DNA of 64,000 bases from Cohaesibacter sp. ES.047 (GTDB taxonomy: Bacteria > Pseudomonadota > Alphaproteobacteria > Rhizobiales > Cohaesibacteraceae). Positions within the stretch are counted from its first letter, which is position 1, and each line of letters starts with the position of its first letter. A program made the translations under genes and the position numbers. Shown here in pieces: positions 1 to 64,000 of the stretch. A model generated the notes under the pieces. That model was not told the DNA's origin and ran no database searches. It saw only the letters and a list, made by a program, of their open reading frames with translations. Where the stretch lies: contig NZ_LT907844.1 in assembly GCF_900215505.1 (NCBI RefSeq), positions 372,001 to 436,000 of the forward strand. Direction: 5' to 3'.

Positions 1-202
1 ATGTTAACGGGCTTTTTGGGATCGCGCGGTTAATATTTTTGCCGAATCATTGCCCAGCTCCCTGAAAGTGCGGGGCGCTCACGAATTTGCCGTATTGTGG
101 GGGCAAATCTCCCGCTGAAACCATCAGGATCCATGCCTTTGCCGCAGCCCAAACCCGAAGGCACACGGTAAAAGCACCAACCAAAGAGCCACCCGACAGC
201 CC

Positions 203-2431
203 ATGCCGCGTCAAACCCCTCCATCCCGCGCTCCCGGCGACATTCGCCTCAGCGAAGATGACCGCAGCCAACCTGCCCAGACCAAGAGACGGGCGAAAAA
301 GCCGACCGGCGCAAAGAAAGGCGCTGGTGCAAAACGCACGCCTGCCAATGCCCGCAATGCAAAGAACGGCAATGGATCAGGCAATGGCGGAGGTCGTGGC
401 AAGGGGCCTTCCAATGGATCTGGCAACGGCGGTCGCAGGAAAGGTGGTCGCAAACGGGGCCCCAAAAGCGGGTCGCTTCTGGGGCGCATGTTCCGTGTTG
501 TTCGTGAGCTGGTCTACTGGCTGGTGATCGCCGGTCTTTGGGGCGGGATCATCGCGGGCTGCATCCTGTTGTGGTATGGCGCTCAATTGCCAAGATCGAC
601 CGACTGGCGCATTCCTGATCGTCCGCCCAACATCCAGATCGTCTCTCTTGATGGGGCGCTTGTGGCCAACCGGGGCGAAACCGGCGGGCAGAAGGTGCGC
701 ATCTCTTCGCTGCCGCCCTATCTCGTCGATGCGGTTGTCGCCATCGAGGACCATCGCTTCTATTCGCATTTCGGCTTTGATCCCATCGGCTTCACACGCG
801 CCATGGTAACCAACATCGTTCGCGGGCGGTTGTCGCAGGGTGGCTCGACGCTGTCCCAGCAGCTTGCCAAGAACCTGTTCCTCGAGCACAAACGCACCAT
901 TGAGCGCAAGGTGCAGGAGCTGATCCTCGCGATCTGGCTGGAAACCAAGTTCAGCAAGGACGAAATCCTCGAGATGTATCTCAACCGGGTCTATCTGGGC
1001 TCTGGTGCAACGGGGGTCGATGCGGCGGCCCGAACCTATTACAACAAGCCGGCCTCAATGCTGACCCTGTCGGAGGCTGCAACCATTGCCGGGCTCTTGA
1101 AGGCCCCGTCCCGTTTGGCGCCCAACCGGCACCCGAAGGCAGCCCGTGCGCGCGCCAAACTGGTCCTGGCGGCCATGGCGCGGGAAGGGTTCATCACGCC
1201 CGAAGAGCAAAAACTGGCGCTGACACAATCGGTCAACACCGTGGCGCGCCATCGGGCCAGTTCGCTCAATTATATCGCTGACTGGGTGATGGAGCAGGTG
1301 CCCGATCTGGTGGGGGACATGAAAGAGGATCTGATCGTCGAAACCACCATCGACATGCGCATGCAGACCCTTGCAGAAACCGCAATCGCCGATGCCATCG
1401 AGGATCAGGGCAAGAAATATGGCGTCAGTCAGGGAGCACTCGTCTCGGCGACGCCTGACGGCGCTGTGCGGGCAATGGTTGGTGGCAAATCCTATCGCGA
1501 AAGCCAGTTCAACCGTGCGGTCAATGCCAAGCGACAGCCGGGCAGCTCCTTCAAGCCGTTCGTCTATCTGGCGTCGCTGGAGCGCGGCAACCAGCCCAAC
1601 AGCCTGCGCGTTGACGAGCCGATTTCCTACAACGGCTGGACACCCCAGAATTACTCGAAAAAATACGTGGGTCAGATCACCCTGAGAAAGGCGCTGGCCC
1701 TTTCGATCAACACCATAGCGGCGCAGTTGACCTTCGAGGTCGGCCCGCAGCAGGTGGCCGAAGTGGCGCACCGGCTCGGCATCCATTCAAAGCTCAGTGA
1801 CAATCTGTCGATCGCTCTGGGAACGGCGGAAGTCTCACCGCTCGAGATGGTTGGCGCCTATCTGCCCTTTGCCAACGGTGGCATACGAGCCAATCCCTAT
1901 GTCATTCAGCGGATCGTCAACAAGGATGGCGAGGTTCTCTACCTCAAACCCAACATGCCCGGCCCTCGCGTGATCGAGCCGCAGATTTTGTCGATGATGA
2001 ACTCCATGATGCAGGAGACCCTGATCTCTGGCACCGGCAAGAAAGCCCTATTGCCCGGACGGCCTGCAGGCGGGAAAACAGGCACGACGCAGAATTACCG
2101 CGATGCCTGGTTTGTCGGCTACACGGCGAACCTCGTAACCGATGTCTGGTTTGGCAATGACGATGGCTCACCGACCAAACATGCATCAGGCGGCAATATC
2201 CCGGCAGCAACATGGAAAAAGTATATGGTCGGCGCGCACAATGGCATGGTGATTGCCGGACTGCCCGGGGTCAGCGTTGAGCAATTGGCCGAGACCCGCC
2301 GGACCCTCGGTGGTGAGAAAAACCCGTGGATCAATCCCGACCTGTTGCCTGCGGATCAAACGCCGCCGACCGCCTCTGCGCCAGAGCCCAAGGAACGCAA
2401 GGGCTTCTTCTCGCGGCTGTTCGGAAACTAG
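203..2431 (+). CDS. Class A penicillin-binding protein (PBP1A-type, bifunctional)
   Basis: This 742-residue protein polymerises glycan strands and cross-links peptides during peptidoglycan synthesis, anchored in the inner membrane. The first 95 residues are cytoplasmic and extremely rich in Lys, Gly, Asn and Arg, followed by one membrane segment at about 103-126. The glycosyltransferase family 51 domain carries EDHRFYSHFG (catalytic Glu at about 182) and a GGSTLSQQLAKN motif. The transpeptidase domain has SSFK (Ser at about 448), SIN (about 501) and KTGT (about 625), so both active sites look intact. Length fits PBP1A/1C relatives in alphaproteobacteria. The ATG at 203 is chosen because it gives the basic tail, but a later start within the tail cannot be excluded. 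It is transcribed alone and faces the YgjP-like gene. Confidence 0.95.
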   Translation: MPRQTPPSRAPGDIRLSEDDRSQPAQTKRRAKKPTGAKKGAGAKRTPANARNAKNGNGSGNGGGRGKGPSNGSGNGGRRKGGRKRGPKSGSLLGRMFRVVRELVYWLVIAGLWGGIIAGCILLWYGAQLPRSTDWRIPDRPPNIQIVSLDGALVANRGETGGQKVRISSLPPYLVDAVVAIEDHRFYSHFGFDPIGFTRAMVTNIVRGRLSQGGSTLSQQLAKNLFLEHKRTIERKVQELILAIWLETKFSKDEILEMYLNRVYLGSGATGVDAAARTYYNKPASMLTLSEAATIAGLLKAPSRLAPNRHPKAARARAKLVLAAMAREGFITPEEQKLALTQSVNTVARHRASSLNYIADWVMEQVPDLVGDMKEDLIVETTIDMRMQTLAETAIADAIEDQGKKYGVSQGALVSATPDGAVRAMVGGKSYRESQFNRAVNAKRQPGSSFKPFVYLASLERGNQPNSLRVDEPISYNGWTPQNYSKKYVGQITLRKALALSINTIAAQLTFEVGPQQVAEVAHRLGIHSKLSDNLSIALGTAEVSPLEMVGAYLPFANGGIRANPYVIQRIVNKDGEVLYLKPNMPGPRVIEPQILSMMNSMMQETLISGTGKKALLPGRPAGGKTGTTQNYRDAWFVGYTANLVTDVWFGNDDGSPTKHASGGNIPAATWKKYMVGAHNGMVIAGLPGVSVEQLAETRRTLGGEKNPWINPDLLPADQTPPTASAPEPKERKGFFSRLFGN

Positions 2432-2532
2432 AGCGCTTTGAAGATAAACCGGGTCACCGGTTTAGATTTAAACGCCATTTGTCAGTATGTTATTGCATTC
2501 TCGTGAACGAGTGTTCCCGAGAATTGCTCTAG
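2428..2532. repeat. 105-bp nested palindromic element (REP/MITE-like)
   Basis: The segment begins with CTAGAGC, overlapping the stop codon of the PBP gene, and ends with the exact reverse complement GCTCTAG. Inside are two further hairpins: AAACCGG/CCGGTTT at 2446-2463, and ATTCTCG/CGAGAAT at 2497-2524 with a nested GAAC/GTTC. It fills nearly the whole gap between two convergent genes and has no coding potential. The architecture resembles the small intergenic palindromes of rhizobia and relatives. Membership of a dispersed family is inference because only one copy was seen here. Confidence 0.6.
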
Positions 2533-2548
2533 TCAGGCACGGGCTGCC

Positions 2549-3292
2549 CTATTCGACACCGTAGGTGTGGAGCTGGCGTCCGTGCGTGCGCAACCACGCC
2601 TTGCCTTCCTCGAAGTCCGGGCAAAGCGCTTCGACATGTGCCCAGAAGCGTGCGGAATGGTTCATCTCGCGCAAGTGCGCGACTTCATGCGCAGCGAGAT
2701 AATCCAGCACGAAGGGCGGTGCCATGATGACGCGCCATGAGAAGGACAGCTCGCGCGCCGAGCTGCATGAGCCCCAGCGGCTTGTGGTATCCTTGATGCG
2801 CAAGGAAGAAGGCTTGATGCCGATGGCGTCCGCATGACGATCAACCGCTTCGGTCAGGTCCGCTTTGGCTTCCTTCTTCAGCCAGTCGGTGACGCGCCTT
2901 TGCATATGCTGCCCCTGCCCGCTGACCATCAGGACATGCTCGCCATGCTGCTCAAGCAGACGAACCGTGCCGCGCGTCTGGCCCACATGCTGAAGGCGGT
3001 GGGGAACGTCGCGCACGGGAATGATGGCGCCATCTTCAAACGGCACATTGGGTTGCCGCAATCCCTGTTTCTCGATCAGCCAGTCCACATGGTTCTGGAG
3101 AAACTGTCCTATCTTGAGTGTGCTGACGCCCGGTGGACAGGTGGCGACCGGCTCGCCGGAGCGCGAGTCTAGCCGCAGGATCAGGCGACGTGCCCGTGCA
3201 TTGTGCTTGAGCTTGACGTCAATGGGGCCGCTCTCGTGAGTAAGGCGGATCACCTTGGGCAGCGAAGCTGAAGCAGATCCGGATTTGCGCAA
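2549..3292 (-). CDS. YgjP-like zinc metallopeptidase (DUF45/SprT-like)
   Basis: A 247-residue member of the YgjP/M48-like metal-dependent hydrolase family, probably cytoplasmic. The C-terminal half has HEVAH followed by a second conserved His region (MNHSARFW), the usual zinc-binding arrangement, and the family signature RWGSCS upstream. The substrate is unknown for the family. No in-frame ATG exists upstream; the best start is TTG at 3292, preceded by GGGAG about nine bases upstream. It lies 41 bp downstream of the MsbA-type exporter on the same strand and may be co-transcribed with it. Confidence 0.85.
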   Translation of the reverse strand: MRKSGSASASLPKVIRLTHESGPIDVKLKHNARARRLILRLDSRSGEPVATCPPGVSTLKIGQFLQNHVDWLIEKQGLRQPNVPFEDGAIIPVRDVPHRLQHVGQTRGTVRLLEQHGEHVLMVSGQGQHMQRRVTDWLKKEAKADLTEAVDRHADAIGIKPSSLRIKDTTSRWGSCSSARELSFSWRVIMAPPFVLDYLAAHEVAHLREMNHSARFWAHVEALCPDFEEGKAWLRTHGRQLHTYGVE

Positions 3293-3333
3293 AGACGATA
3301 TCTCCCGGCGGCACCTAGGGTGCGAGGCGGTCT

Positions 3334-5118
3334 CTATGTTTCAAATTGCAGTTTGACCAGATTGGCATAAAGCCCGTTCTGGCTGTTAAGCTCGGCGTGG
3401 GTCCCCTCTTCGGCCACCCGGCCCCCCTTGATCACACAGATCTTGTCTGCATTGCGGATCGTTGACAGCCGATGGGCGATCACGAGGGTCGTGCGTCCTT
3501 CGCTGAGACGATCGAACGCGGCCTGCACCTTGGCCTCGGATTCAGAATCAAGCGCGGACGTTGCCTCGTCAAGCAAAACAATCGGGGCATCCTTGATCAT
3601 GGCTCGGGCGATGGCCAGCCGCTGCTTCTGTCCGCCTGAAAGCGAAGCGCCATTCTCGCCGATGGGGGTGTCATAACCGTTGGGCAAATTGGCGATGAAC
3701 TCATGTGCGTTGGCGTTCCGGGCGGCTTCCTCGATCTGCTCGTCGCTGGCATCCTGACGGCCAAAGCGGATGTTATCCCGGATCGAGCCGGAGAACAGCA
3801 TGGTATCCTGAGTCACCAGCGCGATGTGGGAGTTGAGCGAGGCGAGCGAACAATCCCGAAGGTCCGTGCCATTGATGCGCACGGCCCCTTTGGAGACATC
3901 GTGAAACCGCTGCACAAGCGCCATGATGGTCGACTTGCCGCCGCCCGACGGGCCGACAAGCGCCGTTGTTTTGTTGCCAGCGATGGTAAAGGACAGATCC
4001 GTCAGGACCGGTTCGTCGGGTGCATAGGAGAAGCTGACATCATCGAAAGTGATGGTGCCGTCTGTCACCTCGAGTTCACAGGCATCCGGGCGTTCGACAA
4101 CCCGGCTCGGACGATCGAGAATCTCATACATCAGACGCACACCGACAAGGCCGCTTTCGAGCGCGACCTGAAGACGGCTCAAACGCTTGGCTGGATCATA
4201 GGCCAGAAGCAGCGCCGTCAAAAAAGAGATGAACTCACCCGGCGTCTGACCGCCAACAATGGTGCGCCAACCGCTGTAGAGAATGACCAGAGCAATGGCG
4301 AAGCCGCCCAGTGTTTCCATCAGGGGGCTCGTGCGGGCGCCCAGAGTGGCGATCTTGTTGGCACGCTGCTCGACGCCAGAGATGGCGTAGTCCATTCGGC
4401 TCGCCATCACGCTTTCCAGGCCGAAGGTGCGGATGATGCGAAATCCCTGTGCACTCTCCTGCATGGTCTGGGTGGTCTGGGTGAGCGATACGAACTGATC
4501 CTTGGCGATGCGTTTGACCCGGCGCACCAGCCGCGAGACGAAATAGATCGCGGGTGGCGCAACAAACAGGGCGATCAGAGACATCACCGGATCCTGTATG
4601 ACCATCACAGCGACAAGACCGATGAGCGAGAGCAGATCACGCCCCAGACTGGTGACAATCATGTCCATCACGCCACGCGCCGCACCGGCATTGTGCGAAA
4701 TACGCGTGATCAGCTCGCTTGACGGATATTCCTGAAAGAAATCGGCACCCTGCTGCATGAAATGGCGATAGAGCTTTCTTTGCAGATTGGCGACATTGGC
4801 ATTGCCGATCCGGGCAAGGGTGGTGGCCTGCACGTAGGTGGCGAAGCCTTTGGTTATGAAGATCGCGGTGACCGCAAGTGAAATAAGCAGAACCTCGCTG
4901 AAGTCCTTGGAAATGAAAATCTCATTGACGATGTCGCGCATGATCCAGGCGCTGAGCGCGGTGGTCGCGGCAACAATCCCCATAAAGAAGAAGGCGAGGG
5001 CATAGCGCTTTGCGTAGAGATGGAAATTCTCTGACAGAAGTCGATAGACGAGATATCGCGAGGTGTCTGGATTTGAGAAAAATCGGCGCCATCTTTGGCG
5101 CAAGCGTTCGGCGTTCAT
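3334..5118 (-). CDS. msbA: MsbA-type ABC exporter (fused permease and ATPase)
   Basis: A 594-residue half-transporter that would act as a homodimer in the inner membrane, of the family that flips lipid A or exports lipids and drugs. An N-terminal six-helix domain (about 30-315) is followed by an ATPase with Walker A GPSGGGKS, signature LSGGQKQR and Walker B IVLLDEATSALD. The ATG at 5118 is preferred over one 63 bp upstream because AAGGACAG sits just ahead of it and the resulting N terminus resembles relatives. The YgjP-like gene follows after 41 bp. Lipid A as substrate is family-based inference; related exporters with other cargo are possible. Confidence 0.85.
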   Translation of the reverse strand: MNAERLRQRWRRFFSNPDTSRYLVYRLLSENFHLYAKRYALAFFFMGIVAATTALSAWIMRDIVNEIFISKDFSEVLLISLAVTAIFITKGFATYVQATTLARIGNANVANLQRKLYRHFMQQGADFFQEYPSSELITRISHNAGAARGVMDMIVTSLGRDLLSLIGLVAVMVIQDPVMSLIALFVAPPAIYFVSRLVRRVKRIAKDQFVSLTQTTQTMQESAQGFRIIRTFGLESVMASRMDYAISGVEQRANKIATLGARTSPLMETLGGFAIALVILYSGWRTIVGGQTPGEFISFLTALLLAYDPAKRLSRLQVALESGLVGVRLMYEILDRPSRVVERPDACELEVTDGTITFDDVSFSYAPDEPVLTDLSFTIAGNKTTALVGPSGGGKSTIMALVQRFHDVSKGAVRINGTDLRDCSLASLNSHIALVTQDTMLFSGSIRDNIRFGRQDASDEQIEEAARNANAHEFIANLPNGYDTPIGENGASLSGGQKQRLAIARAMIKDAPIVLLDEATSALDSESEAKVQAAFDRLSEGRTTLVIAHRLSTIRNADKICVIKGGRVAEEGTHAELNSQNGLYANLVKLQFET

Positions 5119-5524
5119 GCCTGTCCTTAAGTCCGTTGCTTGCTGGCCTTGCTCAAGCGTTCCGTCGAGATATGGGCGCATCCAGCCCTTGACCTGTTGG
5201 CGCTTTGTTTATCGCTTTTTTACGGCAGATGAAAGACGCATTTTTCTCCTCCTCCGCAATTGATGGCCCTGCCCGCTGACCTGCGGCTCCCAAACCGCAC
5301 GAAAGCAGTTCCTGAGGCAACTTGATCCCTTGTCCGTCAGGCCAAGTGAAATCGAGCCCGATTAGGGGTATGGTAGAGAAGAGAAGCGAAGGCAAGGTGC
5401 GTGCGGTTGATCATGAGATGACAAAAAACGCGACGGGATTAGAACCATCCGCGTCTTCGCGACGACCAACGTAGGTGACAGAAGGACGTTTCATACATCA
5501 ATTTCACCAACAAGGAGTGGCACG
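5119..5524. other. Intergenic region, divergent promoters
   Basis: About 400 bases separate the MsbA-type exporter (leftward) from the secreted repeat protein (rightward). No convincing open reading frame, RNA gene or repeat was seen. It should hold both promoters. The only clear element is the ribosome-binding site AAGGAG at 5512-5517, seven bases ahead of the ATG at 5525. Confidence 0.5.
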
Positions 5525-8492
5525 ATGCTCTCTTTCGTATCGCAAACATCCCGCCGCCGGGAACCGGTGCTCAGACGAACGAAGTCACGTCTGGTCCCCC
5601 TTCTGCTGGCAACAATTTCCCTTCACATCAGCGTTGGTCTCAGCCCCTCGTTGGCCCAGTCCGGCCCGATGACCAACGGCGAAAGCTTCCTCACGCGGTT
5701 CTCCGGTCTGGTCGACAATGGCATGGGCCTGCCCCCCCGATCCCCAAGGGGTTGTGGGATCGATCTATGATGTCAGCCAGCCTGCCGCCGAGGCAATGGG
5801 ACAGAAGCTTGGCTCGATCATCAGCCGGTTCGACATTCTGGCCTCCGATGTCGGGCAGGTCTTCGGCATTGCCCTTGATCCGGAAACCTCTGACATCTAT
5901 CTGTCGGCCAGCTCGGCCTATGGCCTGTTCCGAACCGCAGACAACAGCGACTGGGCAGATGGCATGTGGGGGCCGGGTGGCGGACCGGGCACCATCTGGC
6001 GTCTGCGGGCCGAAACCGGCTATACACCGGAAATCTTCACCGATATCAATCTCGAAGGCCGAACCAACACGGGTGCCTCTCTTGGCAACATCGCCATTGA
6101 TAGCCAGAACCGGCAGCTTTTCGTCACGGATCTGGAAAGTGGCAAGATCCACCGTCTGTCCCTTGAGGATGGTATGGAACTTGGACGCTACGATCATGGC
6201 GAAACCGGCCGCAGCAACTTCATTGATCAGACAGAGCTGGGCGAGGCCGGTCTTGCTCCCGTCTCTTTCAATCCCGGTACAGCAGCGCTCGTTGACACCT
6301 GCCCGTTTGGCATCTTTGACGAAACGCCGGGGTGCTGGAACTTTGCCGATTTCCGGCGCCGTGTCTTTGGTGTCGCCGTTCGCAAGGATGTGCAGACCGG
6401 GGCAAACCGGTTGTTCTATTCTGTCTGGGGCTCTCAGGGCTTTGGTCATCCGGCTTGGGCTGCAGCCAGTCCGTCGGAGAAACAGAATTCACTCTGGTCG
6501 ATCGGCCTGATGCCCGATGGCAGCTTCGATTCGAGCGATATTCGGCGCGAGGCGCTGGTTCCCGAGTTCTTCACCGATCCGACCGACAGTGCCAGCAAGG
6601 GACCCAGCCATGCGGTCGCCGATCTTGCCTTTCCCGCCTGTCGCAAACCGGACAGTCTTCTGGTTGCCGAGCGCGGCGGCATTCGGACAACTGGGCTTGG
6701 CGGGTTGACACCACCGACCCATGAGAATGAATCCCGCCTGTCCCGCTTCACCCTCGAAGACACCGGCCAATGGTCTTATGATGGCTCCTTCGAGGTGGGC
6801 TATCCCAAGCGGGCAACCGATCCAGAGGCTCGCGCCAACACAGCAGGCGGCGTGACCTTCGGCTATCGCTATGACGCAACCGGGCTTATCGATACCAACC
6901 AACCTGATGCGTTCATCTGGACGAGTGGCAATCAACTCTGCAAGGCAGGCGTTCCGTGCTTTGATCCGTCCACTGGCGATTTCAGCGACTTCAGCGAAGT
7001 CGATGGCATGCAAGGGTTCCCGGCCACCTCACCCACTGGCCAGTTCGGCGGCACATCCGCAGCAGCCGTTGTGCCCACCACCTCCTATATGATCGATGCG
7101 GATAGTGATTTCATCACAGCCAAACAGGGTGAAATCGGCGATATCGAAGTTCTGCAGCGCTGCGATCCTGTCGATTTTGCCGAACCGTCCTTCCCGCCGC
7201 CACCGCCACCGCCACCACCGCGGCAGCCATCCGACGACTTCTTCGATCTGGAATTGACCAAGCGGCATCCCGGCGGCGCCTGCAAGGTTGGGCAATCCTG
7301 TCCGTTTATCATCGAGATCACCAATGTGGGGTCAACGGACTTCAATGGGCCGCTTTATGTCTCCGACAAGCTTCCGGCTGGCACCATCTTTGACAGTGTC
7401 GACCCAGCGTGGAACTGCTCGGCAGCGGGGGTCAAGGTGGATTGCTACCATCCACCAGTGTTCCTTGCACCGGGCGACAGTGTTGATCTGTTCATGAAGG
7501 TTCATCTGCCACCAGCACTAAGCAAGAAGAGACGAATCCGCAACTGTGCGGGCATCAAATGGATGATGACCGTGCCGCTGACCAATGTTGAAATCCAGAA
7601 GGCCCTGTCTCTGGCAGGCTATGCGGTTGGTCCAATTGACGGTGTGCTCGGTGCGATGTCCAAAGCCGCAATCAAGCAATTCCAGTTGGACAATGGCCTT
7701 GCGCCGACCGGCCACGTCAACAATGCCTTCTTCGCCGTGCTGTTTGGCGGTGATTGGGGCAATGGCGACATCAATCCTGCCAATGACAAGGATTGCGCAA
7801 CCGTTCCGCTTCGTGCGACCTGTGCCATCAATGGCATGGTTGGTGACTGGCCCGATTGCCGTCCGCCGCGTCGGCCATGCCCGCAAGGCTGGATCGGTGA
7901 CTATCAGCCCAATTGTAAACGCCCGATTATCATTCCCGCGCCAACCTGCGCAAGCAAGGGGCTGGTCGGAAAATGGCCAAACTGCCGCCCGCAACGGGCC
8001 CGTTGCCCCAAAGGCTGGATCGGCAAGTATCAGCCGAATTGCAAGCGTCCGGTGATCAAGCCAAGACCATCTTGCGCCAGCAAAGGCATGATCGGCAAAT
8101 GGCCGAACTGCAAGCCGCGGCGCGCCCGTTGCCCCAAAGGCTGGATCGGCAAGTATCAGCCGAATTGCAAACGCCCGGTGATCAAGCCAAAACCAACTTG
8201 CACCAGCAAGGGCATGATCGGCAAATGGCCAAACTGCAAGCCGCGGCGCGCCCGTTGTCCCAAAGGCTGGATCGGCAAGTATCAGCCGAACTGCAAGCGC
8301 CCGGTGATCAAGCCGCAACGCCCAAGTCTTGCGCCCAAGAAGCCAGTGGTGCGTCCCCATCTGGCACCGAAGCCCGCGGTCAAACGGCCAAGCCTGGCAC
8401 CCAAACGCCCGATCAAGCGCCCGTCCAAGCGCCCATCAAAGCGCCCCACCAACTGTCAGAACAGCATGGTGCCGCAGAAAGGGTGCCGGTAA
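5525..8492 (+). CDS. Secreted propeller/DUF11/peptidoglycan-binding protein with Cys-rich repeats, frameshifted
   Basis: The gene starts at 5525 behind AAGGAG and encodes a signal peptide (basic start, hydrophobic core, cleavage near SLA-QSG). The frame then closes at 5770, while a second frame open to 8492 carries the rest. Removing one C from the seven-C tract at 5732-5738 joins them into one continuous protein of about 988 residues. Numbering from 5718, the second frame has a beta-propeller-like region with repeated IALD/IAID strands (to about 490), a polyproline linker, a DUF11-type Ig-like domain (about 507-597), a peptidoglycan-binding domain (about 619-679), four Cys-rich repeats and a Pro/Lys/Arg tail. 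A cell-surface role is inferred. The break may be a real mutation, a phase-variable switch or a sequencing error. Confidence 0.75.
5732..5738 (+). other. C7 homopolymer at the frameshift point
   Basis: Seven consecutive C residues in codons encoding Leu-Pro-Pro. With seven Cs the signal-peptide frame stops about 30 bases downstream; with six Cs it reads on as Pro-Asp-Pro-Gln-Gly into the long domain-bearing frame. Such tracts are slippage-prone during replication and also common sites of assembly error. Confidence 0.8.
7818..8321 (+). repeat. Four tandem 126-bp repeats encoding 42-residue Cys-rich units
   Basis: Four in-frame units of exactly 126 bp lie at 7818, 7944, 8070 and 8196. Each encodes four cysteines and two similar half-motifs, GMIGKWPNC and GWIGKYQPNC, followed by KRPVIKP. 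Units 2 to 4 are nearly identical in DNA, suggesting recent duplication; unit 1 is the most diverged. The even Cys number suggests disulphide-stabilised modules outside the cytoplasm. Confidence 0.9.
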
Positions 8493-8520
8493 TCCGGCGC
8501 TGAAGACCGAACGATACCAG

Positions 8521-8551
8521 CCCTCTCCCACATCGGGAGGGGGTGTTTTTT
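8521..8551 (+). terminator. Rho-independent terminator
   Basis: A nine-base stem (8521-8529 with 8535-8543, one G-T pair), five-base loop and a T run at 8545-8551, placed 28 bp after the secreted repeat protein gene. Confidence 0.75.
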
Positions 8552-8591
8552 AGATCGACAGAGTTATCCGGAGAGGCGTTGGTCGGGTGCG

Positions 8592-9443
8592 TCAGATGTC
8601 GTCATCAAGCTCGGGCTCGATCTTGGTAATCCCGGGAAAGCGATCACTGGCGACGTGAACGGCGATGTTGGAATCGGCCAGCAGTTCCGCATAGGGGGCG
8701 TCCGGCATCTGGTCAATGAACAAACCGTCTAGATCCGCCAGATGTCCCAGCTTGACCATTGCGCGCCGCCCGAATTTCGTGTGATCGGTCGCCAGATAGA
8801 CCGTGCGGGAGTTTTCCATGATGGCTTCAGCCACCCGGACCTCGCGGTAGTCGAAATCAAGCAGCGTGCCATCCTCATCGATGCCCGAAATACCAACGAT
8901 GCCGAAATCGACCTTGAACTGGTTGATGAAGCCGATGGTTGCTTCGCCCACGACCGCCAGATCGCGCGCGCGAACCCGGCCCCCGGCAATGGTGATTTCG
9001 AAATCCTCGCGCTGACTGAGCAGCGAGGCGACGTTGATGTTGTTGGTAACGACACGCAGGTTCTTGTGCCCCATCAGGGCTGCGGCGACGGCCTCGGCGG
9101 TGGTGCCGATGTTCAGGAATAGCGATGCACCATCGGGGATATGCTCCGCCACCATTTGCCCGATGTGCTCCTTCTGGTTCTTCATCAACTCGCGGCGACG
9201 ACTGTAGTCGACATTGCGCGTGTTGGAGACCAGACTTGCCCCGCCGTGATAGCGGCGCAGGATGCCTTGATCACACAGAAGCTTGATGTCGCGACGAATG
9301 GTCTGGGGTGTCACGTCGTAGTCCGTGGCCAGATCATCAATGCTGACGAAGCCCTCGGCCCGTGCCTTCTCGACAATCAGGGTCTGGCGCTGGTTCAGCC
9401 CCGATTGTTCGGATCTGATCCCTTCATCTGTCTTGATGTGCAT
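8592..9443 (-). CDS. glpR: DeoR-family repressor, glycerol-3-phosphate regulon (GlpR)
   Basis: A 283-residue cytoplasmic transcription factor. The N-terminal DeoR-type helix-turn-helix (VSIDDLATDYDVTPQTIRRD) is followed by the DeoR sensor domain with the typical sugar-phosphate-binding NIGTTAEA and VTNN motifs. The ATG at 9443 is chosen, with GGAGA about eight bases upstream; the frame extends further but that part is low-complexity promoter DNA. It is divergent from glpD, and glpK is nearby, which supports control by glycerol-3-phosphate. Assignment to glycerol rather than another sugar phosphate rests on this context. Confidence 0.88.
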   Translation of the reverse strand: MHIKTDEGIRSEQSGLNQRQTLIVEKARAEGFVSIDDLATDYDVTPQTIRRDIKLLCDQGILRRYHGGASLVSNTRNVDYSRRRELMKNQKEHIGQMVAEHIPDGASLFLNIGTTAEAVAAALMGHKNLRVVTNNINVASLLSQREDFEITIAGGRVRARDLAVVGEATIGFINQFKVDFGIVGISGIDEDGTLLDFDYREVRVAEAIMENSRTVYLATDHTKFGRRAMVKLGHLADLDGLFIDQMPDAPYAELLADSNIAVHVASDRFPGITKIEPELDDDI

Positions 9444-9555
9444 TCTGGTCTCCGACTCACTCACAAACGAACAGGAAAATGATAATGGATGAAAAGAGTC
9501 GAGCATAGAGGAATGGCCGATTTTCTTTTCACCAAGCCGACCATGGCCACTTTTC

Positions 9556-9612
9556 TTTTTCGAATGTTTATTTTCATATTTATTCGTTTTCGTTTTCGGT
9601 TGAACATTTTTT
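9556..9612. promoter_or_regulatory. Candidate GlpR-binding region between glpR and glpD
   Basis: An AT-rich stretch contains TTCG at 9559 and then TTCG at 9583, 9589 and 9595, spaced by six bases, ending in GGTTGAACATT. The AATGTT and GAACATT pieces resemble half-sites of known GlpR operators. Assignment is inferred from position and composition. Confidence 0.35.
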
Positions 9613-9712
9613 GCGAAAATGGTATGAAAAATCCAACAAGCGCGAACTGAAACGAACGTGCTCACGCACGTTTGGCACAGACTGACTTCGCCAACAATCC
9701 ACGAGGCGCATC

Positions 9713-11329
9713 ATGAGATCCGAGACTCTTGCAAAACTCCGCGAGGAGACCCCATTCGACCTTCTGATCATCGGGGGTGGAGCGACCGGCTGCGGCCTTG
9801 CCCTTGATGCAGCGACGCGGGGCTTGCGCACCGCCATGGTCGACCGCTACGACTTTGCCGAAGGCACATCGGGCCGCAGCACCAAGTTGCTGCACGGCGG
9901 TGTGCGCTATCTGGAAGCAGCGGTCAAAAAACTCGACAAGGCCCAGTATAATCTCGTCAAGGAAGCCCTGCACGAGCGTGGCGCGGCGCTGAAGAACGCG
10001 CCGCATCTGTCCCGTCCCTTGCCCCTCATTACGCCGCTCTATTCATGGTTTCAGGTGCCCTACATGTTCACGGGCCTCAAAATGTATGACTGGCTGTCGG
10101 GCAAAATGAACATCGGAAAGTCAAAGCTGATCAGCGCGGCCGAAGCCAAGCGGCGGTATCCGATGCTGAAATCCAAGGGCCTCAAAGCCTGCGTGCTCTA
10201 TTATGACGGCCAGTTTGTCGATACGCGCATGGTCGTGTCGCTCGCCATGACCGCAGAACGCGAAGGGGCGGTGGTGGCCAACCATGTCGAGGTGGTGGAT
10301 CTGTTGCATGATGAAAGCGGCAAGCTCACGGGCGCCACGCTCAGGGATCGCGTCACAGATGACAGCTGGAATATCAAGGCCAAGAAGATCATCAACGCCA
10401 CTGGTCCCTTTGCCGATGGCATTCGCAAGATGGACCATCGCACAGCCGACCCGATCCTCAAGGTCAGCTCCGGCATCCACCTCATCGTCGATGCGGATTT
10501 TGTCCCGCCCGACGGGGGCCTCCTGATCCCGCAGACTGATGATGGCCGCGTGCTCTTCATTCTGCCGTGGCAAGGTCAGGCCCTGATCGGAACGACGGAC
10601 AACATGACGGAGGTCACCGATCACCCGGAAGTGGATGAAAAGGATATCGACTATCTGCTCGATTATGTGCATCGCTACTTTGATGTGAAACTGTCGAAGT
10701 CCGACGTGCGCTCGTCCTGGTCGGGCATTCGTCCACTGGTCTTCGATCCGGACGCCAAGGACACGGCCGAACTGGCCCGCGACCACGTCATCATCGAGGA
10801 TGAATCCGGTCTTGTGACAATCTCGGGCGGCAAATGGACCACCTACCGGTTCATGGCCGAGCAGGCCCTTGATAAGATCGTCGCGGACGGTTCCTATCCG
10901 GCAGCCAAACCCTGCAGCACCCACGACATGAAGATCCTCGGTGCCGACAATTATTCGGAAAGCACGGTCAACGAATTGGTCGACAGCTATGGCCTGCCTG
11001 CGGATGTGGCCGATCATCTCAACCACAATTACGGCGACCGCAGCACCGAGGTGGCCAAACTGGCCAAGGAGAAGGGGCTCGATGCGCGGCTATGCAGCCG
11101 GTATGGCGTCATCGAGGCCGAAGTGCTCTATACGATCGAGAAGGAAGCCACCGTTCATGCGATGGACTTCCTTGTGCGCCGGACGACCCTCGCCCTCATC
11201 GACAAGGCGGCAGCGGAAGAGGCTTTGCCGCGAGTGATCGAGTTGATGGCCGAGGCGCTTGGCTGGGATGACGTGCGCAAGGCAACCGAAGTCTCCATCG
11301 CCAAAGAGCGCTTCGCCAAGGCTCTCTAG
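9713..11329 (+). CDS. glpD: Aerobic glycerol-3-phosphate dehydrogenase
   Basis: A 538-residue FAD-dependent membrane-associated enzyme oxidising glycerol-3-phosphate to dihydroxyacetone phosphate with electrons passed to quinone. The N terminus carries the dinucleotide-binding motif IIGGGATGCGLALDA and the family motif GTSGRSTKLLHGGVRYLE, and a GGKWTTYR motif occurs at about 380. Length is typical of GlpD. It is divergent from glpR and ends just before a bidirectional terminator shared with glpK. Repression by GlpR is expected from the layout. Confidence 0.96.
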   Translation: MRSETLAKLREETPFDLLIIGGGATGCGLALDAATRGLRTAMVDRYDFAEGTSGRSTKLLHGGVRYLEAAVKKLDKAQYNLVKEALHERGAALKNAPHLSRPLPLITPLYSWFQVPYMFTGLKMYDWLSGKMNIGKSKLISAAEAKRRYPMLKSKGLKACVLYYDGQFVDTRMVVSLAMTAEREGAVVANHVEVVDLLHDESGKLTGATLRDRVTDDSWNIKAKKIINATGPFADGIRKMDHRTADPILKVSSGIHLIVDADFVPPDGGLLIPQTDDGRVLFILPWQGQALIGTTDNMTEVTDHPEVDEKDIDYLLDYVHRYFDVKLSKSDVRSSWSGIRPLVFDPDAKDTAELARDHVIIEDESGLVTISGGKWTTYRFMAEQALDKIVADGSYPAAKPCSTHDMKILGADNYSESTVNELVDSYGLPADVADHLNHNYGDRSTEVAKLAKEKGLDARLCSRYGVIEAEVLYTIEKEATVHAMDFLVRRTTLALIDKAAAEEALPRVIELMAEALGWDDVRKATEVSIAKERFAKAL

Positions 11330-11353
11330 ACGTCTAGAGGACGAATAGAACTG

Positions 11354-11380
11354 AAAAGGGCACCGACTGGTGCCCTTTTT
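11354..11380. terminator. Bidirectional terminator between glpD and glpK
   Basis: An 11-base perfect stem (AAAAGGGCACC with its complement) and a four-base loop, with A and T runs on either side, between the ends of the two convergent genes. Confidence 0.9.
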
Positions 11381-11402
11381 AATGCGCGCTGATGTTTGAA
11401 AG

Positions 11403-12899
<1,497 letters not shown>

Positions 12900-12973
12900 T
12901 TATCTCCATCCCTCTTCTCGGGTCGACGGACTGCTGATGCCCGTGTCTTGCGGCCTCGAGCAACGTTGCCTTT

Positions 12974-13011
12974 CTCCCAGACAGGCATCGGGCTCCCAGA
13001 CAGGCATCGGG
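12974..13011. repeat. Perfect 19-bp tandem duplication
   Basis: The 19-base unit starting CTCCCAGACAGG occurs twice head to tail (12974-12992 and 12993-13011), 78 bp upstream of the glpK start. No function can be assigned. Confidence 0.85.
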
Positions 13012-13137
13012 GTCGCCGGATCACGTCGCATCTTGCGGTTTCAAACCAGAACAGGTTCAGTCATTTTGTCCCGCAGCACAAGCGTGCCAGTCACCACTCG
13101 CGACCGTCCCTCGGGGTCAGCAGCCTTACACTTCAGA

Positions 13138-13212
13138 TTTTCGTTTGAAAATTATGTTCCGTGGCACCGCAAAATGCAATGAAAGAATGTTCACATTCGA
13201 AAATTTCACTCT
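13138..13212. promoter_or_regulatory. Candidate GlpR operator region upstream of glpK
   Basis: This AT-rich stretch includes TTTTCGTTTGAAAA and, at about 13186-13204, AATGTTCACATTCGAAAA. The latter resembles two head-to-head GlpR half-sites. It is about 290 bp from the glpK start, farther than usual, so confidence is low. Confidence 0.3.
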
Positions 13213-13676
13213 TCATAATTGTTGCTAACTGTTCGTATCATCAAAAATATCCGCCCGATTTGTTCGGAACAGAACCAATCTACAGCAGCAAAGCTTCATC
13301 TTGCCCGTGATAAACAAGCGGCTCCCTGACGGGTCTTTCCCCCATCTTGCGGGCGTCGTCAGATCAAGCCGGGCCGGACAGTACCCGCCAGTCAGATCTG
13401 GCCGCGTTGCTGGTGCAAAGATGACTTTTTTTGTTGCCAAAAAGCAGCTTTTGCAGCATAGGACCTTTGCGATCCCGTGTACATGATCGCTTGGGTTTCC
13501 CGATCTGCCCCAAAGTAAAGAATGCAGTCGGGTTTCGGAGACAATTGAATGCGTCCCTTGCCTTTCGCTGCGGCTGAGCGCTGCCGCCTGCGCGCGTGTG
13601 CGCCTGCGCCCGAAACCCTCACGGTTCGGATCTCCAAAGATCCCTTCGATGACCGTGATCTCTTTTCCCAGTCCAA

Positions 13677-15062
13677 ATGCGGATGCACCGCACGATGAGC
13701 GCGGCCAGCTTGCCCGGCACGGCAGCACCGGTCAGTGTTGCTCTGCCTCAGGATGAAGCCCGCAGCCGGATCATGGTGATGGACGTTCTGCGCGGCTTTG
13801 CGGTGTGCGGCATCCTGTTCCGCAACGTCTTCGCGTTCGGCATTCCGGCGATGGCCTATTCTCTGCCCACGATCTGGAGCGGACACGAACCGGTCGAGAT
13901 TGCCTCTTGGGCCTTTGTCGAGATGTATGTCGATGGCACCATGCGGGCGCTGTTCTCCCTGCTGTTCGGGGCCAGTGCGATGCTGCTTTTGACCCGGGTC
14001 ACCAGCAACCCGCTGGGACAGGTTGATCGCTATTACCGACGCCTGATGTGGCTGATGGTCTTCGGGCTTTTTCATTCCTATGTGCTTTTGTCGACGTTCG
14101 ACATTCTCTTCGTCTACGGGCTGTTGGGATTGCTTTTGTTCCCACTTCGCAATCTCAGCGCCAAGGCCCTTCTGGCGATGGCATTCCTTGGCATGGTGAT
14201 TTCGGCCATCGTTTCGGAGGTGGCCTTCGAGGTGACCACCAAGGGCGATACCAGCCTGCCGGCCAGCATCGAAACCATCCTTGAGGATGCGCAGGATGGC
14301 GACGGGGTTGACCTTGACCAGTTCGCGACGCCATCCGAAGGGGAACAGGCCCCCGGCACCGAGGCGGCCGAGGAAAAGGAACTGAGCTACGAAGAGGCGA
14401 TCAGCACCTACATTGCGCCGCAGTGGATCGAAGAAATCACCGCCCGTCAGGATGGCTATATCCTCAATGTGCTCTCCTTGGCCGAGGTCAGTGTGGCCAA
14501 CCATTCGCATGAACTCTACACGTCGCACTTTACCGATGTCGGCATCCTGCTTCTCATCGGCATGGCCTTTTTCAAGCTTGGGATTGTCACAGGCCAGCGC
14601 TCGACCCGCTTCTATGTTGTCATGCTGATATGCGGCTATGGCATCGGCCTCTCGGTCAATGGGGCTGAGACCTGGGCGGACTATCTTTTGGTCAGCGAGG
14701 GAATGGAAGCGCCCCGCTGGGCCGGTTTCACCTATGATCTTGGACGCATCGCGACCGCGTTCGGCCATCTTGCCTTGCTTGTTCTGTTGGTCCGGGTGAC
14801 TCTGTTCAAGGCTGTGACGAGCCTGTTTGCAGCGGCAGGACGGATGGCTCTGACCAACTATCTGCTGCAGACCATCGTGTGCGTCACCCTTTTCTTCGGC
14901 TTCGGCTTTGGCCTTTATGGCGAATTCCGCCATTCAGAATTGTTGCTGATCGCGCTCTGCATCATTTGCGTTCAGCTTGTCGGATCAAGGATCTATCTCG
15001 AATTCTTCGCGCAGGGGCCGGCGGAATGGCTGTGGCGGCGGCTGGTTGCCATCGGCTCCTGA
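13677..15062 (+). CDS. DUF418 (YeiB-type) membrane protein
   Basis: A 461-residue polytopic inner-membrane protein of the DUF418/YeiB family, of unknown biochemical function. The start of the conserved region reads MDVLRGFAVCGILFRNVF, typical for the family, with many hydrophobic helices and a C-terminal DUF418 section. An acidic soluble stretch (about 190-250, rich in Glu and Asp) interrupts the helices. The start is uncertain: ATG at 13677, 13695 or 13773 are all possible and none has a strong ribosome-binding site. It is a single gene facing the glutamine-synthetase-like gene across a shared terminator. Confidence 0.82.
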   Translation: MRMHRTMSAASLPGTAAPVSVALPQDEARSRIMVMDVLRGFAVCGILFRNVFAFGIPAMAYSLPTIWSGHEPVEIASWAFVEMYVDGTMRALFSLLFGASAMLLLTRVTSNPLGQVDRYYRRLMWLMVFGLFHSYVLLSTFDILFVYGLLGLLLFPLRNLSAKALLAMAFLGMVISAIVSEVAFEVTTKGDTSLPASIETILEDAQDGDGVDLDQFATPSEGEQAPGTEAAEEKELSYEEAISTYIAPQWIEEITARQDGYILNVLSLAEVSVANHSHELYTSHFTDVGILLLIGMAFFKLGIVTGQRSTRFYVVMLICGYGIGLSVNGAETWADYLLVSEGMEAPRWAGFTYDLGRIATAFGHLALLVLLVRVTLFKAVTSLFAAAGRMALTNYLLQTIVCVTLFFGFGFGLYGEFRHSELLLIALCIICVQLVGSRIYLEFFAQGPAEWLWRRLVAIGS

Positions 15063-15069
15063 GCGAAGG

Positions 15070-15103
15070 AAAAGCGGAGGCATCTTCTGATGTCTCCGCT
15101 TTT
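15070..15103. terminator. Bidirectional terminator
   Basis: A 15-base stem (15070-15084 with 15089-15103, one G-T pair), TTCT loop, and A/T runs at both ends, between the DUF418 gene and the convergent glutamine-synthetase-like gene. Confidence 0.9.
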
Positions 15104-15107
15104 GCTG

Positions 15108-16523
15108 TCAGACCGTGCGCAGGTAAGACCGGCACTCAAAATCCGTGATGGTTGCGGCGACGATCTGTTCCTCGGCTTCGCGCGAGCGGGTGTAGCAGAG
15201 GTGAAAGTCATGGCCGAACTGGTCTTCGGCCCAGTCAGACGCACCGAAGCGCGCAATAGCCTCCTGCCAGATCGGCGACAGAGGCTTCATCTCGTCCAAT
15301 TGTTCGAGCGTTTCAACAGGTGCTCCGGGATCACAGGCTTTCTCGAAGCCCGTCAGGGTACCAGCCAGTATTGAGGCAATGACCAGATAGGGGTTGGCAT
15401 CCGCGCCGGCAACCCGATGCTCGAAGCGGGCAGCAGGACCATGGGCAGAAGGCACCCGAATGGCAACCGCCCGGTGATCATAGCCCCAACAGGGCGTTGT
15501 CGGCGCGTAGCTGTCGGGCTGGAACCGGCGGTAGCTGTTGGCGTGGGGCGCGTAGAGGATCTGGCATTCGCGCATGGTCTCGATCATGCCGCCGATGGCG
15601 TGGCGCAGGGTGTCGTTGGCTTCATTCTCACGCGCACCGGAGAAAATATTCGTTCCGCTGCCATCCAGCACAGACATATGCACGTGAAAGCCATTGCCGG
15701 TGGTGTGTGCATAGGGTTTGGCCATGAAGGTGGCGTCCATGCCGTGTTTGCGGGCGATGTTGCGCACCACCCGCTTGAACAGCATGCAGTGATCGGCGGC
15801 ATCAAGGGCGCTCGGCACATGCTTCAAATTCATTTCGAACTGGCCGGGGCCGAATTCGGAAATGGTGGTCTCAGCGGGAATATTCTGGATCAGACAGGCG
15901 TCATAGATCTCGGCGAGCAACGGCTCGAAAGCGGCGATCACATCCATGTTGTAGACCTGACTGCCGGTGAGCCGCTCTCCAAGCCCCGGCACCATTGGTC
16001 CTTGCGGATGGCCCGTTGGGGTGGTTTCCGCATCAATGAGATAGAATTCGAGCTCGGTCGCAACGACCGGTGTCAGGTCCATTTGCCCGAAACGCGTCTG
16101 CAAGCGTGACAGGGTCGAGCGGGTGTCATAGCCGCAATCCTCGCCGGTCACGATGTCTGTCATGGTGACCAGCACCTGCGCGGTCGGCTCGGACGCCCAT
16201 GGCACCATGGTGAGTGTTCCGGGCACCGGCATGCAGATGCCGTCCGGATCGCCCTTCTCCAGCGCGATGCCAACGGCGGGGACATCATCACCCCAGATGT
16301 CGAGCGCAGCGGTGGAGCGCGGCAGGCGAACCGCTCCGTCAGCAAGCTTGGGCAGCATGTCGGCGGGTAACCATTTGCCCATCAGCGTGCCGCAAAAGCG
16401 TGGCAGCAGGATCTCGACTTTCACCAGATCGGGATGCGCGGCCAGAAAGGCTTCGGCCTCAGCGCGGAAGGCTTTTGCCTGCTGTTTGTTGTCGTTGCTC
16501 GTCAACATGTCTTTATCATTCAT
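15108..16523 (-). CDS. Glutamine-synthetase-family ligase (gamma-glutamylpolyamine synthetase type)
   Basis: A 471-residue member of the glutamine synthetase superfamily. It has the metal-binding ATELEFYLID motif, a His/Glu core with NGFHVHMSVLDGSG, and the C-terminal RFEHRVAGADANPYL motif. It is the last gene of the leftward potFGHI set, 66 bp after the second permease gene. It therefore probably ligates glutamate to an imported polyamine or other amine rather than making glutamine. A second homologue lies at 22089; the two are clearly different in sequence, so they may take different amines. The ATG at 16523 has a weak ribosome-binding site and ATG 16508 is an alternative. Confidence 0.85.
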   Translation of the reverse strand: MNDKDMLTSNDNKQQAKAFRAEAEAFLAAHPDLVKVEILLPRFCGTLMGKWLPADMLPKLADGAVRLPRSTAALDIWGDDVPAVGIALEKGDPDGICMPVPGTLTMVPWASEPTAQVLVTMTDIVTGEDCGYDTRSTLSRLQTRFGQMDLTPVVATELEFYLIDAETTPTGHPQGPMVPGLGERLTGSQVYNMDVIAAFEPLLAEIYDACLIQNIPAETTISEFGPGQFEMNLKHVPSALDAADHCMLFKRVVRNIARKHGMDATFMAKPYAHTTGNGFHVHMSVLDGSGTNIFSGARENEANDTLRHAIGGMIETMRECQILYAPHANSYRRFQPDSYAPTTPCWGYDHRAVAIRVPSAHGPAARFEHRVAGADANPYLVIASILAGTLTGFEKACDPGAPVETLEQLDEMKPLSPIWQEAIARFGASDWAEDQFGHDFHLCYTRSREAEEQIVAATITDFECRSYLRTV

Positions 16524-16589
16524 TTCAATTCGCGCCAGACGTCAACAGGTGGCTGGTCGCAAGAAGAGGATAATCCTGATGGATCGGTT

Positions 16590-17408
16590 TCAAACGGTTG
16601 CCACGGCGGCGCGTTCCTCGCGTTTGCGGCGCACCTCGCGACGCTTGGTCAGGAGAGAGGCTCCTATCACACCGGTCGAGACCAGAACAACAAGGATTGT
16701 CGAAAGGGCGTTAATTTCAGGTGTGACCCCCAGCCGGACCTGAGAATAGATCTTCATGGGCAGGGTTGTCGCGCCGGGACCGGAGGCAAAGGAGGCAATC
16801 ACCAGATCATCCAGCGACAGGGTGAAGCTCAACAGCCACGCAGATACGACGGCAGGCAGGATGATGGGAAGCGTGACTTGAAAGAAGGTGCCAAGCCGTG
16901 AAGCCCCCAAATCCATGGCCGCTTCCTCGAGCGACATGTCGAAGGTGACCAGACGCGAGGAGACCACCACCGCCGAGTAACACATGGAAAAGGTGACATG
17001 GGCAAGGGTGATGGTCCAGAAGCCCCGGTCAAAGCCGATGGAGACGAACAGCAACAACAGGGACAGGCCGGTGATCACTTCGGGCATCACAAGGGGGGCA
17101 TAGACCATGCCCGAAAACAGGGTCTTACCGGGAAAACGCCCGGCACGGATCAGCACCAGCGCCGCCATGGTGCCCAAAACGGTGGCCAGCGAGGCAGAGA
17201 GGAAGGCGACGCGGAAGGTAACCCACGCCGCATCCATGAAGCCATCGTTGGCAAAGACTTCAGCGTACCATTTGGTCGAGAAGCCACCCCAGACGGTGAC
17301 CAACCTGCTCTCGTTGAAGGAGAAGATCATCAACAGGAGGATCGGCAGGTAAAGAAAGGTGAAGCCGAGCGTCAGGGCGGTGATGTTGAAGAGACCAAAG
17401 CGTTTCAT
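16590..17408 (-). CDS. potI: Polyamine ABC transporter permease (PotI/PotC type)
   Basis: A 272-residue inner-membrane permease with about six helices and the conserved binding-protein-dependent transport loop EEAAMDLGASRLGTFFQVTLP that contacts the ATPase. It pairs with the PotH-type permease, whose gene ends four bases upstream. Gene order and similarity point to putrescine or spermidine import. The ATG at 17408 lies downstream of AAGGGGG. Confidence 0.92.
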   Translation of the reverse strand: MKRFGLFNITALTLGFTFLYLPILLLMIFSFNESRLVTVWGGFSTKWYAEVFANDGFMDAAWVTFRVAFLSASLATVLGTMAALVLIRAGRFPGKTLFSGMVYAPLVMPEVITGLSLLLLFVSIGFDRGFWTITLAHVTFSMCYSAVVVSSRLVTFDMSLEEAAMDLGASRLGTFFQVTLPIILPAVVSAWLLSFTLSLDDLVIASFASGPGATTLPMKIYSQVRLGVTPEINALSTILVVLVSTGVIGASLLTKRREVRRKREERAAVATV

Positions 17409-17412
17409 GGCG

Positions 17413-18393
17413 TCATGCCCCCTTTTCCTGTTCTTTTTCCTGCATGCGCTGGAACAGGACGATTGGCACCACCAGCAAGAGAAGCAGGATCACCGCCACC
17501 GCAGAAGCCACCGGCCAGTCCCGGTTGGCGAAGAATTCCACCCAGAGCGTCTTGCCGATCATCAGCGTATTGGAGCCGCCGAGCAAATCGGGGATGACGA
17601 ACTCTCCCACCGCCGGGATGAAGACAAGAAAGCAGCCCGCAATCACGCCGGGCAGAGACAGGGGCACCGTGATCACCCAGAAAGCCTTGAAGGGGGAGCT
17701 GCCCAGATCTGTTGCTGCCTCGAGCAGGGAATCGTCGAGTTTTTCCAGCGCTGAGTAGAGCGGCAGAACCATGAACGGAAGGTAGGAATAGACAATACCG
17801 ATATAGACAGCGGTGTCCGTGTTGAGAATGGTCAGAGGTTCATCAATGATGCCCAGATGCAAAAGCGCAAGGTTAAGCAATCCCTCCTTTTTCAGGATGC
17901 CAATCCACGCGTAGACGCGAATGAGGAAGCTGGTCCAGAAAGGAAGGATGATCAGCATCAGCAATGTTGGGCGCCATTCACTGGGCGCGCGGGCCATGGA
18001 ATAGGCAACGGGATAGCCGATGACAAGCGCCAGAAAGGTCGAGATCAAGGCGATCTTGAGACTGGAGAGGTAGCTTCTCCAATAGAGATCATCCTCCATC
18101 AGCCAGGTGAAATTCTCCAGATCAAGCTGGCTGATCAGATCCTTGATGCCCGTCCAGCCTTTCGCCCAATCGAAGGTCGGGGTGTAAGGCGGCATGGCGA
18201 TGGCCATGTCGGAGAGAGAAATCTTGACCACGATGATGAACGGCACCAGAAACAGCGCCAGCAGCCACAGATAAGGCACGGTGATCAGAAAGCAACGCCC
18301 CCAGTTGTTCGGCAAGGCAAGGCGGCGCGGTGTTTTCTTCGGTCCCGGATCTCCGGCGGGTGCCATGGCGGCAGTTTCGGTGACATCTGTCAT
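17413..18393 (-). CDS. potH: Polyamine ABC transporter permease (PotH/PotB type)
   Basis: A 326-residue inner-membrane permease. The first 45 residues are cytoplasmic, followed by a hydrophobic helix and the large periplasmic loop typical of PotH/PotB. The ATPase-docking loop reads LLEAATDLGSSPFKAFWVIT. GGAGGG lies ahead of the ATG at 18393 and the gene begins three bases after the ATPase gene, so translation is probably coupled. Confidence 0.92.
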   Translation of the reverse strand: MTDVTETAAMAPAGDPGPKKTPRRLALPNNWGRCFLITVPYLWLLALFLVPFIIVVKISLSDMAIAMPPYTPTFDWAKGWTGIKDLISQLDLENFTWLMEDDLYWRSYLSSLKIALISTFLALVIGYPVAYSMARAPSEWRPTLLMLIILPFWTSFLIRVYAWIGILKKEGLLNLALLHLGIIDEPLTILNTDTAVYIGIVYSYLPFMVLPLYSALEKLDDSLLEAATDLGSSPFKAFWVITVPLSLPGVIAGCFLVFIPAVGEFVIPDLLGGSNTLMIGKTLWVEFFANRDWPVASAVAVILLLLLVVPIVLFQRMQEKEQEKGA

Positions 18394-18396
18394 GGT

Positions 18397-19563
18397 TCAG
18401 CCCTCCAGCAGAACGCAGGCACCGGCCCGCCAATGGACAAAGACCTCATCGTCCCACGTGATGCTGCGGTTGCGCAGATGCTCCAGATTGGCTTCCTGCG
18501 ACTTGATGATCTGGCCATCCTCGGTTTTGACGTGATAGGTCGAGATGTTGCCGGTATAGGCGATGTCGAGCACCGTTCCCTTGAGGATATTGTGGGTGTC
18601 GGTGGGCATATCCCTCGAAATGCGAACCTTTTCGGGGCGCACCGCGATCCAGTTTTCGGCACCTATTGCCGGGCATGGGGCGTCTGGCTTCAGCCTCACC
18701 TTGAGCGGAGCGTAATCCTCATGCCATGCAAGCTCGATGATGTCGCTTTCGCTCTCGTTACACCCCTTGATGCGCCCGCCGATGATGTTGACGTCGCCAA
18801 GGAAGTCCGCGACATAGCGGCAGTTGGGATTTTCGTAGATATCGCGCGGCGTCGAGACCTGAACCAGCTTGCCCTGCTCCATCAGGGCGATGCGGCTGGC
18901 AACCGTCATCGCTTCTTCCTGATCGTGGGTGACGATCACAAAGGTGAGGCCGAGCTGTTCCTGAATGGTCATCAATTCGAACTGGGTCTGTTCGCGCAGT
19001 TTCCGGTCAAGCGCGCCGAGCGGCTCGTCCAGCAACAAAAGCTTGGGTTTTTTGGCCAATGAGCGGGCGAGGGCCACGCGCTGGCGCTGGCCACCGGAAA
19101 GTTGATGGGGCTTTCGCTTGGCGAAGGGCTTCAATTGAACGAGGGTCAGCATTTCCTCGACGCGATCGGCGATCTCAGCCTTGGGGCGCCCTTCCTGCTT
19201 GAGACCGAAGGCGATATTCTTCTCAACGCTCATATGGGGAAACAGCGCGTAGGACTGGAACATCATGTTGACCGGCCGGTGATGCGGCGGGATGTCGGTG
19301 AGATGTTGCTGCCGCAGCATGATTGAGCCTGAGGTGGGCTGCTCGAAGCCCGCCAGCATCCGCATCAGGGTTGTCTTGCCGCATCCGGAGGGACCGAGAA
19401 GAGCGAAGAATTCGCGTTCGTAGATTTTCAGGTTGAGATTGTCGATAGCGGTGAAATCGTCAAATTTCTTGGTGACGGCATCAAACCGGATCAACGGTTT
19501 TTCATCGGGATCATCCCAAGGCGCAAAGGGACATCCGGATCCTGCAGTGGGGGAACCATTCAT
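18397..19563 (-). CDS. potG: Polyamine ABC transporter ATPase (PotG/PotA type)
   Basis: A 388-residue ATP-binding subunit that powers import. Walker A is GPSGCGKTT, the signature is LSGGQRQRVALAR and Walker B is KLLLLDEPLGALD; a C-terminal TOBE domain follows (about 290-380). Sequence and place between binding protein and permeases match PotG. It is separated from the binding-protein gene by 342 bp containing a hairpin, so its expression may be lower than that of potF. Confidence 0.93.
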   Translation of the reverse strand: MNGSPTAGSGCPFAPWDDPDEKPLIRFDAVTKKFDDFTAIDNLNLKIYEREFFALLGPSGCGKTTLMRMLAGFEQPTSGSIMLRQQHLTDIPPHHRPVNMMFQSYALFPHMSVEKNIAFGLKQEGRPKAEIADRVEEMLTLVQLKPFAKRKPHQLSGGQRQRVALARSLAKKPKLLLLDEPLGALDRKLREQTQFELMTIQEQLGLTFVIVTHDQEEAMTVASRIALMEQGKLVQVSTPRDIYENPNCRYVADFLGDVNIIGGRIKGCNESESDIIELAWHEDYAPLKVRLKPDAPCPAIGAENWIAVRPEKVRISRDMPTDTHNILKGTVLDIAYTGNISTYHVKTEDGQIIKSQEANLEHLRNRSITWDDEVFVHWRAGACVLLEG

Positions 19564-19905
19564 ATCAGGTCAACTCTCGCTCAATACATCGCCCCATCCC
19601 TGACCGTCGGTCGCGGTGTTTGCATGTGGCGGTGGTCCCATCGTGCCGTCTTTTCAACCGGATATCAAATTACGCGCCCCTTCAGTGCATCGGGATCATG
19701 TCAGCCAAAGGGTGCGAACGGTTGGGCCAGTCAGACCGAATAGGCCTGACGCGGCTAAGGCAGAGAGATATTTATCAATTCGATTATGGCAATCTGGCCG
19801 GGCAGTCTGCACTTGAACGATGCCAATCTGCCCGGCTGTGTCTTGTTTTTTACCCATCGCTGAGCGCGACATGGCGCGCCGGAGTTAGGGTCCGTTGCAG
19901 GCGCC
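19564..19905. other. Intercistronic region between potF and potG
   Basis: A 342-base gap within an otherwise tight operon. Short rightward frames have no supporting features. The one clear structure is the inverted repeat at 19797-19836. A separate promoter for potGHI may lie here, but none could be identified with confidence. Confidence 0.5.
19797..19836. other. Hairpin downstream of potF
   Basis: GCCGGGCAG at 19797-19805 and its exact complement CTGCCCGGC at 19828-19836, with a 22-base loop. In the direction of potF transcription there is no T run after the stem, so it is more likely a transcript-stabilising or processing structure than a full terminator. Confidence 0.5.
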
Positions 19906-21015
19906 TTACTGGCCGGACTTGATCCGGGTCCAGGTCCGGGTCACGATGCGCTGGATCTTGGGCGGATAGGGCCGGTGCACGAACAGCTTGGCGGTGGTTT
20001 CAGCATCGGGATAGACCGCCGGGTCGCTGAGCAGTTCATCATCGAGCAGCTTTTGAGACGCAAGGTTGCCGTTGGCGTAGAAGACATAATTTGATGCCTT
20101 GGCGATCACCTCGGGTCGCATGATGAAGTCAAGGAACAGGTGCGCGCCTTCGACATTTTTCGAGTCTGCCGGAATCGCCATCTGGTCAAACCACATCTGC
20201 GCCCCTTCCTTGGGGATGATATAATTGACTTCGACGCCGTTGTCGGCTTCGGCAGCACGGTCACGAGCCTGAAAGACGTCGCCGGACCAGCCGATGGCCA
20301 GACAGATGTCGCCGTTGGCCAGCGCATTGATATATTCCGACGAGTGGAATTTCTGAACATAGGGCCGGATCGAAAGGAGCAGCTCCTCGGCAGCCTTGAT
20401 GTCATCGCGATCATGGCTGTTGGGATCCTTGCCCAGATACATCAGCGTGATCGGAATGATCTCCGTGGGCGCGTCAAGAATGTGGATGCCGCAATCCTGA
20501 AACTTCTTGGCATTTTCAGGCTTGAAGATCATGTCCCAGGTGTTGAGCGGCACATCGCCCATGCGCTCCTTTGCAGCGGCGACATTGAAGCCGACACCGG
20601 TGGTGCCCCACAAATAGTTGATGGAATATTCGTTGCCCGGATCATATTCGGCGGTGCGCTCGGAGACGACATCCCACATGTTCTTCAGGTTCGGAAGCTT
20701 GGATTTGTCGAGTTTCTGGAACACACCGGCCTGAATCTGCCGCTGCAAAAAGGTGCCGGTGGGCACAACGACGTCATAGCCGGTGGAGCCGGCCAGCAGC
20801 TTGGTCTCAAGAACTTCGTTGGAATCGAAGACATCATAGACGACCTTGATGCCCGTTTCCTTTTCGAAATCGGAAATGATCTCCTCGTCGATATAATCCG
20901 ACCAATTGTATACATGGAGTTCGCCGCCTGCGGCCATGGTCATACTCGTTGCAGCCAGTAACGATGCCATGGTGAGTGCGGTTTTGGAGTAAAGCTTGCG
21001 TGCTTTGCCTGCCAT
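19906..21015 (-). CDS. potF: Periplasmic putrescine/polyamine-binding protein
   Basis: A 369-residue periplasmic binding protein that delivers polyamines to the PotGHI transporter. A signal peptide (SKTALTMASLLAATSMTMAA) precedes the hallmark VYNWSDYIDEE. Later motifs typical of PotF/PotD include DVVVPTG, NYLWGTTGVG and AIGWSGD. AGGGGAC sits ahead of the ATG at 21015. It is the first gene of the leftward operon and divergent from the GntR regulator. A regulator half-palindrome lies in the shared promoter region. Confidence 0.94.
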   Translation of the reverse strand: MAGKARKLYSKTALTMASLLAATSMTMAAGGELHVYNWSDYIDEEIISDFEKETGIKVVYDVFDSNEVLETKLLAGSTGYDVVVPTGTFLQRQIQAGVFQKLDKSKLPNLKNMWDVVSERTAEYDPGNEYSINYLWGTTGVGFNVAAAKERMGDVPLNTWDMIFKPENAKKFQDCGIHILDAPTEIIPITLMYLGKDPNSHDRDDIKAAEELLLSIRPYVQKFHSSEYINALANGDICLAIGWSGDVFQARDRAAEADNGVEVNYIIPKEGAQMWFDQMAIPADSKNVEGAHLFLDFIMRPEVIAKASNYVFYANGNLASQKLLDDELLSDPAVYPDAETTAKLFVHRPYPPKIQRIVTRTWTRIKSGQ

Positions 21016-21100
21016 TGACTAGGTCCCCTTCACTCTATCGGGATATGTTGTGATTGCAGTGGGCTATTGTGGCCCGAATAAATTTTTGTTTATTATTGGA

Positions 21101-21120
21101 AAATTTGATCACAAAATTTT
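21101..21120. promoter_or_regulatory. GntR-type operator, potF/GntR divergent promoter
   Basis: AAATTTGATCACAAAATTTT contains TGATCACAAA, matching one full half and the centre of the palindromes at 21991 and 28765, but its left half has lost the TG. It sits between the divergent potF and regulator genes. Confidence 0.6.
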
Positions 21121-21186
21121 CCGAACCGCAAGCCTTTTCAATCAGAAACCTTTTGCTTGATCCTCTTGCACGGCTATAACGGGAAC

Positions 21187-21891
21187 ATGAGAAGAGTGGA
21201 ATCAGACACGGACCAGAACACTGAAAATTTCCTTGTTACCGAGGCCGAGGTGGCATCCACTGCGCCGCAGACTGCGCATGAGAGGATCTATCAGTCGCTG
21301 CGCGAACGGCTCCTTTTCGGCGGTTTTCTTCCGGGCAAGGCGGTGACCTTGCGGGGTCTTGCGGAGGATCTTGACGTCAGCCCGATGCCCGTTCGCGAAG
21401 CCGTGCGTCGCCTGATCGCGGAAGGCGCGCTGGAAAGCCATGGCAATCGACGGGTGTCAATTCCCGCCATGACCGCCAAGCGCTATCAGGAAATCAATCT
21501 CACCCGCTCTCTTCTAGAGCCGGAACTGGCCGAAATGGCGCTTCCCCATATCGAAACCGCGCATATCGAGCAGCTCGTCGAGATTGATCTGGCCATTGAT
21601 GTCTGTTTGGAAAATGGCGATATTGAAGGCTATATGCGCGGCAATCATGCTTTTCATTTTGCGCTCTATGATGCCGCCAGATCCAATGTCATCGCCCGGC
21701 TGGTCGAAAGCGTGTGGATGCAGTTTGGCCCCTTCATGCGCCTCATTTATGGCCGGCATGGCACCGCAAACCTCATTGATCAGCACAAACAAGCCATCGA
21801 GGCGCTGCGCCACCGCGATGCGGCTTCCTTGCGCATGGCAATCCACGAGGATATTCATCAAGGCATGCTCTTTATAGGTGATGATATCTGA
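21187..21891 (+). CDS. GntR-family (FCD/FadR-type) regulator of polyamine genes
   Basis: A 234-residue transcription factor. A winged helix-turn-helix (about 30-95, with LRGLAEDLDVSPMPVREAVR) is followed by an FCD ligand-binding domain with the conserved Asn/His pattern (GNHAFHFALY). The ATG at 21187 with GGGAA ahead of it is preferred to a TTG 30 bp upstream. It is divergent from potF and followed by the glutamate-polyamine ligase gene. Three similar palindromes at polyamine promoters are its probable targets. It would thus replace the Cro-like PuuR repressor known from Escherichia coli; the effector is unknown. Confidence 0.86.
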   Translation: MRRVESDTDQNTENFLVTEAEVASTAPQTAHERIYQSLRERLLFGGFLPGKAVTLRGLAEDLDVSPMPVREAVRRLIAEGALESHGNRRVSIPAMTAKRYQEINLTRSLLEPELAEMALPHIETAHIEQLVEIDLAIDVCLENGDIEGYMRGNHAFHFALYDAARSNVIARLVESVWMQFGPFMRLIYGRHGTANLIDQHKQAIEALRHRDAASLRMAIHEDIHQGMLFIGDDI

Positions 21892-21990
21892 GTTGCATGC
21901 TCATCAAAAACGCACGATCCGCCGGAGCCGTAGCCGATTGCCTGTCATTCTGCATGCAATCAAACCGCAGTCGACCACGGGCGTGCTTTC

Positions 21991-22027
21991 AATTTGTGAT
22001 CACAAATTTTTCTTGCTTTGTGATCCC
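21991..22027. promoter_or_regulatory. GntR-type operator upstream of the puuA-like gene
   Basis: AATTTGTGATCACAAATT at 21991-22008 is a perfect 18-base palindrome. A second TTTGTGATC half-site begins at 22017, 24 bp after the first TTTGTGATC. It lies about 80-100 bp ahead of the ligase gene start. Confidence 0.75.
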
Positions 22028-22088
22028 CTCCTGACTTAAGCTCAACGGCAGTTGCAGTTCCGCTTGCTGCTCCTCAATAGGTAATCAG

Positions 22089-23513
22089 ATGCCAGATCCC
22101 AAAGACACAGACAGCCCCTTTTCCAATGTGACCCTGAAAGGGGGACGCGGACGCAGTTATCATGTGCCCCAGACCTCGGAAGACGTCCACGAATGGATGC
22201 GCCAGCGCGGTATCGACGAGGTTGAATGCGTGGTGCCCGACATCGTCGGTATTGCACGCGGCAAGGCCATGCCCGCCTCCAAATTCTCCGGCCTGTCTCC
22301 GACCTACCTGCCCTCCTCGATCTTTTTCCAGACCATCACCGGCAATTATATCGAGATGGAAGACCGGCAGGATTTCATGATGGAGCGGGACATTCAGCTC
22401 GTCCCCGACCTTTCCACCTTGCGCGCGGTCCCTTGGGCGAACGACCCGACGATGCAGGTCATCCACGATCTTTATGATCTGGATGGCAATCTGGTGGAGC
22501 TTGCCCCGCGCAACGTTTTGCGGCGGGTTATGGGCGGGTTCGAGACCATGGGCTGGAAGCCTGTTGTCGCACCTGAACTTGAATTCTATCTGACCAAGCG
22601 CAACACCGACCCGGACTATCCGCTGGAGCCGCCGGTTGGCCGCTCCGGGCGCCAGTCTGTCGGACGTCAGGCCTATTCCATCGCCGCCGTTGATGAATAT
22701 GACCGCGTCATCGAGGACATTTATGATTTTGCCGACGCGCAGGGGCTGGAGATCGATACGGTCATTCAGGAAGGCGGTGCTGGGCAGCTTGAGATCAACC
22801 TCATTCATGGCGATCCGGTCGATCTTGCCGACCAGATCTTTGTCTTCAAGCGGTTGATCCGCGAGGCCGCGTTCCGGCACGACTGCTATGCAACCTTCAT
22901 GGCCAAGCCGATGGATAACGAACCGGGCAGCGCGATGCATATTCACCAGAGCCTGGTGGATGCGAAAACCGGAAGGAATGTCTTTTCCAACGAAGATGGC
23001 ACGGCAAGTGAGCTGTTTTATGAGTTCCTTGGCGGGCAGCAGAAATATCTGCCGGATGCCATGAGCATTTTCGCCCCTTATGTGAACAGCTACCGGCGTC
23101 TTCTGGCCGGGGATTCGGCTCCGATCAACCTTGAATGGTCAATCGACAACCGCTCGGTGGGGCTTCGCATTCCCAATTCAGGACCGGAGGCCCGCAGGAT
23201 CGAGAACCGCCTTGTGGGGGCAGATACCAATCCCTATCTCGCGATTGCGGCCAGCCTTGCCTGTGGCCTGCTCGGTATCATGAACAAGGACAAGCCCAAG
23301 CCGCAATTGCAACACCATGCCCACCACATGCCCTTCAGCCTGCCGCGCTCGGTGCATCATTCGCTGGGGCGGCTTGAAAAGAACACGCAGCTGCACGATC
23401 TGCTTGGACCAGATTTCGTCAACGTCTATTCGAAGATCAAGCTCGATGAATCAGAGGAATTCAATCAGGTCATCAGTCCCTGGGAGCGCGAGCACCTGCT
23501 GCTGACCGTGTGA
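22089..23513 (+). CDS. puuA: Gamma-glutamylputrescine synthetase (glutamine synthetase family)
   Basis: A 474-residue ATP-dependent ligase joining glutamate to putrescine or a related amine, the first step of the gamma-glutamylated putrescine pathway. It has VAPELEFYLTK, the GAGQLEINL and AMHIHQSL metal/substrate motifs and the ENRLVGADTNPYLAIA motif near the C terminus. Length is typical of PuuA-type enzymes. It begins a rightward operon with an aminotransferase and a FAD oxidase, and a perfect regulator palindrome lies in its promoter. PuuA is favoured over true glutamine synthetase by context. Confidence 0.88.
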   Translation: MPDPKDTDSPFSNVTLKGGRGRSYHVPQTSEDVHEWMRQRGIDEVECVVPDIVGIARGKAMPASKFSGLSPTYLPSSIFFQTITGNYIEMEDRQDFMMERDIQLVPDLSTLRAVPWANDPTMQVIHDLYDLDGNLVELAPRNVLRRVMGGFETMGWKPVVAPELEFYLTKRNTDPDYPLEPPVGRSGRQSVGRQAYSIAAVDEYDRVIEDIYDFADAQGLEIDTVIQEGGAGQLEINLIHGDPVDLADQIFVFKRLIREAAFRHDCYATFMAKPMDNEPGSAMHIHQSLVDAKTGRNVFSNEDGTASELFYEFLGGQQKYLPDAMSIFAPYVNSYRRLLAGDSAPINLEWSIDNRSVGLRIPNSGPEARRIENRLVGADTNPYLAIAASLACGLLGIMNKDKPKPQLQHHAHHMPFSLPRSVHHSLGRLEKNTQLHDLLGPDFVNVYSKIKLDESEEFNQVISPWEREHLLLTV

Positions 23514-23627
23514 TACACACCCATTCCGATTTCGGATTTCCGCCCGCCAATCCTTTCAGCCAAGCCCCTTAAAAGGGCCCTGTTCGCCGATCCTGCAAGG
23601 AAGCGGCGCATTCAACGGGAGACGACA

Positions 23628-25019
23628 ATGACTTTCATGGCCAATCTGCCGCCGACCGCAGAGCTGCAGCAAAAGGATGCGGCCCATCACCTGCATCCCT
23701 TCACGGATACCGCCGAACTCAATGCCAAGGGTGCCCGCGTCATCACGCGGGCCGACGGGGTCTATCTGCATGATAGCGACGGCAAGAAGTATCTGGACGG
23801 CATGGCTGGCCTGTGGTGCGTCAATGTCGGCTATGGCCGCAACGAGATCATGGAAGCGGCAATGCGGCAAATGCAGCAGCTGCCCTACTACAACACCTTC
23901 TTCCAGACCACCCATCCGCCTGTCATCGCGCTGTCGGAAAAACTCACCTCGCTCGCCCCGCCGCATATCAATCATGTCTTCTTTGCCGGGTCCGGCTCTG
24001 AGGCCAATGACACCGTGTTTCGCATGGTGCGGCACTATTGGGCGACGCTCGGCAAACCGGAAAAGCAGGTCATCATCGGCCGCAAGAACGGCTATCACGG
24101 CTCGACCGTGGCTGCGACCTCTCTTGGCGGCATGACGGCAATGCACAAGCAGGGCGGTCTACCGATCCCCGGCGTCACCCATATCGACCAGCCCTACTGG
24201 TATGGCGAAGGAGGCGACATGGATCCGGACGAATTCGGCCTGATGCGCGCACGCCAGCTTGAGGCGGAGATCGACCGCATCGGCGAAGACAAGGTTGCCG
24301 CCTTCATTGCCGAGCCCATTCAGGGTGCAGGCGGTGTGGTGATCCCGCCCGAGAGCTACTGGCCGGAAATCCAGCGCATTTGCGACGAACGGGACATTCT
24401 GTTGGTGGCCGATGAGGTCATTTGCGGCTTTGGCCGAACGGGGAAATGGTTTGGCAGCGACACTTACGGGATCAAGCCTGATCTGATGACCATCGCCAAG
24501 GGGCTATCGTCCGGCTACCTGCCGATTGCCGGAGTTCTTGTCTCGGACCGGGTTGCCGAAGGGCTGGCCGAAGGCGGCGAGTTCTATCACGGCTATACCT
24601 ATTCGGGCCATCCGGTGGCTTGCGCCGCAGCGCTGACCAATCTGGAAATCCTTGAGGGTGAGGGGATTGTTGAAGGTGTACACGACCGAGCTGCGCCCTA
24701 TCTTGCGGAGAAATGGAGCCAGCTGGGGGATCATCCTCTGATCGGTGAGGCCCGCTCCAAGGGACTGGTGGCGGCTCTCGAACTGACACCGGACAAGGCG
24801 GCACGGGCCCCGTTCGCCGCCGCCAAGGGAACTGCCGGGCTGATCTGCCGCGAGCATTGTTTCAACAGCGGGCTGGTGATGCGCCACGTGGGCGACACCA
24901 TGATCATCTCGCCGCCCCTCGTCATCAGCAACAGCGAGATCGACGAATTGGTGACCAAGGCTGAACAGGCGCTCGATCTTGCGCTAGCGGAGCTCAAGGC
25001 CCGCGATCTTTTAAAGTAG
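23628..25019 (+). CDS. spuC: Putrescine/polyamine aminotransferase (class III, PLP)
   Basis: A 463-residue pyridoxal-phosphate enzyme of the omega-aminotransferase family. The PLP-binding lysine lies in TIAKGLSSGYLPI, the cofactor Asp in LLVADEVICGFGRTG, and GSEANDTVFRM is the phosphate-binding motif. SpuC-type enzymes transfer an amino group from putrescine to pyruvate, giving 4-aminobutanal. GGGAG lies ahead of the ATG at 23628. Together with the ligase and oxidase next to it, it would give the cell a second, unglutamylated route; it might alternatively act on GABA. Confidence 0.87.
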   Translation: MTFMANLPPTAELQQKDAAHHLHPFTDTAELNAKGARVITRADGVYLHDSDGKKYLDGMAGLWCVNVGYGRNEIMEAAMRQMQQLPYYNTFFQTTHPPVIALSEKLTSLAPPHINHVFFAGSGSEANDTVFRMVRHYWATLGKPEKQVIIGRKNGYHGSTVAATSLGGMTAMHKQGGLPIPGVTHIDQPYWYGEGGDMDPDEFGLMRARQLEAEIDRIGEDKVAAFIAEPIQGAGGVVIPPESYWPEIQRICDERDILLVADEVICGFGRTGKWFGSDTYGIKPDLMTIAKGLSSGYLPIAGVLVSDRVAEGLAEGGEFYHGYTYSGHPVACAAALTNLEILEGEGIVEGVHDRAAPYLAEKWSQLGDHPLIGEARSKGLVAALELTPDKAARAPFAAAKGTAGLICREHCFNSGLVMRHVGDTMIISPPLVISNSEIDELVTKAEQALDLALAELKARDLLK

Positions 25020-25082
25020 ACCAATCAATTTGCAAGGGCGGTGCTGATGCCCGCCCTGCCAGCCATCCCAGATAGGTGGAAC

Positions 25083-26423
25083 ATGAGTCTGAGCAGTCCC
25101 AAGGGTGGATTTCTCCACAGCAACGACAAACAGGGCACCTACCCCGACAGCTATTATGCTGCCACGGCGACGCCGCACGCGGTCCTGCCGTCTCTTGAGG
25201 GCGACCAATCCTGCGACATCTGCATCGTGGGTGGCGGCTACGCGGGCCTGTCGTCGGCGCTTCATCTGGCGCAAAAGGGCTACAAAGTCATCGTGCTGGA
25301 GGCCCACCGGGTGGGCTGGGGGGCTTCTGGCCGCAATGGCGGGCAGGTTTGCACTGGCCAGCGCCTTGATCAGGATGCGCTGGAATCCATGGTCGGCAAA
25401 GATGAAGCCCGCGCCTTGTGGGACATCTCGGTCGATGGCATCCAGATGGTGCGCGATCTGATCGAGACGCATAATATCGACTGCGATTTCAAACCCGGCA
25501 CCCTGCATGTGGACCACAAGCCCCATTATGCACAAGAATCCCGCGCCTATGTCGACAAGCTCCATGCTAAGTATGGCTATGATCGGATCCGCTACGTGGA
25601 TCAGGCCGAAGCACGAGAGATGGTGGGGAGCAACGCCTATTACGGCGGCATGCTGGATGACCTGTCCGGCCATCTGCATCCGCTCAATTACGCCCTCGGC
25701 CTATCAACTGCGGCGCAAGAAGCCGGTGCGGTGATATATGAGAATAGCGAGGTCGCCTCGGTCAAACGCGGGGCCAAGGTCACGGTTCAGTGCGCCCGGG
25801 GCAGTGTCACTGCTGATCATCTCATCCTTGCCTGCAACGGCTACATCGAAAATCTGATGCCAAAGGTCGCCGCACGGGTGATGCCGATGAACAATTACAT
25901 CATCGCGACCGAGCCTTTGAGCGAAGAGCTAGCGCGCGAATTGATCCGCGATGATGTGGGCGTTGCGGACAGCAAGTTCGTTGTCAATTATTACCGGCTG
26001 TCGCAGGACCGGCGGCTGCTGTTTGGCGGCGGCGAGACCTACAGCTTCAAATTCCCTCAGGATATCAAATCCTTCGTTCGCCAACCGATGCTCGATATTT
26101 ATCCGCAACTGAGGGATGTCCGCATCGATTATGGCTGGGGCGGCACCTTGGGGATCACGGTCAACCGCATGCCGTATTTCTCGAAGATCAACAAGAATAT
26201 CGTCAATGCCAGCGGCTTCTCCGGTCACGGGCTGGCGATTGCCACCATCGCAGGGCAGATATTGGCGGATCTGATCGACGGGCAGGCAAGCCGGTTTGAC
26301 ACGATGGAGCATGTCCCGACCTATCCCTTCCCCGGCGGACGACACATGCGCCACGCCCTGCTTGTTATGGCCATGCTCTACTACAAGATGCGCGACAGGA
26401 TCGGCACGCCCGCAAGGCCATGA
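25083..26423 (+). CDS. puuB: Gamma-glutamylputrescine oxidase-like FAD enzyme
   Basis: A 446-residue DAO-family flavoprotein. The FAD-binding motif IVGGGYAGLSSALHLA is at about 45, followed by the family signature GWGASGRNGGQV, and the C-terminal FSGHGLAIATIAGQI motif is present. PuuB oxidises gamma-glutamylputrescine to the aldehyde and releases ammonia and peroxide. The ATG at 25083 behind AGGTGGA is preferred to a GTG at 25041. It is the third gene of the rightward operon, 63 bp after the aminotransferase gene, and ends at a strong terminator. Confidence 0.88.
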   Translation: MSLSSPKGGFLHSNDKQGTYPDSYYAATATPHAVLPSLEGDQSCDICIVGGGYAGLSSALHLAQKGYKVIVLEAHRVGWGASGRNGGQVCTGQRLDQDALESMVGKDEARALWDISVDGIQMVRDLIETHNIDCDFKPGTLHVDHKPHYAQESRAYVDKLHAKYGYDRIRYVDQAEAREMVGSNAYYGGMLDDLSGHLHPLNYALGLSTAAQEAGAVIYENSEVASVKRGAKVTVQCARGSVTADHLILACNGYIENLMPKVAARVMPMNNYIIATEPLSEELARELIRDDVGVADSKFVVNYYRLSQDRRLLFGGGETYSFKFPQDIKSFVRQPMLDIYPQLRDVRIDYGWGGTLGITVNRMPYFSKINKNIVNASGFSGHGLAIATIAGQILADLIDGQASRFDTMEHVPTYPFPGGRHMRHALLVMAMLYYKMRDRIGTPARP

Positions 26424-26434
26424 TCAGAGAAACA

Positions 26435-26458
26435 AAAAGGGGCCGGAAGGCCCCTTTT
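26435..26458. terminator. Bidirectional terminator between polyamine operons
   Basis: AAAAGGGGCC and its exact complement flank a GGAA loop, with A and T runs on both sides, between the convergent oxidase and aldehyde dehydrogenase genes. Confidence 0.92.
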
Positions 26459-26479
26459 CTTATGCTATAATTGGCTTTG

Positions 26480-27907
26480 TTACGGCCGCGTAACGGCTTT
26501 GATTTCAAGGAAATCCTCAAGGCCGAAGTGACCGCCTTCGCGGCCCAAGCCGCTCATCTTATAGCCGCCGAACGGGCTGCCCCAGTCAAGATCGGTGCCG
26601 TTGATGCGCACCATGCCAGCCTTCAAAGTCTTGGCCACGCGGGTGGCTCGGGTCTCGTCGCCGGTCTCGATATAGGCCGCTAGGCCATAGGGGGTATCGT
26701 TGGCGATGCGAATAGCCTCATCCTCACCTTCGAACGGGATCATGGTCAGGACGGGACCGAAGATCTCCTCGCGGGCGATGGTCATCTCGTTCGTCGCATT
26801 GCCAAAGATGGTCGGCTTGCAGAAATAACCCACATTGCGGCCTTCGGGCTTGCCAATGCCGCCTGCGAGCAGGGTTGCGCCCTCGTCGATGCCTTTCTGG
26901 ATCAGCGCCTGCACCTTGTCATATTGCAACTGGCTGACCAATGGGCCGATGTGGCCACCTTCCTTGGATGGATCACCAACGGCAGTTTCCTCAGCGGTCT
27001 TGGCCGCGATCTGCATGGCGTCTTCATAGATGCTTTTTTCGACCAGCATGCGGGTGGGTGCATTGCAGGACTGGCCGGTGTTGTTGAAGCAGGACCGGGC
27101 CCCACGACTGACGGATTTCTGTACATCTTCGACATCGGCAAAGACGATGTTGGGGCTTTTACCGCCCAGCTCAAGCGCGACGCGCTTGACCGTATCCGCC
27201 GCATCCTTGGTCACAGCCACACCCCCGCGGGTGGAGCCGGTGAAAGACATCATCTGAATGTCGGGATGGCAGGACAGGGCCGAGCCGACAACCGGCCCTT
27301 CGCCGTTGACAAGGTTGAAGACACCGTCCGGCACACCGGCCTCAGACAGAATTTCGGCATAGAGCATGGCCGAGAGCGGGGTCAGCTCGGACGGCTTTAG
27401 CACCAAGGTGCAGCCGGTGGCCAGTGCTGGTGCGATCTTCAGCACCATCTGGTTCATCGGCCAGTTCCACGGCGTGATCAGGCCGCACACTCCGATGGGC
27501 TCGCGCAGGATCGTGTCACCGTTGGCGCTGATGCTTTCGAAATCAAAGCTCTTGAGCGCTTCAATGAAGCCTTCCAGATGCCCCAAGCCGACCTTGGCCT
27601 GCGCGTTTTGCGACAAGGTCATCGGCGCGCCCATCTCCGATGAAATGACCTCCGCCATCTCGTCATAGCGCGCCTTGTAGGCGGTCATGATGCTTTCGAG
27701 CAGCTCGATGCGCTCAGCCTTGGTGGTTTGCGAAAAGCTGGGGAAGGCAATATTGGCCGCCGCGACCGCAGCGTTCGCATCATCCTTGCTGCCCATGGAT
27801 ATGACCGCAATCACTTCCTCGGTTGCCGGGTTGATGACATCGAGGTCCGTGGCGGAAATCGGATCGACCCATTTGCCGCCAATGAAAAATTTGCGTTTGT
27901 CGAGCAT
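26480..27907 (-). CDS. NAD(P)-dependent aldehyde dehydrogenase (PuuC role)
   Basis: A 475-residue aldehyde dehydrogenase. The catalytic Glu is in LELGGKSPNIVF and the nucleophilic Cys in NNTGQSCNAPTR; the cofactor-binding GSTRGGVAV segment is also present. In this setting it would oxidise gamma-glutamyl-aminobutyraldehyde or 4-aminobutanal made by the oxidase or aminotransferase. The ATG at 27907 gives the standard N terminus of the family; the longer frame upstream overlaps the preceding gene. It follows the amidotransferase gene by 40 bp and is probably co-transcribed with it. Substrate assignment rests on context. Confidence 0.87.
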   Translation of the reverse strand: MLDKRKFFIGGKWVDPISATDLDVINPATEEVIAVISMGSKDDANAAVAAANIAFPSFSQTTKAERIELLESIMTAYKARYDEMAEVISSEMGAPMTLSQNAQAKVGLGHLEGFIEALKSFDFESISANGDTILREPIGVCGLITPWNWPMNQMVLKIAPALATGCTLVLKPSELTPLSAMLYAEILSEAGVPDGVFNLVNGEGPVVGSALSCHPDIQMMSFTGSTRGGVAVTKDAADTVKRVALELGGKSPNIVFADVEDVQKSVSRGARSCFNNTGQSCNAPTRMLVEKSIYEDAMQIAAKTAEETAVGDPSKEGGHIGPLVSQLQYDKVQALIQKGIDEGATLLAGGIGKPEGRNVGYFCKPTIFGNATNEMTIAREEIFGPVLTMIPFEGEDEAIRIANDTPYGLAAYIETGDETRATRVAKTLKAGMVRINGTDLDWGSPFGGYKMSGLGREGGHFGLEDFLEIKAVTRP

Positions 27908-27947
27908 TGTACTTCGATCCCCTGTTCGAGTGTTCACTGTCGCGTGT

Positions 27948-28721
27948 TCAGGCCTTAGCGGCCTTTTTTTGTTTCCAGTCTTCTTCGCGCGCCTTGAGAA
28001 AGGCGACGATTCCTTCGCCGATTGCGTCCTTGTCAATCTTGGTCTCAAGCGATGTCATGGCCAGATCCGCCACATCATCCCCCAGCACAGCGTCGCGGCG
28101 GCTCTCAATCAAGTCCGCGACAAATTCGGGACCAAATTCGGGATGGCCCTGAAAGGAAATGACCTGATCTCCATAAGCGAGGGCGGCGTATTCGCAGAAT
28201 TCACTGCTGGCAATGACCTTTGCCTCTGGCGGTTGGGTGACCACCTGATCCTGATGGAAGGCGAGGATCGAAAAGTCATCCTTGTCCCCCAGATCAGTCG
28301 CCGCCATCCAGTCCGGGGCCTCACCTTGCCAGTGGTAGCCATGGCGACCAACGCCCCAGCCCTTGTCGGACTTGAGCACCTTCCCCCCAAGACTCTCGGC
28401 GAGGATCTGGTGGCCAAAGCAGATACCCACCATCGGCACGCCCGCCTGATAGGCCTTGGCAATGAAGTCCTTGAGCGCATGGATCCAGGGGTAATCCTCA
28501 TAGGCGCCAAATTTGGAGCCCGTGATCAGCCATGCCTGACAGTCCGTCGGGCTTGCTGGCAACTCACCATCGAGCGGACAATAAGTTTGATAGTCCCAAT
28601 GGTCCGGTGCCGTGGCCCCCACCATCCGGGCGAACATTTCGGCATAGGAAGGATAGCCATCTGCCAATTCTTCGGGTGGGCGTCCCGTTTCCAGGATGCC
28701 GAGCGTGAAAGTTTCAGTCAT
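27948..28721 (-). CDS. Class I glutamine amidotransferase-like hydrolase (candidate gamma-Glu-GABA hydrolase)
   Basis: A 257-residue single-domain GATase1 protein. The nucleophile Cys is in GICFGHQILAE and the catalytic His-Glu in FQGHPEFGPE, so the triad appears complete. The motif spacing is of the TrpG/GuaA-like type rather than the NVHHQ-type seen in Escherichia coli PuuD. Its promoter carries the polyamine palindrome and the next gene is the aldehyde dehydrogenase, so hydrolysis of gamma-glutamyl-GABA to glutamate and GABA is the likely role. This is inferred from the neighbourhood. Confidence 0.82.
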   Translation of the reverse strand: MTETFTLGILETGRPPEELADGYPSYAEMFARMVGATAPDHWDYQTYCPLDGELPASPTDCQAWLITGSKFGAYEDYPWIHALKDFIAKAYQAGVPMVGICFGHQILAESLGGKVLKSDKGWGVGRHGYHWQGEAPDWMAATDLGDKDDFSILAFHQDQVVTQPPEAKVIASSEFCEYAALAYGDQVISFQGHPEFGPEFVADLIESRRDAVLGDDVADLAMTSLETKIDKDAIGEGIVAFLKAREEDWKQKKAAKA

Positions 28722-28764
28722 GTGTTTTTTGCCGGGTTGCGGAATGACATAAAGTTGGTTCTAA

Positions 28765-28782
28765 AATTGTGATCACAAATTA
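28765..28782. promoter_or_regulatory. GntR-type operator upstream of the amidotransferase gene
   Basis: AAATTGTGATCACAAATT contains the perfect palindrome TTGTGATCACAA, the same core as at 21991. It lies about 45 bp upstream of the amidotransferase start codon. Confidence 0.72.
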
Positions 28783-28834
28783 CTAGGAGACGGCTCTAGC
28801 GTCAATCGCCAGATATAATAAGGGAATATACAGA

Positions 28835-28870
28835 AAGGGCAGATCGGCAAAAGCAATGCCGTCTGCCCTT
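28835..28870 (-). terminator. Hairpin downstream of the M24 peptidase gene
   Basis: AAGGGCAGA-T-CGGC pairs with GCCG-TCTGCCCTT around a nine-base loop, with a single bulged T. It lies about 15 bp after the end of the leftward peptidase gene. The following T run is short, so it is a moderate terminator. Confidence 0.6.
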
Positions 28871-28884
28871 AGTTTGCTAGCTGA

Positions 28885-30003
28885 TCAATCCTGCAGTTTC
28901 ATGGCGCGGGACATTTCGGAGTAGATCTCGCAGCCATCCCCTTTAAGGATGACAATTTCCTCAAGACGCACCCCGAAATGACCAGCCAGATAGATGCCCG
29001 GCTCGATGGAGAAGACGTTGCCCTCTTCCAGCACCCGGTCCGACGTCGCCGTGATATAGGGCGGCTCATGGATGTCGATGCCAAGACCATGGCCACAGCG
29101 ATGAAGGAAATAGTCGCCATACCCCGCAGCGGCGATGGTGTTGCGGGCCGCAAGATCAACATCTTGCGCCTTGGCGCCAGCTTTGGCGGCGGCAAGAGCA
29201 GCCGTGACAGCGTCTTCCACCACACAGAAGACTTTGCAGAATTCCTCGTCAGGCGTGCCGAAGAAGTCCGTGCGGGTCATGTCGGAGGGGTAACCATCAA
29301 GGATGCAGCCTGTGTCGATCAGCACCGGCATATTGTCCTTAAGGGTCGTGTTGCCCGAATTGTGATGGGGATAGGCGGAATTCTCACCAAAGCAGATGGC
29401 ACAAAAGGCCATTTCTGCGCCGTTTTTCTTGTAATGGGCGGCGATCAGATCCTCGACATCCTTTTCGCTCATGCCGACCTTGAGGCTGGCAAAGGCCGCG
29501 GCCACGGCTGCATCATTCAGCAGGTGTGCGGCCTTGATGCGGCGGGATTCATCTTCGTCCTTCAAGGTGCGCAACAGGCCGATGGTGTCCTCGGTAAACC
29601 GCCGCTTGGGGCTATCCAGAGCATCGAGCAAGAAGAGCGCGAAGTCGGCCCGCATGGTCTCGTCGAGCACGACCGAAAGGCCCGGCTTCTTTGCTCCTGC
29701 CTCCTCGAGCAAGGCCTCAAGGGCAGCTGCAGGGCCTTCATCGTCGCTCCAGGTGAAGAAGGGCAGATCGGTTGAGGCGCGCGCGGACTCCACATTGAGC
29801 GCCGGCATCAGGAAACCGCAGAAATCAGCGGTGACAATCAGAAGCACGGGACGTTCATCGCCATGGGGATTGACGCCTGACAACCACGCCATGTGGCTCG
29901 ATGGACCAAGGGCAACCAGATTGGTTGCCGTCTGCTTCATGCGCGAGCGAAGAGAATCAAGGCGTTTTGCGGCAATGGCCGGGTCAAGTGGGGCGTGCGA
30001 CAT
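28885..30003 (-). CDS. M24-family metallopeptidase (Xaa-Pro peptidase/creatinase-like)
   Basis: A 372-residue pita-bread-fold enzyme. The N-terminal creatinase-type domain is followed by the catalytic domain with the expected metal ligands: two Asp in IDTGCILDGYPSDMTRT, His in HRCGHGLGIDIHEPP, Glu in IEPGIYLAG and Glu in RLEEIVIL. Members cleave Xaa-Pro peptides or hydrolyse creatine and related guanidino compounds. The ATG at 30003 with AAGGAAG ahead of it is chosen. It comes last in a leftward set after a family 5 ABC importer, so it probably acts on the imported compound after uptake. Confidence 0.88.
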   Translation of the reverse strand: MSHAPLDPAIAAKRLDSLRSRMKQTATNLVALGPSSHMAWLSGVNPHGDERPVLLIVTADFCGFLMPALNVESARASTDLPFFTWSDDEGPAAALEALLEEAGAKKPGLSVVLDETMRADFALFLLDALDSPKRRFTEDTIGLLRTLKDEDESRRIKAAHLLNDAAVAAAFASLKVGMSEKDVEDLIAAHYKKNGAEMAFCAICFGENSAYPHHNSGNTTLKDNMPVLIDTGCILDGYPSDMTRTDFFGTPDEEFCKVFCVVEDAVTAALAAAKAGAKAQDVDLAARNTIAAAGYGDYFLHRCGHGLGIDIHEPPYITATSDRVLEEGNVFSIEPGIYLAGHFGVRLEEIVILKGDGCEIYSEMSRAMKLQD

Positions 30004-30183
30004 GGGGTCTTCCTTGAAAAATGTGGCAGGCTGCCCAGACGATTGGGGGGGACGGGCAGCCTGCCTGTTGGCTGGATATGACAGGAACAAAAACCAGATA
30101 CGTCAGCTTTTCAAGTGGCCAATGCCTCTTTAGCACCTGAAATGTCCTTTTGATGCAAGATCCATATCCAGCCAAAGTGCCAG

Positions 30184-31980
30184 TCAGTGGTCAAGCACGA
30201 GATGATCTTCCCCCACGGGCACAAGCTTGCGCTCGGGCCGCACCCAGTCTGGCGCACGCACCGGGCTTTTCAGTTCGTCGGTGATGAGGCCGCTGCGCTC
30301 CTTGGCAAGCAGCGGATCGGGGATCGGCACCGCCTCGATGAGCTTCTTGGTGTAGGGATGCTGCGGATTGCGCAAGATTTCGTCACGCGGGCCGATCTCG
30401 ACAATCTCACCAAGGAGCATCACCGCGATGCGATGGCTGATCCTTTCCACCACCGCAATGTCATGACTGATAAAGAGATAGCTGAGGCGGAATTTTTGTT
30501 GCAGCTCCAGCATCAGATTGACCACCTGCGCCTTGATCGAGGCATCGAGGGCGGAGACGGATTCGTCGGCCACGATGAGGCTTGGTTCCAGCGCGAGACT
30601 GCGCGCAATACAGATGCGCTGGCGCTGGCCACCCGAAAACTCATGGGGAAAGCGAAGCGCGTGTTCGGGCGCAAGGCCAACCAGTTCGAGCAGTTCGCCA
30701 ACGCGGCGATTGGCCTCTGATGCGGTGCGGATGCCATGAACGCGCATGGGTTCGGCAATGGCCGAGCCAACGGTCTTTCTGGGGTTGAGGGAGCCGTAGG
30801 GGTCCTGAAAGATCATCTGCATGCGCTGGCGCACGCTGCGCAATTCTTCTTGCTTGGCGTGGGTGATGTTCTGGCCTTCGAAGATCACGTCTCCCTCGAC
30901 CGGCTCCACCAAACGCAGCAGCGACCGACCGGTCGTGGATTTGCCGCAACCGGATTCGCCCACCAGCGCCAGCGTCTCGCCGCGGCGAATGGTGAAGGAG
31001 ACATTCTCCACCGCATGGACATTGCCGACCAAACGATTGAACAGGCCGCCGTGAACCTTGAACTGGGTGGAGAGATTCTTCACCTCAAGGATCGGTCTGC
31101 CGCGTTTGTCTTCTTCGTTGTCCGGCTCGGGTCCAGCACCATTTTCATCCAGCACTGGAAACCGACGCGGCGTCTGGGACTCATTCAGACCGCCGAGGCG
31201 CGGCACGGCCCCCAACAGCATCTTGGTGTAATTGTGATGCGGGTTGGCAAAGAGCGGCGCGACTTCGGCTTCCTCGACCTTGTCGCCGCGCAACATCACC
31301 ACGACGCGATCGGAAATTTCGGCCACCACACCCATGTCATGGGTGATGAACATCACCGCCATGCCGATGTCATCCTGCAGGGCCTTGATCAGTTCGAGGA
31401 TCTGGGCCTGAATGGTCACATCGAGGGCGGTGGTGGGTTCGTCGGCAATCAGCAGCTTGGGCTGGCAGGCCAGCGCCATGGCGATCATCGCACGCTGACG
31501 CATCCCGCCAGAGAAGCTGTTGGGATATTCCTGCATGCGTTTCTTGGCATCCGGAATCCGCACCAGATCGAACAACCGCAAGGTTTCGGCCTCTGCCGCC
31601 GCGCGGTCCATGCCCCGATGGCGCATGAGCACTTCAGCGACCTGAAAGCCGGTGCGAATGACCGGATTGAGGCTGGTCATGGGCTCCTGAAAGATCATGC
31701 CGATATCACCGCCGCGCACATCGCGCATAGCCGGCTCGTCAAGGGTCAGAAGTTCCTTGCCGGAGAGACGCACAGATCCTTCGATACGGGACGTATTCTC
31801 CTGCAAAAGCCGCATGATCGACAGGGCGGTGACGGACTTGCCCGACCCGGATTCGCCAACGATGGAGACGGTCTCGCCCTTGTCGATGGTGAAGTCGAGA
31901 TTGCGAACGACGGATTGCCATTTTCCATCGACGGAGAAGGAGGTGGTCAGATTTTCGACCTCGAGAATGGTTTCGCTCAT
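30184..31980 (-). CDS. Fused dipeptide/opine-type ABC ATPase (DppD-DppF)
   Basis: A 598-residue protein with two complete ATPase domains in tandem. The first has [12 protein letters not shown] and [12 protein letters not shown], the second [12 protein letters not shown] and [12 protein letters not shown], each followed by the family C-terminal oligopeptide extension. It therefore supplies both nucleotide-binding sites for the DppB/DppC-type permeases. Its start codon overlaps the stop of the preceding permease gene by four bases (ATGA), indicating translational coupling. Confidence 0.93.
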
Positions 31981-32900
31981 TGTTCACCTTTCAGACGCGG
32001 ATCAATCGCGTCGCGCAAACCGTCACCCAGAAGGTTGAGGGAAAAGACCACGACCAGAATGGCAATGGAGGGAAAGAGTGCCAGCCAGAAGCTGTCGAGG
32101 ATATTCTCGAAGCCCTCGCGGATCATGCCGCCCCAAGTGGCTGTCGGAGGATTGACGCCAAGGCCGATGAAGGCGAGCGAGGCTTCAACACGGATGGCTG
32201 TTGCCAGCCACAAAGAGCCCATCACCAGCACTTCCGGGGCGATGTTGGGCAGGATGTGCACGAACATCAGGCGCTTGTGCGAATAGCCAAGCGCGTGACC
32301 GGCCTCGACGAACTCGCGGCTCTTGATCGAGATGGTCGGGGCGCGGGCGATGCGGGCAAAGGGCGGAATGGCCGTGAGCGAAATCGCAATCACGAGGTTG
32401 GAGATCGAGGGGCCAAGCATGGCAACGACGATGAGACCGAGGATGAGCGAGGGGAACGCCAACAGCACGTCCATGACCTGCATGATAAGGATATCGATGC
32501 GCCCTCCGAAATAGCCCGAGATCAGGCCGATAATGGTGCCGATGATCAGCGCCGCGCCGATCGCCAGCAAGCCGATGGTCAGGGAAATCCGCGCGCCCCA
32601 CATGATCCGCGACAGGGTGTCCCGGCCATAAAAGTCCGTGCCCATCCAGTGGGCTTGACTGGGCGGCTTGAGGCGGTAAAGGATATTCTGGTCGATGGGA
32701 TCGTAGGGTGCGATCCAAGGGGCCAGAAGGGCCAGAAGACAGACGAAGACAAAGACGCCAAGCCCGACCCAAGAGGTCTTGTTGGTGTTGAAGGCCTTGT
32801 AGACACCGAGCAGCGAAGATTTGACCACCAGTTGGAAATAGGCCGCGTCGCTGGGCTGGCTGACCGTAGATTCGGCCTTGGATTTGATTTGAGACGTCAT
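31977..32900 (-). CDS. ABC transporter permease (DppC type)
   Basis: A 307-residue inner-membrane permease of the peptide/nickel/opine uptake family. An N-terminal OppC-type segment precedes about six helices; the ATPase-contacting loop includes EAGHALGYSHKRLMFVHILP. It overlaps the DppB-type gene before it and the ATPase gene after it by four bases each. Confidence 0.92.
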   Translation of the reverse strand: MTSQIKSKAESTVSQPSDAAYFQLVVKSSLLGVYKAFNTNKTSWVGLGVFVFVCLLALLAPWIAPYDPIDQNILYRLKPPSQAHWMGTDFYGRDTLSRIMWGARISLTIGLLAIGAALIIGTIIGLISGYFGGRIDILIMQVMDVLLAFPSLILGLIVVAMLGPSISNLVIAISLTAIPPFARIARAPTISIKSREFVEAGHALGYSHKRLMFVHILPNIAPEVLVMGSLWLATAIRVEASLAFIGLGVNPPTATWGGMIREGFENILDSFWLALFPSIAILVVVFSLNLLGDGLRDAIDPRLKGEQ

Positions 32901-33838
32901 GAGTATTTGATCCTCGGGTCAATCAGGCCATAGGTGAGGTCGGTGATCAGATTCACCAGAACCACCAGCAAAGTGTAGATCACCATCATGCCTTGCAGCA
33001 TGGTGTAGTCGCGCTGGTTGAGCGCGCCGACGATCAGCTTGCCAAGACCGGGACGGTTGAAGACAATCTCGGTGAGAACGGAGTTGCCAATGAGAATGCC
33101 GAGATAAAGCCCGACAACGGTGACGACAGGGATAAGCGCATTGCGCAGGCAGTGACGCCACAGAATGACCGCGAAAGCCATGCCCTTGGCTCGCGCCGTG
33201 CGGACATAATCCTGATTGAGCACCTCCAGCATCGCCGAACGGGAGACGCGGGTGATGTAGGCGGCCATGATGAGGCCGAGGTTGATGGCCGGCAGCGCAA
33301 GATCTCTCAGGCGCTCCAGAAACGTGTCGCCATGCCCGGAGCTGATGACCGGGAACCATCTGAGCTGAATGGAGAACAGCAACAGGAGCAGGATGGCAGA
33401 GACAAACGCCGGGAAGGAAAGCCCCAGCAAAGACGCGATCCGGGCAACATAATCAGGCAACTTGTTGCGACGAACCGCTGACCAGATGCCAACCGGCAGG
33501 CCGACGACGACGCCCACAACGAGAGACGCAAGGGTCAGCTCGATGGTCGAGGGCAGAACCTTGAGAATTTCCTCGATGACCGGACGACCGGATACCATGG
33601 AAACACCCCAGTCACCGACGATCACACCCCTGAGAAAGTCGAAATACTGGATATACATCGGTGCATCCAGCCCCAACCGGGTACGCATGGCGGCCAGCGC
33701 GGCCGCGTTGGCCTGATCGCCCAGAATGGCCATTGCGGGATCACCCGGCAGAATGCGAACAATAAAGAAAACAATGGTCAGTACGGCAAAGAGTGTCACA
33801 CACGCAAAGCCGAGCCGCTTAAGAATGAATACAGTCAT
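32897..33838 (-). CDS. ABC transporter permease (DppB type)
   Basis: A 313-residue inner-membrane permease partner of the DppC-type protein. The first helix and the FFIVRILPGDPA motif are characteristic of DppB/OppB, and the docking loop reads RTARAKGMAFAVILWRHCL. It begins 63 bp after the binding-protein gene, beyond a hairpin. Confidence 0.92.
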   Translation of the reverse strand: MTVFILKRLGFACVTLFAVLTIVFFIVRILPGDPAMAILGDQANAAALAAMRTRLGLDAPMYIQYFDFLRGVIVGDWGVSMVSGRPVIEEILKVLPSTIELTLASLVVGVVVGLPVGIWSAVRRNKLPDYVARIASLLGLSFPAFVSAILLLLLFSIQLRWFPVISSGHGDTFLERLRDLALPAINLGLIMAAYITRVSRSAMLEVLNQDYVRTARAKGMAFAVILWRHCLRNALIPVVTVVGLYLGILIGNSVLTEIVFNRPGLGKLIVGALNQRDYTMLQGMMVIYTLLVVLVNLITDLTYGLIDPRIKYS

Positions 33839-33857
33839 GGTGACTCCACGTCTTCAG

Positions 33858-33892
33858 CCGCACCGGCTCCACAGGATGGCGGAGCCGGGCGG
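33858..33892. other. Hairpin between binding-protein and permease genes
   Basis: CCGGCTCC at 33863-33870 pairs with GGAGCCGG at 33881-33888, extended by CCGC/GCGG with one bulged A. There is no T run in the direction of transcription. The position, just after the gene for the most abundant subunit, suits a transcript-stabilising or partial-attenuation element. Confidence 0.6.
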
Positions 33893-33901
33893 TTATGGTC
33901 T

Positions 33902-35443
33902 TTATTCGGTGAAGGTCGCCATTTCGGTGACGGGTGGGGACAGGTTCAATGACCCCTTCACGTCGACACCAAGGTCAAGTTTGTCGTTCCATGCCCAGAG
34001 CTGGAGAGCCTGAAGAATGGGAACAGCACAGACTTCTTCCATGATCTTTTTCTGAGCGGTAGCCCAGAGCTCGATCTGCTTGGCGCTGTCGGTCTCGACC
34101 CGAGCGGCGTCAATTTCCTTGTCTGCCACATCGCAGTGCGAGAAGTTGGTCACCGCCGTCGGAGTTCCAACGATGGAGTCCGAGTGGAAGAACTGGGTCA
34201 GGTAGGTGTCCGCAACGGGGAAACGGGCTGCGGCATAGTGGGTGACCTGACTCATGTCCTTGCGGATCTGTTCGTGGAAGGTGGCGTGTTCGACAGTCTC
34301 GATTTCGAGATTGATTCCGGCGTCACGCACCAGTGCCTGAACGGCTTCCATGGTCGGCAACATGCCCGGAAGCGTGGTGTGGATCGCCTTGATGGTGACC
34401 CCGTCAGGGAAGCCGGCTTCGGTCAGCAGTTCCTTGGCCTTTTCGATGGAATATTCATACTTTGGTACATCGCCGGTGTAGCCCAGATAGCCTTCAGGCA
34501 CGGGAGACCAGGCTGCAAGGGTGACATCCGGACCCTTGAACTGGAGCAATGCATCCCGGTTGACCGCATGGGCGAAAGCCTTGCGCACAAGGATATTGTC
34601 GAGCGGCGGCATGGCCATGTTGAGGTGCAAGACGCTCATTTCGCCCGGCGTCATGACGATGACCTTGGTGTTGGGCAACTTGGCAATGCGTTCGACCCAT
34701 GTCTGGTCCTGCTTGCCGTAGATCATGTCGATCTCGCCAGACTGGAACGCCAGATCACGGGACGCGTCGGACGGGATATAGCGGTAGTAGATTTCCTTGA
34801 GTTTGGGCTCGCCGCGGAAATATTCCGGGTTGGCAACCAGCTTCACATATTGCTGTGGCTGGTATTCAGCGAACATGAAAGGACCGGTGCCGATCGGCGA
34901 GCGCTGATATTCGTCGCCCAAGGCCTCGACCGCATCCTTACAGACGATGTTGCCGCCGTGATAGGGCACAAGCAGGCCCAAGAGGCTGGGAACCGGGTTC
35001 TTCAGCTTGATGGTGACTTCGAGCGGACCGGTGGCCTCGACGCTTTCGAAGGCCGTATAGTCCTTGGCGAACGCTGAGAAATCAGGATTGGCGGACCGTT
35101 CGAGCGAATAGACAACGTCTTCGGCGTCAATCTTGCCATAGTCGCCGTGGCATTCGACATCATCGCGCAGGGAAAAGACCCACTCGGTGCCATCCTCGTT
35201 CTTGGTCCAGCTCTTGGCGATATCGGGTTCGATGAATTCGGGGCTGGCCTCACCGGGCTTGATGCGCACAAGACCGTTGAACATCCAGTATAGAAGGCCC
35301 TTGTCCGATGTGGTGGTAGCAACATGCGGATCGAGCTTGCCCGCATCAGCAACCCCCATGCCGACGTTGAGCGTGGTCCCAGCTGCCATGGCCTGACTGG
35401 CCAACAGCATGCTGGTTAAGGCAATTCCGTATCTAAACTTCAT
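33902..35443 (-). CDS. Family 5 periplasmic solute-binding protein
   Basis: A 513-residue periplasmic receptor of the DppA/OppA/NikA family. A signal peptide ends near SQAMAAG. Conserved features include the PHVATTTSDKGLLYWMFNGL region near the N terminus, IAKSWTKNEDGTEWVFSLR, and SPIGTGPF in the middle. Its ligand could be a peptide, an opine or another amino-acid derivative; the flanking oxidase genes favour a small N-substituted amino compound. It lies after three enzyme genes and before the permease genes on the same strand. Confidence 0.9.
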   Translation of the reverse strand: MKFRYGIALTSMLLASQAMAAGTTLNVGMGVADAGKLDPHVATTTSDKGLLYWMFNGLVRIKPGEASPEFIEPDIAKSWTKNEDGTEWVFSLRDDVECHGDYGKIDAEDVVYSLERSANPDFSAFAKDYTAFESVEATGPLEVTIKLKNPVPSLLGLLVPYHGGNIVCKDAVEALGDEYQRSPIGTGPFMFAEYQPQQYVKLVANPEYFRGEPKLKEIYYRYIPSDASRDLAFQSGEIDMIYGKQDQTWVERIAKLPNTKVIVMTPGEMSVLHLNMAMPPLDNILVRKAFAHAVNRDALLQFKGPDVTLAAWSPVPEGYLGYTGDVPKYEYSIEKAKELLTEAGFPDGVTIKAIHTTLPGMLPTMEAVQALVRDAGINLEIETVEHATFHEQIRKDMSQVTHYAAARFPVADTYLTQFFHSDSIVGTPTAVTNFSHCDVADKEIDAARVETDSAKQIELWATAQKKIMEEVCAVPILQALQLWAWNDKLDLGVDVKGSLNLSPPVTEMATFTE

Positions 35444-35503
35444 GACTTTCTTCCCCTGGTGGTGATGTTTATCGTTTGGTGTTGGTGATTGGTGTTTTTG
35501 TTA

Positions 35504-35530
35504 TTTGTTTTGTTTGTTTTGTTTGTTTTG
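35504..35530. repeat. Three perfect 9-bp TTTGTTTTG repeats
   Basis: The unit TTTGTTTTG is repeated exactly three times within a wider GT-rich stretch (about 35463-35530) that fills the gap between the SDR gene and the binding-protein gene. The copy number could vary by slippage. On the transcribed strand it is an A/C-rich, unstructured leader for the binding-protein mRNA. Confidence 0.8.
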
Positions 35531-35551
35531 AATTGTGTGAGGCACCTTTTC

Positions 35552-36265
35552 TCAGAAGGTGTCCTCGAGCCTGCAGTTGACGATCATTTCCGCCATGCAG
35601 GCAGTATTGGGAAGGGACAACGCAAGCGCGGCCACTTCGGCAAAATCTTCTGGCTGGATCATCTCTTCTTTGCTGACCTTGGCCACATCGTCAGTCAGAT
35701 CCGTCGCAACGAAACTGGGGCAGATGGCCGTCGCCCTGACACCGTGATCCCAGCCGATCCGGCGCGTGTTGTGGGTGAGCGCGATGAGCGCATGCTTGGT
35801 CATATTATACGCAACATTTTCATTTCGGACACGTTTGCCTGAAAGAGAGGCTATGTTGATCACACGCCCGGTTCCGGCAGCCTTCAGGTGGGGCATGCAG
35901 ATCCGGGTGAGAAACAACGGCCCTTTGATGTTGATTGCCCAGAGGGTATCGAGCTCTTCCTCGTCGCCCGCCTCGATGGTAAAGGTGTTGCTGGTGCCGG
36001 CATTGTTGACAAGGCCATCGAGCTTGCCAAACCGATCGATGGTCGCTTGAAGCCAGGCCTCATGGCTGTTGCGGTCGGCGGCATCATAAGGTGAGCAGAG
36101 CAAGCGGTCCGAATCCGCCCCGGCGAAGGCTTCGCCCAGAGCGTCGATGCTTCTGGCGCCCGCGCTGACACAAAAGCCCTTGTCGAGCAGTTGCCTTGCC
36201 ACCGCCAGACCAATGCCGCGGTTGGCACCCGATATCATGATCACACGTCCGTTCGGCTCAAGCAT
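35552..36265 (-). CDS. SDR-family NAD(P)-dependent oxidoreductase
   Basis: A 237-residue classical short-chain dehydrogenase. The cofactor motif SGANRGIGLAVA is at the N terminus, NNAGTS follows, and the catalytic residues appear as Ser in NIASLSG and Tyr/Lys in YNMTK. It lies 28 bp after a FAD oxidase gene in the leftward set. It may reduce or oxidise a carbonyl intermediate of the pathway. The substrate cannot be read from the sequence. Confidence 0.88.
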   Translation of the reverse strand: MLEPNGRVIMISGANRGIGLAVARQLLDKGFCVSAGARSIDALGEAFAGADSDRLLCSPYDAADRNSHEAWLQATIDRFGKLDGLVNNAGTSNTFTIEAGDEEELDTLWAINIKGPLFLTRICMPHLKAAGTGRVINIASLSGKRVRNENVAYNMTKHALIALTHNTRRIGWDHGVRATAICPSFVATDLTDDVAKVSKEEMIQPEDFAEVAALALSLPNTACMAEMIVNCRLEDTF

Positions 36266-36293
36266 CTGTGTCTCCCTTTGTCATCTGATGCCC

Positions 36294-37472
36294 TCACCCA
36301 TGCAAGGTCAGGGTCGCTTCGGCACCGGTCAGGGAATCAAATCGATCCAGCCTGAAGGCGTCGATATCAAGATCCGGCTTTTTGCCAATGAGCTTCTGGG
36401 CTGCCAACGGCCCCGTAACCGGACCAATGCCGAAACCATGCCCGGAAAAGCCCGCGGCAATCATCAGATTGTCAAACCCTTGCGCGACATCAATCACCGG
36501 CAAGGCATCCGGCGTGAGATCAAGCGCTCCGGCCCAGATCTTTTCGATTTCCAGATCATGCAGGACGGGAAGAACCGTGGCAACCTTGCTAATTGTCGCC
36601 TCGATGGCGCGGGCATAGGGACGTATTGCGGGTTTGCCGTTCTCTTCAACGAGGGTTCCGGGCCATGTTTCCATGCCGCTGGTGACGCGAAAGCGCCCGG
36701 AAAGCTCCTGCCGGGCCGCCATATCGGCATTGGCAACACCAAGAACGGGGCAAAGCTGGGGTTCAGCGGGCGCGGTCTGGATCACCGTTACCATGGGTTG
36801 GCGCAAGGGGATCGTCGTCCCCAGAGGCTCGAGCAGGCGATTGCTCAGAAAGCCTGTGGCCAGTAGAACGGCCCCGGCGGCATGACTGCCGGCATCGGTG
36901 ACAAGACCCGTCACCTTGCCTTGAGAGACCGTCAGAGCCGTAACGCGCTCACCAAATATGATTTCAACGCCCAACGCTTTGGCACGCGACAGATAGGCCT
37001 CGGCCACCATTAGCGGATCAGCATGACCGTCCGTCGGACAGTAGGAGGCCGCCAGCACGGTATCGGATAGCGGGGGAGCAATGGCGCGAATGTCTTCAAG
37101 GTTGTCAAGGAACCTCAGATCAAGGCCGATATCGGACTGTTGCTTGACGAGGGTACGAATGGCCACCACTTCCGCTTCAGTGCGGGCCAGACGCAGATTG
37201 CCCTCTTGGCGATAGCCGGTTTCGGCTCCGAGCTTTTCATGCAGAGTTTGCCAGATTTCAACGGCTTTCTTCGCCATTGGCAGCTCGGCCGGATCCCGGC
37301 CCGACTGGCGCACACCCGCCAGCGTCCAGCCAGAGGCCATGGCCGCCGGGCCATAGGCATCGATCAGTCTGGTTCGCACCCCGCTTTCGGCCAGTTCCAC
37401 AGCCGCCGACAGGCCCGTGATGCCGGCGCCGACGACAATAACGTCTGGATGGAAAGGGGGGCGTTCACTCAT
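36294..37472 (-). CDS. DAO-family FAD oxidoreductase (first of two)
   Basis: A 392-residue flavoprotein of the D-amino acid/glycine/sarcosine oxidase family. The FAD motif VVGAGITGLSAAVELAESG is at about 10 and the C-terminal motif AAGFSGHGFGIGPVTGPLAA is typical. Relatives include sarcosine oxidase beta-type and opine oxidase subunits. It starts 10 bp after a second, clearly different DAO-type gene, so the two could work together or in sequence on an N-substituted amino acid. Confidence 0.87.
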   Translation of the reverse strand: MSERPPFHPDVIVVGAGITGLSAAVELAESGVRTRLIDAYGPAAMASGWTLAGVRQSGRDPAELPMAKKAVEIWQTLHEKLGAETGYRQEGNLRLARTEAEVVAIRTLVKQQSDIGLDLRFLDNLEDIRAIAPPLSDTVLAASYCPTDGHADPLMVAEAYLSRAKALGVEIIFGERVTALTVSQGKVTGLVTDAGSHAAGAVLLATGFLSNRLLEPLGTTIPLRQPMVTVIQTAPAEPQLCPVLGVANADMAARQELSGRFRVTSGMETWPGTLVEENGKPAIRPYARAIEATISKVATVLPVLHDLEIEKIWAGALDLTPDALPVIDVAQGFDNLMIAAGFSGHGFGIGPVTGPLAAQKLIGKKPDLDIDAFRLDRFDSLTGAEATLTLHG

Positions 37473-37482
37473 TCAGACATCC

Positions 37483-38763
37483 TTATGTGAAGCGAGCGGA
37501 TTTGAAGGGGGATATGTCGACCATCGGCTCCTCGCTGCAAATGATTTGCTGCACCAGCTTGCCGACACCCGGCCCCGTGCCAAAACCATGACCGGATAGC
37601 CCGGTGGCGATAACAAAGCCCGACGGCTTATCCGTCATTTCGATAATCGGCACCTCGTCGGGCATGACGTCGATCATGCCTGCCCAGGCTTCAGCGATTT
37701 CGACATCCTTGAGGGCCGGATGCAGGGCCTTGGCTTCCTTGATCACCTTGCCCATCAGGCTCATGTCCGGTTCGGGATCGAGAGTGCGCATTTCCTCGAA
37801 CGGGGTCTTTTCATCGGATGTCCAGCGATGATGTCCGAGCGGACCGAAGAATTGTTTGCTGACACGGAGCTTGACGAGACCAAGCCGGTCCATCATGACG
37901 GGGGCAAAATTGACGAAATGACGGAAAGCGGCGGGGATGATCTGAAATTCGGCCGTCCGGCTCTTGGCAACGGTATAGCCGCCATCCTTGCGGCGACGGA
38001 TCGATGCCCGCGTGGCACCGGCTGCGCCTTCCAGAATATTGGGAGCTTCCGTCGTGCGCATGGCGCTGCCCTTGACCGCAAGCTGCGGGATGATGATGTC
38101 CATGTTTTCAAGGAAGGTCCGCGCCCAGGCACCTCCGGCCATGACGGCGAAGCGACAGCTGATCGGCCCATGTTCGGTGACGACGCCCGTCACCTGACCG
38201 CTCTCGCTTTCGACCGTACGGACGGCGCAATTCTCAAGAATTGTGACGCCCTTCTTTTGAGCGAGGCGGGAGAAGGCGGGAACAGCCAGCGACGGCTCAG
38301 CGGTGGCGTCGTCAGCAGAATGCAGTCCACCGATGAAGGGATGGTCCGTGCGATCGAGGATTTCACTTACCTCGTCGCGCGTTATCAGGCGTGAACCGTG
38401 ATCAAAGCCTTCGTTGTCTTTCAGCCATTTGCGGTGTTCGTCGAGTTCCTTTTCGGTCTCCGAAAGGTAAGAGATTCCGCGTATTCCATAGCCGATGTCT
38501 TCGTCGACATCTGCCGCAAGCCGGCCCCAGAGTTTGGCACTCTCGATCATCAGTTGAAGTTCGCGATAGTCGCGCCCGGCCTTGCGGATCCAGCCCCAGT
38601 TGCGCGAGGATTGTTCGGCCCCGACCGTGCCCTTTTCGCACACAGCAACGGAAAGTCCCGCGTCTGCGAGGTAAATTGCCGCACAAATGCCGACAACGCC
38701 TCCACCAATGATGACCACATCCTTGTCTGCGGGGACGGCTTGGTCGATTGCTGCTTCTGTCAC
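37483..38763 (-). CDS. DAO-family FAD oxidoreductase (second of two)
   Basis: A 426-residue flavoprotein. The FAD motif IIGGGVVGICAAIYLADAG begins at about 18, with SSRNWGWIRKAGRD following, and the C-terminal ATGLSGHGFGTGPGVGK closes the FAD site. It is the first gene of the leftward set and divergent from a LysR regulator. The start is GTG at 38763, with AGGAGG eight bases upstream. It is probably a cytoplasmic amine or D-amino acid dehydrogenase; the substrate is unknown. Confidence 0.87.
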   Translation of the reverse strand: MTEAAIDQAVPADKDVVIIGGGVVGICAAIYLADAGLSVAVCEKGTVGAEQSSRNWGWIRKAGRDYRELQLMIESAKLWGRLAADVDEDIGYGIRGISYLSETEKELDEHRKWLKDNEGFDHGSRLITRDEVSEILDRTDHPFIGGLHSADDATAEPSLAVPAFSRLAQKKGVTILENCAVRTVESESGQVTGVVTEHGPISCRFAVMAGGAWARTFLENMDIIIPQLAVKGSAMRTTEAPNILEGAAGATRASIRRRKDGGYTVAKSRTAEFQIIPAAFRHFVNFAPVMMDRLGLVKLRVSKQFFGPLGHHRWTSDEKTPFEEMRTLDPEPDMSLMGKVIKEAKALHPALKDVEIAEAWAGMIDVMPDEVPIIEMTDKPSGFVIATGLSGHGFGTGPGVGKLVQQIICSEEPMVDISPFKSARFT

Positions 38764-38807
38764 GATGACCTCCTGAAAACTTTCTTATTGTCAGCCTGAC
38801 GGCAAAT

Positions 38808-38830
38808 ATTTTATAAGGCAAATACAAAAT
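38808..38830. promoter_or_regulatory. Candidate LysR-type operator, divergent promoter
   Basis: ATTTT and AAAAT are arranged as an inverted repeat separated by 13 bases in the AT-rich gap between the divergent FAD oxidase and LysR genes. Position suits a LysR-type site, but the symmetry is weak. Confidence 0.3.
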
Positions 38831-38858
38831 TTGATCTTTAATATGTGAAATTGTTATA

Positions 38859-39761
38859 ATGAATAGTTTATCACAAAGAGCACTGGAAGCTTTCTCCGCT
38901 GTTATGCTGACCGGAAGCGTCTCTGCCGCAGCGGAGGAATTGCGTGTTTCACAGCCTGCGGTGAGCCGTCTTATCCGCGATTTGGAGAACGACCTCAACA
39001 TCCCGCTCTTCACCCGGCACGGCAGCAGAGTCATCGCGACGCCAGAGGCTTACGAGTTGATCAAGGAGGTGGAGCGCAGCTTTGTCGGCCTCAGGCAGAT
39101 TGCCGAGGCGGCGGAGGAAATCCGTAGTGGCAACCGCTCGACCCTGCGCATCGCGGCGGCCCCCGCCTTCGCACAGACCGTCTTGTGCACCGTCATCTCG
39201 GAGCTGCTGCTGCAGCGTCCGGAGTTTCGGGTAGACTCGCTGTCGATGACAACACTGAATGTGGTGCGGCAGGTCGCCATGCGGCAGTGCCAGGTCGGCT
39301 TTGGCATCCCGACGGAGCACAAGCACGAGGTGGATGTGGTGATGACCGGAGATGTGCCGTTTCGCTTCATCGCTCCGGCCGATCACCCCTATGGAGAAAA
39401 GCTGATCGTCACGCTTGATGATCTTGCAGACATAGATTTTGTCGCCTTTGACGAATCAACCATCACGGGGCGCATCTTCAACCGGCTGTTTGCGCGCATG
39501 CGTCGTCCGCCCAGCATCAAGACACGCTCCTACCTGTCCCAGATTGTCTCTGCGCTGGTGATCCGCGGGGTGGGCGCAGGCATCGTCGATGGCTTCACCG
39601 CGGAAGATCACCAGCGGATGGGCGGTATTGTGCGACCGATCACGATCGAGAGCCGCTTTGGCTATTCGGTGATCAAGCCGCGTGGCGACCAACTCAGCCA
39701 CAATTGTCAGGCGCTCATTGATCATTTCGACATGCATGCGGCCCGATTGAATCTGAATTAA
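38859..39761 (+). CDS. LysR-family regulator (opine-type OccR/NocR-like)
   Basis: A 300-residue transcription factor. The N-terminal HTH reads SVSAAAEELRVSQPAVSRLI, followed by a periplasmic-binding-protein-like effector domain. The first part (LEAFSAVMLTGSVSAAAEEL) resembles opine-responsive regulators. It is divergent from the oxidase/importer set and is therefore the likely activator of it, responding to the imported compound. A hairpin overlaps its last codons. Confidence 0.88.
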   Translation: MNSLSQRALEAFSAVMLTGSVSAAAEELRVSQPAVSRLIRDLENDLNIPLFTRHGSRVIATPEAYELIKEVERSFVGLRQIAEAAEEIRSGNRSTLRIAAAPAFAQTVLCTVISELLLQRPEFRVDSLSMTTLNVVRQVAMRQCQVGFGIPTEHKHEVDVVMTGDVPFRFIAPADHPYGEKLIVTLDDLADIDFVAFDESTITGRIFNRLFARMRRPPSIKTRSYLSQIVSALVIRGVGAGIVDGFTAEDHQRMGGIVRPITIESRFGYSVIKPRGDQLSHNCQALIDHFDMHAARLNLN

Positions 39762-39774
39762 TTTTCAATCGGGC
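39741..39774 (+). terminator. Terminator overlapping the end of the LysR gene
   Basis: GCCCGATTGAA at 39741-39751 and its exact complement at 39764-39774 form an 11-base stem with a 12-base AT-rich loop that includes the stop codon. A pyrimidine-rich stretch follows. Confidence 0.65.
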
Positions 39775-39853
39775 GAGACTTCTTTTGCAGAAGTATGCAC
39801 TATGGGGTGGTTGCGAACCCGTAGGGCGTTCGCTCGAAAAGGGAGAGCGGCAC

Positions 39854-41137
39854 ATGTCCAAATGGCACTGGATTCTCTTGCAGTTCACACGACGCCTCTG
39901 GGTGCGTGCAGCCCTGATTGGTTTTCTGGGTATTTGCGCTGCGGGCCTTGCGTCTTTGGTGGACGAGCTGCCCACCCTGCCGATCAAGTTCGACATTGGC
40001 GCGGATGCGATCGAGAATATTCTGACGATCATCGCCTCAAGCATGCTGACGGTGACGACCTTTTCGCTCAGCGTCATGACCGCCGCCTTCAACACAGCAA
40101 CAAGCAATGCAACGCCGCGCGCAACGCGGCTTCTGATCGAGGATCACTCCTCCCAGAATGCCCTGTCCTCCTTCATCGGATCCTTTCTGTTCAGCATGGT
40201 CGGGCTGGTGGTGCTCAATGCGGGAGCCTACGGCCCACAAGGCAGGATCGTCCTGTTCGCGGTCACGGTACTGGTTATCGCGCTGGTGGTCCTGTCGCTG
40301 TTGCGCTGGATCGACTATCTCACCAAGCTCGGCAGGGTTGAAGAAGCTGCCGACAGGGTTGAGCAGGCAACGAAAAACGCGATGCTGACACGGCTTGCAG
40401 CCCCTTATCTTGGCGGAAGAGCGCTGCTTGACGAGGACGCGATCCCCGCTTGGGCAATCGGTATTTTCTCCGAATCAACCGGCTATATCCAGCATGTCGA
40501 CCTGCAACGCCTTTCCAATTGCGCCACCGAAGCCGGTGGAGAAATCTTTCTAGCTGCAACACCGGGAACCTTCGTGTTTCTCAATACCAATCTGGCCTAC
40601 ATAACACTGGACGCGAGCAAAAAGGACAAGGAAAACATCGAGCATTTCCGCGCCGCGGTCCAGAACGCCATTACCATCGGCAACGAACGAAATTTTGATC
40701 AGGATCCCAGATTCGGTCTTTGTGTGCTCAGCGAAATCGCCATTCGTGCCCTGTCGCCCGGCGTCAATGATCCGGGAACCGCGATTGACATCATCGGCAG
40801 GCAAGCACGCCTGCTAACGTTGTGGTCGCAGAAACAACAGTCGAACGATGCCGACCACGATAGTGACAGTGACGATGTGTCCTTTCCCAATATCCATGTG
40901 CCGCCACTCCGAAGCGTCGATCTTTTTGATGATTCCTTCCACCTGATCGCAAGAGATGGTGCCGGTCAGGTCGAGGTGCAAATGAGACTTCGAAAGGTTC
41001 TGAAAGCCCTGAGCGAGATCGGGGAGAATGCTTTCTCTGCGGCGGCACACAATCAGGCAGCGATAGCACTGGTTCATGCCGAAAGCAGCCTCACGCTGGA
41101 AGAAGACAAGGACCGGGTCAGAGCCATCACGTTTTGA
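39854..41137 (+). CDS. DUF2254 membrane protein
   Basis: A 427-residue inner-membrane protein of the DUF2254 family, of unknown function. Hydrophobic helices occur at about 15-40, 55-80, 105-130 and 135-160; a larger soluble C-terminal part follows with the family-typical SPGVNDPGTAIDII. The ATG at 39854 with GGGAG ahead of it is preferred to a TTG at 39785. Its last 11 bases overlap the end of the convergent RND pump gene. Confidence 0.88.
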   Translation: MSKWHWILLQFTRRLWVRAALIGFLGICAAGLASLVDELPTLPIKFDIGADAIENILTIIASSMLTVTTFSLSVMTAAFNTATSNATPRATRLLIEDHSSQNALSSFIGSFLFSMVGLVVLNAGAYGPQGRIVLFAVTVLVIALVVLSLLRWIDYLTKLGRVEEAADRVEQATKNAMLTRLAAPYLGGRALLDEDAIPAWAIGIFSESTGYIQHVDLQRLSNCATEAGGEIFLAATPGTFVFLNTNLAYITLDASKKDKENIEHFRAAVQNAITIGNERNFDQDPRFGLCVLSEIAIRALSPGVNDPGTAIDIIGRQARLLTLWSQKQQSNDADHDSDSDDVSFPNIHVPPLRSVDLFDDSFHLIARDGAGQVEVQMRLRKVLKALSEIGENAFSAAAHNQAAIALVHAESSLTLEEDKDRVRAITF

Positions 41138-44100
41138 CGCTGCGTTCGCCTGTTGCCTTTACCAGCCCGAAATCCGCCAGAATGGCGAAGAGGCTGGGAA
41201 CAAGAAACAAGGACAGGACCGTCGCCGTGAACAGACCGAAGGCGAGGCTGTTGACAAGCGGGATCAGGAACTGTGCCTGTGTGCTTGTCTCTGCCAGCAG
41301 GGGCAACAGGCCTGCGATGGTGGTCAGCGAGGTCAGCACCACAGCGCGGAAACGGGCCTTTGCCGCCGCACAGGACGCCTCGATCGGATCCATGCCAGCG
41401 GCCATTTCTTCGCGGATGAAAGAGACCAGCAGGATCGAATTGTTGACCACCACGCCCGATAGAGTGGCAAGGCCGACAAGGCTGGGGATCGACAGGTCCA
41501 GCCCCATGGCAAGATGACCAATAACCATGCCGATGGCCCCGAGGGGGATTGCCGCCAGCACGATGAAGGGCTGAACATAGCTCTTGAACTGGAAGCTCAA
41601 GAGCATGAACACGAAGGCAATGCCGATGAGCACATAGGTGAGCAGTGAGGCACCGGTGGCGGAGGCTTCCTTGCCCTGTCCGACAAAGGCGACCGAGACG
41701 CCCGGATAGGTTTTCTTCAAGTTGGGCAGGAACTGGGAACGGGTCACCATCATCAGCTCGCGGGCATTGACGACATTGGCCTTGATCGCCCCCTGAACCG
41801 TGACGGTCCTGAGGCCGTCCACCCGGTTGATCCTTGCGTATCCGCGGGTTTCGCGCACATCGGCCACCGTGGCGAGCGGGATTTTGGAGCCATCCGGCGC
41901 GGTAACATAGATGTCGTTGATGCCGCCTCGGCTATCAATCGCGCCTTCTGCCAGACGCACGCGCACGTCGATGCCGTAGCTGCCGGATTGAATTTCAAGA
42001 CCGGTTCCCCCTTGCACAATCGCCCGAAGCTCTTCAGAGACCGACTTTGCGGTGAGGCCGAGGCCACCGGCATCGTCATGCAGGGTGACGATGAATTCCG
42101 GCTTGCCGGGCCTGAGGTCATCGAGGACATCAACAACCCCTTCATAGCCATTGAGGAACGCCTTGAGGTCATTGCCTGCCGCTTTGAGCTGCTCAAGATC
42201 GTTGCCCTTGAGCCGGATATCGATGGCATTGCCTGCAACGCCGCGTTCCTTGTCGGTGAATTTCATCGCAAGAGCGCCCGCGACCGGGCCGGTCAACTTG
42301 CGCCAGCGGGACAGCATTTCGCGCAAATCCCCCTCGCGCTGTTGCGCCCGGAGCAGATCGGCGCTGATGGTCGCCAGATGCGGGCCTTTTTCGTTGGCAT
42401 CCGCATTGACGCCGTAATAGACGAGGATGTTGTTGACCAGCTCCTGACCCTCGATCTGGATCGGCTTGAATTCCTCATTCACTTTTTTCAGTGCAGCCAC
42501 GACCTGCTGAACGGCCTCTTGGGTCTCGGCCAAGGGGGTGCCTTGCGGCATCAGGATGCGCGCCTGAATGGTGTCGCTTTCCAGCTTCGGGAAGGACCGG
42601 AATTTGAGCAAGCCGCTGGGGAACGACGCCGCCGACAGGATCAACAGGCCAATGATAAGGCCGATGGTCAGATAGCGCCAGGCAATCGCCCACGCGATGG
42701 CGTGTGCAAAGACCCCGTTGCGGAAGCCTTCAAAGCCGCGCTCGAATGCAGCATGGAAACGGGATTGTTTGTTGGCACCCTGTTTTTTCAGCGAATGATG
42801 GAGGTGGGATGGCAGGATGAGAAAGGCTTCAACGAGGCTCACCGCCAGCGTGATGACCAAAATGACTGGCATCACTTTCAGCACCGCCCCGATCTTACCC
42901 GCCATCAGAGCCAGCGGGCCGACGATGAGGATGGTTGTCAGGAAGGATGAGACGACGCTGGGCATGACCTGAAGCGTGCCGTTGACGGCTGCATCAAGCT
43001 CATTGTCGCCTTTCTTCAGGCGCGCGCCGATATTCTCGGAGATGACGATGGCATCATCCATCAGCAACCCGGCGGATACGATCAGGCCAACCATGGTCAT
43101 GGTGTTGAGCGTGTAGCCCAGTCCCTGCATGATGAAAATCGCCCCGAGAAAGGAAACCGGCAAGCCCATGGCAACCCAGAAACTGTAGCGGAAGGAGAAG
43201 AACAGCCACATGGTCAGAAAGACCAGCACCAGACCTTGCGCACCATTGACCGTGAGGATGCGAAGGCGGTCGATGATGTTGGGGGAGACATCCTGCGAGA
43301 TCTCGAGGCCGACAGCGGGAGGCGCGATTGCGCGCTCCTTTTGCAGGATTGTATCAATCAGCGCCTTGATCTTCAGCGTGTCCTGATTGGGCGTCTTGGC
43401 AATCTCGATCAGCGCCGCCTGCTTGCCGTTGAAGGTGACCTTGTCTTCAGCAAATTCGAAGGTTTTCGCAACGGTCGCAATATCCCTCAAGCGCAAGATA
43501 CCGCCATCCGGTGTGCTCTTGATCACAATATCGGCAAATTCGTGCGGCTTGCGTCGCTGATCCGCATAGCGCAGCACCAGATCGCCACTACCGGTTTGCA
43601 GAGTGCCTGCAGGCAGGTCGATGCTCTGGTTTCTAATGGCGGTAGCCACATCGGTGATGCTGAGACCCAGATCGCGTAGGGCCGTCTCGGACACCCGTAC
43701 ATCAATGAGAGGATCGGCAAAGCCTTTGAGGGTTGCCTGAGCGATGGTCTTGTTGCGCAGGACGCGAGAGAGAACGCCGTTGGCATAGGCGAACAGGCCT
43801 GCCTCATCCTCGATGCCGGTGATGGCGATGGTCGCAATGGTCGCGGTGCGTTCCATCTTGGTGACTGTTGGCCGCTCGACCTGATCGGGAAAGCCGGTGA
43901 TGGCTTCGATTTCGCTCTTGATATCATTGTAGAAAGTGTCGAAATCCCGCCCTTCATGCATGGTGACCACGGCAATGGCCAGATTTTCCCGTGCTTCGCA
44001 GGTCAGCTCCTTTTTGCCGGGAATGACGCCGAGGGCTTCCTCCACGCGCAGGCAGACCGCTTCCTCGACATCCAAGGCCGTGGCGCTGGGATAATTGACC

Positions 44101-44237
44101 CGGACCTCGACTTCGGTTGGGTCGGTGACGGGAAAGGTATCCCTTTGCAGGCGCGGCAGGGACAGGGCACCGACCAGCAGGATTGCCACCATCAGGAGAT
44201 TGGCTGCCGTCGGGTGCTGGGCAAAGTAGCGGATCAT
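41127..44237 (-). CDS. RND-family efflux pump permease (HAE1/AcrB type)
   Basis: A 1036-residue proton-driven inner-membrane pump. It has the typical N terminus (RYFAQHPTAANLLMVAILL), two large periplasmic loops, and GLLMDDAIVISENI in the fourth-helix region containing the conserved Asp pair for proton relay. It exports hydrophobic or toxic compounds together with the adaptor encoded upstream. No outer-membrane channel gene is adjacent, so it probably uses a TolC encoded elsewhere. ATG 44237 is chosen; a GTG at 44246 would overlap the adaptor stop codon by four bases and is an alternative. Confidence 0.92.
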   Translation of the reverse strand: MIRYFAQHPTAANLLMVAILLVGALSLPRLQRDTFPVTDPTEVEVRVNYPSATALDVEEAVCLRVEEALGVIPGKKELTCEARENLAIAVVTMHEGRDFDTFYNDIKSEIEAITGFPDQVERPTVTKMERTATIATIAITGIEDEAGLFAYANGVLSRVLRNKTIAQATLKGFADPLIDVRVSETALRDLGLSITDVATAIRNQSIDLPAGTLQTGSGDLVLRYADQRRKPHEFADIVIKSTPDGGILRLRDIATVAKTFEFAEDKVTFNGKQAALIEIAKTPNQDTLKIKALIDTILQKERAIAPPAVGLEISQDVSPNIIDRLRILTVNGAQGLVLVFLTMWLFFSFRYSFWVAMGLPVSFLGAIFIMQGLGYTLNTMTMVGLIVSAGLLMDDAIVISENIGARLKKGDNELDAAVNGTLQVMPSVVSSFLTTILIVGPLALMAGKIGAVLKVMPVILVITLAVSLVEAFLILPSHLHHSLKKQGANKQSRFHAAFERGFEGFRNGVFAHAIAWAIAWRYLTIGLIIGLLILSAASFPSGLLKFRSFPKLESDTIQARILMPQGTPLAETQEAVQQVVAALKKVNEEFKPIQIEGQELVNNILVYYGVNADANEKGPHLATISADLLRAQQREGDLREMLSRWRKLTGPVAGALAMKFTDKERGVAGNAIDIRLKGNDLEQLKAAGNDLKAFLNGYEGVVDVLDDLRPGKPEFIVTLHDDAGGLGLTAKSVSEELRAIVQGGTGLEIQSGSYGIDVRVRLAEGAIDSRGGINDIYVTAPDGSKIPLATVADVRETRGYARINRVDGLRTVTVQGAIKANVVNARELMMVTRSQFLPNLKKTYPGVSVAFVGQGKEASATGASLLTYVLIGIAFVFMLLSFQFKSYVQPFIVLAAIPLGAIGMVIGHLAMGLDLSIPSLVGLATLSGVVVNNSILLVSFIREEMAAGMDPIEASCAAAKARFRAVVLTSLTTIAGLLPLLAETSTQAQFLIPLVNSLAFGLFTATVLSLFLVPSLFAILADFGLVKATGERSVKT

Positions 44238-44242
44238 GACGA

Positions 44243-45586
44243 TCACATTCCCTTGCTCTTGCTCTGGCTTTTGCCGGTCGCCTCAGCGATGACACGCGCG
44301 AGCAGTGCCTTGTCCGGGCGGGGCTTGAGCAGCATTCCTTCGACGGGCGATGGCATGTCGGAGACGATCACCTTTTGCTTGGGCTCGACACCGGATTTCA
44401 GCACAATGATATTGCCCTGAATATAGGCTGGTTTAGCGCTGATAAAACGCAGGCGTTTTTCATCGTCGACTATCATTACCTTGCTTTTGCGCACAGCAAG
44501 GGCTGGCAGAGCGATCATGCCCTTTCTGGGCGGTCCGATCAGCACCACTTCAACGGCCATATCGCGGACCAGAGGCGGGCGTTGACCGGGAGTCGCCTGC
44601 CCATAAGGATCCTCGATCTTGAGCACGATGCCTCGTGTGCGGGTCTTGGGGTCCATAGTCGCCGTGACGCGATCCACCACCGCATCCCACTCAACGGTGG
44701 TTTTTGGTGTGTTGAGGCGCACCTTGGCCTTGAGCAGGGCGTGGCGATCCGAGACCGCTTTTTTGTCGTCGGCGAGCGTTCCCAGAGCCGCGCCGGGGGT
44801 GCCGGTCTTGCCCAACAGCGGGCTGAGGGCTCCAACCGGGAATTGGGCCACCACCTCGGCAACGGCGATGCCATCGCCGGAGAAGAGCTTTTCGCCCTTG
44901 TTGACATATTGCCCCAGCGCGATATCGACCGTCCCGAGGCGCAGATCAAACGGTGCTTTGATGACCGTGCGCTCCACATTGAGCGCAGCGATTTCGCGCT
45001 TTTGCTTCAGGACATTGCGCTCGGCCTCATTGAGCTTGATGTTGCTTAAAAGCGTCTGCACCTTCGCTTCAGCGGTGAGCATCGCCCGTTCGGCAGCGTC
45101 GACCATGGCTTGCGAGGTCGAGCCCTGTTTGAGCAAGGTCTGTTTGCGGCTGAGATCTTCCTTGAGCAGATCAAGGGCGCGCTGTTCGATCCGGAGCGAT
45201 GCCTCATTGGTGCGGTCCCTGGCATCAAGGGCTTCGCGCTCTGCATCGAGCTGCGCCAGCCCCAGTTCATACTCGCGCGTATCGATGCGCAACAATTCGG
45301 TGCCTTGGCCGATCAACAGCCCGTCTCGCAGATTTTCCGCGGTCCAGACAACCGGTCCGGCAACCTCAGCCACCGCTTCCCAAGCGCGGGCGGGCTGAAC
45401 CCGGCCATATCCGCTCACCGAGGGCGTCACCGTGATGGACTTGGCTCCGATGACCTTGACCGGCGTCGCCTTCTCCTGTTTGTCCGAGGCCGCTCTTGGC
45501 GGTTTTGCGGACTTGCCGGACATCATGAACAGAACGACTGCAAGCGCGATCGGCGGAAGGAAGAGAAGCTTCTTCAGTATGCCCAT
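44243..45586 (-). CDS. RND efflux periplasmic adaptor (HlyD/MFP family)
   Basis: A 447-residue membrane-fusion protein linking the RND pump to an outer-membrane channel. An N-terminal membrane anchor (LLFLPPIALAVVLFMM) precedes a lipoyl half-domain, a long alpha-helical hairpin (about 105-205, heptad-like with many Glu/Lys/Arg) and the second lipoyl/beta-barrel half. It is the first gene of the two-gene operon and ends next to the pump start. Confidence 0.91.
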   Translation of the reverse strand: MGILKKLLFLPPIALAVVLFMMSGKSAKPPRAASDKQEKATPVKVIGAKSITVTPSVSGYGRVQPARAWEAVAEVAGPVVWTAENLRDGLLIGQGTELLRIDTREYELGLAQLDAEREALDARDRTNEASLRIEQRALDLLKEDLSRKQTLLKQGSTSQAMVDAAERAMLTAEAKVQTLLSNIKLNEAERNVLKQKREIAALNVERTVIKAPFDLRLGTVDIALGQYVNKGEKLFSGDGIAVAEVVAQFPVGALSPLLGKTGTPGAALGTLADDKKAVSDRHALLKAKVRLNTPKTTVEWDAVVDRVTATMDPKTRTRGIVLKIEDPYGQATPGQRPPLVRDMAVEVVLIGPPRKGMIALPALAVRKSKVMIVDDEKRLRFISAKPAYIQGNIIVLKSGVEPKQKVIVSDMPSPVEGMLLKPRPDKALLARVIAEATGKSQSKSKGM

Positions 45587-45767
45587 GATGGCGGTCCTCT
45601 CGTTAAAGGCTCTTCTCGGGGCTTGTCGCAGGTCAGAATGAAACGGCTATTATATTCTTATTTTCTAAAATAGCGGTATTTGGAAAGCCGTCGCAACCCA
45701 AGAACGGTATTCGTTCATGGTCAAACGTATCCGTTTGTATCAAACTGTTGGCTGAGCTTTGGTCATG

Positions 45768-45798
45768 AAAAAGGCCGCCTCGGGTGTCCGAAGCGGCC
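45768..45798 (-). terminator. Terminator of the sugar dehydrogenase gene
   Basis: Read leftward, GGCCGCTTCGG pairs with CCGAGGCGGCC (11 pairs, one G-T) around ACAC and is followed by five Ts, about 27 bp after the gene end. Confidence 0.92.
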
Positions 45799-45824
45799 GT
45801 GTGCCTATCGTCTGTTCATGCCCT

Positions 45825-47033
45825 TCAGCGCGGTGTCAGCTTTATGAGGGCTCCGCGGTCCGCATCGGTCAGAACGATAATCGATCCGTCCGAGGCATCG
45901 ACATCAACATCGCGGATGCGGGCATTTCCCTCGATATAACGTGCCTCGCCAACCACCTTGCCGTCCTCGATTTCGAGCCGGACGAGCGCTCGACTGGCCA
46001 ATCCGCCAATCAAGGCATCACCGCGCCAGGCCGGAAACATGTCTCCGTCATAAAAGACCATGCCGGACGGGGCAATCACCGGATCCCAGTAATAAACCGG
46101 CTGTTCCATGCCGTCTTTTGCGGTCAGGCCTTCTCCGACCGGTGCGCCGGAATAGTTGATGCCATACGAAATCACCGGCCAGCCGTAGTTCAGGCCGGGT
46201 TTGGGCTGGTTGAGTTCATCACCACCTTTGGGGCCATGTTCAACGGTCCAGAGCTTGCCGTCCGCATCGAGAGCTGCGGCTTGCAGGTTGCGATGGCCAT
46301 AAGACCAGATTTCCGGCAGACCGCCATCAATCTCGGGATTGCCATCAGCCGGGCCTCCCATCGGGTTGATGCGTACCACCTTGCCGATGGTCGTACCGAC
46401 ATCCTGAGCCAATTGGCGTGGCTCCTCCAAAGAGCGTTCGCCGGTGGTCACGAACAAGGCATCGCTTTCATCAAACACCAGTCGCGAGCCGAAATGATAG
46501 GTCGAACGCCATGGTGGCTGCTGCTGGAAGATAACCTTGACATTTTCCATGCGGCTATCGTCTTCGGACAGGGTGCCGGTTGCCACTGCCGTGGCGTTGG
46601 TGCCGTTGCCGCGTGGCTCGGCATAGCTCCACCAGACGCGGCGCGTCTGTTTAAAATCGTCCTTGACGGTGACATCAAGCAAACCACCCTGACCGCGGGC
46701 ATCCACCTCCGGCAGGCCACCGATGCGGTCCGACTTGGTCCCGTCGGGCGCGATGATCCGCATCTGGCCGGGGCGCTCAGTCACCAGCCAGCGGCCTTCG
46801 GGTAACTGGTCCATACCCCAGGGATGATCGAGCCCATTGGCGATCACCTCGCGCTTGAGGGTGACGCCGTCAGAAAGGATCGGCGCTCTGGTCTGGCCCT
46901 TGAAAGCCGGGCTTTGATTGTCGGCATTTGGTGGGCGGGTGTTGAAAGTCTGGGCTTGCGCCGGGATGGCGATGGAGCCGAAGCCTGCAATCAGGCCGAC
47001 GGCAAGAAGGCTTTTCGTCACGGTCGCATTCAT
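45825..47033 (-). CDS. PQQ-dependent aldose sugar dehydrogenase (YliI/Asd type)
   Basis: A 402-residue periplasmic six-bladed propeller enzyme that oxidises aldoses using PQQ. A signal peptide ends at PAQAQTF. Family motifs include GLDHPWGMDQL, GQGGLLDV, IWSYGHRNLQA and VEHGPKGGDELN. The ATG at 47033 with GGAGA upstream is preferred to an earlier start that would bury the signal peptide. It is downstream of the sugar ABC importer on the same strand, with a 155-bp gap, so co-regulation is possible but not shown. Confidence 0.9.
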   Translation of the reverse strand: MNATVTKSLLAVGLIAGFGSIAIPAQAQTFNTRPPNADNQSPAFKGQTRAPILSDGVTLKREVIANGLDHPWGMDQLPEGRWLVTERPGQMRIIAPDGTKSDRIGGLPEVDARGQGGLLDVTVKDDFKQTRRVWWSYAEPRGNGTNATAVATGTLSEDDSRMENVKVIFQQQPPWRSTYHFGSRLVFDESDALFVTTGERSLEEPRQLAQDVGTTIGKVVRINPMGGPADGNPEIDGGLPEIWSYGHRNLQAAALDADGKLWTVEHGPKGGDELNQPKPGLNYGWPVISYGINYSGAPVGEGLTAKDGMEQPVYYWDPVIAPSGMVFYDGDMFPAWRGDALIGGLASRALVRLEIEDGKVVGEARYIEGNARIRDVDVDASDGSIIVLTDADRGALIKLTPR

Positions 47034-47188
47034 GTCGTGTGTCTCCATGGTCAGGTGTTGGGTGCCATGGCCCGGTCGCTGTGGCGTCCGGGCTATAGGC
47101 ACCCGTTTTTATCCTTAGACCATGCGACATCATCGCTGAGGCGAGAATGAGGCAAGTTTGCTTATCCATTGGTGGCGTGAACGCCGCC

Positions 47189-48277
47189 TCAAAGACGCGC
47201 GCCACCTGTGCTAAACAGCAGGCAATCAGAGCCGCTGATGGACAGATCCAGATTGTCATCCGGCCTGATCGGCGTGGTCATGCCGCGCATTTCGATGGTC
47301 AGGGCATTCTCGCGGCCCGTATCGGTATAGACGTAGGAGACGCCCCCCAGTTTTTCGATCACGGCGCATTTCACCGTGAAATTCGCTTCGCCCGGTTCGG
47401 TATCGAAATGTTCGGGCCGAATACCGATGCGCACGTCCGGTGGCAACTGCGCCGAACGATCGCGCGGCATCACCGCCAGATTTTCCACCCCCAGCTCCGG
47501 GACAGAGACAAGGGCCGCGCCATTGTCTGCCCGTCCGGTGACCTTTGCGCCGATGATGTTCATCTTGGGGGAGCCGATGAAGCTGGCAACGAAGACATTG
47601 TCCGGATTGCTGTATAGCTCGTCCGGCGTTCCGATCTGTTCCACGCAGCCATCGCGCAAGACCACGATACGGGACGCAAGGGTCATGGCCTCAACCTGAT
47701 CATGGGTCACATAAACCATGGTTGCACCAAGCTCGGCATGCAGGCGGGCAATCTCGAGGCGCATCTGAACCCGCAATTCGGCATCAAGGTTGGACAGCGG
47801 TTCATCAAACAGGAAGATCTTGGGCTCCCTGACGATGGCCCGGCCGATCGCCACGCGTTGACGCTGCCCACCGGACAGAGCCTTTGGCTTGCGCTTGAGA
47901 TAGAGCTCCAGCTGCAGGGTTTCCGCGGCCTTCTTGACCAGCGCCGTGCGCTTCGTCTTGTCGATGCCGGCCATTTCCAGACCAAAGGCCATGTTTTGTT
48001 CGACCGTCATGTGCGGATAAAGGGCATAGGTCTGAAAGACCATCGCAATGCCGCGGTCGGACGGCTCCTTTTTGGTGACGTCTTCACCATCAATGACGAC
48101 CGCTCCCGACGTGACCGTTTCAAGCCCGGCAATCAGGCGCAGGAGTGTTGACTTGCCGCAGCCGGAGGGGCCGACGAAGACGACAAATTCGCCGCTCTTG
48201 ACCTCAAGATCCACCGACCGGATGACTTCGGTCTTCTCGAATTTCTTGACGACTTTTTTGAGTTCCAGATTAGCCAT
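47189..48277 (-). CDS. Sugar ABC transporter ATPase (UgpC/MalK type)
   Basis: A 362-residue CUT1-family ATPase. Walker A is GPSGCGKSTLL, the signature LSGGQRQRVAIGRA and Walker B KIFLFDEPLSNLD; the C-terminal TOBE/OB regulatory domain follows from about 235. It drives uptake through the two permeases encoded upstream. It begins 29 bp after the MalG-type permease gene. Confidence 0.92.
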   Translation of the reverse strand: MANLELKKVVKKFEKTEVIRSVDLEVKSGEFVVFVGPSGCGKSTLLRLIAGLETVTSGAVVIDGEDVTKKEPSDRGIAMVFQTYALYPHMTVEQNMAFGLEMAGIDKTKRTALVKKAAETLQLELYLKRKPKALSGGQRQRVAIGRAIVREPKIFLFDEPLSNLDAELRVQMRLEIARLHAELGATMVYVTHDQVEAMTLASRIVVLRDGCVEQIGTPDELYSNPDNVFVASFIGSPKMNIIGAKVTGRADNGAALVSVPELGVENLAVMPRDRSAQLPPDVRIGIRPEHFDTEPGEANFTVKCAVIEKLGGVSYVYTDTGRENALTIEMRGMTTPIRPDDNLDLSISGSDCLLFSTGGARL

Positions 48278-48306
48278 GAATAAGTCCAGTATGATTCAAG
48301 AATGCA

Positions 48307-49134
48307 TCACTTGACTGCGCCTTCCGTCAGGCCGGCAACAAACCAGCGACCGATCAGGGCGAACAGAAGGATGACGGGAAGCGTTGCAAAGCTGGCCCCT
48401 GCGAGGAGAAGGCCCCAGTCGATTTGATATTGCCCGATGATGCCGGAAAAGCCGACGGGCACCGTCCGGTTGGCATCCGAAAGAATGATCACCGAGGTGA
48501 AGACATATTCGGTCCAGGCGGATACAAACGCGAAAATGCCGACACTGGCAATGCCCGGAGCGATCAAGGGGATCATGATCCGGCGCAGGATGATCAGGGG
48601 CGGCGCACCGTCCATGATGGCGGCTTCCTCGATTTCCAAGGGGACTGAGCTGAAGAAGGAGCGCAGCATCCAGATCGAAAAGGGCAAGGCAAAGGTGACG
48701 TTGACCACCACCAATGCGGTTCTGGTGTCGATCAGGCCAAGTTTTGCAAACATGCCGAACAGCGGGATCAGCACGACGATGCTGGGAAAGGCATAGGCGA
48801 GCAGGATGATCCGAAACAGCGTCTCCCGCCCCGGAAATTTGAGGCGGAAGAACGCATATGCAGCGGGGACTGCAAGCAAAAGGGTGATGAGTGTCGAGAA
48901 GGTCGCCACCGAGATCGAGTTGACCATGTAGGTCATGTAATCGGACTGGTTCAAGAGCTTCTGGTAATGCTGAAGCGAGAAGGTATTCGGAACCATCGTC
49001 GGTACACGCGCAATGATTTCTTGTGGCGACTTCACAGATCCGCTGACCACCCACCAGAAGGGCATAAGGATCAGGGCGAGAAAGAAGAAAATCACCAGCG
49101 CCAGTACGACATTCCATAAAAGTGAGCGCTTCAT
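48307..49134 (-). CDS. Sugar ABC transporter permease (MalG type)
   Basis: A 275-residue inner-membrane permease with six helices and the docking loop EEAAIMDGAPPLIILRRIMIP. Its start overlaps the stop of the MalF-type gene by four bases (ATGA). Confidence 0.92.
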   Translation of the reverse strand: MKRSLLWNVVLALVIFFFLALILMPFWWVVSGSVKSPQEIIARVPTMVPNTFSLQHYQKLLNQSDYMTYMVNSISVATFSTLITLLLAVPAAYAFFRLKFPGRETLFRIILLAYAFPSIVVLIPLFGMFAKLGLIDTRTALVVVNVTFALPFSIWMLRSFFSSVPLEIEEAAIMDGAPPLIILRRIMIPLIAPGIASVGIFAFVSAWTEYVFTSVIILSDANRTVPVGFSGIIGQYQIDWGLLLAGASFATLPVILLFALIGRWFVAGLTEGAVK

Positions 49135-50006
49135 CGGCTTTCTCCCGCATCCGCCAGAGACCTCGTGGCAAAGAGGGCAAAGATCATGAGAATGATGGTG
49201 GCAAGCACGGCAACTGCCGAGGCTTCACTGAGGCGATAGCCCTTGAAGGCGGTTTCATAGATCAACACCGGCAGGGTGCGCGTGCCGCCAGCAGGGCCAC
49301 CACTGGTGAGCAGCCAGATGATGTCAAAGACGTTGAACGACAGAAGCGTGCCGATCACCAGCAACACCCCGAGAGTGGGAGCCAGAAGCGGCCATGTGAT
49401 GCGGGTGAACCGTTTGACAGCTCCGGCCCCGTCAATGCGGGCTGCCTCATAGAGATCGCCCGGGATGCGCGTCAGGCCCGCCAGCATCATCAGCGCGATA
49501 AACGGGAACCAGCGCCAGGAATTGATGAAAATGAGTGTCGACATCGCGGTTTCTGGTGTGGCGAAGAAGCCAACCGGCCGATCGATGATCCCCAGTTGCA
49601 TGAGCATCGGGTTGATCATGCCGCCGGAGGTGGAAAACAACCAGCGCCAGATCATCACGACCACGACGGTCGGCACGATCCAGGTCAGGATGATCCAGGT
49701 CCGGGCAACACGGACGCCCGGGAATTTCTGATTGAGAACCAGCGCCGCAGCCAGAGCCAGAAGGGTCTGGAGAGCGGCATTGGCCAGAACCCAGACCAGG
49801 CTGAGCCAGCTGGCGCTCCAGAACTTGGTTCCGCTGATGATTTTCTCATAGTTCGCAAGGCCCACCCAATGACCTTCCGATCCAATGGTCCGCACATCCT
49901 GCAAACTGAGGATGATGGCGGAGATCAGCGGCCATCCGAGAATGGCCGCCAATACGATGAACGCCGGTCCGACAAACAGCGCGGCATATAGTCGAGAGTG
50001 TCGCAT
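49131..50006 (-). CDS. Sugar ABC transporter permease (MalF type)
   Basis: A 291-residue inner-membrane permease partner of the MalG-type protein. The docking loop YEAARIDGAGAVKRFTRITW is clear. It begins 32 bp after the binding-protein gene and overlaps the next permease gene. Confidence 0.92.
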   Translation of the reverse strand: MRHSRLYAALFVGPAFIVLAAILGWPLISAIILSLQDVRTIGSEGHWVGLANYEKIISGTKFWSASWLSLVWVLANAALQTLLALAAALVLNQKFPGVRVARTWIILTWIVPTVVVVMIWRWLFSTSGGMINPMLMQLGIIDRPVGFFATPETAMSTLIFINSWRWFPFIALMMLAGLTRIPGDLYEAARIDGAGAVKRFTRITWPLLAPTLGVLLVIGTLLSFNVFDIIWLLTSGGPAGGTRTLPVLIYETAFKGYRLSEASAVAVLATIILMIFALFATRSLADAGESR

Positions 50007-50038
50007 CCAGCGCTCCTTTGTTGCCTACTGTTTGTTGC

Positions 50039-51316
50039 TTACTGCGAAACGTCTTTCATGTGCGCCTGACCCGCAGCGACGGCTTCGGCAGGCGACATGC
50101 CATTGACGGTGATATTCTGCAGCGTCTCGGCGATGAGGTTCTGTGCCGAAATCGCAGCAATGGCGGGGAAGACACGTCCGCTGGTGAAGCCAAACAGCTT
50201 GCCGTTTTTCGAGTTTTCGATCACGGTTTCAATCTGCGACTTGTATTTCTGGACGGTCGGATCCTGCCAGAAGCTCTCAGCCTTTGCACCATCTGCAGTC
50301 AACGGCATGAAGAGGCCCGGTTCCATGTTCAGCAACCGGCCATAATTTTCCGGCTCAAGCATGAAGCTGACGAACTTCTTGGAGGCTTCAGCCTTTGCCT
50401 CATCCGTGGAGAGCATCATCACGGCGTTCGGATAGGCGATGGTTGCATGCTCGTCCTGATCGGCGGCATGAGGAATCGCGGCAACGCCGAGATCGGATGC
50501 ATCGCCATCGGTCTGGGTGTCATAGGTCGAGATCACCGTGAACTGCATGACCATGCCGCAACTGTTGGCCGCGAAACAGGCTTCCGCTTCGCCCCAGGTC
50601 CAGGACGGGCTGTCCGGCGGGGAGAGTTTCTGCAGGTTGGCATAATAGTCATAGGCGGCAACCGTCTTTGGATTGTCAAAGCGCAGAGAGCCGTCTTCGT
50701 TGTAGATCTCGGACGCCCCGCCATTGACCATGACCGAATAGACAGTCTGGTCGGTGTAGAGCTGCTTGTTGGCCGGCAGCCCGATGCCATACATGCCATC
50801 CTTGCTCAGGGCCTTGGCTGCGGCGGTCCATTCTTCCCATGTTTTGGGAACCTCGATGCCGGCCTTCTCGAAGACGCTTTTGCGATACCACAGGTTCATC
50901 GACTGGTTATAGAGCGGAACCGCCCATGTGCCGTTGTCATAGGTATAGGCTTCGACCGCGCTATCGATGAAGTCGTGTTTCTCGTCGAGCTCCTTGACGA
51001 GATCGGACACATCGGCGAGCGCGCCAATATCCTTGAGAATGGGCGTGAAGTCCGGGATTGCAAACAGCATGTCCGGACCGGCTCCCGCCGCCAGTGCTGC
51101 CGGGGCCTTGGCGTAGATTTCGCCCCAGTTCTGCGGTTCCTGTTTGACGACGATTTCAGGATTGGCCTCGTTGAAGGCATCGATCAATTCCTGAATGCGC
51201 GCCACACGCTGCGGGGGTTGTTCCATGTGCCAAACGGTGACTTCGACCGGATCTGCCAGTGTTGCCACGGGAGCCAACAATGTGGCTCCGGCCAGTAGTG
51301 CCATTAATCTCTTCAT
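50039..51316 (-). CDS. Sugar-binding periplasmic protein (family 1)
   Basis: A 425-residue extracellular solute-binding protein. The signal peptide MKRLMALLAGATLLAPVATL is followed by VEVTVWHMEQPP, typical of family 1 sugar receptors. The ATG at 51316 with AGAGGGAA ahead is chosen. It is followed by two permease genes and preceded by a SIS protein gene and a GntR/UTRA regulator gene. An amino sugar or its oligomer is the likely ligand, from context. Confidence 0.9.
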   Translation of the reverse strand: MKRLMALLAGATLLAPVATLADPVEVTVWHMEQPPQRVARIQELIDAFNEANPEIVVKQEPQNWGEIYAKAPAALAAGAGPDMLFAIPDFTPILKDIGALADVSDLVKELDEKHDFIDSAVEAYTYDNGTWAVPLYNQSMNLWYRKSVFEKAGIEVPKTWEEWTAAAKALSKDGMYGIGLPANKQLYTDQTVYSVMVNGGASEIYNEDGSLRFDNPKTVAAYDYYANLQKLSPPDSPSWTWGEAEACFAANSCGMVMQFTVISTYDTQTDGDASDLGVAAIPHAADQDEHATIAYPNAVMMLSTDEAKAEASKKFVSFMLEPENYGRLLNMEPGLFMPLTADGAKAESFWQDPTVQKYKSQIETVIENSKNGKLFGFTSGRVFPAIAAISAQNLIAETLQNITVNGMSPAEAVAAGQAHMKDVSQ

Positions 51317-51365
51317 GTTGATGTTCCCTCTTTGGTGGAGATGTCGTGCCTTGTTATTATTGCTT

Positions 51366-52094
51366 TTATAGGTGGGGGTTTCGCGCTCTGTAGCGCTCAA
51401 CCAGTTTCTGGTTTATTTCCTTCGCGCCGGGCATGTTCGCGCTCAGGTAAATTGGTGCATCGCCATCGGATGCAAGCTGGGTCGCCACTTCAACGAAGAT
51501 GGCATTGAGGATGGTCATGCCGATTGCCGTGGACACTGGCCCCACCTTGAGTGCCGATCCGGGGATCGACATGATGGCATCCCCCGGAGGTGCGCCATTG
51601 TCGATGACGATGTCGGCAAGGTCGGCAAGGCGCTGGCGGCCATTGGCAGACGCAGTGGAATAATCGAGCGAGGTCAGACCGATCACCGTGCAGCCGATGT
51701 CCCGGCCGATGCGGGCGGCCTCGATGGGAGCGGCATTGACGCCCGAATTCGAAATGACGACGAGGACGTCATCGGGCTGGATGTTGTAGCGCTCGAAGAT
51801 CGGCGACACGATCCCCTCAAGGCGCTCGTATTTCGTTCCGGCAATGGCGCCTTCATGGATCATGGTCGGCGCTGCGAGAATGGGCACCGTGATTGCCAGA
51901 CCGCCTGCCCGATAGTGCATTTCCTCGGCCATCATGTGTGAATGACCGGTACCGAAGATGTAGATGCGGCCATCGGACCGTGCCGATTTCACAATAGCGT
52001 CCGCTGCCGCTTTCATGGCAGGCTCTGTGGCGCTCTTGAGAGCGGTCAATCGGTCGATCAGGGCATCGAAATAGCCATCGGTCATATTTGTCAT
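51366..52094 (-). CDS. SIS-domain phosphosugar-binding protein (UPF0309 type)
   Basis: A 242-residue cytoplasmic protein with one SIS fold. [16 protein letters not shown] and [18 protein letters not shown] carry the phosphosugar-binding Ser-rich loops. Relatives include isomerases and etherases such as MurQ-like proteins, but the motif set here is closer to UPF0309 proteins of unknown function. Its start overlaps the upstream regulator's stop by four bases, and the binding-protein gene follows after 49 bp. A role on a phosphorylated amino sugar is likely but unproven. Confidence 0.85.
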
Positions 52095-52831
52095 TGGTTC
52101 TTGGGGGATCCTAGTGTGAGATTGACTTTCATGGCGAAGCTGTCACCACGATAGAATGAACGGACATATTCGAAGGGTTCACCTTGGGCATCGAAAGTGA
52201 GGCGGGTCAGCTTCAAAAGCGCCTCTCCTGCCTTGATCTGCAAGGTGCGTGCGACATCGGGGGACGCTTGTGCGGCTTCGAGCACCTGTTCAGCCGTCGT
52301 CGGCACAATGTCGAAGCTTGCGCGTAAAATAGAGTATAGGGACTCGTGCGAGAAATCGGCCTTGTCCAATAGACCCGGCGCAACATCTGCGCGCACTTCC
52401 GTGGTCTCGATGGCCAGCGGCTTGCCATCCACCAGCCGAACGCGAACAAGGCGGTGGACCTGAGCGGTCTGGGTCAGTTTCAGGGCTGCAGCGCAGGCAT
52501 TGTCCGCTTGCGACAGGCTCGAACTGATGACGATGCTGGAAAGCTCATAGCCCAGCGGCTCCATCTGTTCGCTGAAGCCGGTCAATGTTGTCAGGGTTTG
52601 CTGAATCTGCGGCTGGCCCACAAAGGTGCCATGCCCTGTCCGGGTGACCAGAATGCCTTTTGCCGTCAGTTCGCGCATGGCCTGACGGGCCGTCATGCGC
52701 GAGATACCGAATTGCTCCGCCAGCACACGCTCGGACGGCAGCTTGTCACCCTCTTTCAATTTTCCAGAGGTGATGTCCGCTTCCAGAGAGGTCGCGATCT
52801 GCCTGTAGATCGGTTGCTCGGCTTCGGCCAT
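52091..52831 (-). CDS. GntR-family regulator with UTRA domain (importer operon)
   Basis: A 246-residue transcription factor. The winged HTH covers about 10-75 ([20 protein letters not shown]), and a UTRA effector domain follows. The ATG at 52831 is chosen; an upstream TTG would run through the operator. It starts the operon that includes the SIS protein and the sugar ABC importer, and the palindrome at 52879 is about 50 bp upstream of its start, suggesting autoregulation. Confidence 0.87.
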
Positions 52832-52878
52832 GGACAGTTTCCTATTATGGTTCCTATGATGGTCTATTCCGGTTTGTA

Positions 52879-52896
52879 AATTGGTATAGTCCAATT
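52879..52896. promoter_or_regulatory. Palindromic operator, NagQ/NagR-like
   Basis: AATTGGTATAGTCCAATT has perfect six-base arms (AATTGG/CCAATT) around TATAGT. Its TTGGT-TA-CCAA pattern resembles operators of GntR/UTRA regulators of amino-sugar genes. It lies in the promoter of the GntR-SIS-importer operon. Confidence 0.65.
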
Positions 52897-52954
52897 AGTA
52901 GACATCACGATCCGGCGATCTGTCAAGACAGGTTCGTCAGAAAAAAGCAGGGCA

Positions 52955-54454
52955 TCAGCCTCGAAGCAGTTTTTGTCGCACATTCGCAAATGTTGCCCGA
53001 GCGTCTGCGTAGGCTGAGGCCCGGGCGAGATCCGGATCATGCTGGCGATCCAAGTCCTCGGTGGGGAAAGCAGCCTCGCGTACCGAAGAGAAATCGCCCA
53101 GTGCCGTGGCAAGGATCAGCGCGGCGCCCTTGGCTCCGAATTCGGATCCCGAGGGAACGAGCACGCGCTTGCCGATGACATCCGCAATCATCTGCGACCA
53201 GAAGCGGCTCTGGCTTCCACCGCCGGTGAGGCGGATCTCCGCGCCTTCAAAGCCCAGCAGATCGATAAGATCGGCCAGAGCAAAGGCCACCCCTTCAAAC
53301 ACGGCCCGCAACATGTGGGCGCGGGTGTGAATGGGAGAAAGCCCGGCGAACTGCGCTCTGGCGTTCGGATCAACCACCGGCGCGATGATGCCGCTCTGGC
53401 TGAGGTAGGGCAGATAGACCACGCCTTCAGCCCCGATCGGGATCGCTTCAACCATCCTGGTGACCTGATCAAACACATCAGGCCTCTCTTTGATGTCCGG
53501 GGCAAGCGCATCCAGCGCCCAGTCGAGATTGAGCGTTCCGGCAACGTTGACCATGGCACGATACCAGCAGTCACCGGGGATCGAGAACAGCAAGCCCAGA
53601 TCCTTTGGTTCGAACACCGGCTCCCTGTGGCACATGCCAACCATACAGGTGGTACCGAGCACGGCGGTGACCTGTCCGGGGGCCAAACCGCCCACGCCGG
53701 TGACGGTGCAAGGCACATCCCCCGCTCCAATCGCCACGGGCAGTCCTTCGGGCAATCCGGTCTGTTTGGCCACCAGCCGACTGAGGCCGCCTGCGATGCT
53801 CTCAGAATTACGAACCGGCGGGAAACGGTGGGCATGGTCGATGAGACCGAATTTGGCGATCATTGCGTCGCTGCGAGACCGGGTTCGGGCATCGCCCGGG
53901 ATCACCGAAGCCTCGCTGCGATCGGTCGCAATCTCGCCGGTCAGGCGAAAGCGGATGAAATCCTTGTAGCTGATGACATGTGCCACCTTTTTGAGGAAGT
54001 CAGGTTGGTTCTCGTTGAACCATGCAACAACGGGCAAGGTGCAGCCCTGTTGCAGTACCGATCCCGAAGAGAGAAAGATCTCGGACATGAAATCGGGATT
54101 GTCCCCTTCCATTCGGTCGAGCACCGACTGGCTCCGGCTGTCTTCCCAATTGATGCCGGGGCGCAAGACATTGCCCACTTCGTCCAGAAACCATGCACCG
54201 ATCATGGCGGCAGACAGGCCGATTCCGCGTATTTCAGTGGCATCAATGCCTGCATCGGCGACCACGTCGCGTATGACCTTGAGCACGGCATTCCAGGATT
54301 GTTCCGGATCCATCTCGCACCAGCTCGGTTGCGGCCGACTGAGCGGCGTGCGTTGGCGCGCCAAACCGCACAGCGCGCCGGTCTCGTCAAACAGCGCCGC
54401 CTTGCACAGGGACGACCCGGCATCAATGCCCAGAAGATAGCCTTTGCCGATCAT
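52955..54454 (-). CDS. FGGY-family carbohydrate kinase
   Basis: A 499-residue sugar kinase with the two-domain FGGY fold. The first phosphate-binding motif is GIDAGSSLCKAALFDE, the second-domain motif AVLGTTCMVG and the adenosine motif LTGGGSQSRFWSQMIADV. Family members phosphorylate xylulose, glycerol, gluconate and related sugars. Here the gene overlaps nagA by four bases, in an operon with a SIS isomerase and no ROK- or BadF-type amino-sugar kinase. It may therefore phosphorylate the amino sugar itself, which would be unusual. It is the last gene of its operon. Confidence 0.87.
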   Translation of the reverse strand: MIGKGYLLGIDAGSSLCKAALFDETGALCGLARQRTPLSRPQPSWCEMDPEQSWNAVLKVIRDVVADAGIDATEIRGIGLSAAMIGAWFLDEVGNVLRPGINWEDSRSQSVLDRMEGDNPDFMSEIFLSSGSVLQQGCTLPVVAWFNENQPDFLKKVAHVISYKDFIRFRLTGEIATDRSEASVIPGDARTRSRSDAMIAKFGLIDHAHRFPPVRNSESIAGGLSRLVAKQTGLPEGLPVAIGAGDVPCTVTGVGGLAPGQVTAVLGTTCMVGMCHREPVFEPKDLGLLFSIPGDCWYRAMVNVAGTLNLDWALDALAPDIKERPDVFDQVTRMVEAIPIGAEGVVYLPYLSQSGIIAPVVDPNARAQFAGLSPIHTRAHMLRAVFEGVAFALADLIDLLGFEGAEIRLTGGGSQSRFWSQMIADVIGKRVLVPSGSEFGAKGAALILATALGDFSSVREAAFPTEDLDRQHDPDLARASAYADARATFANVRQKLLRG

Positions 54455-55632
54455 GCCGCCTCCGATGCACTGCGCCCACCAAGCCAGGTCTGCTTGACCT
54501 GCAAGTCATAATCCAGATGCACCAGATCGGCGCGCAGGCCAACCGAAAGGCGCCCCCGGTCCTCAAGTCGCAGATAGTCTGCCGGATAGGCGGTGGCCAT
54601 GCGCAAGGCCTCGGCGAGATCAAGCTCGAGATAGGCAACGCCAAAACGAACCGCGGACGCCATGTCGAGATCCGATCCGGCAAGCGTGCCGTCTTCCAGC
54701 GTCAGCCTTGGACAGAAGCCGGATCGTGAGCGGTATATGGTGCGCCCGTTGAGCTGCAATCTGTCCTCCTCTTGCCCCACCAGAGACATGGAATCGGTCA
54801 CGAAGAAAAGTTTGCCCTGTCCATGAGCCTTGGACCGGATGGCGATCCTGAGCGCGGCCGGATCGACATGGTGACCATCGGCGATAATGCCCGCCCATGC
54901 CATCGGGCTGTCAAGCGCCGCACCGACCAGTCCGGGTGCCCGATGGGACAGGCCACTCATGGCGTTGAACAGATGGGTCACACCCCGGGCACCGGCCCGG
55001 AACAGCCGCGTCGCCGTGTCGGCATCCGTGTCCGAATGACCGATGGAGACGAGCACGCCCGCCTCGTTTAGGGCAGTGACCTGATCGGGGGTGACTTGCT
55101 CGGCGGCAACGGTCAGCAGAAGGCGCCCCGCGCTTGAGGCGGCTTCCGAGTAGAGCGTCACATCGGCATCCGTTAAGGGGCGCATGTATTTGGCCAGATG
55201 CGTACCTTTGCGGGCAGGTGCCAGATGCGGCCCTTCCAGATGCAGTCCGGCAACGCCCCGACCGGCGAGGACCGCTTGTGGCTTTGCCGCGATCGCCCGG
55301 TCACGCAGGGCATCCGCATCGGTGATCAGGGTGGGCATGATGGATGTCGTGCCGAATGTGCGATGGCCATTGAGGATGGCATACATCGTCTCGGGCGACG
55401 GATCGTCGTTGAGCATCACGCCGCCACCGCCGTTCACCTGTGCATCGATGAAACCGGGTGCCAGAAGTCCGCCATCCAGCCGGATGGTTTCGATATCCTC
55501 TCGGGAACCTTCGGCATAGTCAGACATCGGCACGACCGCCATAATGCGGTCGGCGTCCAGAACGAGCGCGTGATCCTCCAGAAAGGACGTCCCGTCAAAA
55601 AGGCGTGCACCAACCAGCGCTGTCTTTGCCAT
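54451..55632 (-). CDS. nagA: N-acetylglucosamine-6-phosphate deacetylase
   Basis: A 393-residue amidohydrolase removing the acetyl group from N-acetylglucosamine-6-phosphate or a relative. The metal-binding Glu is in LHLEGPHLAP, His residues in SIGHSD and THLFNAM, and the catalytic Asp in FVTDSM. The ATG at 55632 shares its A with the stop of the upstream SIS gene (TGATG), and its own stop overlaps the kinase start. The position in the operon supports amino-sugar catabolism. Confidence 0.92.
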   Translation of the reverse strand: MAKTALVGARLFDGTSFLEDHALVLDADRIMAVVPMSDYAEGSREDIETIRLDGGLLAPGFIDAQVNGGGGVMLNDDPSPETMYAILNGHRTFGTTSIMPTLITDADALRDRAIAAKPQAVLAGRGVAGLHLEGPHLAPARKGTHLAKYMRPLTDADVTLYSEAASSAGRLLLTVAAEQVTPDQVTALNEAGVLVSIGHSDTDADTATRLFRAGARGVTHLFNAMSGLSHRAPGLVGAALDSPMAWAGIIADGHHVDPAALRIAIRSKAHGQGKLFFVTDSMSLVGQEEDRLQLNGRTIYRSRSGFCPRLTLEDGTLAGSDLDMASAVRFGVAYLELDLAEALRMATAYPADYLRLEDRGRLSVGLRADLVHLDYDLQVKQTWLGGRSASEAA

Positions 55633-56660
55633 CACATTGTTTCCGTCACTTTTTTCAGATGAGCAGGCTTGTCCGGATCGAAGCCGAGCTTACGTGTCAC
55701 CGCTTCGATCATGCGGTAGTAGGGCAGAAGGCTGACCAACGGATCGATGAGCCCACAACCGGTCGAGGGAACGACCACCGGGCAGGAGCCGAGCGCCTCG
55801 CTCGAGAAGACCGCCGTCTGGGCTCCCATGGCTTCAAATTTTTCAACCGCCTGACAGCCAAGATCGAAGGCCGTATCCTTCTGCACATAGGCAATCACCG
55901 GAAAGCCCTTGTGCACGAGGCGGGCGGGGCCGTGCATTACCTCTGCACTGGAAAAGCCCTCGGCATGAAGACCCGCCGTTTCCTTGGCCTTGAGCGCTGA
56001 TTCATAGGCGACCCCGACACCGGGGCCGCGGCCGCAGACAAACAGGCTTTCAGCGGAGACCAACATTTCGCTAAGCGGGTCGACATCGACGGAACCGGCT
56101 TTCTCAAGAGTTTCGGGCAGTGCCCTGACGCCTTTGAGAAGAGCAGCATCGTTCGAGGCCACCGCAGCAACCCAGGCAAGGGCTGCCGCCGAGCCAATGA
56201 AGCTCTTGGTCGCAGCAACGCTGAGTTCAGGTCCGGCTCCAAGCGGAATGACGATATCCGCCTCTCGACCGATCGGACTGTCTGGCACATTGACGATGGC
56301 TACCGTGCGCGCGCCGCCCGCTTTGGCTGCGGCCTGCAAGGCAACAATATCGGGGCTGGCCCCCGATTGGGATACGGTGAAGTGAATGGCCGAGCGAAGC
56401 TTGAGCGGAGCCTTGTAGACCGAGGCAACCGATGGGCCGATGGAGGCGGTTGGAATGCCTGCACAGGTTTCAATCAGGTATTTGAAAAAGGTGGAGGCAT
56501 GATCAGAAGACCCCCGAGCCGCAAGGCTGATCACCGGTGGCGGATCCTGTCGGAACCAGCGCCCGATGGTGTCCAGATTGGCAGATTGATTTTGCAAAAG
56601 ATGCGCGACCACTTCAGGAGAGTGATTGGCTTCGCGCAGCATCAGGCTTTGATCAGACAT
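55632..56660 (-). CDS. Double-SIS isomerase/deaminase (GlmS-isomerase-like, AgaS/NagB-II type)
   Basis: A 342-residue protein with two SIS domains, like the isomerase half of GlmS without the glutaminase part. SLAARGSSDHAS, FTVSQSGASPDI and FVCGRGPGVGVAYESALKAKE are the conserved phosphosugar motifs. Such proteins deaminate glucosamine- or galactosamine-6-phosphate, replacing NagB. No classical NagB gene is present. The ATG at 56660 is four bases after the regulator's stop, and an earlier in-frame ATG would overlap that gene. Confidence 0.88.
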   Translation of the reverse strand: MSDQSLMLREANHSPEVVAHLLQNQSANLDTIGRWFRQDPPPVISLAARGSSDHASTFFKYLIETCAGIPTASIGPSVASVYKAPLKLRSAIHFTVSQSGASPDIVALQAAAKAGGARTVAIVNVPDSPIGREADIVIPLGAGPELSVAATKSFIGSAAALAWVAAVASNDAALLKGVRALPETLEKAGSVDVDPLSEMLVSAESLFVCGRGPGVGVAYESALKAKETAGLHAEGFSSAEVMHGPARLVHKGFPVIAYVQKDTAFDLGCQAVEKFEAMGAQTAVFSSEALGSCPVVVPSTGCGLIDPLVSLLPYYRMIEAVTRKLGFDPDKPAHLKKVTETM

Positions 56661-56664
56661 GAGG

Positions 56665-57432
56665 TCAGTTTTCCAATGTAAGTTCAGCGACGAACTCGAA
56701 GCTGTCGCTGCGGTAGTATGAGCGGGTGAATTCAATCACCCGCTTCTCGGCGCCGAAGCTGGTCCGGTTGATCTGCAGACAGGGTTCGCCTGCCTTCGCC
56801 TCCAGCAACTCGGCAACAAAGGCATCCAGCGAAGCGGCACTGATGCGCTGGGTGGCATGCAGCGGACGGTTGCCATTGCGCGTCAGCGCTTCATAGAGAG
56901 ATTGTGTCTCGTCGAATTCCGGGCCGACCATTTCATGGCGCACCACGGCACTTTCGAGCGCCACCGGCTGACCATCGACAAGGCGCAACCGATCGAGCCG
57001 CAACATGACAGTATCCTTGAGCACTTCAAAGAGACGCATTTCATAGTCGGTCGGGACCGCTTCTTCGCGGCGTATAATCCGCGACTCGGGCAACAGTCCT
57101 CGCGCTGACATGTCTTCAGAAAAGGAGGTCAGTCCACTAAGGGGCTGCTCGATTCGCGGTTTTGCTCCAGCAACGAAGGTGCCCGACCCTTGCCTGACTT
57201 CGAGAATGCCCGCTTCGATCAGCTCCTTGTAGGCATTGCGCACCGTAATGCGGCCCACATTCAATCGCTTGGCCAGATCGCGTTCCGGCGGCAAGGCACT
57301 GCCAACCAGCAGGTCTTTGCGATTGATCAGACTTTTGATTGCTTCGGCCAGTTGGCGATAAATCGGTCCCTGAGATTCGGTGACGGAAAACCCCATCGCC
57401 TGAAGCCGGTCTGGTAGATTGGATCTCAACAT
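56665..57432 (-). CDS. GntR-family regulator with UTRA domain (NagR-like)
   Basis: A 255-residue transcription factor with an HTH at about 20-85 (LPPERDLAKRLNVGRITVRN) and a UTRA domain. It heads the operon with the double-SIS protein, nagA and the FGGY kinase, and is distinct from the GntR/UTRA gene at 52091. It likely represses the operon until an amino-sugar phosphate binds. The ATG at 57432 is preferred to an earlier start that would span the candidate operator. Confidence 0.88.
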   Translation of the reverse strand: MLRSNLPDRLQAMGFSVTESQGPIYRQLAEAIKSLINRKDLLVGSALPPERDLAKRLNVGRITVRNAYKELIEAGILEVRQGSGTFVAGAKPRIEQPLSGLTSFSEDMSARGLLPESRIIRREEAVPTDYEMRLFEVLKDTVMLRLDRLRLVDGQPVALESAVVRHEMVGPEFDETQSLYEALTRNGNRPLHATQRISAASLDAFVAELLEAKAGEPCLQINRTSFGAEKRVIEFTRSYYRSDSFEFVAELTLEN

Positions 57433-57435
57433 AGA

Positions 57436-57453
57436 TCCAATATAGCACCAATT
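57436..57453. promoter_or_regulatory. Candidate operator upstream of the NagR-like gene
   Basis: Read leftward, AATTGGTGCTATATTGGA shares AATTGGT and a central TATA with the site at 52879 but lacks the matching right arm. It abuts the chosen start codon. Confidence 0.35.
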
Positions 57454-57713
57454 GAATGAATTGTACAAGGCCCGTTTTAAACAGGCCCCAGCCGATGTGC
57501 ACGGCAAGCTTGCCAAACGGTCTTTTCCAACCGCTTAACATGATCCCTTTGTCCTACTCGGCCCGGGATGCCTTGTTTTGTTCAATGTTGCCTTGCATTC
57601 TCCCACGCAGCTATTTCACTGTGCTGTGTGAGGGACGCTTAGCATCATCTCGGGCACTGACTTGAACGCCGCAGGGATCGACCGCACAGCGCCAGAATCA
57701 GAAGGGGAGCATC

Positions 57714-58772
57714 ATGCACTACAACACACTCGGACGATCAGGCCTCAAGGTTTCTGCCCTGCAACTGGGCACGATGACCTTTGGCGGAGACGGAGCTTTC
57801 GCAAAGACCGGCAGCACGGATCTTGACGGGGCCAAACGCCAGATCGCGATGGCCGCAGAGGCCGGTGTCAACATGCTCGACACCTCCAACGTCTATTCGA
57901 ACGGGCTCTCCGAGCAAATCATCGGGGACGCCGTCGCGGATCATCGCGATGCCATCCTGCTTGCAACGAAGGTCCGGTTCCCCATGGGGTCGGGCCCCAA
58001 TGATCGCGGCTTGTCGCGCCATCACATCATATCGGCCTGCGAAGCAAGCCTGAAACGCCTCAAGACCGATCATATAGATCTTTACTGGTGCCATCAATGG
58101 GATGGCATGACCCCGGTGGAAGAGACGCTTCGCGCTCTGGACGACCTGACGCGCGCGGGCAAGATCCGCTATGCGGGGGTTTCGAATTTCTCGGCATGGC
58201 ACATCATGAAATATTTGGGCGTTTCCGAGCGGGAAGGCTTTGTCCGCCCTGTCGCGCAACAGATCCACTATACGCTTCAGGCCCGCGAAGCGGAGCAAGA
58301 GCTTCTCCCCGTCGCCATGGATCAAGGCGTTGGCGCTGTGATCTGGTCACCGCTCGCTGGCGGTTTGCTGACCGGAAAATACCGCCGCAATCAGCCTGAT
58401 CCAGAAGGGACACGACGCATTCAGGGATGGACCGAGCCACCGGTCTACGATCCCGAAGCGCTCTACGATATCATTGATGTCCTCTGCGAGGTTGCCGATT
58501 CCTATGACGGCGTCACGCCCGCGCAAGTCGCACTCGCTTGGCTCATGGGCCGTGAGGGTGTGGCGAGTGTCATTGTGGGCGCCCGCAACGAGCAACAACT
58601 GGCCGACAATCTCAAGGCAGCGGACTTGACGCTCGAAAAAGAGGCCGTCGAGAAGCTGGAAAAAGTCAGCCGCAAACCCCTCGCCTATCCCTATTGGCAT
58701 CAGAAGGCAACCGCGTCGGATCGCCTGTCGCCAGCAGACCTGTCTCTCATCGAGCCTCATCTGGAGGAATAA
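57714..58772 (+). CDS. Aldo/keto reductase
   Basis: A 352-residue NADPH-dependent oxidoreductase with a TIM-barrel fold. Catalytic residues appear in order as Asp and Tyr in NMLDTSNVYSNG, Lys in LLATKVRFP and His in YWCHQWDG; the cofactor region has IVGARNEQQLADNLKA. The substrate is unknown. It is divergent from the NagR-like gene and may belong to its own transcription unit. GGGGAG precedes the ATG at 57714. Confidence 0.91.
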   Translation: MHYNTLGRSGLKVSALQLGTMTFGGDGAFAKTGSTDLDGAKRQIAMAAEAGVNMLDTSNVYSNGLSEQIIGDAVADHRDAILLATKVRFPMGSGPNDRGLSRHHIISACEASLKRLKTDHIDLYWCHQWDGMTPVEETLRALDDLTRAGKIRYAGVSNFSAWHIMKYLGVSEREGFVRPVAQQIHYTLQAREAEQELLPVAMDQGVGAVIWSPLAGGLLTGKYRRNQPDPEGTRRIQGWTEPPVYDPEALYDIIDVLCEVADSYDGVTPAQVALAWLMGREGVASVIVGARNEQQLADNLKAADLTLEKEAVEKLEKVSRKPLAYPYWHQKATASDRLSPADLSLIEPHLEE

Positions 58773-58829
58773 GCCGCCAAGTGCGTTGACCGGTCCGCTT
58801 TTCCTTTTGCGGTTCCGGACCAAATCCAA

Positions 58830-58861
58830 CCCGGGGAGGCAGGACATCCTGCCTTCCGGGG
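58830..58861 (+). terminator. Hairpin downstream of the aldo/keto reductase gene
   Basis: GGCAGGA pairs with TCCTGCC around a two-base centre, extended by GGA/TTCC and a CCC/GGGG end with a bulge. There is no clear T run, so it is likely a weak terminator or processing site. A GGTCCG/CGGACC repeat just upstream (58792-58821) may add to it. Confidence 0.45.
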
Positions 58862-59035
58862 TGTCTGACGCTTGACAAGCCACACGGCAACGGCTTTTTG
58901 CTGCCTTGTGATGTTTGTCAAATCTGTCCGGCGAGCATCCAGATAAGGTCCGCTTCAAGCAAGGATTCGGTCTCCTCAGAGCCGATCACGGCTTGTGAGA
59001 AGACTAGGATATGGGCATTCACCGAGGACATGCTG

Positions 59036-59647
59036 ATGAAAATCATTTCGATCGCGGGCGGTTCGGCATCTGGCAAGAGTTCATTCGCGCGCCGACTGCA
59101 GAACCGGATTGGCAAGGACAAGGCCAACCTGATTTGCGAGGACGATTATTATCTGGGTGCGGTTGACGGAAACTTCGATCATATCGACACCAAGGATCAT
59201 GATTTGATTCTTGCCCATATCAATGATCTGAAGGCTGGCAAGACCATCCAGATCCCCAAGTATGACATGACGATCCACGATCGGTCCGAAGATGTCGAGG
59301 AAATGCAACACAAGGAGGTGCTGATCCTCGAAGGCACCCAGATCCTCTATCCCAAGCGCCTGTCCCGCATCGCCGACTGCAAGATCTATATCGATGCGCC
59401 CGATGACATTCGACTGGCGCGGCGCATGGCGCGGGACATCATCGAGCGCAAGCGGGATCCCGAAGATATCATCAATCAGTATCTGGAGCAGGTGAAGCCC
59501 ATGCATTATCGCTACACCTATCCAGCGAAATATGTGGCGGATGTGATCATCAACAACGAGTTCAGCATGTACAAGAACCCGACGCGGCTGGATCGGTATA
59601 TCGACATCATCATCAACCGCGTCATGGGGCCGGAAGAGGCAGGGTAG
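59036..59647 (+). CDS. Uridine kinase-like P-loop kinase
   Basis: A 203-residue single-domain kinase of the uridine kinase/phosphoribulokinase family. The P-loop is GGSASGKSSFARRL, with an ICEDDYY motif and an EGTQILYP motif typical of the family. The C-terminal part has the lid region LARRMARDIIERKRDPED. It may phosphorylate a nucleoside or a small metabolite. The ATG at 59036 with GAGGA upstream is preferred to ATG 59030 or a long TTG extension. It stands alone, convergent with the LysR-type gene. Confidence 0.86.
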   Translation: MKIISIAGGSASGKSSFARRLQNRIGKDKANLICEDDYYLGAVDGNFDHIDTKDHDLILAHINDLKAGKTIQIPKYDMTIHDRSEDVEEMQHKEVLILEGTQILYPKRLSRIADCKIYIDAPDDIRLARRMARDIIERKRDPEDIINQYLEQVKPMHYRYTYPAKYVADVIINNEFSMYKNPTRLDRYIDIIINRVMGPEEAG

Positions 59648-59676
59648 ACGCGCCCCGCCCATAGTCTCAAATGTTG

Positions 59677-60933
59677 CTAGAAGCTCGTGATGATGTGGTT
59701 GAGGACCGAGACTGGCCGGCTTTGCGCGGCCTCCTCATTCCAGATCAGGGTCTGGACCAGTTCCGGCGCATCGGGGATGTCAAAGGTCTGCACTTCGCTT
59801 AGGAGTTCAAGCAGTCCCTGCGACGGCAACAGCGAAATGAAGGCCTCCTGCCGCGTCATGGATGCCAAAATGGTGATAGAATCCACTTCGATCGTCTCCT
59901 GCGGATCAAGCTCCTGGGTCTGTAGCCACTCGTCGACGAGGGTCCGCAGACCGGTGTCGCGACCGGGAAGTACAAAGCATCGCTTTTGCATCAGTTCCTT
60001 CAGGGCTGCCTTGGGCAGAAGGCCGTTTTCGGCTTGCGCGTGAATATTGGTTCCGGCCAGTTTGAGCCGATAGCGGCGCAGAACCCGCGCGGAAAACCCA
60101 TAAGGGATGCGCGGGCTGTCGACGATGGCGGCATGCAGCTCATGGTTCTTCAGCTCGGCCATCAATTGATTGCAGCTTGCGGTGCTAATGCGCACCTGTC
60201 CCATCGGATCGATCCGCTGCCACGCTCCGCAAATCTTGGCGATCATCGTGCATAGATAGCTCCGTGTTTCAAGCGGTGGGATGGAGCCGATCTTGACCGA
60301 CTTCACGTCTCGCATGAACAACAGGTCCCCGCGCCTGATGTTGCGTTCGCAAATCGCGTTGAGCGCCCCGGCACCCGCATAGAAAATGTCGGCAGATCGC
60401 AAGGGCCGGAGCCCCCGGGTTCCACGCTCAAACAGTCTGGTGCCCAGGATCTTCTCGATCTGCGCGATCTGGCGACTGAGCTGCGGCTGGGCGATGCCTA
60501 GCGCGACGGCAGCGCTGTTGATGCTGCCATGTTCATAGACGGCAATGAAGCGAAAGATCAGTTTGGGGGACAGGCGCAGGCGACGCCATTCTTCAAGCTG
60601 AGCATCAAGACTGTCATCGAGCTTCATCAGGCATTCCGTGCGCGACTCCAGTTCCGACATGGAGATGGGGACATTGTCCTCGCCAAAAGCATTTTCGATG
60701 CGCGACAGCCCGCCCAACAACAGCATGGCAAAAAACAGAACGGAATTGCTGCCCACGGCTGGCAGGTTGCCTTTGCGGGTTTTGAGGAAAAGGGACGTGT
60801 TCAATTGGTCTTCAAGGCGTGTGATGGCGGCGATGACCGTCGTCACGGACAGGCCCATTTCCCGCGCGGCGGCGCTTGCGCTGCCTGTCTTGCGGGAATA
60901 GACGAATGCCACTAGAGACCTGATATCAAACAA
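59677..60933 (-). CDS. LysR-family regulator with two predicted HTH domains
   Basis: A 418-residue protein, over 100 residues longer than usual LysR regulators. Residues 1-60 form one LysR-type HTH (SASAAAREMGLSVTTVIAAI), then about 60 residues with a hydrophobic patch. Residues 123-180 form a second LysR-type HTH (SINSAAVALGIAQPQLSRQI with LGTRLFERGTRGL). The rest is a LysR effector-binding domain. The gene is divergent from the HAL-like lyase gene, 60 bp apart, with a 12-base palindrome in the gap, suggesting control of that gene. The duplicated HTH is unusual for the family. Confidence 0.85.
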   Translation of the reverse strand: MFDIRSLVAFVYSRKTGSASAAAREMGLSVTTVIAAITRLEDQLNTSLFLKTRKGNLPAVGSNSVLFFAMLLLGGLSRIENAFGEDNVPISMSELESRTECLMKLDDSLDAQLEEWRRLRLSPKLIFRFIAVYEHGSINSAAVALGIAQPQLSRQIAQIEKILGTRLFERGTRGLRPLRSADIFYAGAGALNAICERNIRRGDLLFMRDVKSVKIGSIPPLETRSYLCTMIAKICGAWQRIDPMGQVRISTASCNQLMAELKNHELHAAIVDSPRIPYGFSARVLRRYRLKLAGTNIHAQAENGLLPKAALKELMQKRCFVLPGRDTGLRTLVDEWLQTQELDPQETIEVDSITILASMTRQEAFISLLPSQGLLELLSEVQTFDIPDAPELVQTLIWNEEAAQSRPVSVLNHIITSF

Positions 60934-60948
60934 GGAACCTATCTTCCC

Positions 60949-60960
60949 ACGTAATTACGT
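60949..60960. promoter_or_regulatory. 12-bp palindrome in the LysR/lyase divergent promoter
   Basis: ACGTAATTACGT is a perfect palindrome located 15 bp upstream of the LysR gene start and 33 bp upstream of the lyase start. It is the best candidate operator in this 60-bp gap. Confidence 0.5.
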
Positions 60961-60993
60961 ATAATCATTTCAGTTTTTTGTATACCACAACTG

Positions 60994-62631
60994 ATGGAGC
61001 GAACGGCTAATATTATTCCCTCCAGTGCATTAAGAGAAAAAGCAGCCGTGAACAGCCCCTTTCCAGCCATCCCTTCTGATATTGAAACAACACGTCCCCA
61101 AGCCCCGGCACAGCCCATCATGGTGGATGGCCGGTCGCTGACCATTGGGCAATTGGAGACCATCGCCCACAGGCGCGGTCAGATCATGACCTGCCCCATC
61201 GCCCTCAGTCAGGTCGAAAAGGCCCGGCATGCCGTGGAGCAAGCGGTGGAGAATGGCACAGCCGCTTATGGCGTGACCACATCCGTTGGGGCCTACAAGG
61301 ATTGCGTTGTCAACGCCAACAGCATGCATGACTTCAACATGCGCCTGTTGCGTGCGCATAGTTTTGCCATCGGGACACCGCTGCCGGTGGAGGACGTCAG
61401 GGCCGCCATTGCGCTGCGGATCAATGCGTCCTTGACCGGCCATGCTGGCATCCACCCCGAATTGCTGATCGCCTTGCATAACCTGCTTGAGCGGGACGTC
61501 ATACCCGAAGTTCGGCCCATCGGGTCCCTCGGCTGCGCCGATATCGGCCTAATGGGGCAGATCGGGGCGGCTCTTGTCGGCGAGGGCTTTGCCTATGTGG
61601 ACGGAGAAAGACGTCCCGCCCTTGAGGCTCTGGCGCGGGCTGGGTTGGTTCCCTATCGGCCACAAAGCAAAGAGGGCCTTGTGCTGGTTAGCAGCAATGC
61701 CACGTCTGTGGCTCGGGCGGCCCTGCTGCTGGCCAAGGCCTATCGCCTCTTTTACGTCTCCATTGCGGTGCTGGGGCTATCCAGTGCGGGCTTTTCTGCC
61801 AGCCGCCAGCCGTGGCTTGCCGCCAAGCATACGGAAAGCGGTCTTATTCCCGACCTTGCCGATTTTGCGCTCTCGTCCTTTGCTGCGGACAAATGGAGCG
61901 CATCCTCGCGGGTTCATGATCCGCTCTCCTATCGCTGCGCGGTGCAGGTATCGGGGACCGCGCTTGAGGCGCTCGTGCACGCCAGCCGCGTTGCGCGCGA
62001 GTCCATGAACAACAGCGACGACAATCCGGTCGTGGTGGATGGTGCCCTCATCACGTCGGGCCGTTCTCTGCCGCAGCGCCTGACATTGGCGCTCGAAAAT
62101 CTCCAGCTCAACATCGGCCACCTCAGTCGCAGCATGCTCAACCGCATCATTGCGCTCGGGCGCTGCGAATTGACGGGGCTTGCGCGCAATCTCACGCCAC
62201 ATGACGGCTCGGTTTTGGCCTTCGGCCCGCCGGTCAAGCAAGCGGTCGATCTGTTCGCCTCCATCGCGGATGACAGTTCACCGGCATCGCTCGTCAATGT
62301 GACGGTCGCGGACGGCATGGAAGATGAAGAGACCTTCTTGCCGCTGATCACCAGAAAGCTGGAAAGGCAGCTCGACCTTTGGGGCAAGTTGATCGCCCAC
62401 GAGGCCTTCGTTGCGCGACAAGCGGTCTATTTGCGCCGTCTGGATGGTCAGCTCAACGGGCTGGCAGGCGCGATCCTGACACGGCTTGAGAAAGAACTTT
62501 TGCCGATTGACGATGACCGCATCTATACCCTCGACTTCATCGCGGCCGAGCGGTTGCTGATCAATGACCAATGGATCGATCATCTTGCGCAGACCTATGC
62601 GTTCCCGATCTGGGAAGAAGGACGTCGGTGA
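60994..62631 (+). CDS. Divergent HAL/PAL-family aromatic amino acid lyase-like protein
   Basis: A 545-residue member of the histidine/phenylalanine ammonia-lyase superfamily. Recognisable are the N-terminal Tyr loop AAYGVTTSVGAYKD (Tyr at about 92), EGLVLVSSNATSVARAAL, DPLSYRCAVQVSG and NNSDDNPVVVDG. However, the triad Ala-Ser-Gly that cyclises to the MIO cofactor in HutH (after GSVG) reads Cys-Ala-Asp here (GSLG-CAD-IGLMG, codons 61534-61542). The enzyme may not form MIO, or may have a different activity. It should not be called HutH on sequence alone. It is divergent from the double-HTH LysR-type gene; no strong ribosome-binding site precedes ATG 60994. Confidence 0.82.
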   Translation: MERTANIIPSSALREKAAVNSPFPAIPSDIETTRPQAPAQPIMVDGRSLTIGQLETIAHRRGQIMTCPIALSQVEKARHAVEQAVENGTAAYGVTTSVGAYKDCVVNANSMHDFNMRLLRAHSFAIGTPLPVEDVRAAIALRINASLTGHAGIHPELLIALHNLLERDVIPEVRPIGSLGCADIGLMGQIGAALVGEGFAYVDGERRPALEALARAGLVPYRPQSKEGLVLVSSNATSVARAALLLAKAYRLFYVSIAVLGLSSAGFSASRQPWLAAKHTESGLIPDLADFALSSFAADKWSASSRVHDPLSYRCAVQVSGTALEALVHASRVARESMNNSDDNPVVVDGALITSGRSLPQRLTLALENLQLNIGHLSRSMLNRIIALGRCELTGLARNLTPHDGSVLAFGPPVKQAVDLFASIADDSSPASLVNVTVADGMEDEETFLPLITRKLERQLDLWGKLIAHEAFVARQAVYLRRLDGQLNGLAGAILTRLEKELLPIDDDRIYTLDFIAAERLLINDQWIDHLAQTYAFPIWEEGRR

Positions 62632-62658
62632 TCGGATCGCCATTGAAACGGCTGTTCG

Positions 62659-64000
62659 TCACTCCGTCGCCAACTCGATCCCGTGCTTTTTGCAGAAAGC
62701 GAGCATTGCGCTGGAAAGGTGCAATGCGGGTAGCTCCTTCGTCTCGGTCGGCTTGCCATATACCGCCGTTGCCAGCCAATGGTCACCCGCCTCCAACATG
62801 CCATAGAAACGCGGGAAAAGCGTCCGGGGATAGCGGATGTTGGTGTTGGGGGATGCCCGAAGGATCGCGCCGGATCGCTTGGCCAGCAGATCAACAAGGG
62901 CCGATGTTGCGTCCGGTGTCCGAATGATCACCCGTCCGGCCTCTTCAACCAGCCCGTCTGCAAAGCCCGGCCTCTTCTCATCGGTCCGATCAACCGAAAA
63001 GCCGCTTTCACCGATGTAGACATCAGCCTCGTTGGTAATCCGGTGCAGCCTTACGTGCCATCCTTCGGAGGCGAAATCCAGCCAGCTCTCAACCCGCAAC
63101 CGATCACACGGCTGCCAGACACCATAGACCAAGCCTTCCTTGATGCCGGCTTCAAGGATATGCCCCCGCGACATCCAGCACGTCCCGTCAAAGGAGGCCA
63201 TCATGCCGCTGTCCACTGCGGAGCGGTCTGCATAATCCGGCGATGTTGCGTCGCTCTTGACGGAAAAGGCGAAGGCGGATGAATAGGCAAACCGGCCATA
63301 TTTTGCATCATAGACCCGATGCTCATGGCCATCCTGCCCGCCCATCAACAGAACCGAATCCCCTTCAGATCGCCGAATGGCAAACCCCGCAGCAGGCGCA
63401 AGGATTGTTTCGCCCGTTGCTGGCGGCAAGGCCTCTTCTTCTGCAGCCCAGAAGGGATGGTCTTCAGGCAAGGCCAGAACCAGGAATGTCTTCAGCGCCC
63501 AATAGGGGGAGCCCGGCGCATTATAGGCTTCGCTCATGAAGAGGTTCGGATAGACATAGCCGATGCTCATGACGCCATCCCGCTCGGTGAACGGCTGCTC
63601 GGACCACCAGCGCAAATGGCGCAGCAGTTGCCCCTTCATCTGCCCCCATGGCAGCACCTCCTCTCCGGCAAAGGCGCACCCCGCCCAGAAGGCCCCTTGC
63701 GCGAAGCGATAGGTCAGTGACCGGCCAAAAGGAATGGCTGCGCCATCCTCGGCAAACCAATGCTGGAAATCCTTGGCAAAGAGCCGGGCCCGGTGCCGGT
63801 AGCGTTCGGCATAGTCGGGAAACAGGTCACCGGCCAGCCCGGCCACCATCAGCCCGTAAAAATGAAGCGCCATGGGCAGGTAGTAGTCGCGCTGCGCCCA
63901 CTCACCATCCTTGTAATATCCCTCTCCCAGATAAAAGGTCTCGATCCGGTCCAAGCCCTGACGCACGATTTCCTCCGACCATTCTCGCCCCACCTTGCGC
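62659..64000 (-). CDS. DUF2264 family protein, 3' part
   Basis: At least 446 codons of a DUF2264 protein, open to the right edge of the window. The visible part has the typical YYLPMALHFYGLM, DGAAIPFGRSLTYRFAQGAF and MSEAYNAPGSPYW motifs and many Trp and Tyr residues. The fold is probably an alpha/alpha barrel as in glycan-degrading enzymes, followed by a beta-rich section. Function is unknown. A GTG at 63993 could start a shorter protein, but the frame remains open upstream, so the gene most likely continues beyond the window. It converges on the lyase-like gene with a 27-bp gap. Confidence 0.85.
   Translation of the reverse strand, partial: RKVGREWSEEIVRQGLDRIETFYLGEGYYKDGEWAQRDYYLPMALHFYGLMVAGLAGDLFPDYAERYRHRARLFAKDFQHWFAEDGAAIPFGRSLTYRFAQGAFWAGCAFAGEEVLPWGQMKGQLLRHLRWWSEQPFTERDGVMSIGYVYPNLFMSEAYNAPGSPYWALKTFLVLALPEDHPFWAAEEEALPPATGETILAPAAGFAIRRSEGDSVLLMGGQDGHEHRVYDAKYGRFAYSSAFAFSVKSDATSPDYADRSAVDSGMMASFDGTCWMSRGHILEAGIKEGLVYGVWQPCDRLRVESWLDFASEGWHVRLHRITNEADVYIGESGFSVDRTDEKRPGFADGLVEEAGRVIIRTPDATSALVDLLAKRSGAILRASPNTNIRYPRTLFPRFYGMLEAGDHWLATAVYGKPTETKELPALHLSSAMLAFCKKHGIELATE

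Follow-up and report, generated by a model that had tools for sequence, protein, structure and literature searches.

The window, a stretch of 64,000 nucleotides from the genome of Cohaesibacter sp. ES.047, carries on its plus strand a 545-aa open reading frame (60994..62631) whose product matches the Pfam family PF00221 over residues 49-483 (E 2.5e-83), lacks the MIO-forming triad and is proposed here to be an ergothionase-type trimethylamine lyase. Divergent from it lies the gene of a 418-aa LysR-type regulator that contains two HTH_1 stretches (59677..60933, minus strand). Beyond the LysR gene are uridine-kinase-like and aldo/keto reductase genes, and downstream of the lyase is a DUF2264 gene on the opposite strand. 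A related divergent gene adjoins the lyase in a related Cohaesibacter (51% identity) and in a Celeribacter MAG (39%), and a Thioclava contig ends inside its LysR gene. A candidate LysR operator, an imperfect palindrome of 14 bases within the 60-base gap, was rejected because it is absent from the four related gaps, and a search of 60700-62900 for sigma-70-like promoters found none. Elsewhere in the window, minus-strand genes at 47189-57516 encode an ABC transporter, an FGGY kinase, an amidohydrolase, a SIS-domain protein and two GntR/UTRA regulators. This cluster looks like one for amino-sugar uptake and catabolism, and we saw no link between it and the lyase.

The true start of the lyase may lie further in, for example at the ATG at 61120, because pLDDT stays below 50 over the first 35 residues and the alignable part of the three nearest orthologues begins only at residue 29-42. 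The predicted structure as a whole has a pLDDT of 84.5 and a pTM of 0.87 and is less sure near the active site, with a mean pLDDT of 68-70 for residues 91-110 and values below 50 for residues 440-442. Eight MIO-enzyme models of NCBIfam match the protein, all well under their cut-offs (hutH, 216.2 bits versus 539.15; Tyr mutase, 129.3 versus 501; PAL, 99.9 versus 519.15), and NCBIfam 20.0 returned no specific model for it.

In an alignment of 37 rows, the loop of the window protein reads GSLGC-ADIGLMGQIG, versus GSVGASGDLAPLAHIG in HutH. The corresponding codons, GSLGCADIGLMGQIG (residues 177-191, 61522..61566, plus strand), mark the site of the HutH Ala-Ser-Gly triad. Cys181 aligns with the triad Ala, a one-residue deletion follows, and Asp183 corresponds to the Asp that comes after the triad in HutH. 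The sequence-only reading, according to which Ala-Ser-Gly is replaced by Cys-Ala-Asp, was thus right that the triad is gone and one residue off in register: because Asp183 is the family's own Asp in the alignment, it is Cys-Ala and a gap that replace Ala-Ser-Gly. A scan of genome contigs confirmed 269 loci, and the figures given here rest on the best 80 of these. The aligned proteins from these best 80 loci are all devoid of a GA[S/C/T]GD triad. The suggested check on the conservation of Cys-Ala-Asp gave a C-A/G-D loop in 80/80 of them (78 CAD and 2 CGD), a count that is biased, since GCADIGLM was itself one of the two search patterns; when the count is restricted to the 54 of these loci with the other pattern, it comes to 52 CAD and 2 CGD. 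Furthermore, GCADIGLMGQIG does not vary among four aligned orthologues (72, 36 and 35% identity to the window protein). Judging from these alignments, the loop state of the window protein is not due to chance.

The Treponema ergothionase (GEGDI) has a loop shortened by one residue as well, as does a third group, made up of seven rows (AGD, AAD or ASD). We refer to four rows as ergothionase-type: that of the Treponema enzyme and those of L156, L160 and L162, which are unassayed proteins encoded on plasmids. Since the counterpart of Cys181 is Glu in three of these four rows and Ala in the remaining one, Cys181 is more likely to have a pocket or structural role than to act as a nucleophile.

When the window protein was compared with the PDB using phmmer, the top match was ergothionase (6s7j, 178.7 bits), versus 144.2 bits for the best histidine ammonia-lyase. 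A profile search (343.4 versus 274.2 bits) and a Foldseek search with the predicted model (E 3.7e-28 versus 1.5e-24 for HutH) gave the same order. The model matches 6s7j with TM-scores of 0.82/0.89, but HutH also gave 0.82, so that the two enzymes cannot be told apart by the fold alone. The ergothionase of T. denticola (6s7j/6s7q) and the window protein have in common a PF00221-type fold, a loop one residue shorter than that of HutH and the residues Tyr, Lys, Asp, Ser-x-Asn, Asp, Lys and Glu, whereas the former carries EGD in place of CAD, is 28% identical to the window protein in the structural alignment and belongs to a separate clade. HutH also shares the fold, as well as Tyr92, Asp183 and Glu443; however, the window protein differs from it in the missing triad, the shorter loop, the changed NGTQ motif and a score of 216 bits versus the cut-off of 539. 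Ergothionase is reported to lack MIO and to yield trimethylamine (TMA) and thiourocanic acid (PMC13405746). Given that MIO-less proteins of this fold are already known (PMC13405746), the missing triad alone does not imply new chemistry.

Outside the loop, the earlier claim that other family motifs remain holds for the Tyr of YGVNTGFG (Tyr92) and the Glu of QEDH, with which Glu443 aligns (62320..62322, plus strand), but not for NGTQ, which has become SSNA (Ser233-Ser234-Asn235, 61690..61698, plus strand). The codons YGVTTSVGAYKD (residues 92-103, 61267..61302, plus strand) encode Tyr92, as in HutH, along with Lys102 and Asp103, which are ergothionase-type. Lys415, in the motif AFGPPVK (62236..62238, plus strand), is replaced by Val in all 8 HutH rows compared. 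Indeed, V98, K102, D103, R142, N144, S233, N235, L311, D342, K415 and P450 occur in 15/15 CAD rows and 4/4 ergothionase-type rows and in none of the 8 HutH rows, a count from which the 37th row, the divergent L106:2042-3673, was excluded; R142 and K415 are also present in all 7 rows of the third group. Across the best 80 of the 269 loci, Lys102 is found in 79 (with one Arg), and Asn235, Lys415 and Glu443 are found in all 80; Tyr92 is kept in 34/34 aligned proteins. Tyr92, Lys102, Lys415 and Glu443 are common to the window protein and the Treponema chain, and their conservation makes them candidates for the catalytic residues. Ergothionase reportedly has four catalytic residues, as said in a 2019 abstract.

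In the phylogenetic tree, a single clade (support 100/100) unites the 15 CAD rows, and another (100/100) holds the HutH rows together with the two ACG rows. The CAD and ergothionase-type rows are sisters, with support of 73/67, so that a single origin of the MIO loss is neither shown nor excluded. L106:2042-3673, from Chelativorans multitrophicus, joins the ergothionase-type rows on a very long branch. This lyase-like protein is 25% identical to the window protein and is encoded ~4 kb from a CAD lyase; its loop had no match in the motif search.

We then compared the gene neighbourhoods, using the names thiourocanate hydratase, thiohydantoin desulfurase, ErtD and ErtE as in NCBIfam 20.0. Orthologues of the window gene are the first genes of ert operons: in the Celeribacter MAG (L034, 65% identity) and in Thioclava indica (L035, 68%), ErtD, ErtE, the desulfurase and the hydratase come after the lyase in one run. 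The four ert products of the former score 764.6, 563.8, 597.1 and 1034.3 bits versus NCBIfam cut-offs of 600, 520, 440 and 930, respectively, and those of the latter were assigned by their match to the Celeribacter proteins (66-89% identity). In the related Cohaesibacter (G017, locus L033), the ert genes lie ~13 kb from the lyase on the same contig, and betaine-type ABC transporter genes adjoin the lyase. All three of the closest full-length orthologues (65-73% identity) have the hydratase, the desulfurase and ErtD in the same genome. Within the fetched flank of up to 8 kb, and with identity limits of our own setting, all four ert genes were found at 40 of the best 80 of the 269 loci, three at 16, two at 3 and none at 21; thus, 59/80 have at least two. 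On a Burkholderia arboris plasmid, genes for a thiohydantoin desulfurase and a thiourocanate hydratase that both exceed their cut-offs lie at most 1.5 kb from an EAD-type lyase, which belongs to the other group. The presence of two distinct lyase lineages beside the same downstream enzymes strengthens the case that the members of the CAD clade are trimethylamine lyases.

The 21 loci without ert genes in the flank comprise those of 20 genomes that we searched and the one of G017, which has the desulfurase. Among the 20 genomes, 15 encode a desulfurase over cut-off elsewhere, 2 have it in two or three pieces below the cut-off, 1 has only weak paralogues and 2 have none; a full desulfurase is absent from the C-A/G-D genomes G447, G457 and G462. 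A different role for the loci without nearby ert genes was considered and rejected, given the desulfurase elsewhere in 15/20 of such genomes. At the one such locus that was scanned (L037), the neighbours include Fpg, UbiE, UbiB and CoaBC-type genes. In a second Cohaesibacter genome (G016, contigs C22 and C20), the lyase frame is broken by stops, and ErtE and the thiourocanate hydratase match in separate frames; the breaks could be due to either decay or assembly error.

In a sample of the class, comprising 385 genomes, 17 had a lyase match at E 1e-60 or better. The C-A/G-D loop together with Lys102, Asn235, Lys415 and Glu443 is found in 4 of these, namely the window's own genome, G077, G102 (where the match crosses one TGA) and G324, whereas the other 13 have AGD, AAD, ASD, GSD, EAD, ASG or ACG loops. 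With 4 of 385 genomes, the C-A/G-D family is thus uncommon in this sample. The desulfurase is over cut-off in 3/4 of the C-A/G-D genomes, the exception being the window's own, and in 1 of 47 other genomes, which were hand-picked rather than random (13 with other lyase matches and 34 regardless of lyases). In that one genome, G148, the thiohydantoin desulfurase scores 598.6 bits, and an ASG-type HutH is the sole lyase match at E 1e-60.

The window's genome, a single contig of 5.11 Mb, encodes a separate HutH with the ASG triad, and the genes for HutH and HutU lie near each other (C1:81151-82530 and C1:83536-85131). Unlike in the genomes of the three closest orthologues, the desulfurase, ErtD and the hydratase were not found here: the desulfurase had no match in the contig, the best ErtD-family match reached 199 bits versus the cut-off of 600, and the thiourocanate hydratase model gave 679 bits versus 930, at a HutU-like gene ~1 kb from HutH. 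The betaine-binding protein of the G017 lyase locus also had no match in this genome. Synthesis of ergothioneine or hercynine by the cell itself was considered and rejected, as the EgtD-type histidine methyltransferase (PF10017) had no match in 19/19 genomes searched, the strain's own included. TMA use via the glutamylmethylamide route, of which TIGR03105 is presumably a marker, was likewise not supported, as this model was over cut-off in 1/7 genomes searched, and not in that of the strain.

The window lyase has 17 unique changes in 515 alignment columns, versus 25, 30 and 12 in three near orthologues whose genomes encode the desulfurase and ErtD, and its codon differences from the nearest orthologue are weighted towards the third position (0.258, 0.166 and 0.520 at positions 1, 2 and 3). 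The gene looks maintained, with a full-length frame, marks of constraint and no sign of decay, although a very recent loss of constraint would stay invisible, because the nearest orthologue is far away.

We consider it probable that the window protein is an MIO-less ergothionase-type lyase that eliminates TMA from ergothioneine or its sulfonate. The suggestion of a different lyase, made from the letters alone, is supported by the closest solved structure, which is that of ergothionase, and by the position of the orthologues in ergothioneine-utilisation operons. HutH uses the MIO electrophile to help a poor leaving group depart. Ergothioneine, as a betaine, carries a quaternary trimethylammonium group, a good leaving group that can depart without being activated; hence, MIO would not be needed. 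In the reaction that we envisage, a 1,2-elimination, trimethylamine would leave the alpha carbon of either ergothioneine or its sulfonate, with Tyr92, Lys102, Lys415 and Glu443 acting as acid/base residues in place of the MIO electrophile. Lys102 and Lys415, added to the Tyr92 and Glu443 of the fold, could serve as base, acid or ring-activating groups. The products would be thiourocanate (or its sulfonate) and TMA, and the divergent LysR protein would regulate the lyase. Thiourocanate absorbs near 310 nm, close to the 308 nm of MIO. Since none of the three downstream families that we searched for was found in the strain, the product might be excreted or handled by unknown enzymes. In titles and the starts of abstracts, no paper on a CAD-type lyase appeared among the matches listed, which, with subscription papers mostly out of reach, does not prove absence; we know of no CAD protein that has been assayed.

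Hercynine (histidine betaine) as the substrate is unlikely, yet it would explain why the lyase has been kept without the ert genes searched for: elimination of TMA would yield urocanate, which would enter the strain's own Hut pathway. The closeness of HutH and HutU in this genome is consistent with such an activity, as is the absence of an excess of unique changes (17/515 columns versus 25, 30 and 12). A third point in its favour comes from Paracoccus saliphilus, in which an MIO-less EAD-type lyase directly follows hutI-hutH-hutG-hutU, but the tree places this protein elsewhere, on a long branch of unsure position. Moreover, ert genes accompany the three closest full-length orthologues in their genomes, the key residues are identical, and hercynine would have to come from outside, given that PF10017 had no match in the 19/19 genomes searched. 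If hercynine were nevertheless the substrate, an MIO-less lyase and an MIO-dependent HutH would give the same product from a betaine and a free amino acid in one cell, and the Paracoccus saliphilus gene located after the hut operon would represent another such case, independent of the first.

It is rather improbable that the gene is a relict, that is, the intact first gene of a pathway the rest of which was recently lost, active in vitro and with no present role. The desulfurase, ErtD, the thiourocanate hydratase and the betaine-binding protein are indeed not found in the one-contig genome, and the interrupted lyase frame of G016 makes a decay of the system in the genus possible. However, the breaks in G016 could be assembly errors, and the window gene has a full-length frame, has kept its key residues, shows a third-position bias typical of constraint and still adjoins the LysR gene. 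The sequence-only reading had allowed for a mutase or a binding/scaffold protein. Both a non-catalytic binding or scaffolding role and an aminomutase in which Cys serves as another electrophile are very improbable: although the triad is missing and Cys181 is kept in 80/80 of the best 80 of 269 loci, Lys102, Lys415 and Glu443 are present in 79-80 of the same 80 and Tyr92 in 34/34 proteins, the aminomutase models give 129 bits versus cut-offs of 501 and 800, and the orthologue operons would call for a lyase as the first step, for which the window gene's orthologue appears to be the only candidate seen.

Several other lyases were met in the comparison. The Paracoccus saliphilus protein (L162:5803-7614), encoded on a plasmid directly after hutI-hutH-hutG-hutU, is an MIO-less lyase with a GEAD loop and is a candidate for a lyase of hercynine or another histidine-betaine that feeds the Hut pathway. 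MIO-less lyases with GAAD or GAGD loops are encoded beside ornithine cyclodeaminase-family genes (L157, L158 and L160), in one case also beside genes for a flavin-dependent oxidoreductase and an ABC transporter (L158), and perhaps belong to a different, unnamed pathway. Two Cohaesibacter genomes carry a HutH-like paralogue with an Ala-Cys-Gly triad (L164:8124-9737 and L165:6614-8227), located ~1.3 kb from an ErtD-type gene; the ErtD-type products are 58 and 59% identical to the ErtD of the Celeribacter MAG, with that of L164 scoring 728 bits versus the cut-off of 600.

The ergothionase-type reading, applied to the strain itself, leaves an orphan lyase, which raises the question of what the cell would gain from the first step alone. 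In five annotated plasmid records, MIO-less proteins carry the names 'histidine ammonia-lyase', 'aromatic amino acid lyase' or 'aromatic amino acid ammonia-lyase'. A sequence rule based on a loop one residue short together with Lys102, Asn235 and Lys415 could tell true ammonia lyases apart from probable trimethylamine lyases, and such a rule would mend predictions of nitrogen and sulfur catabolism in Alphaproteobacteria.
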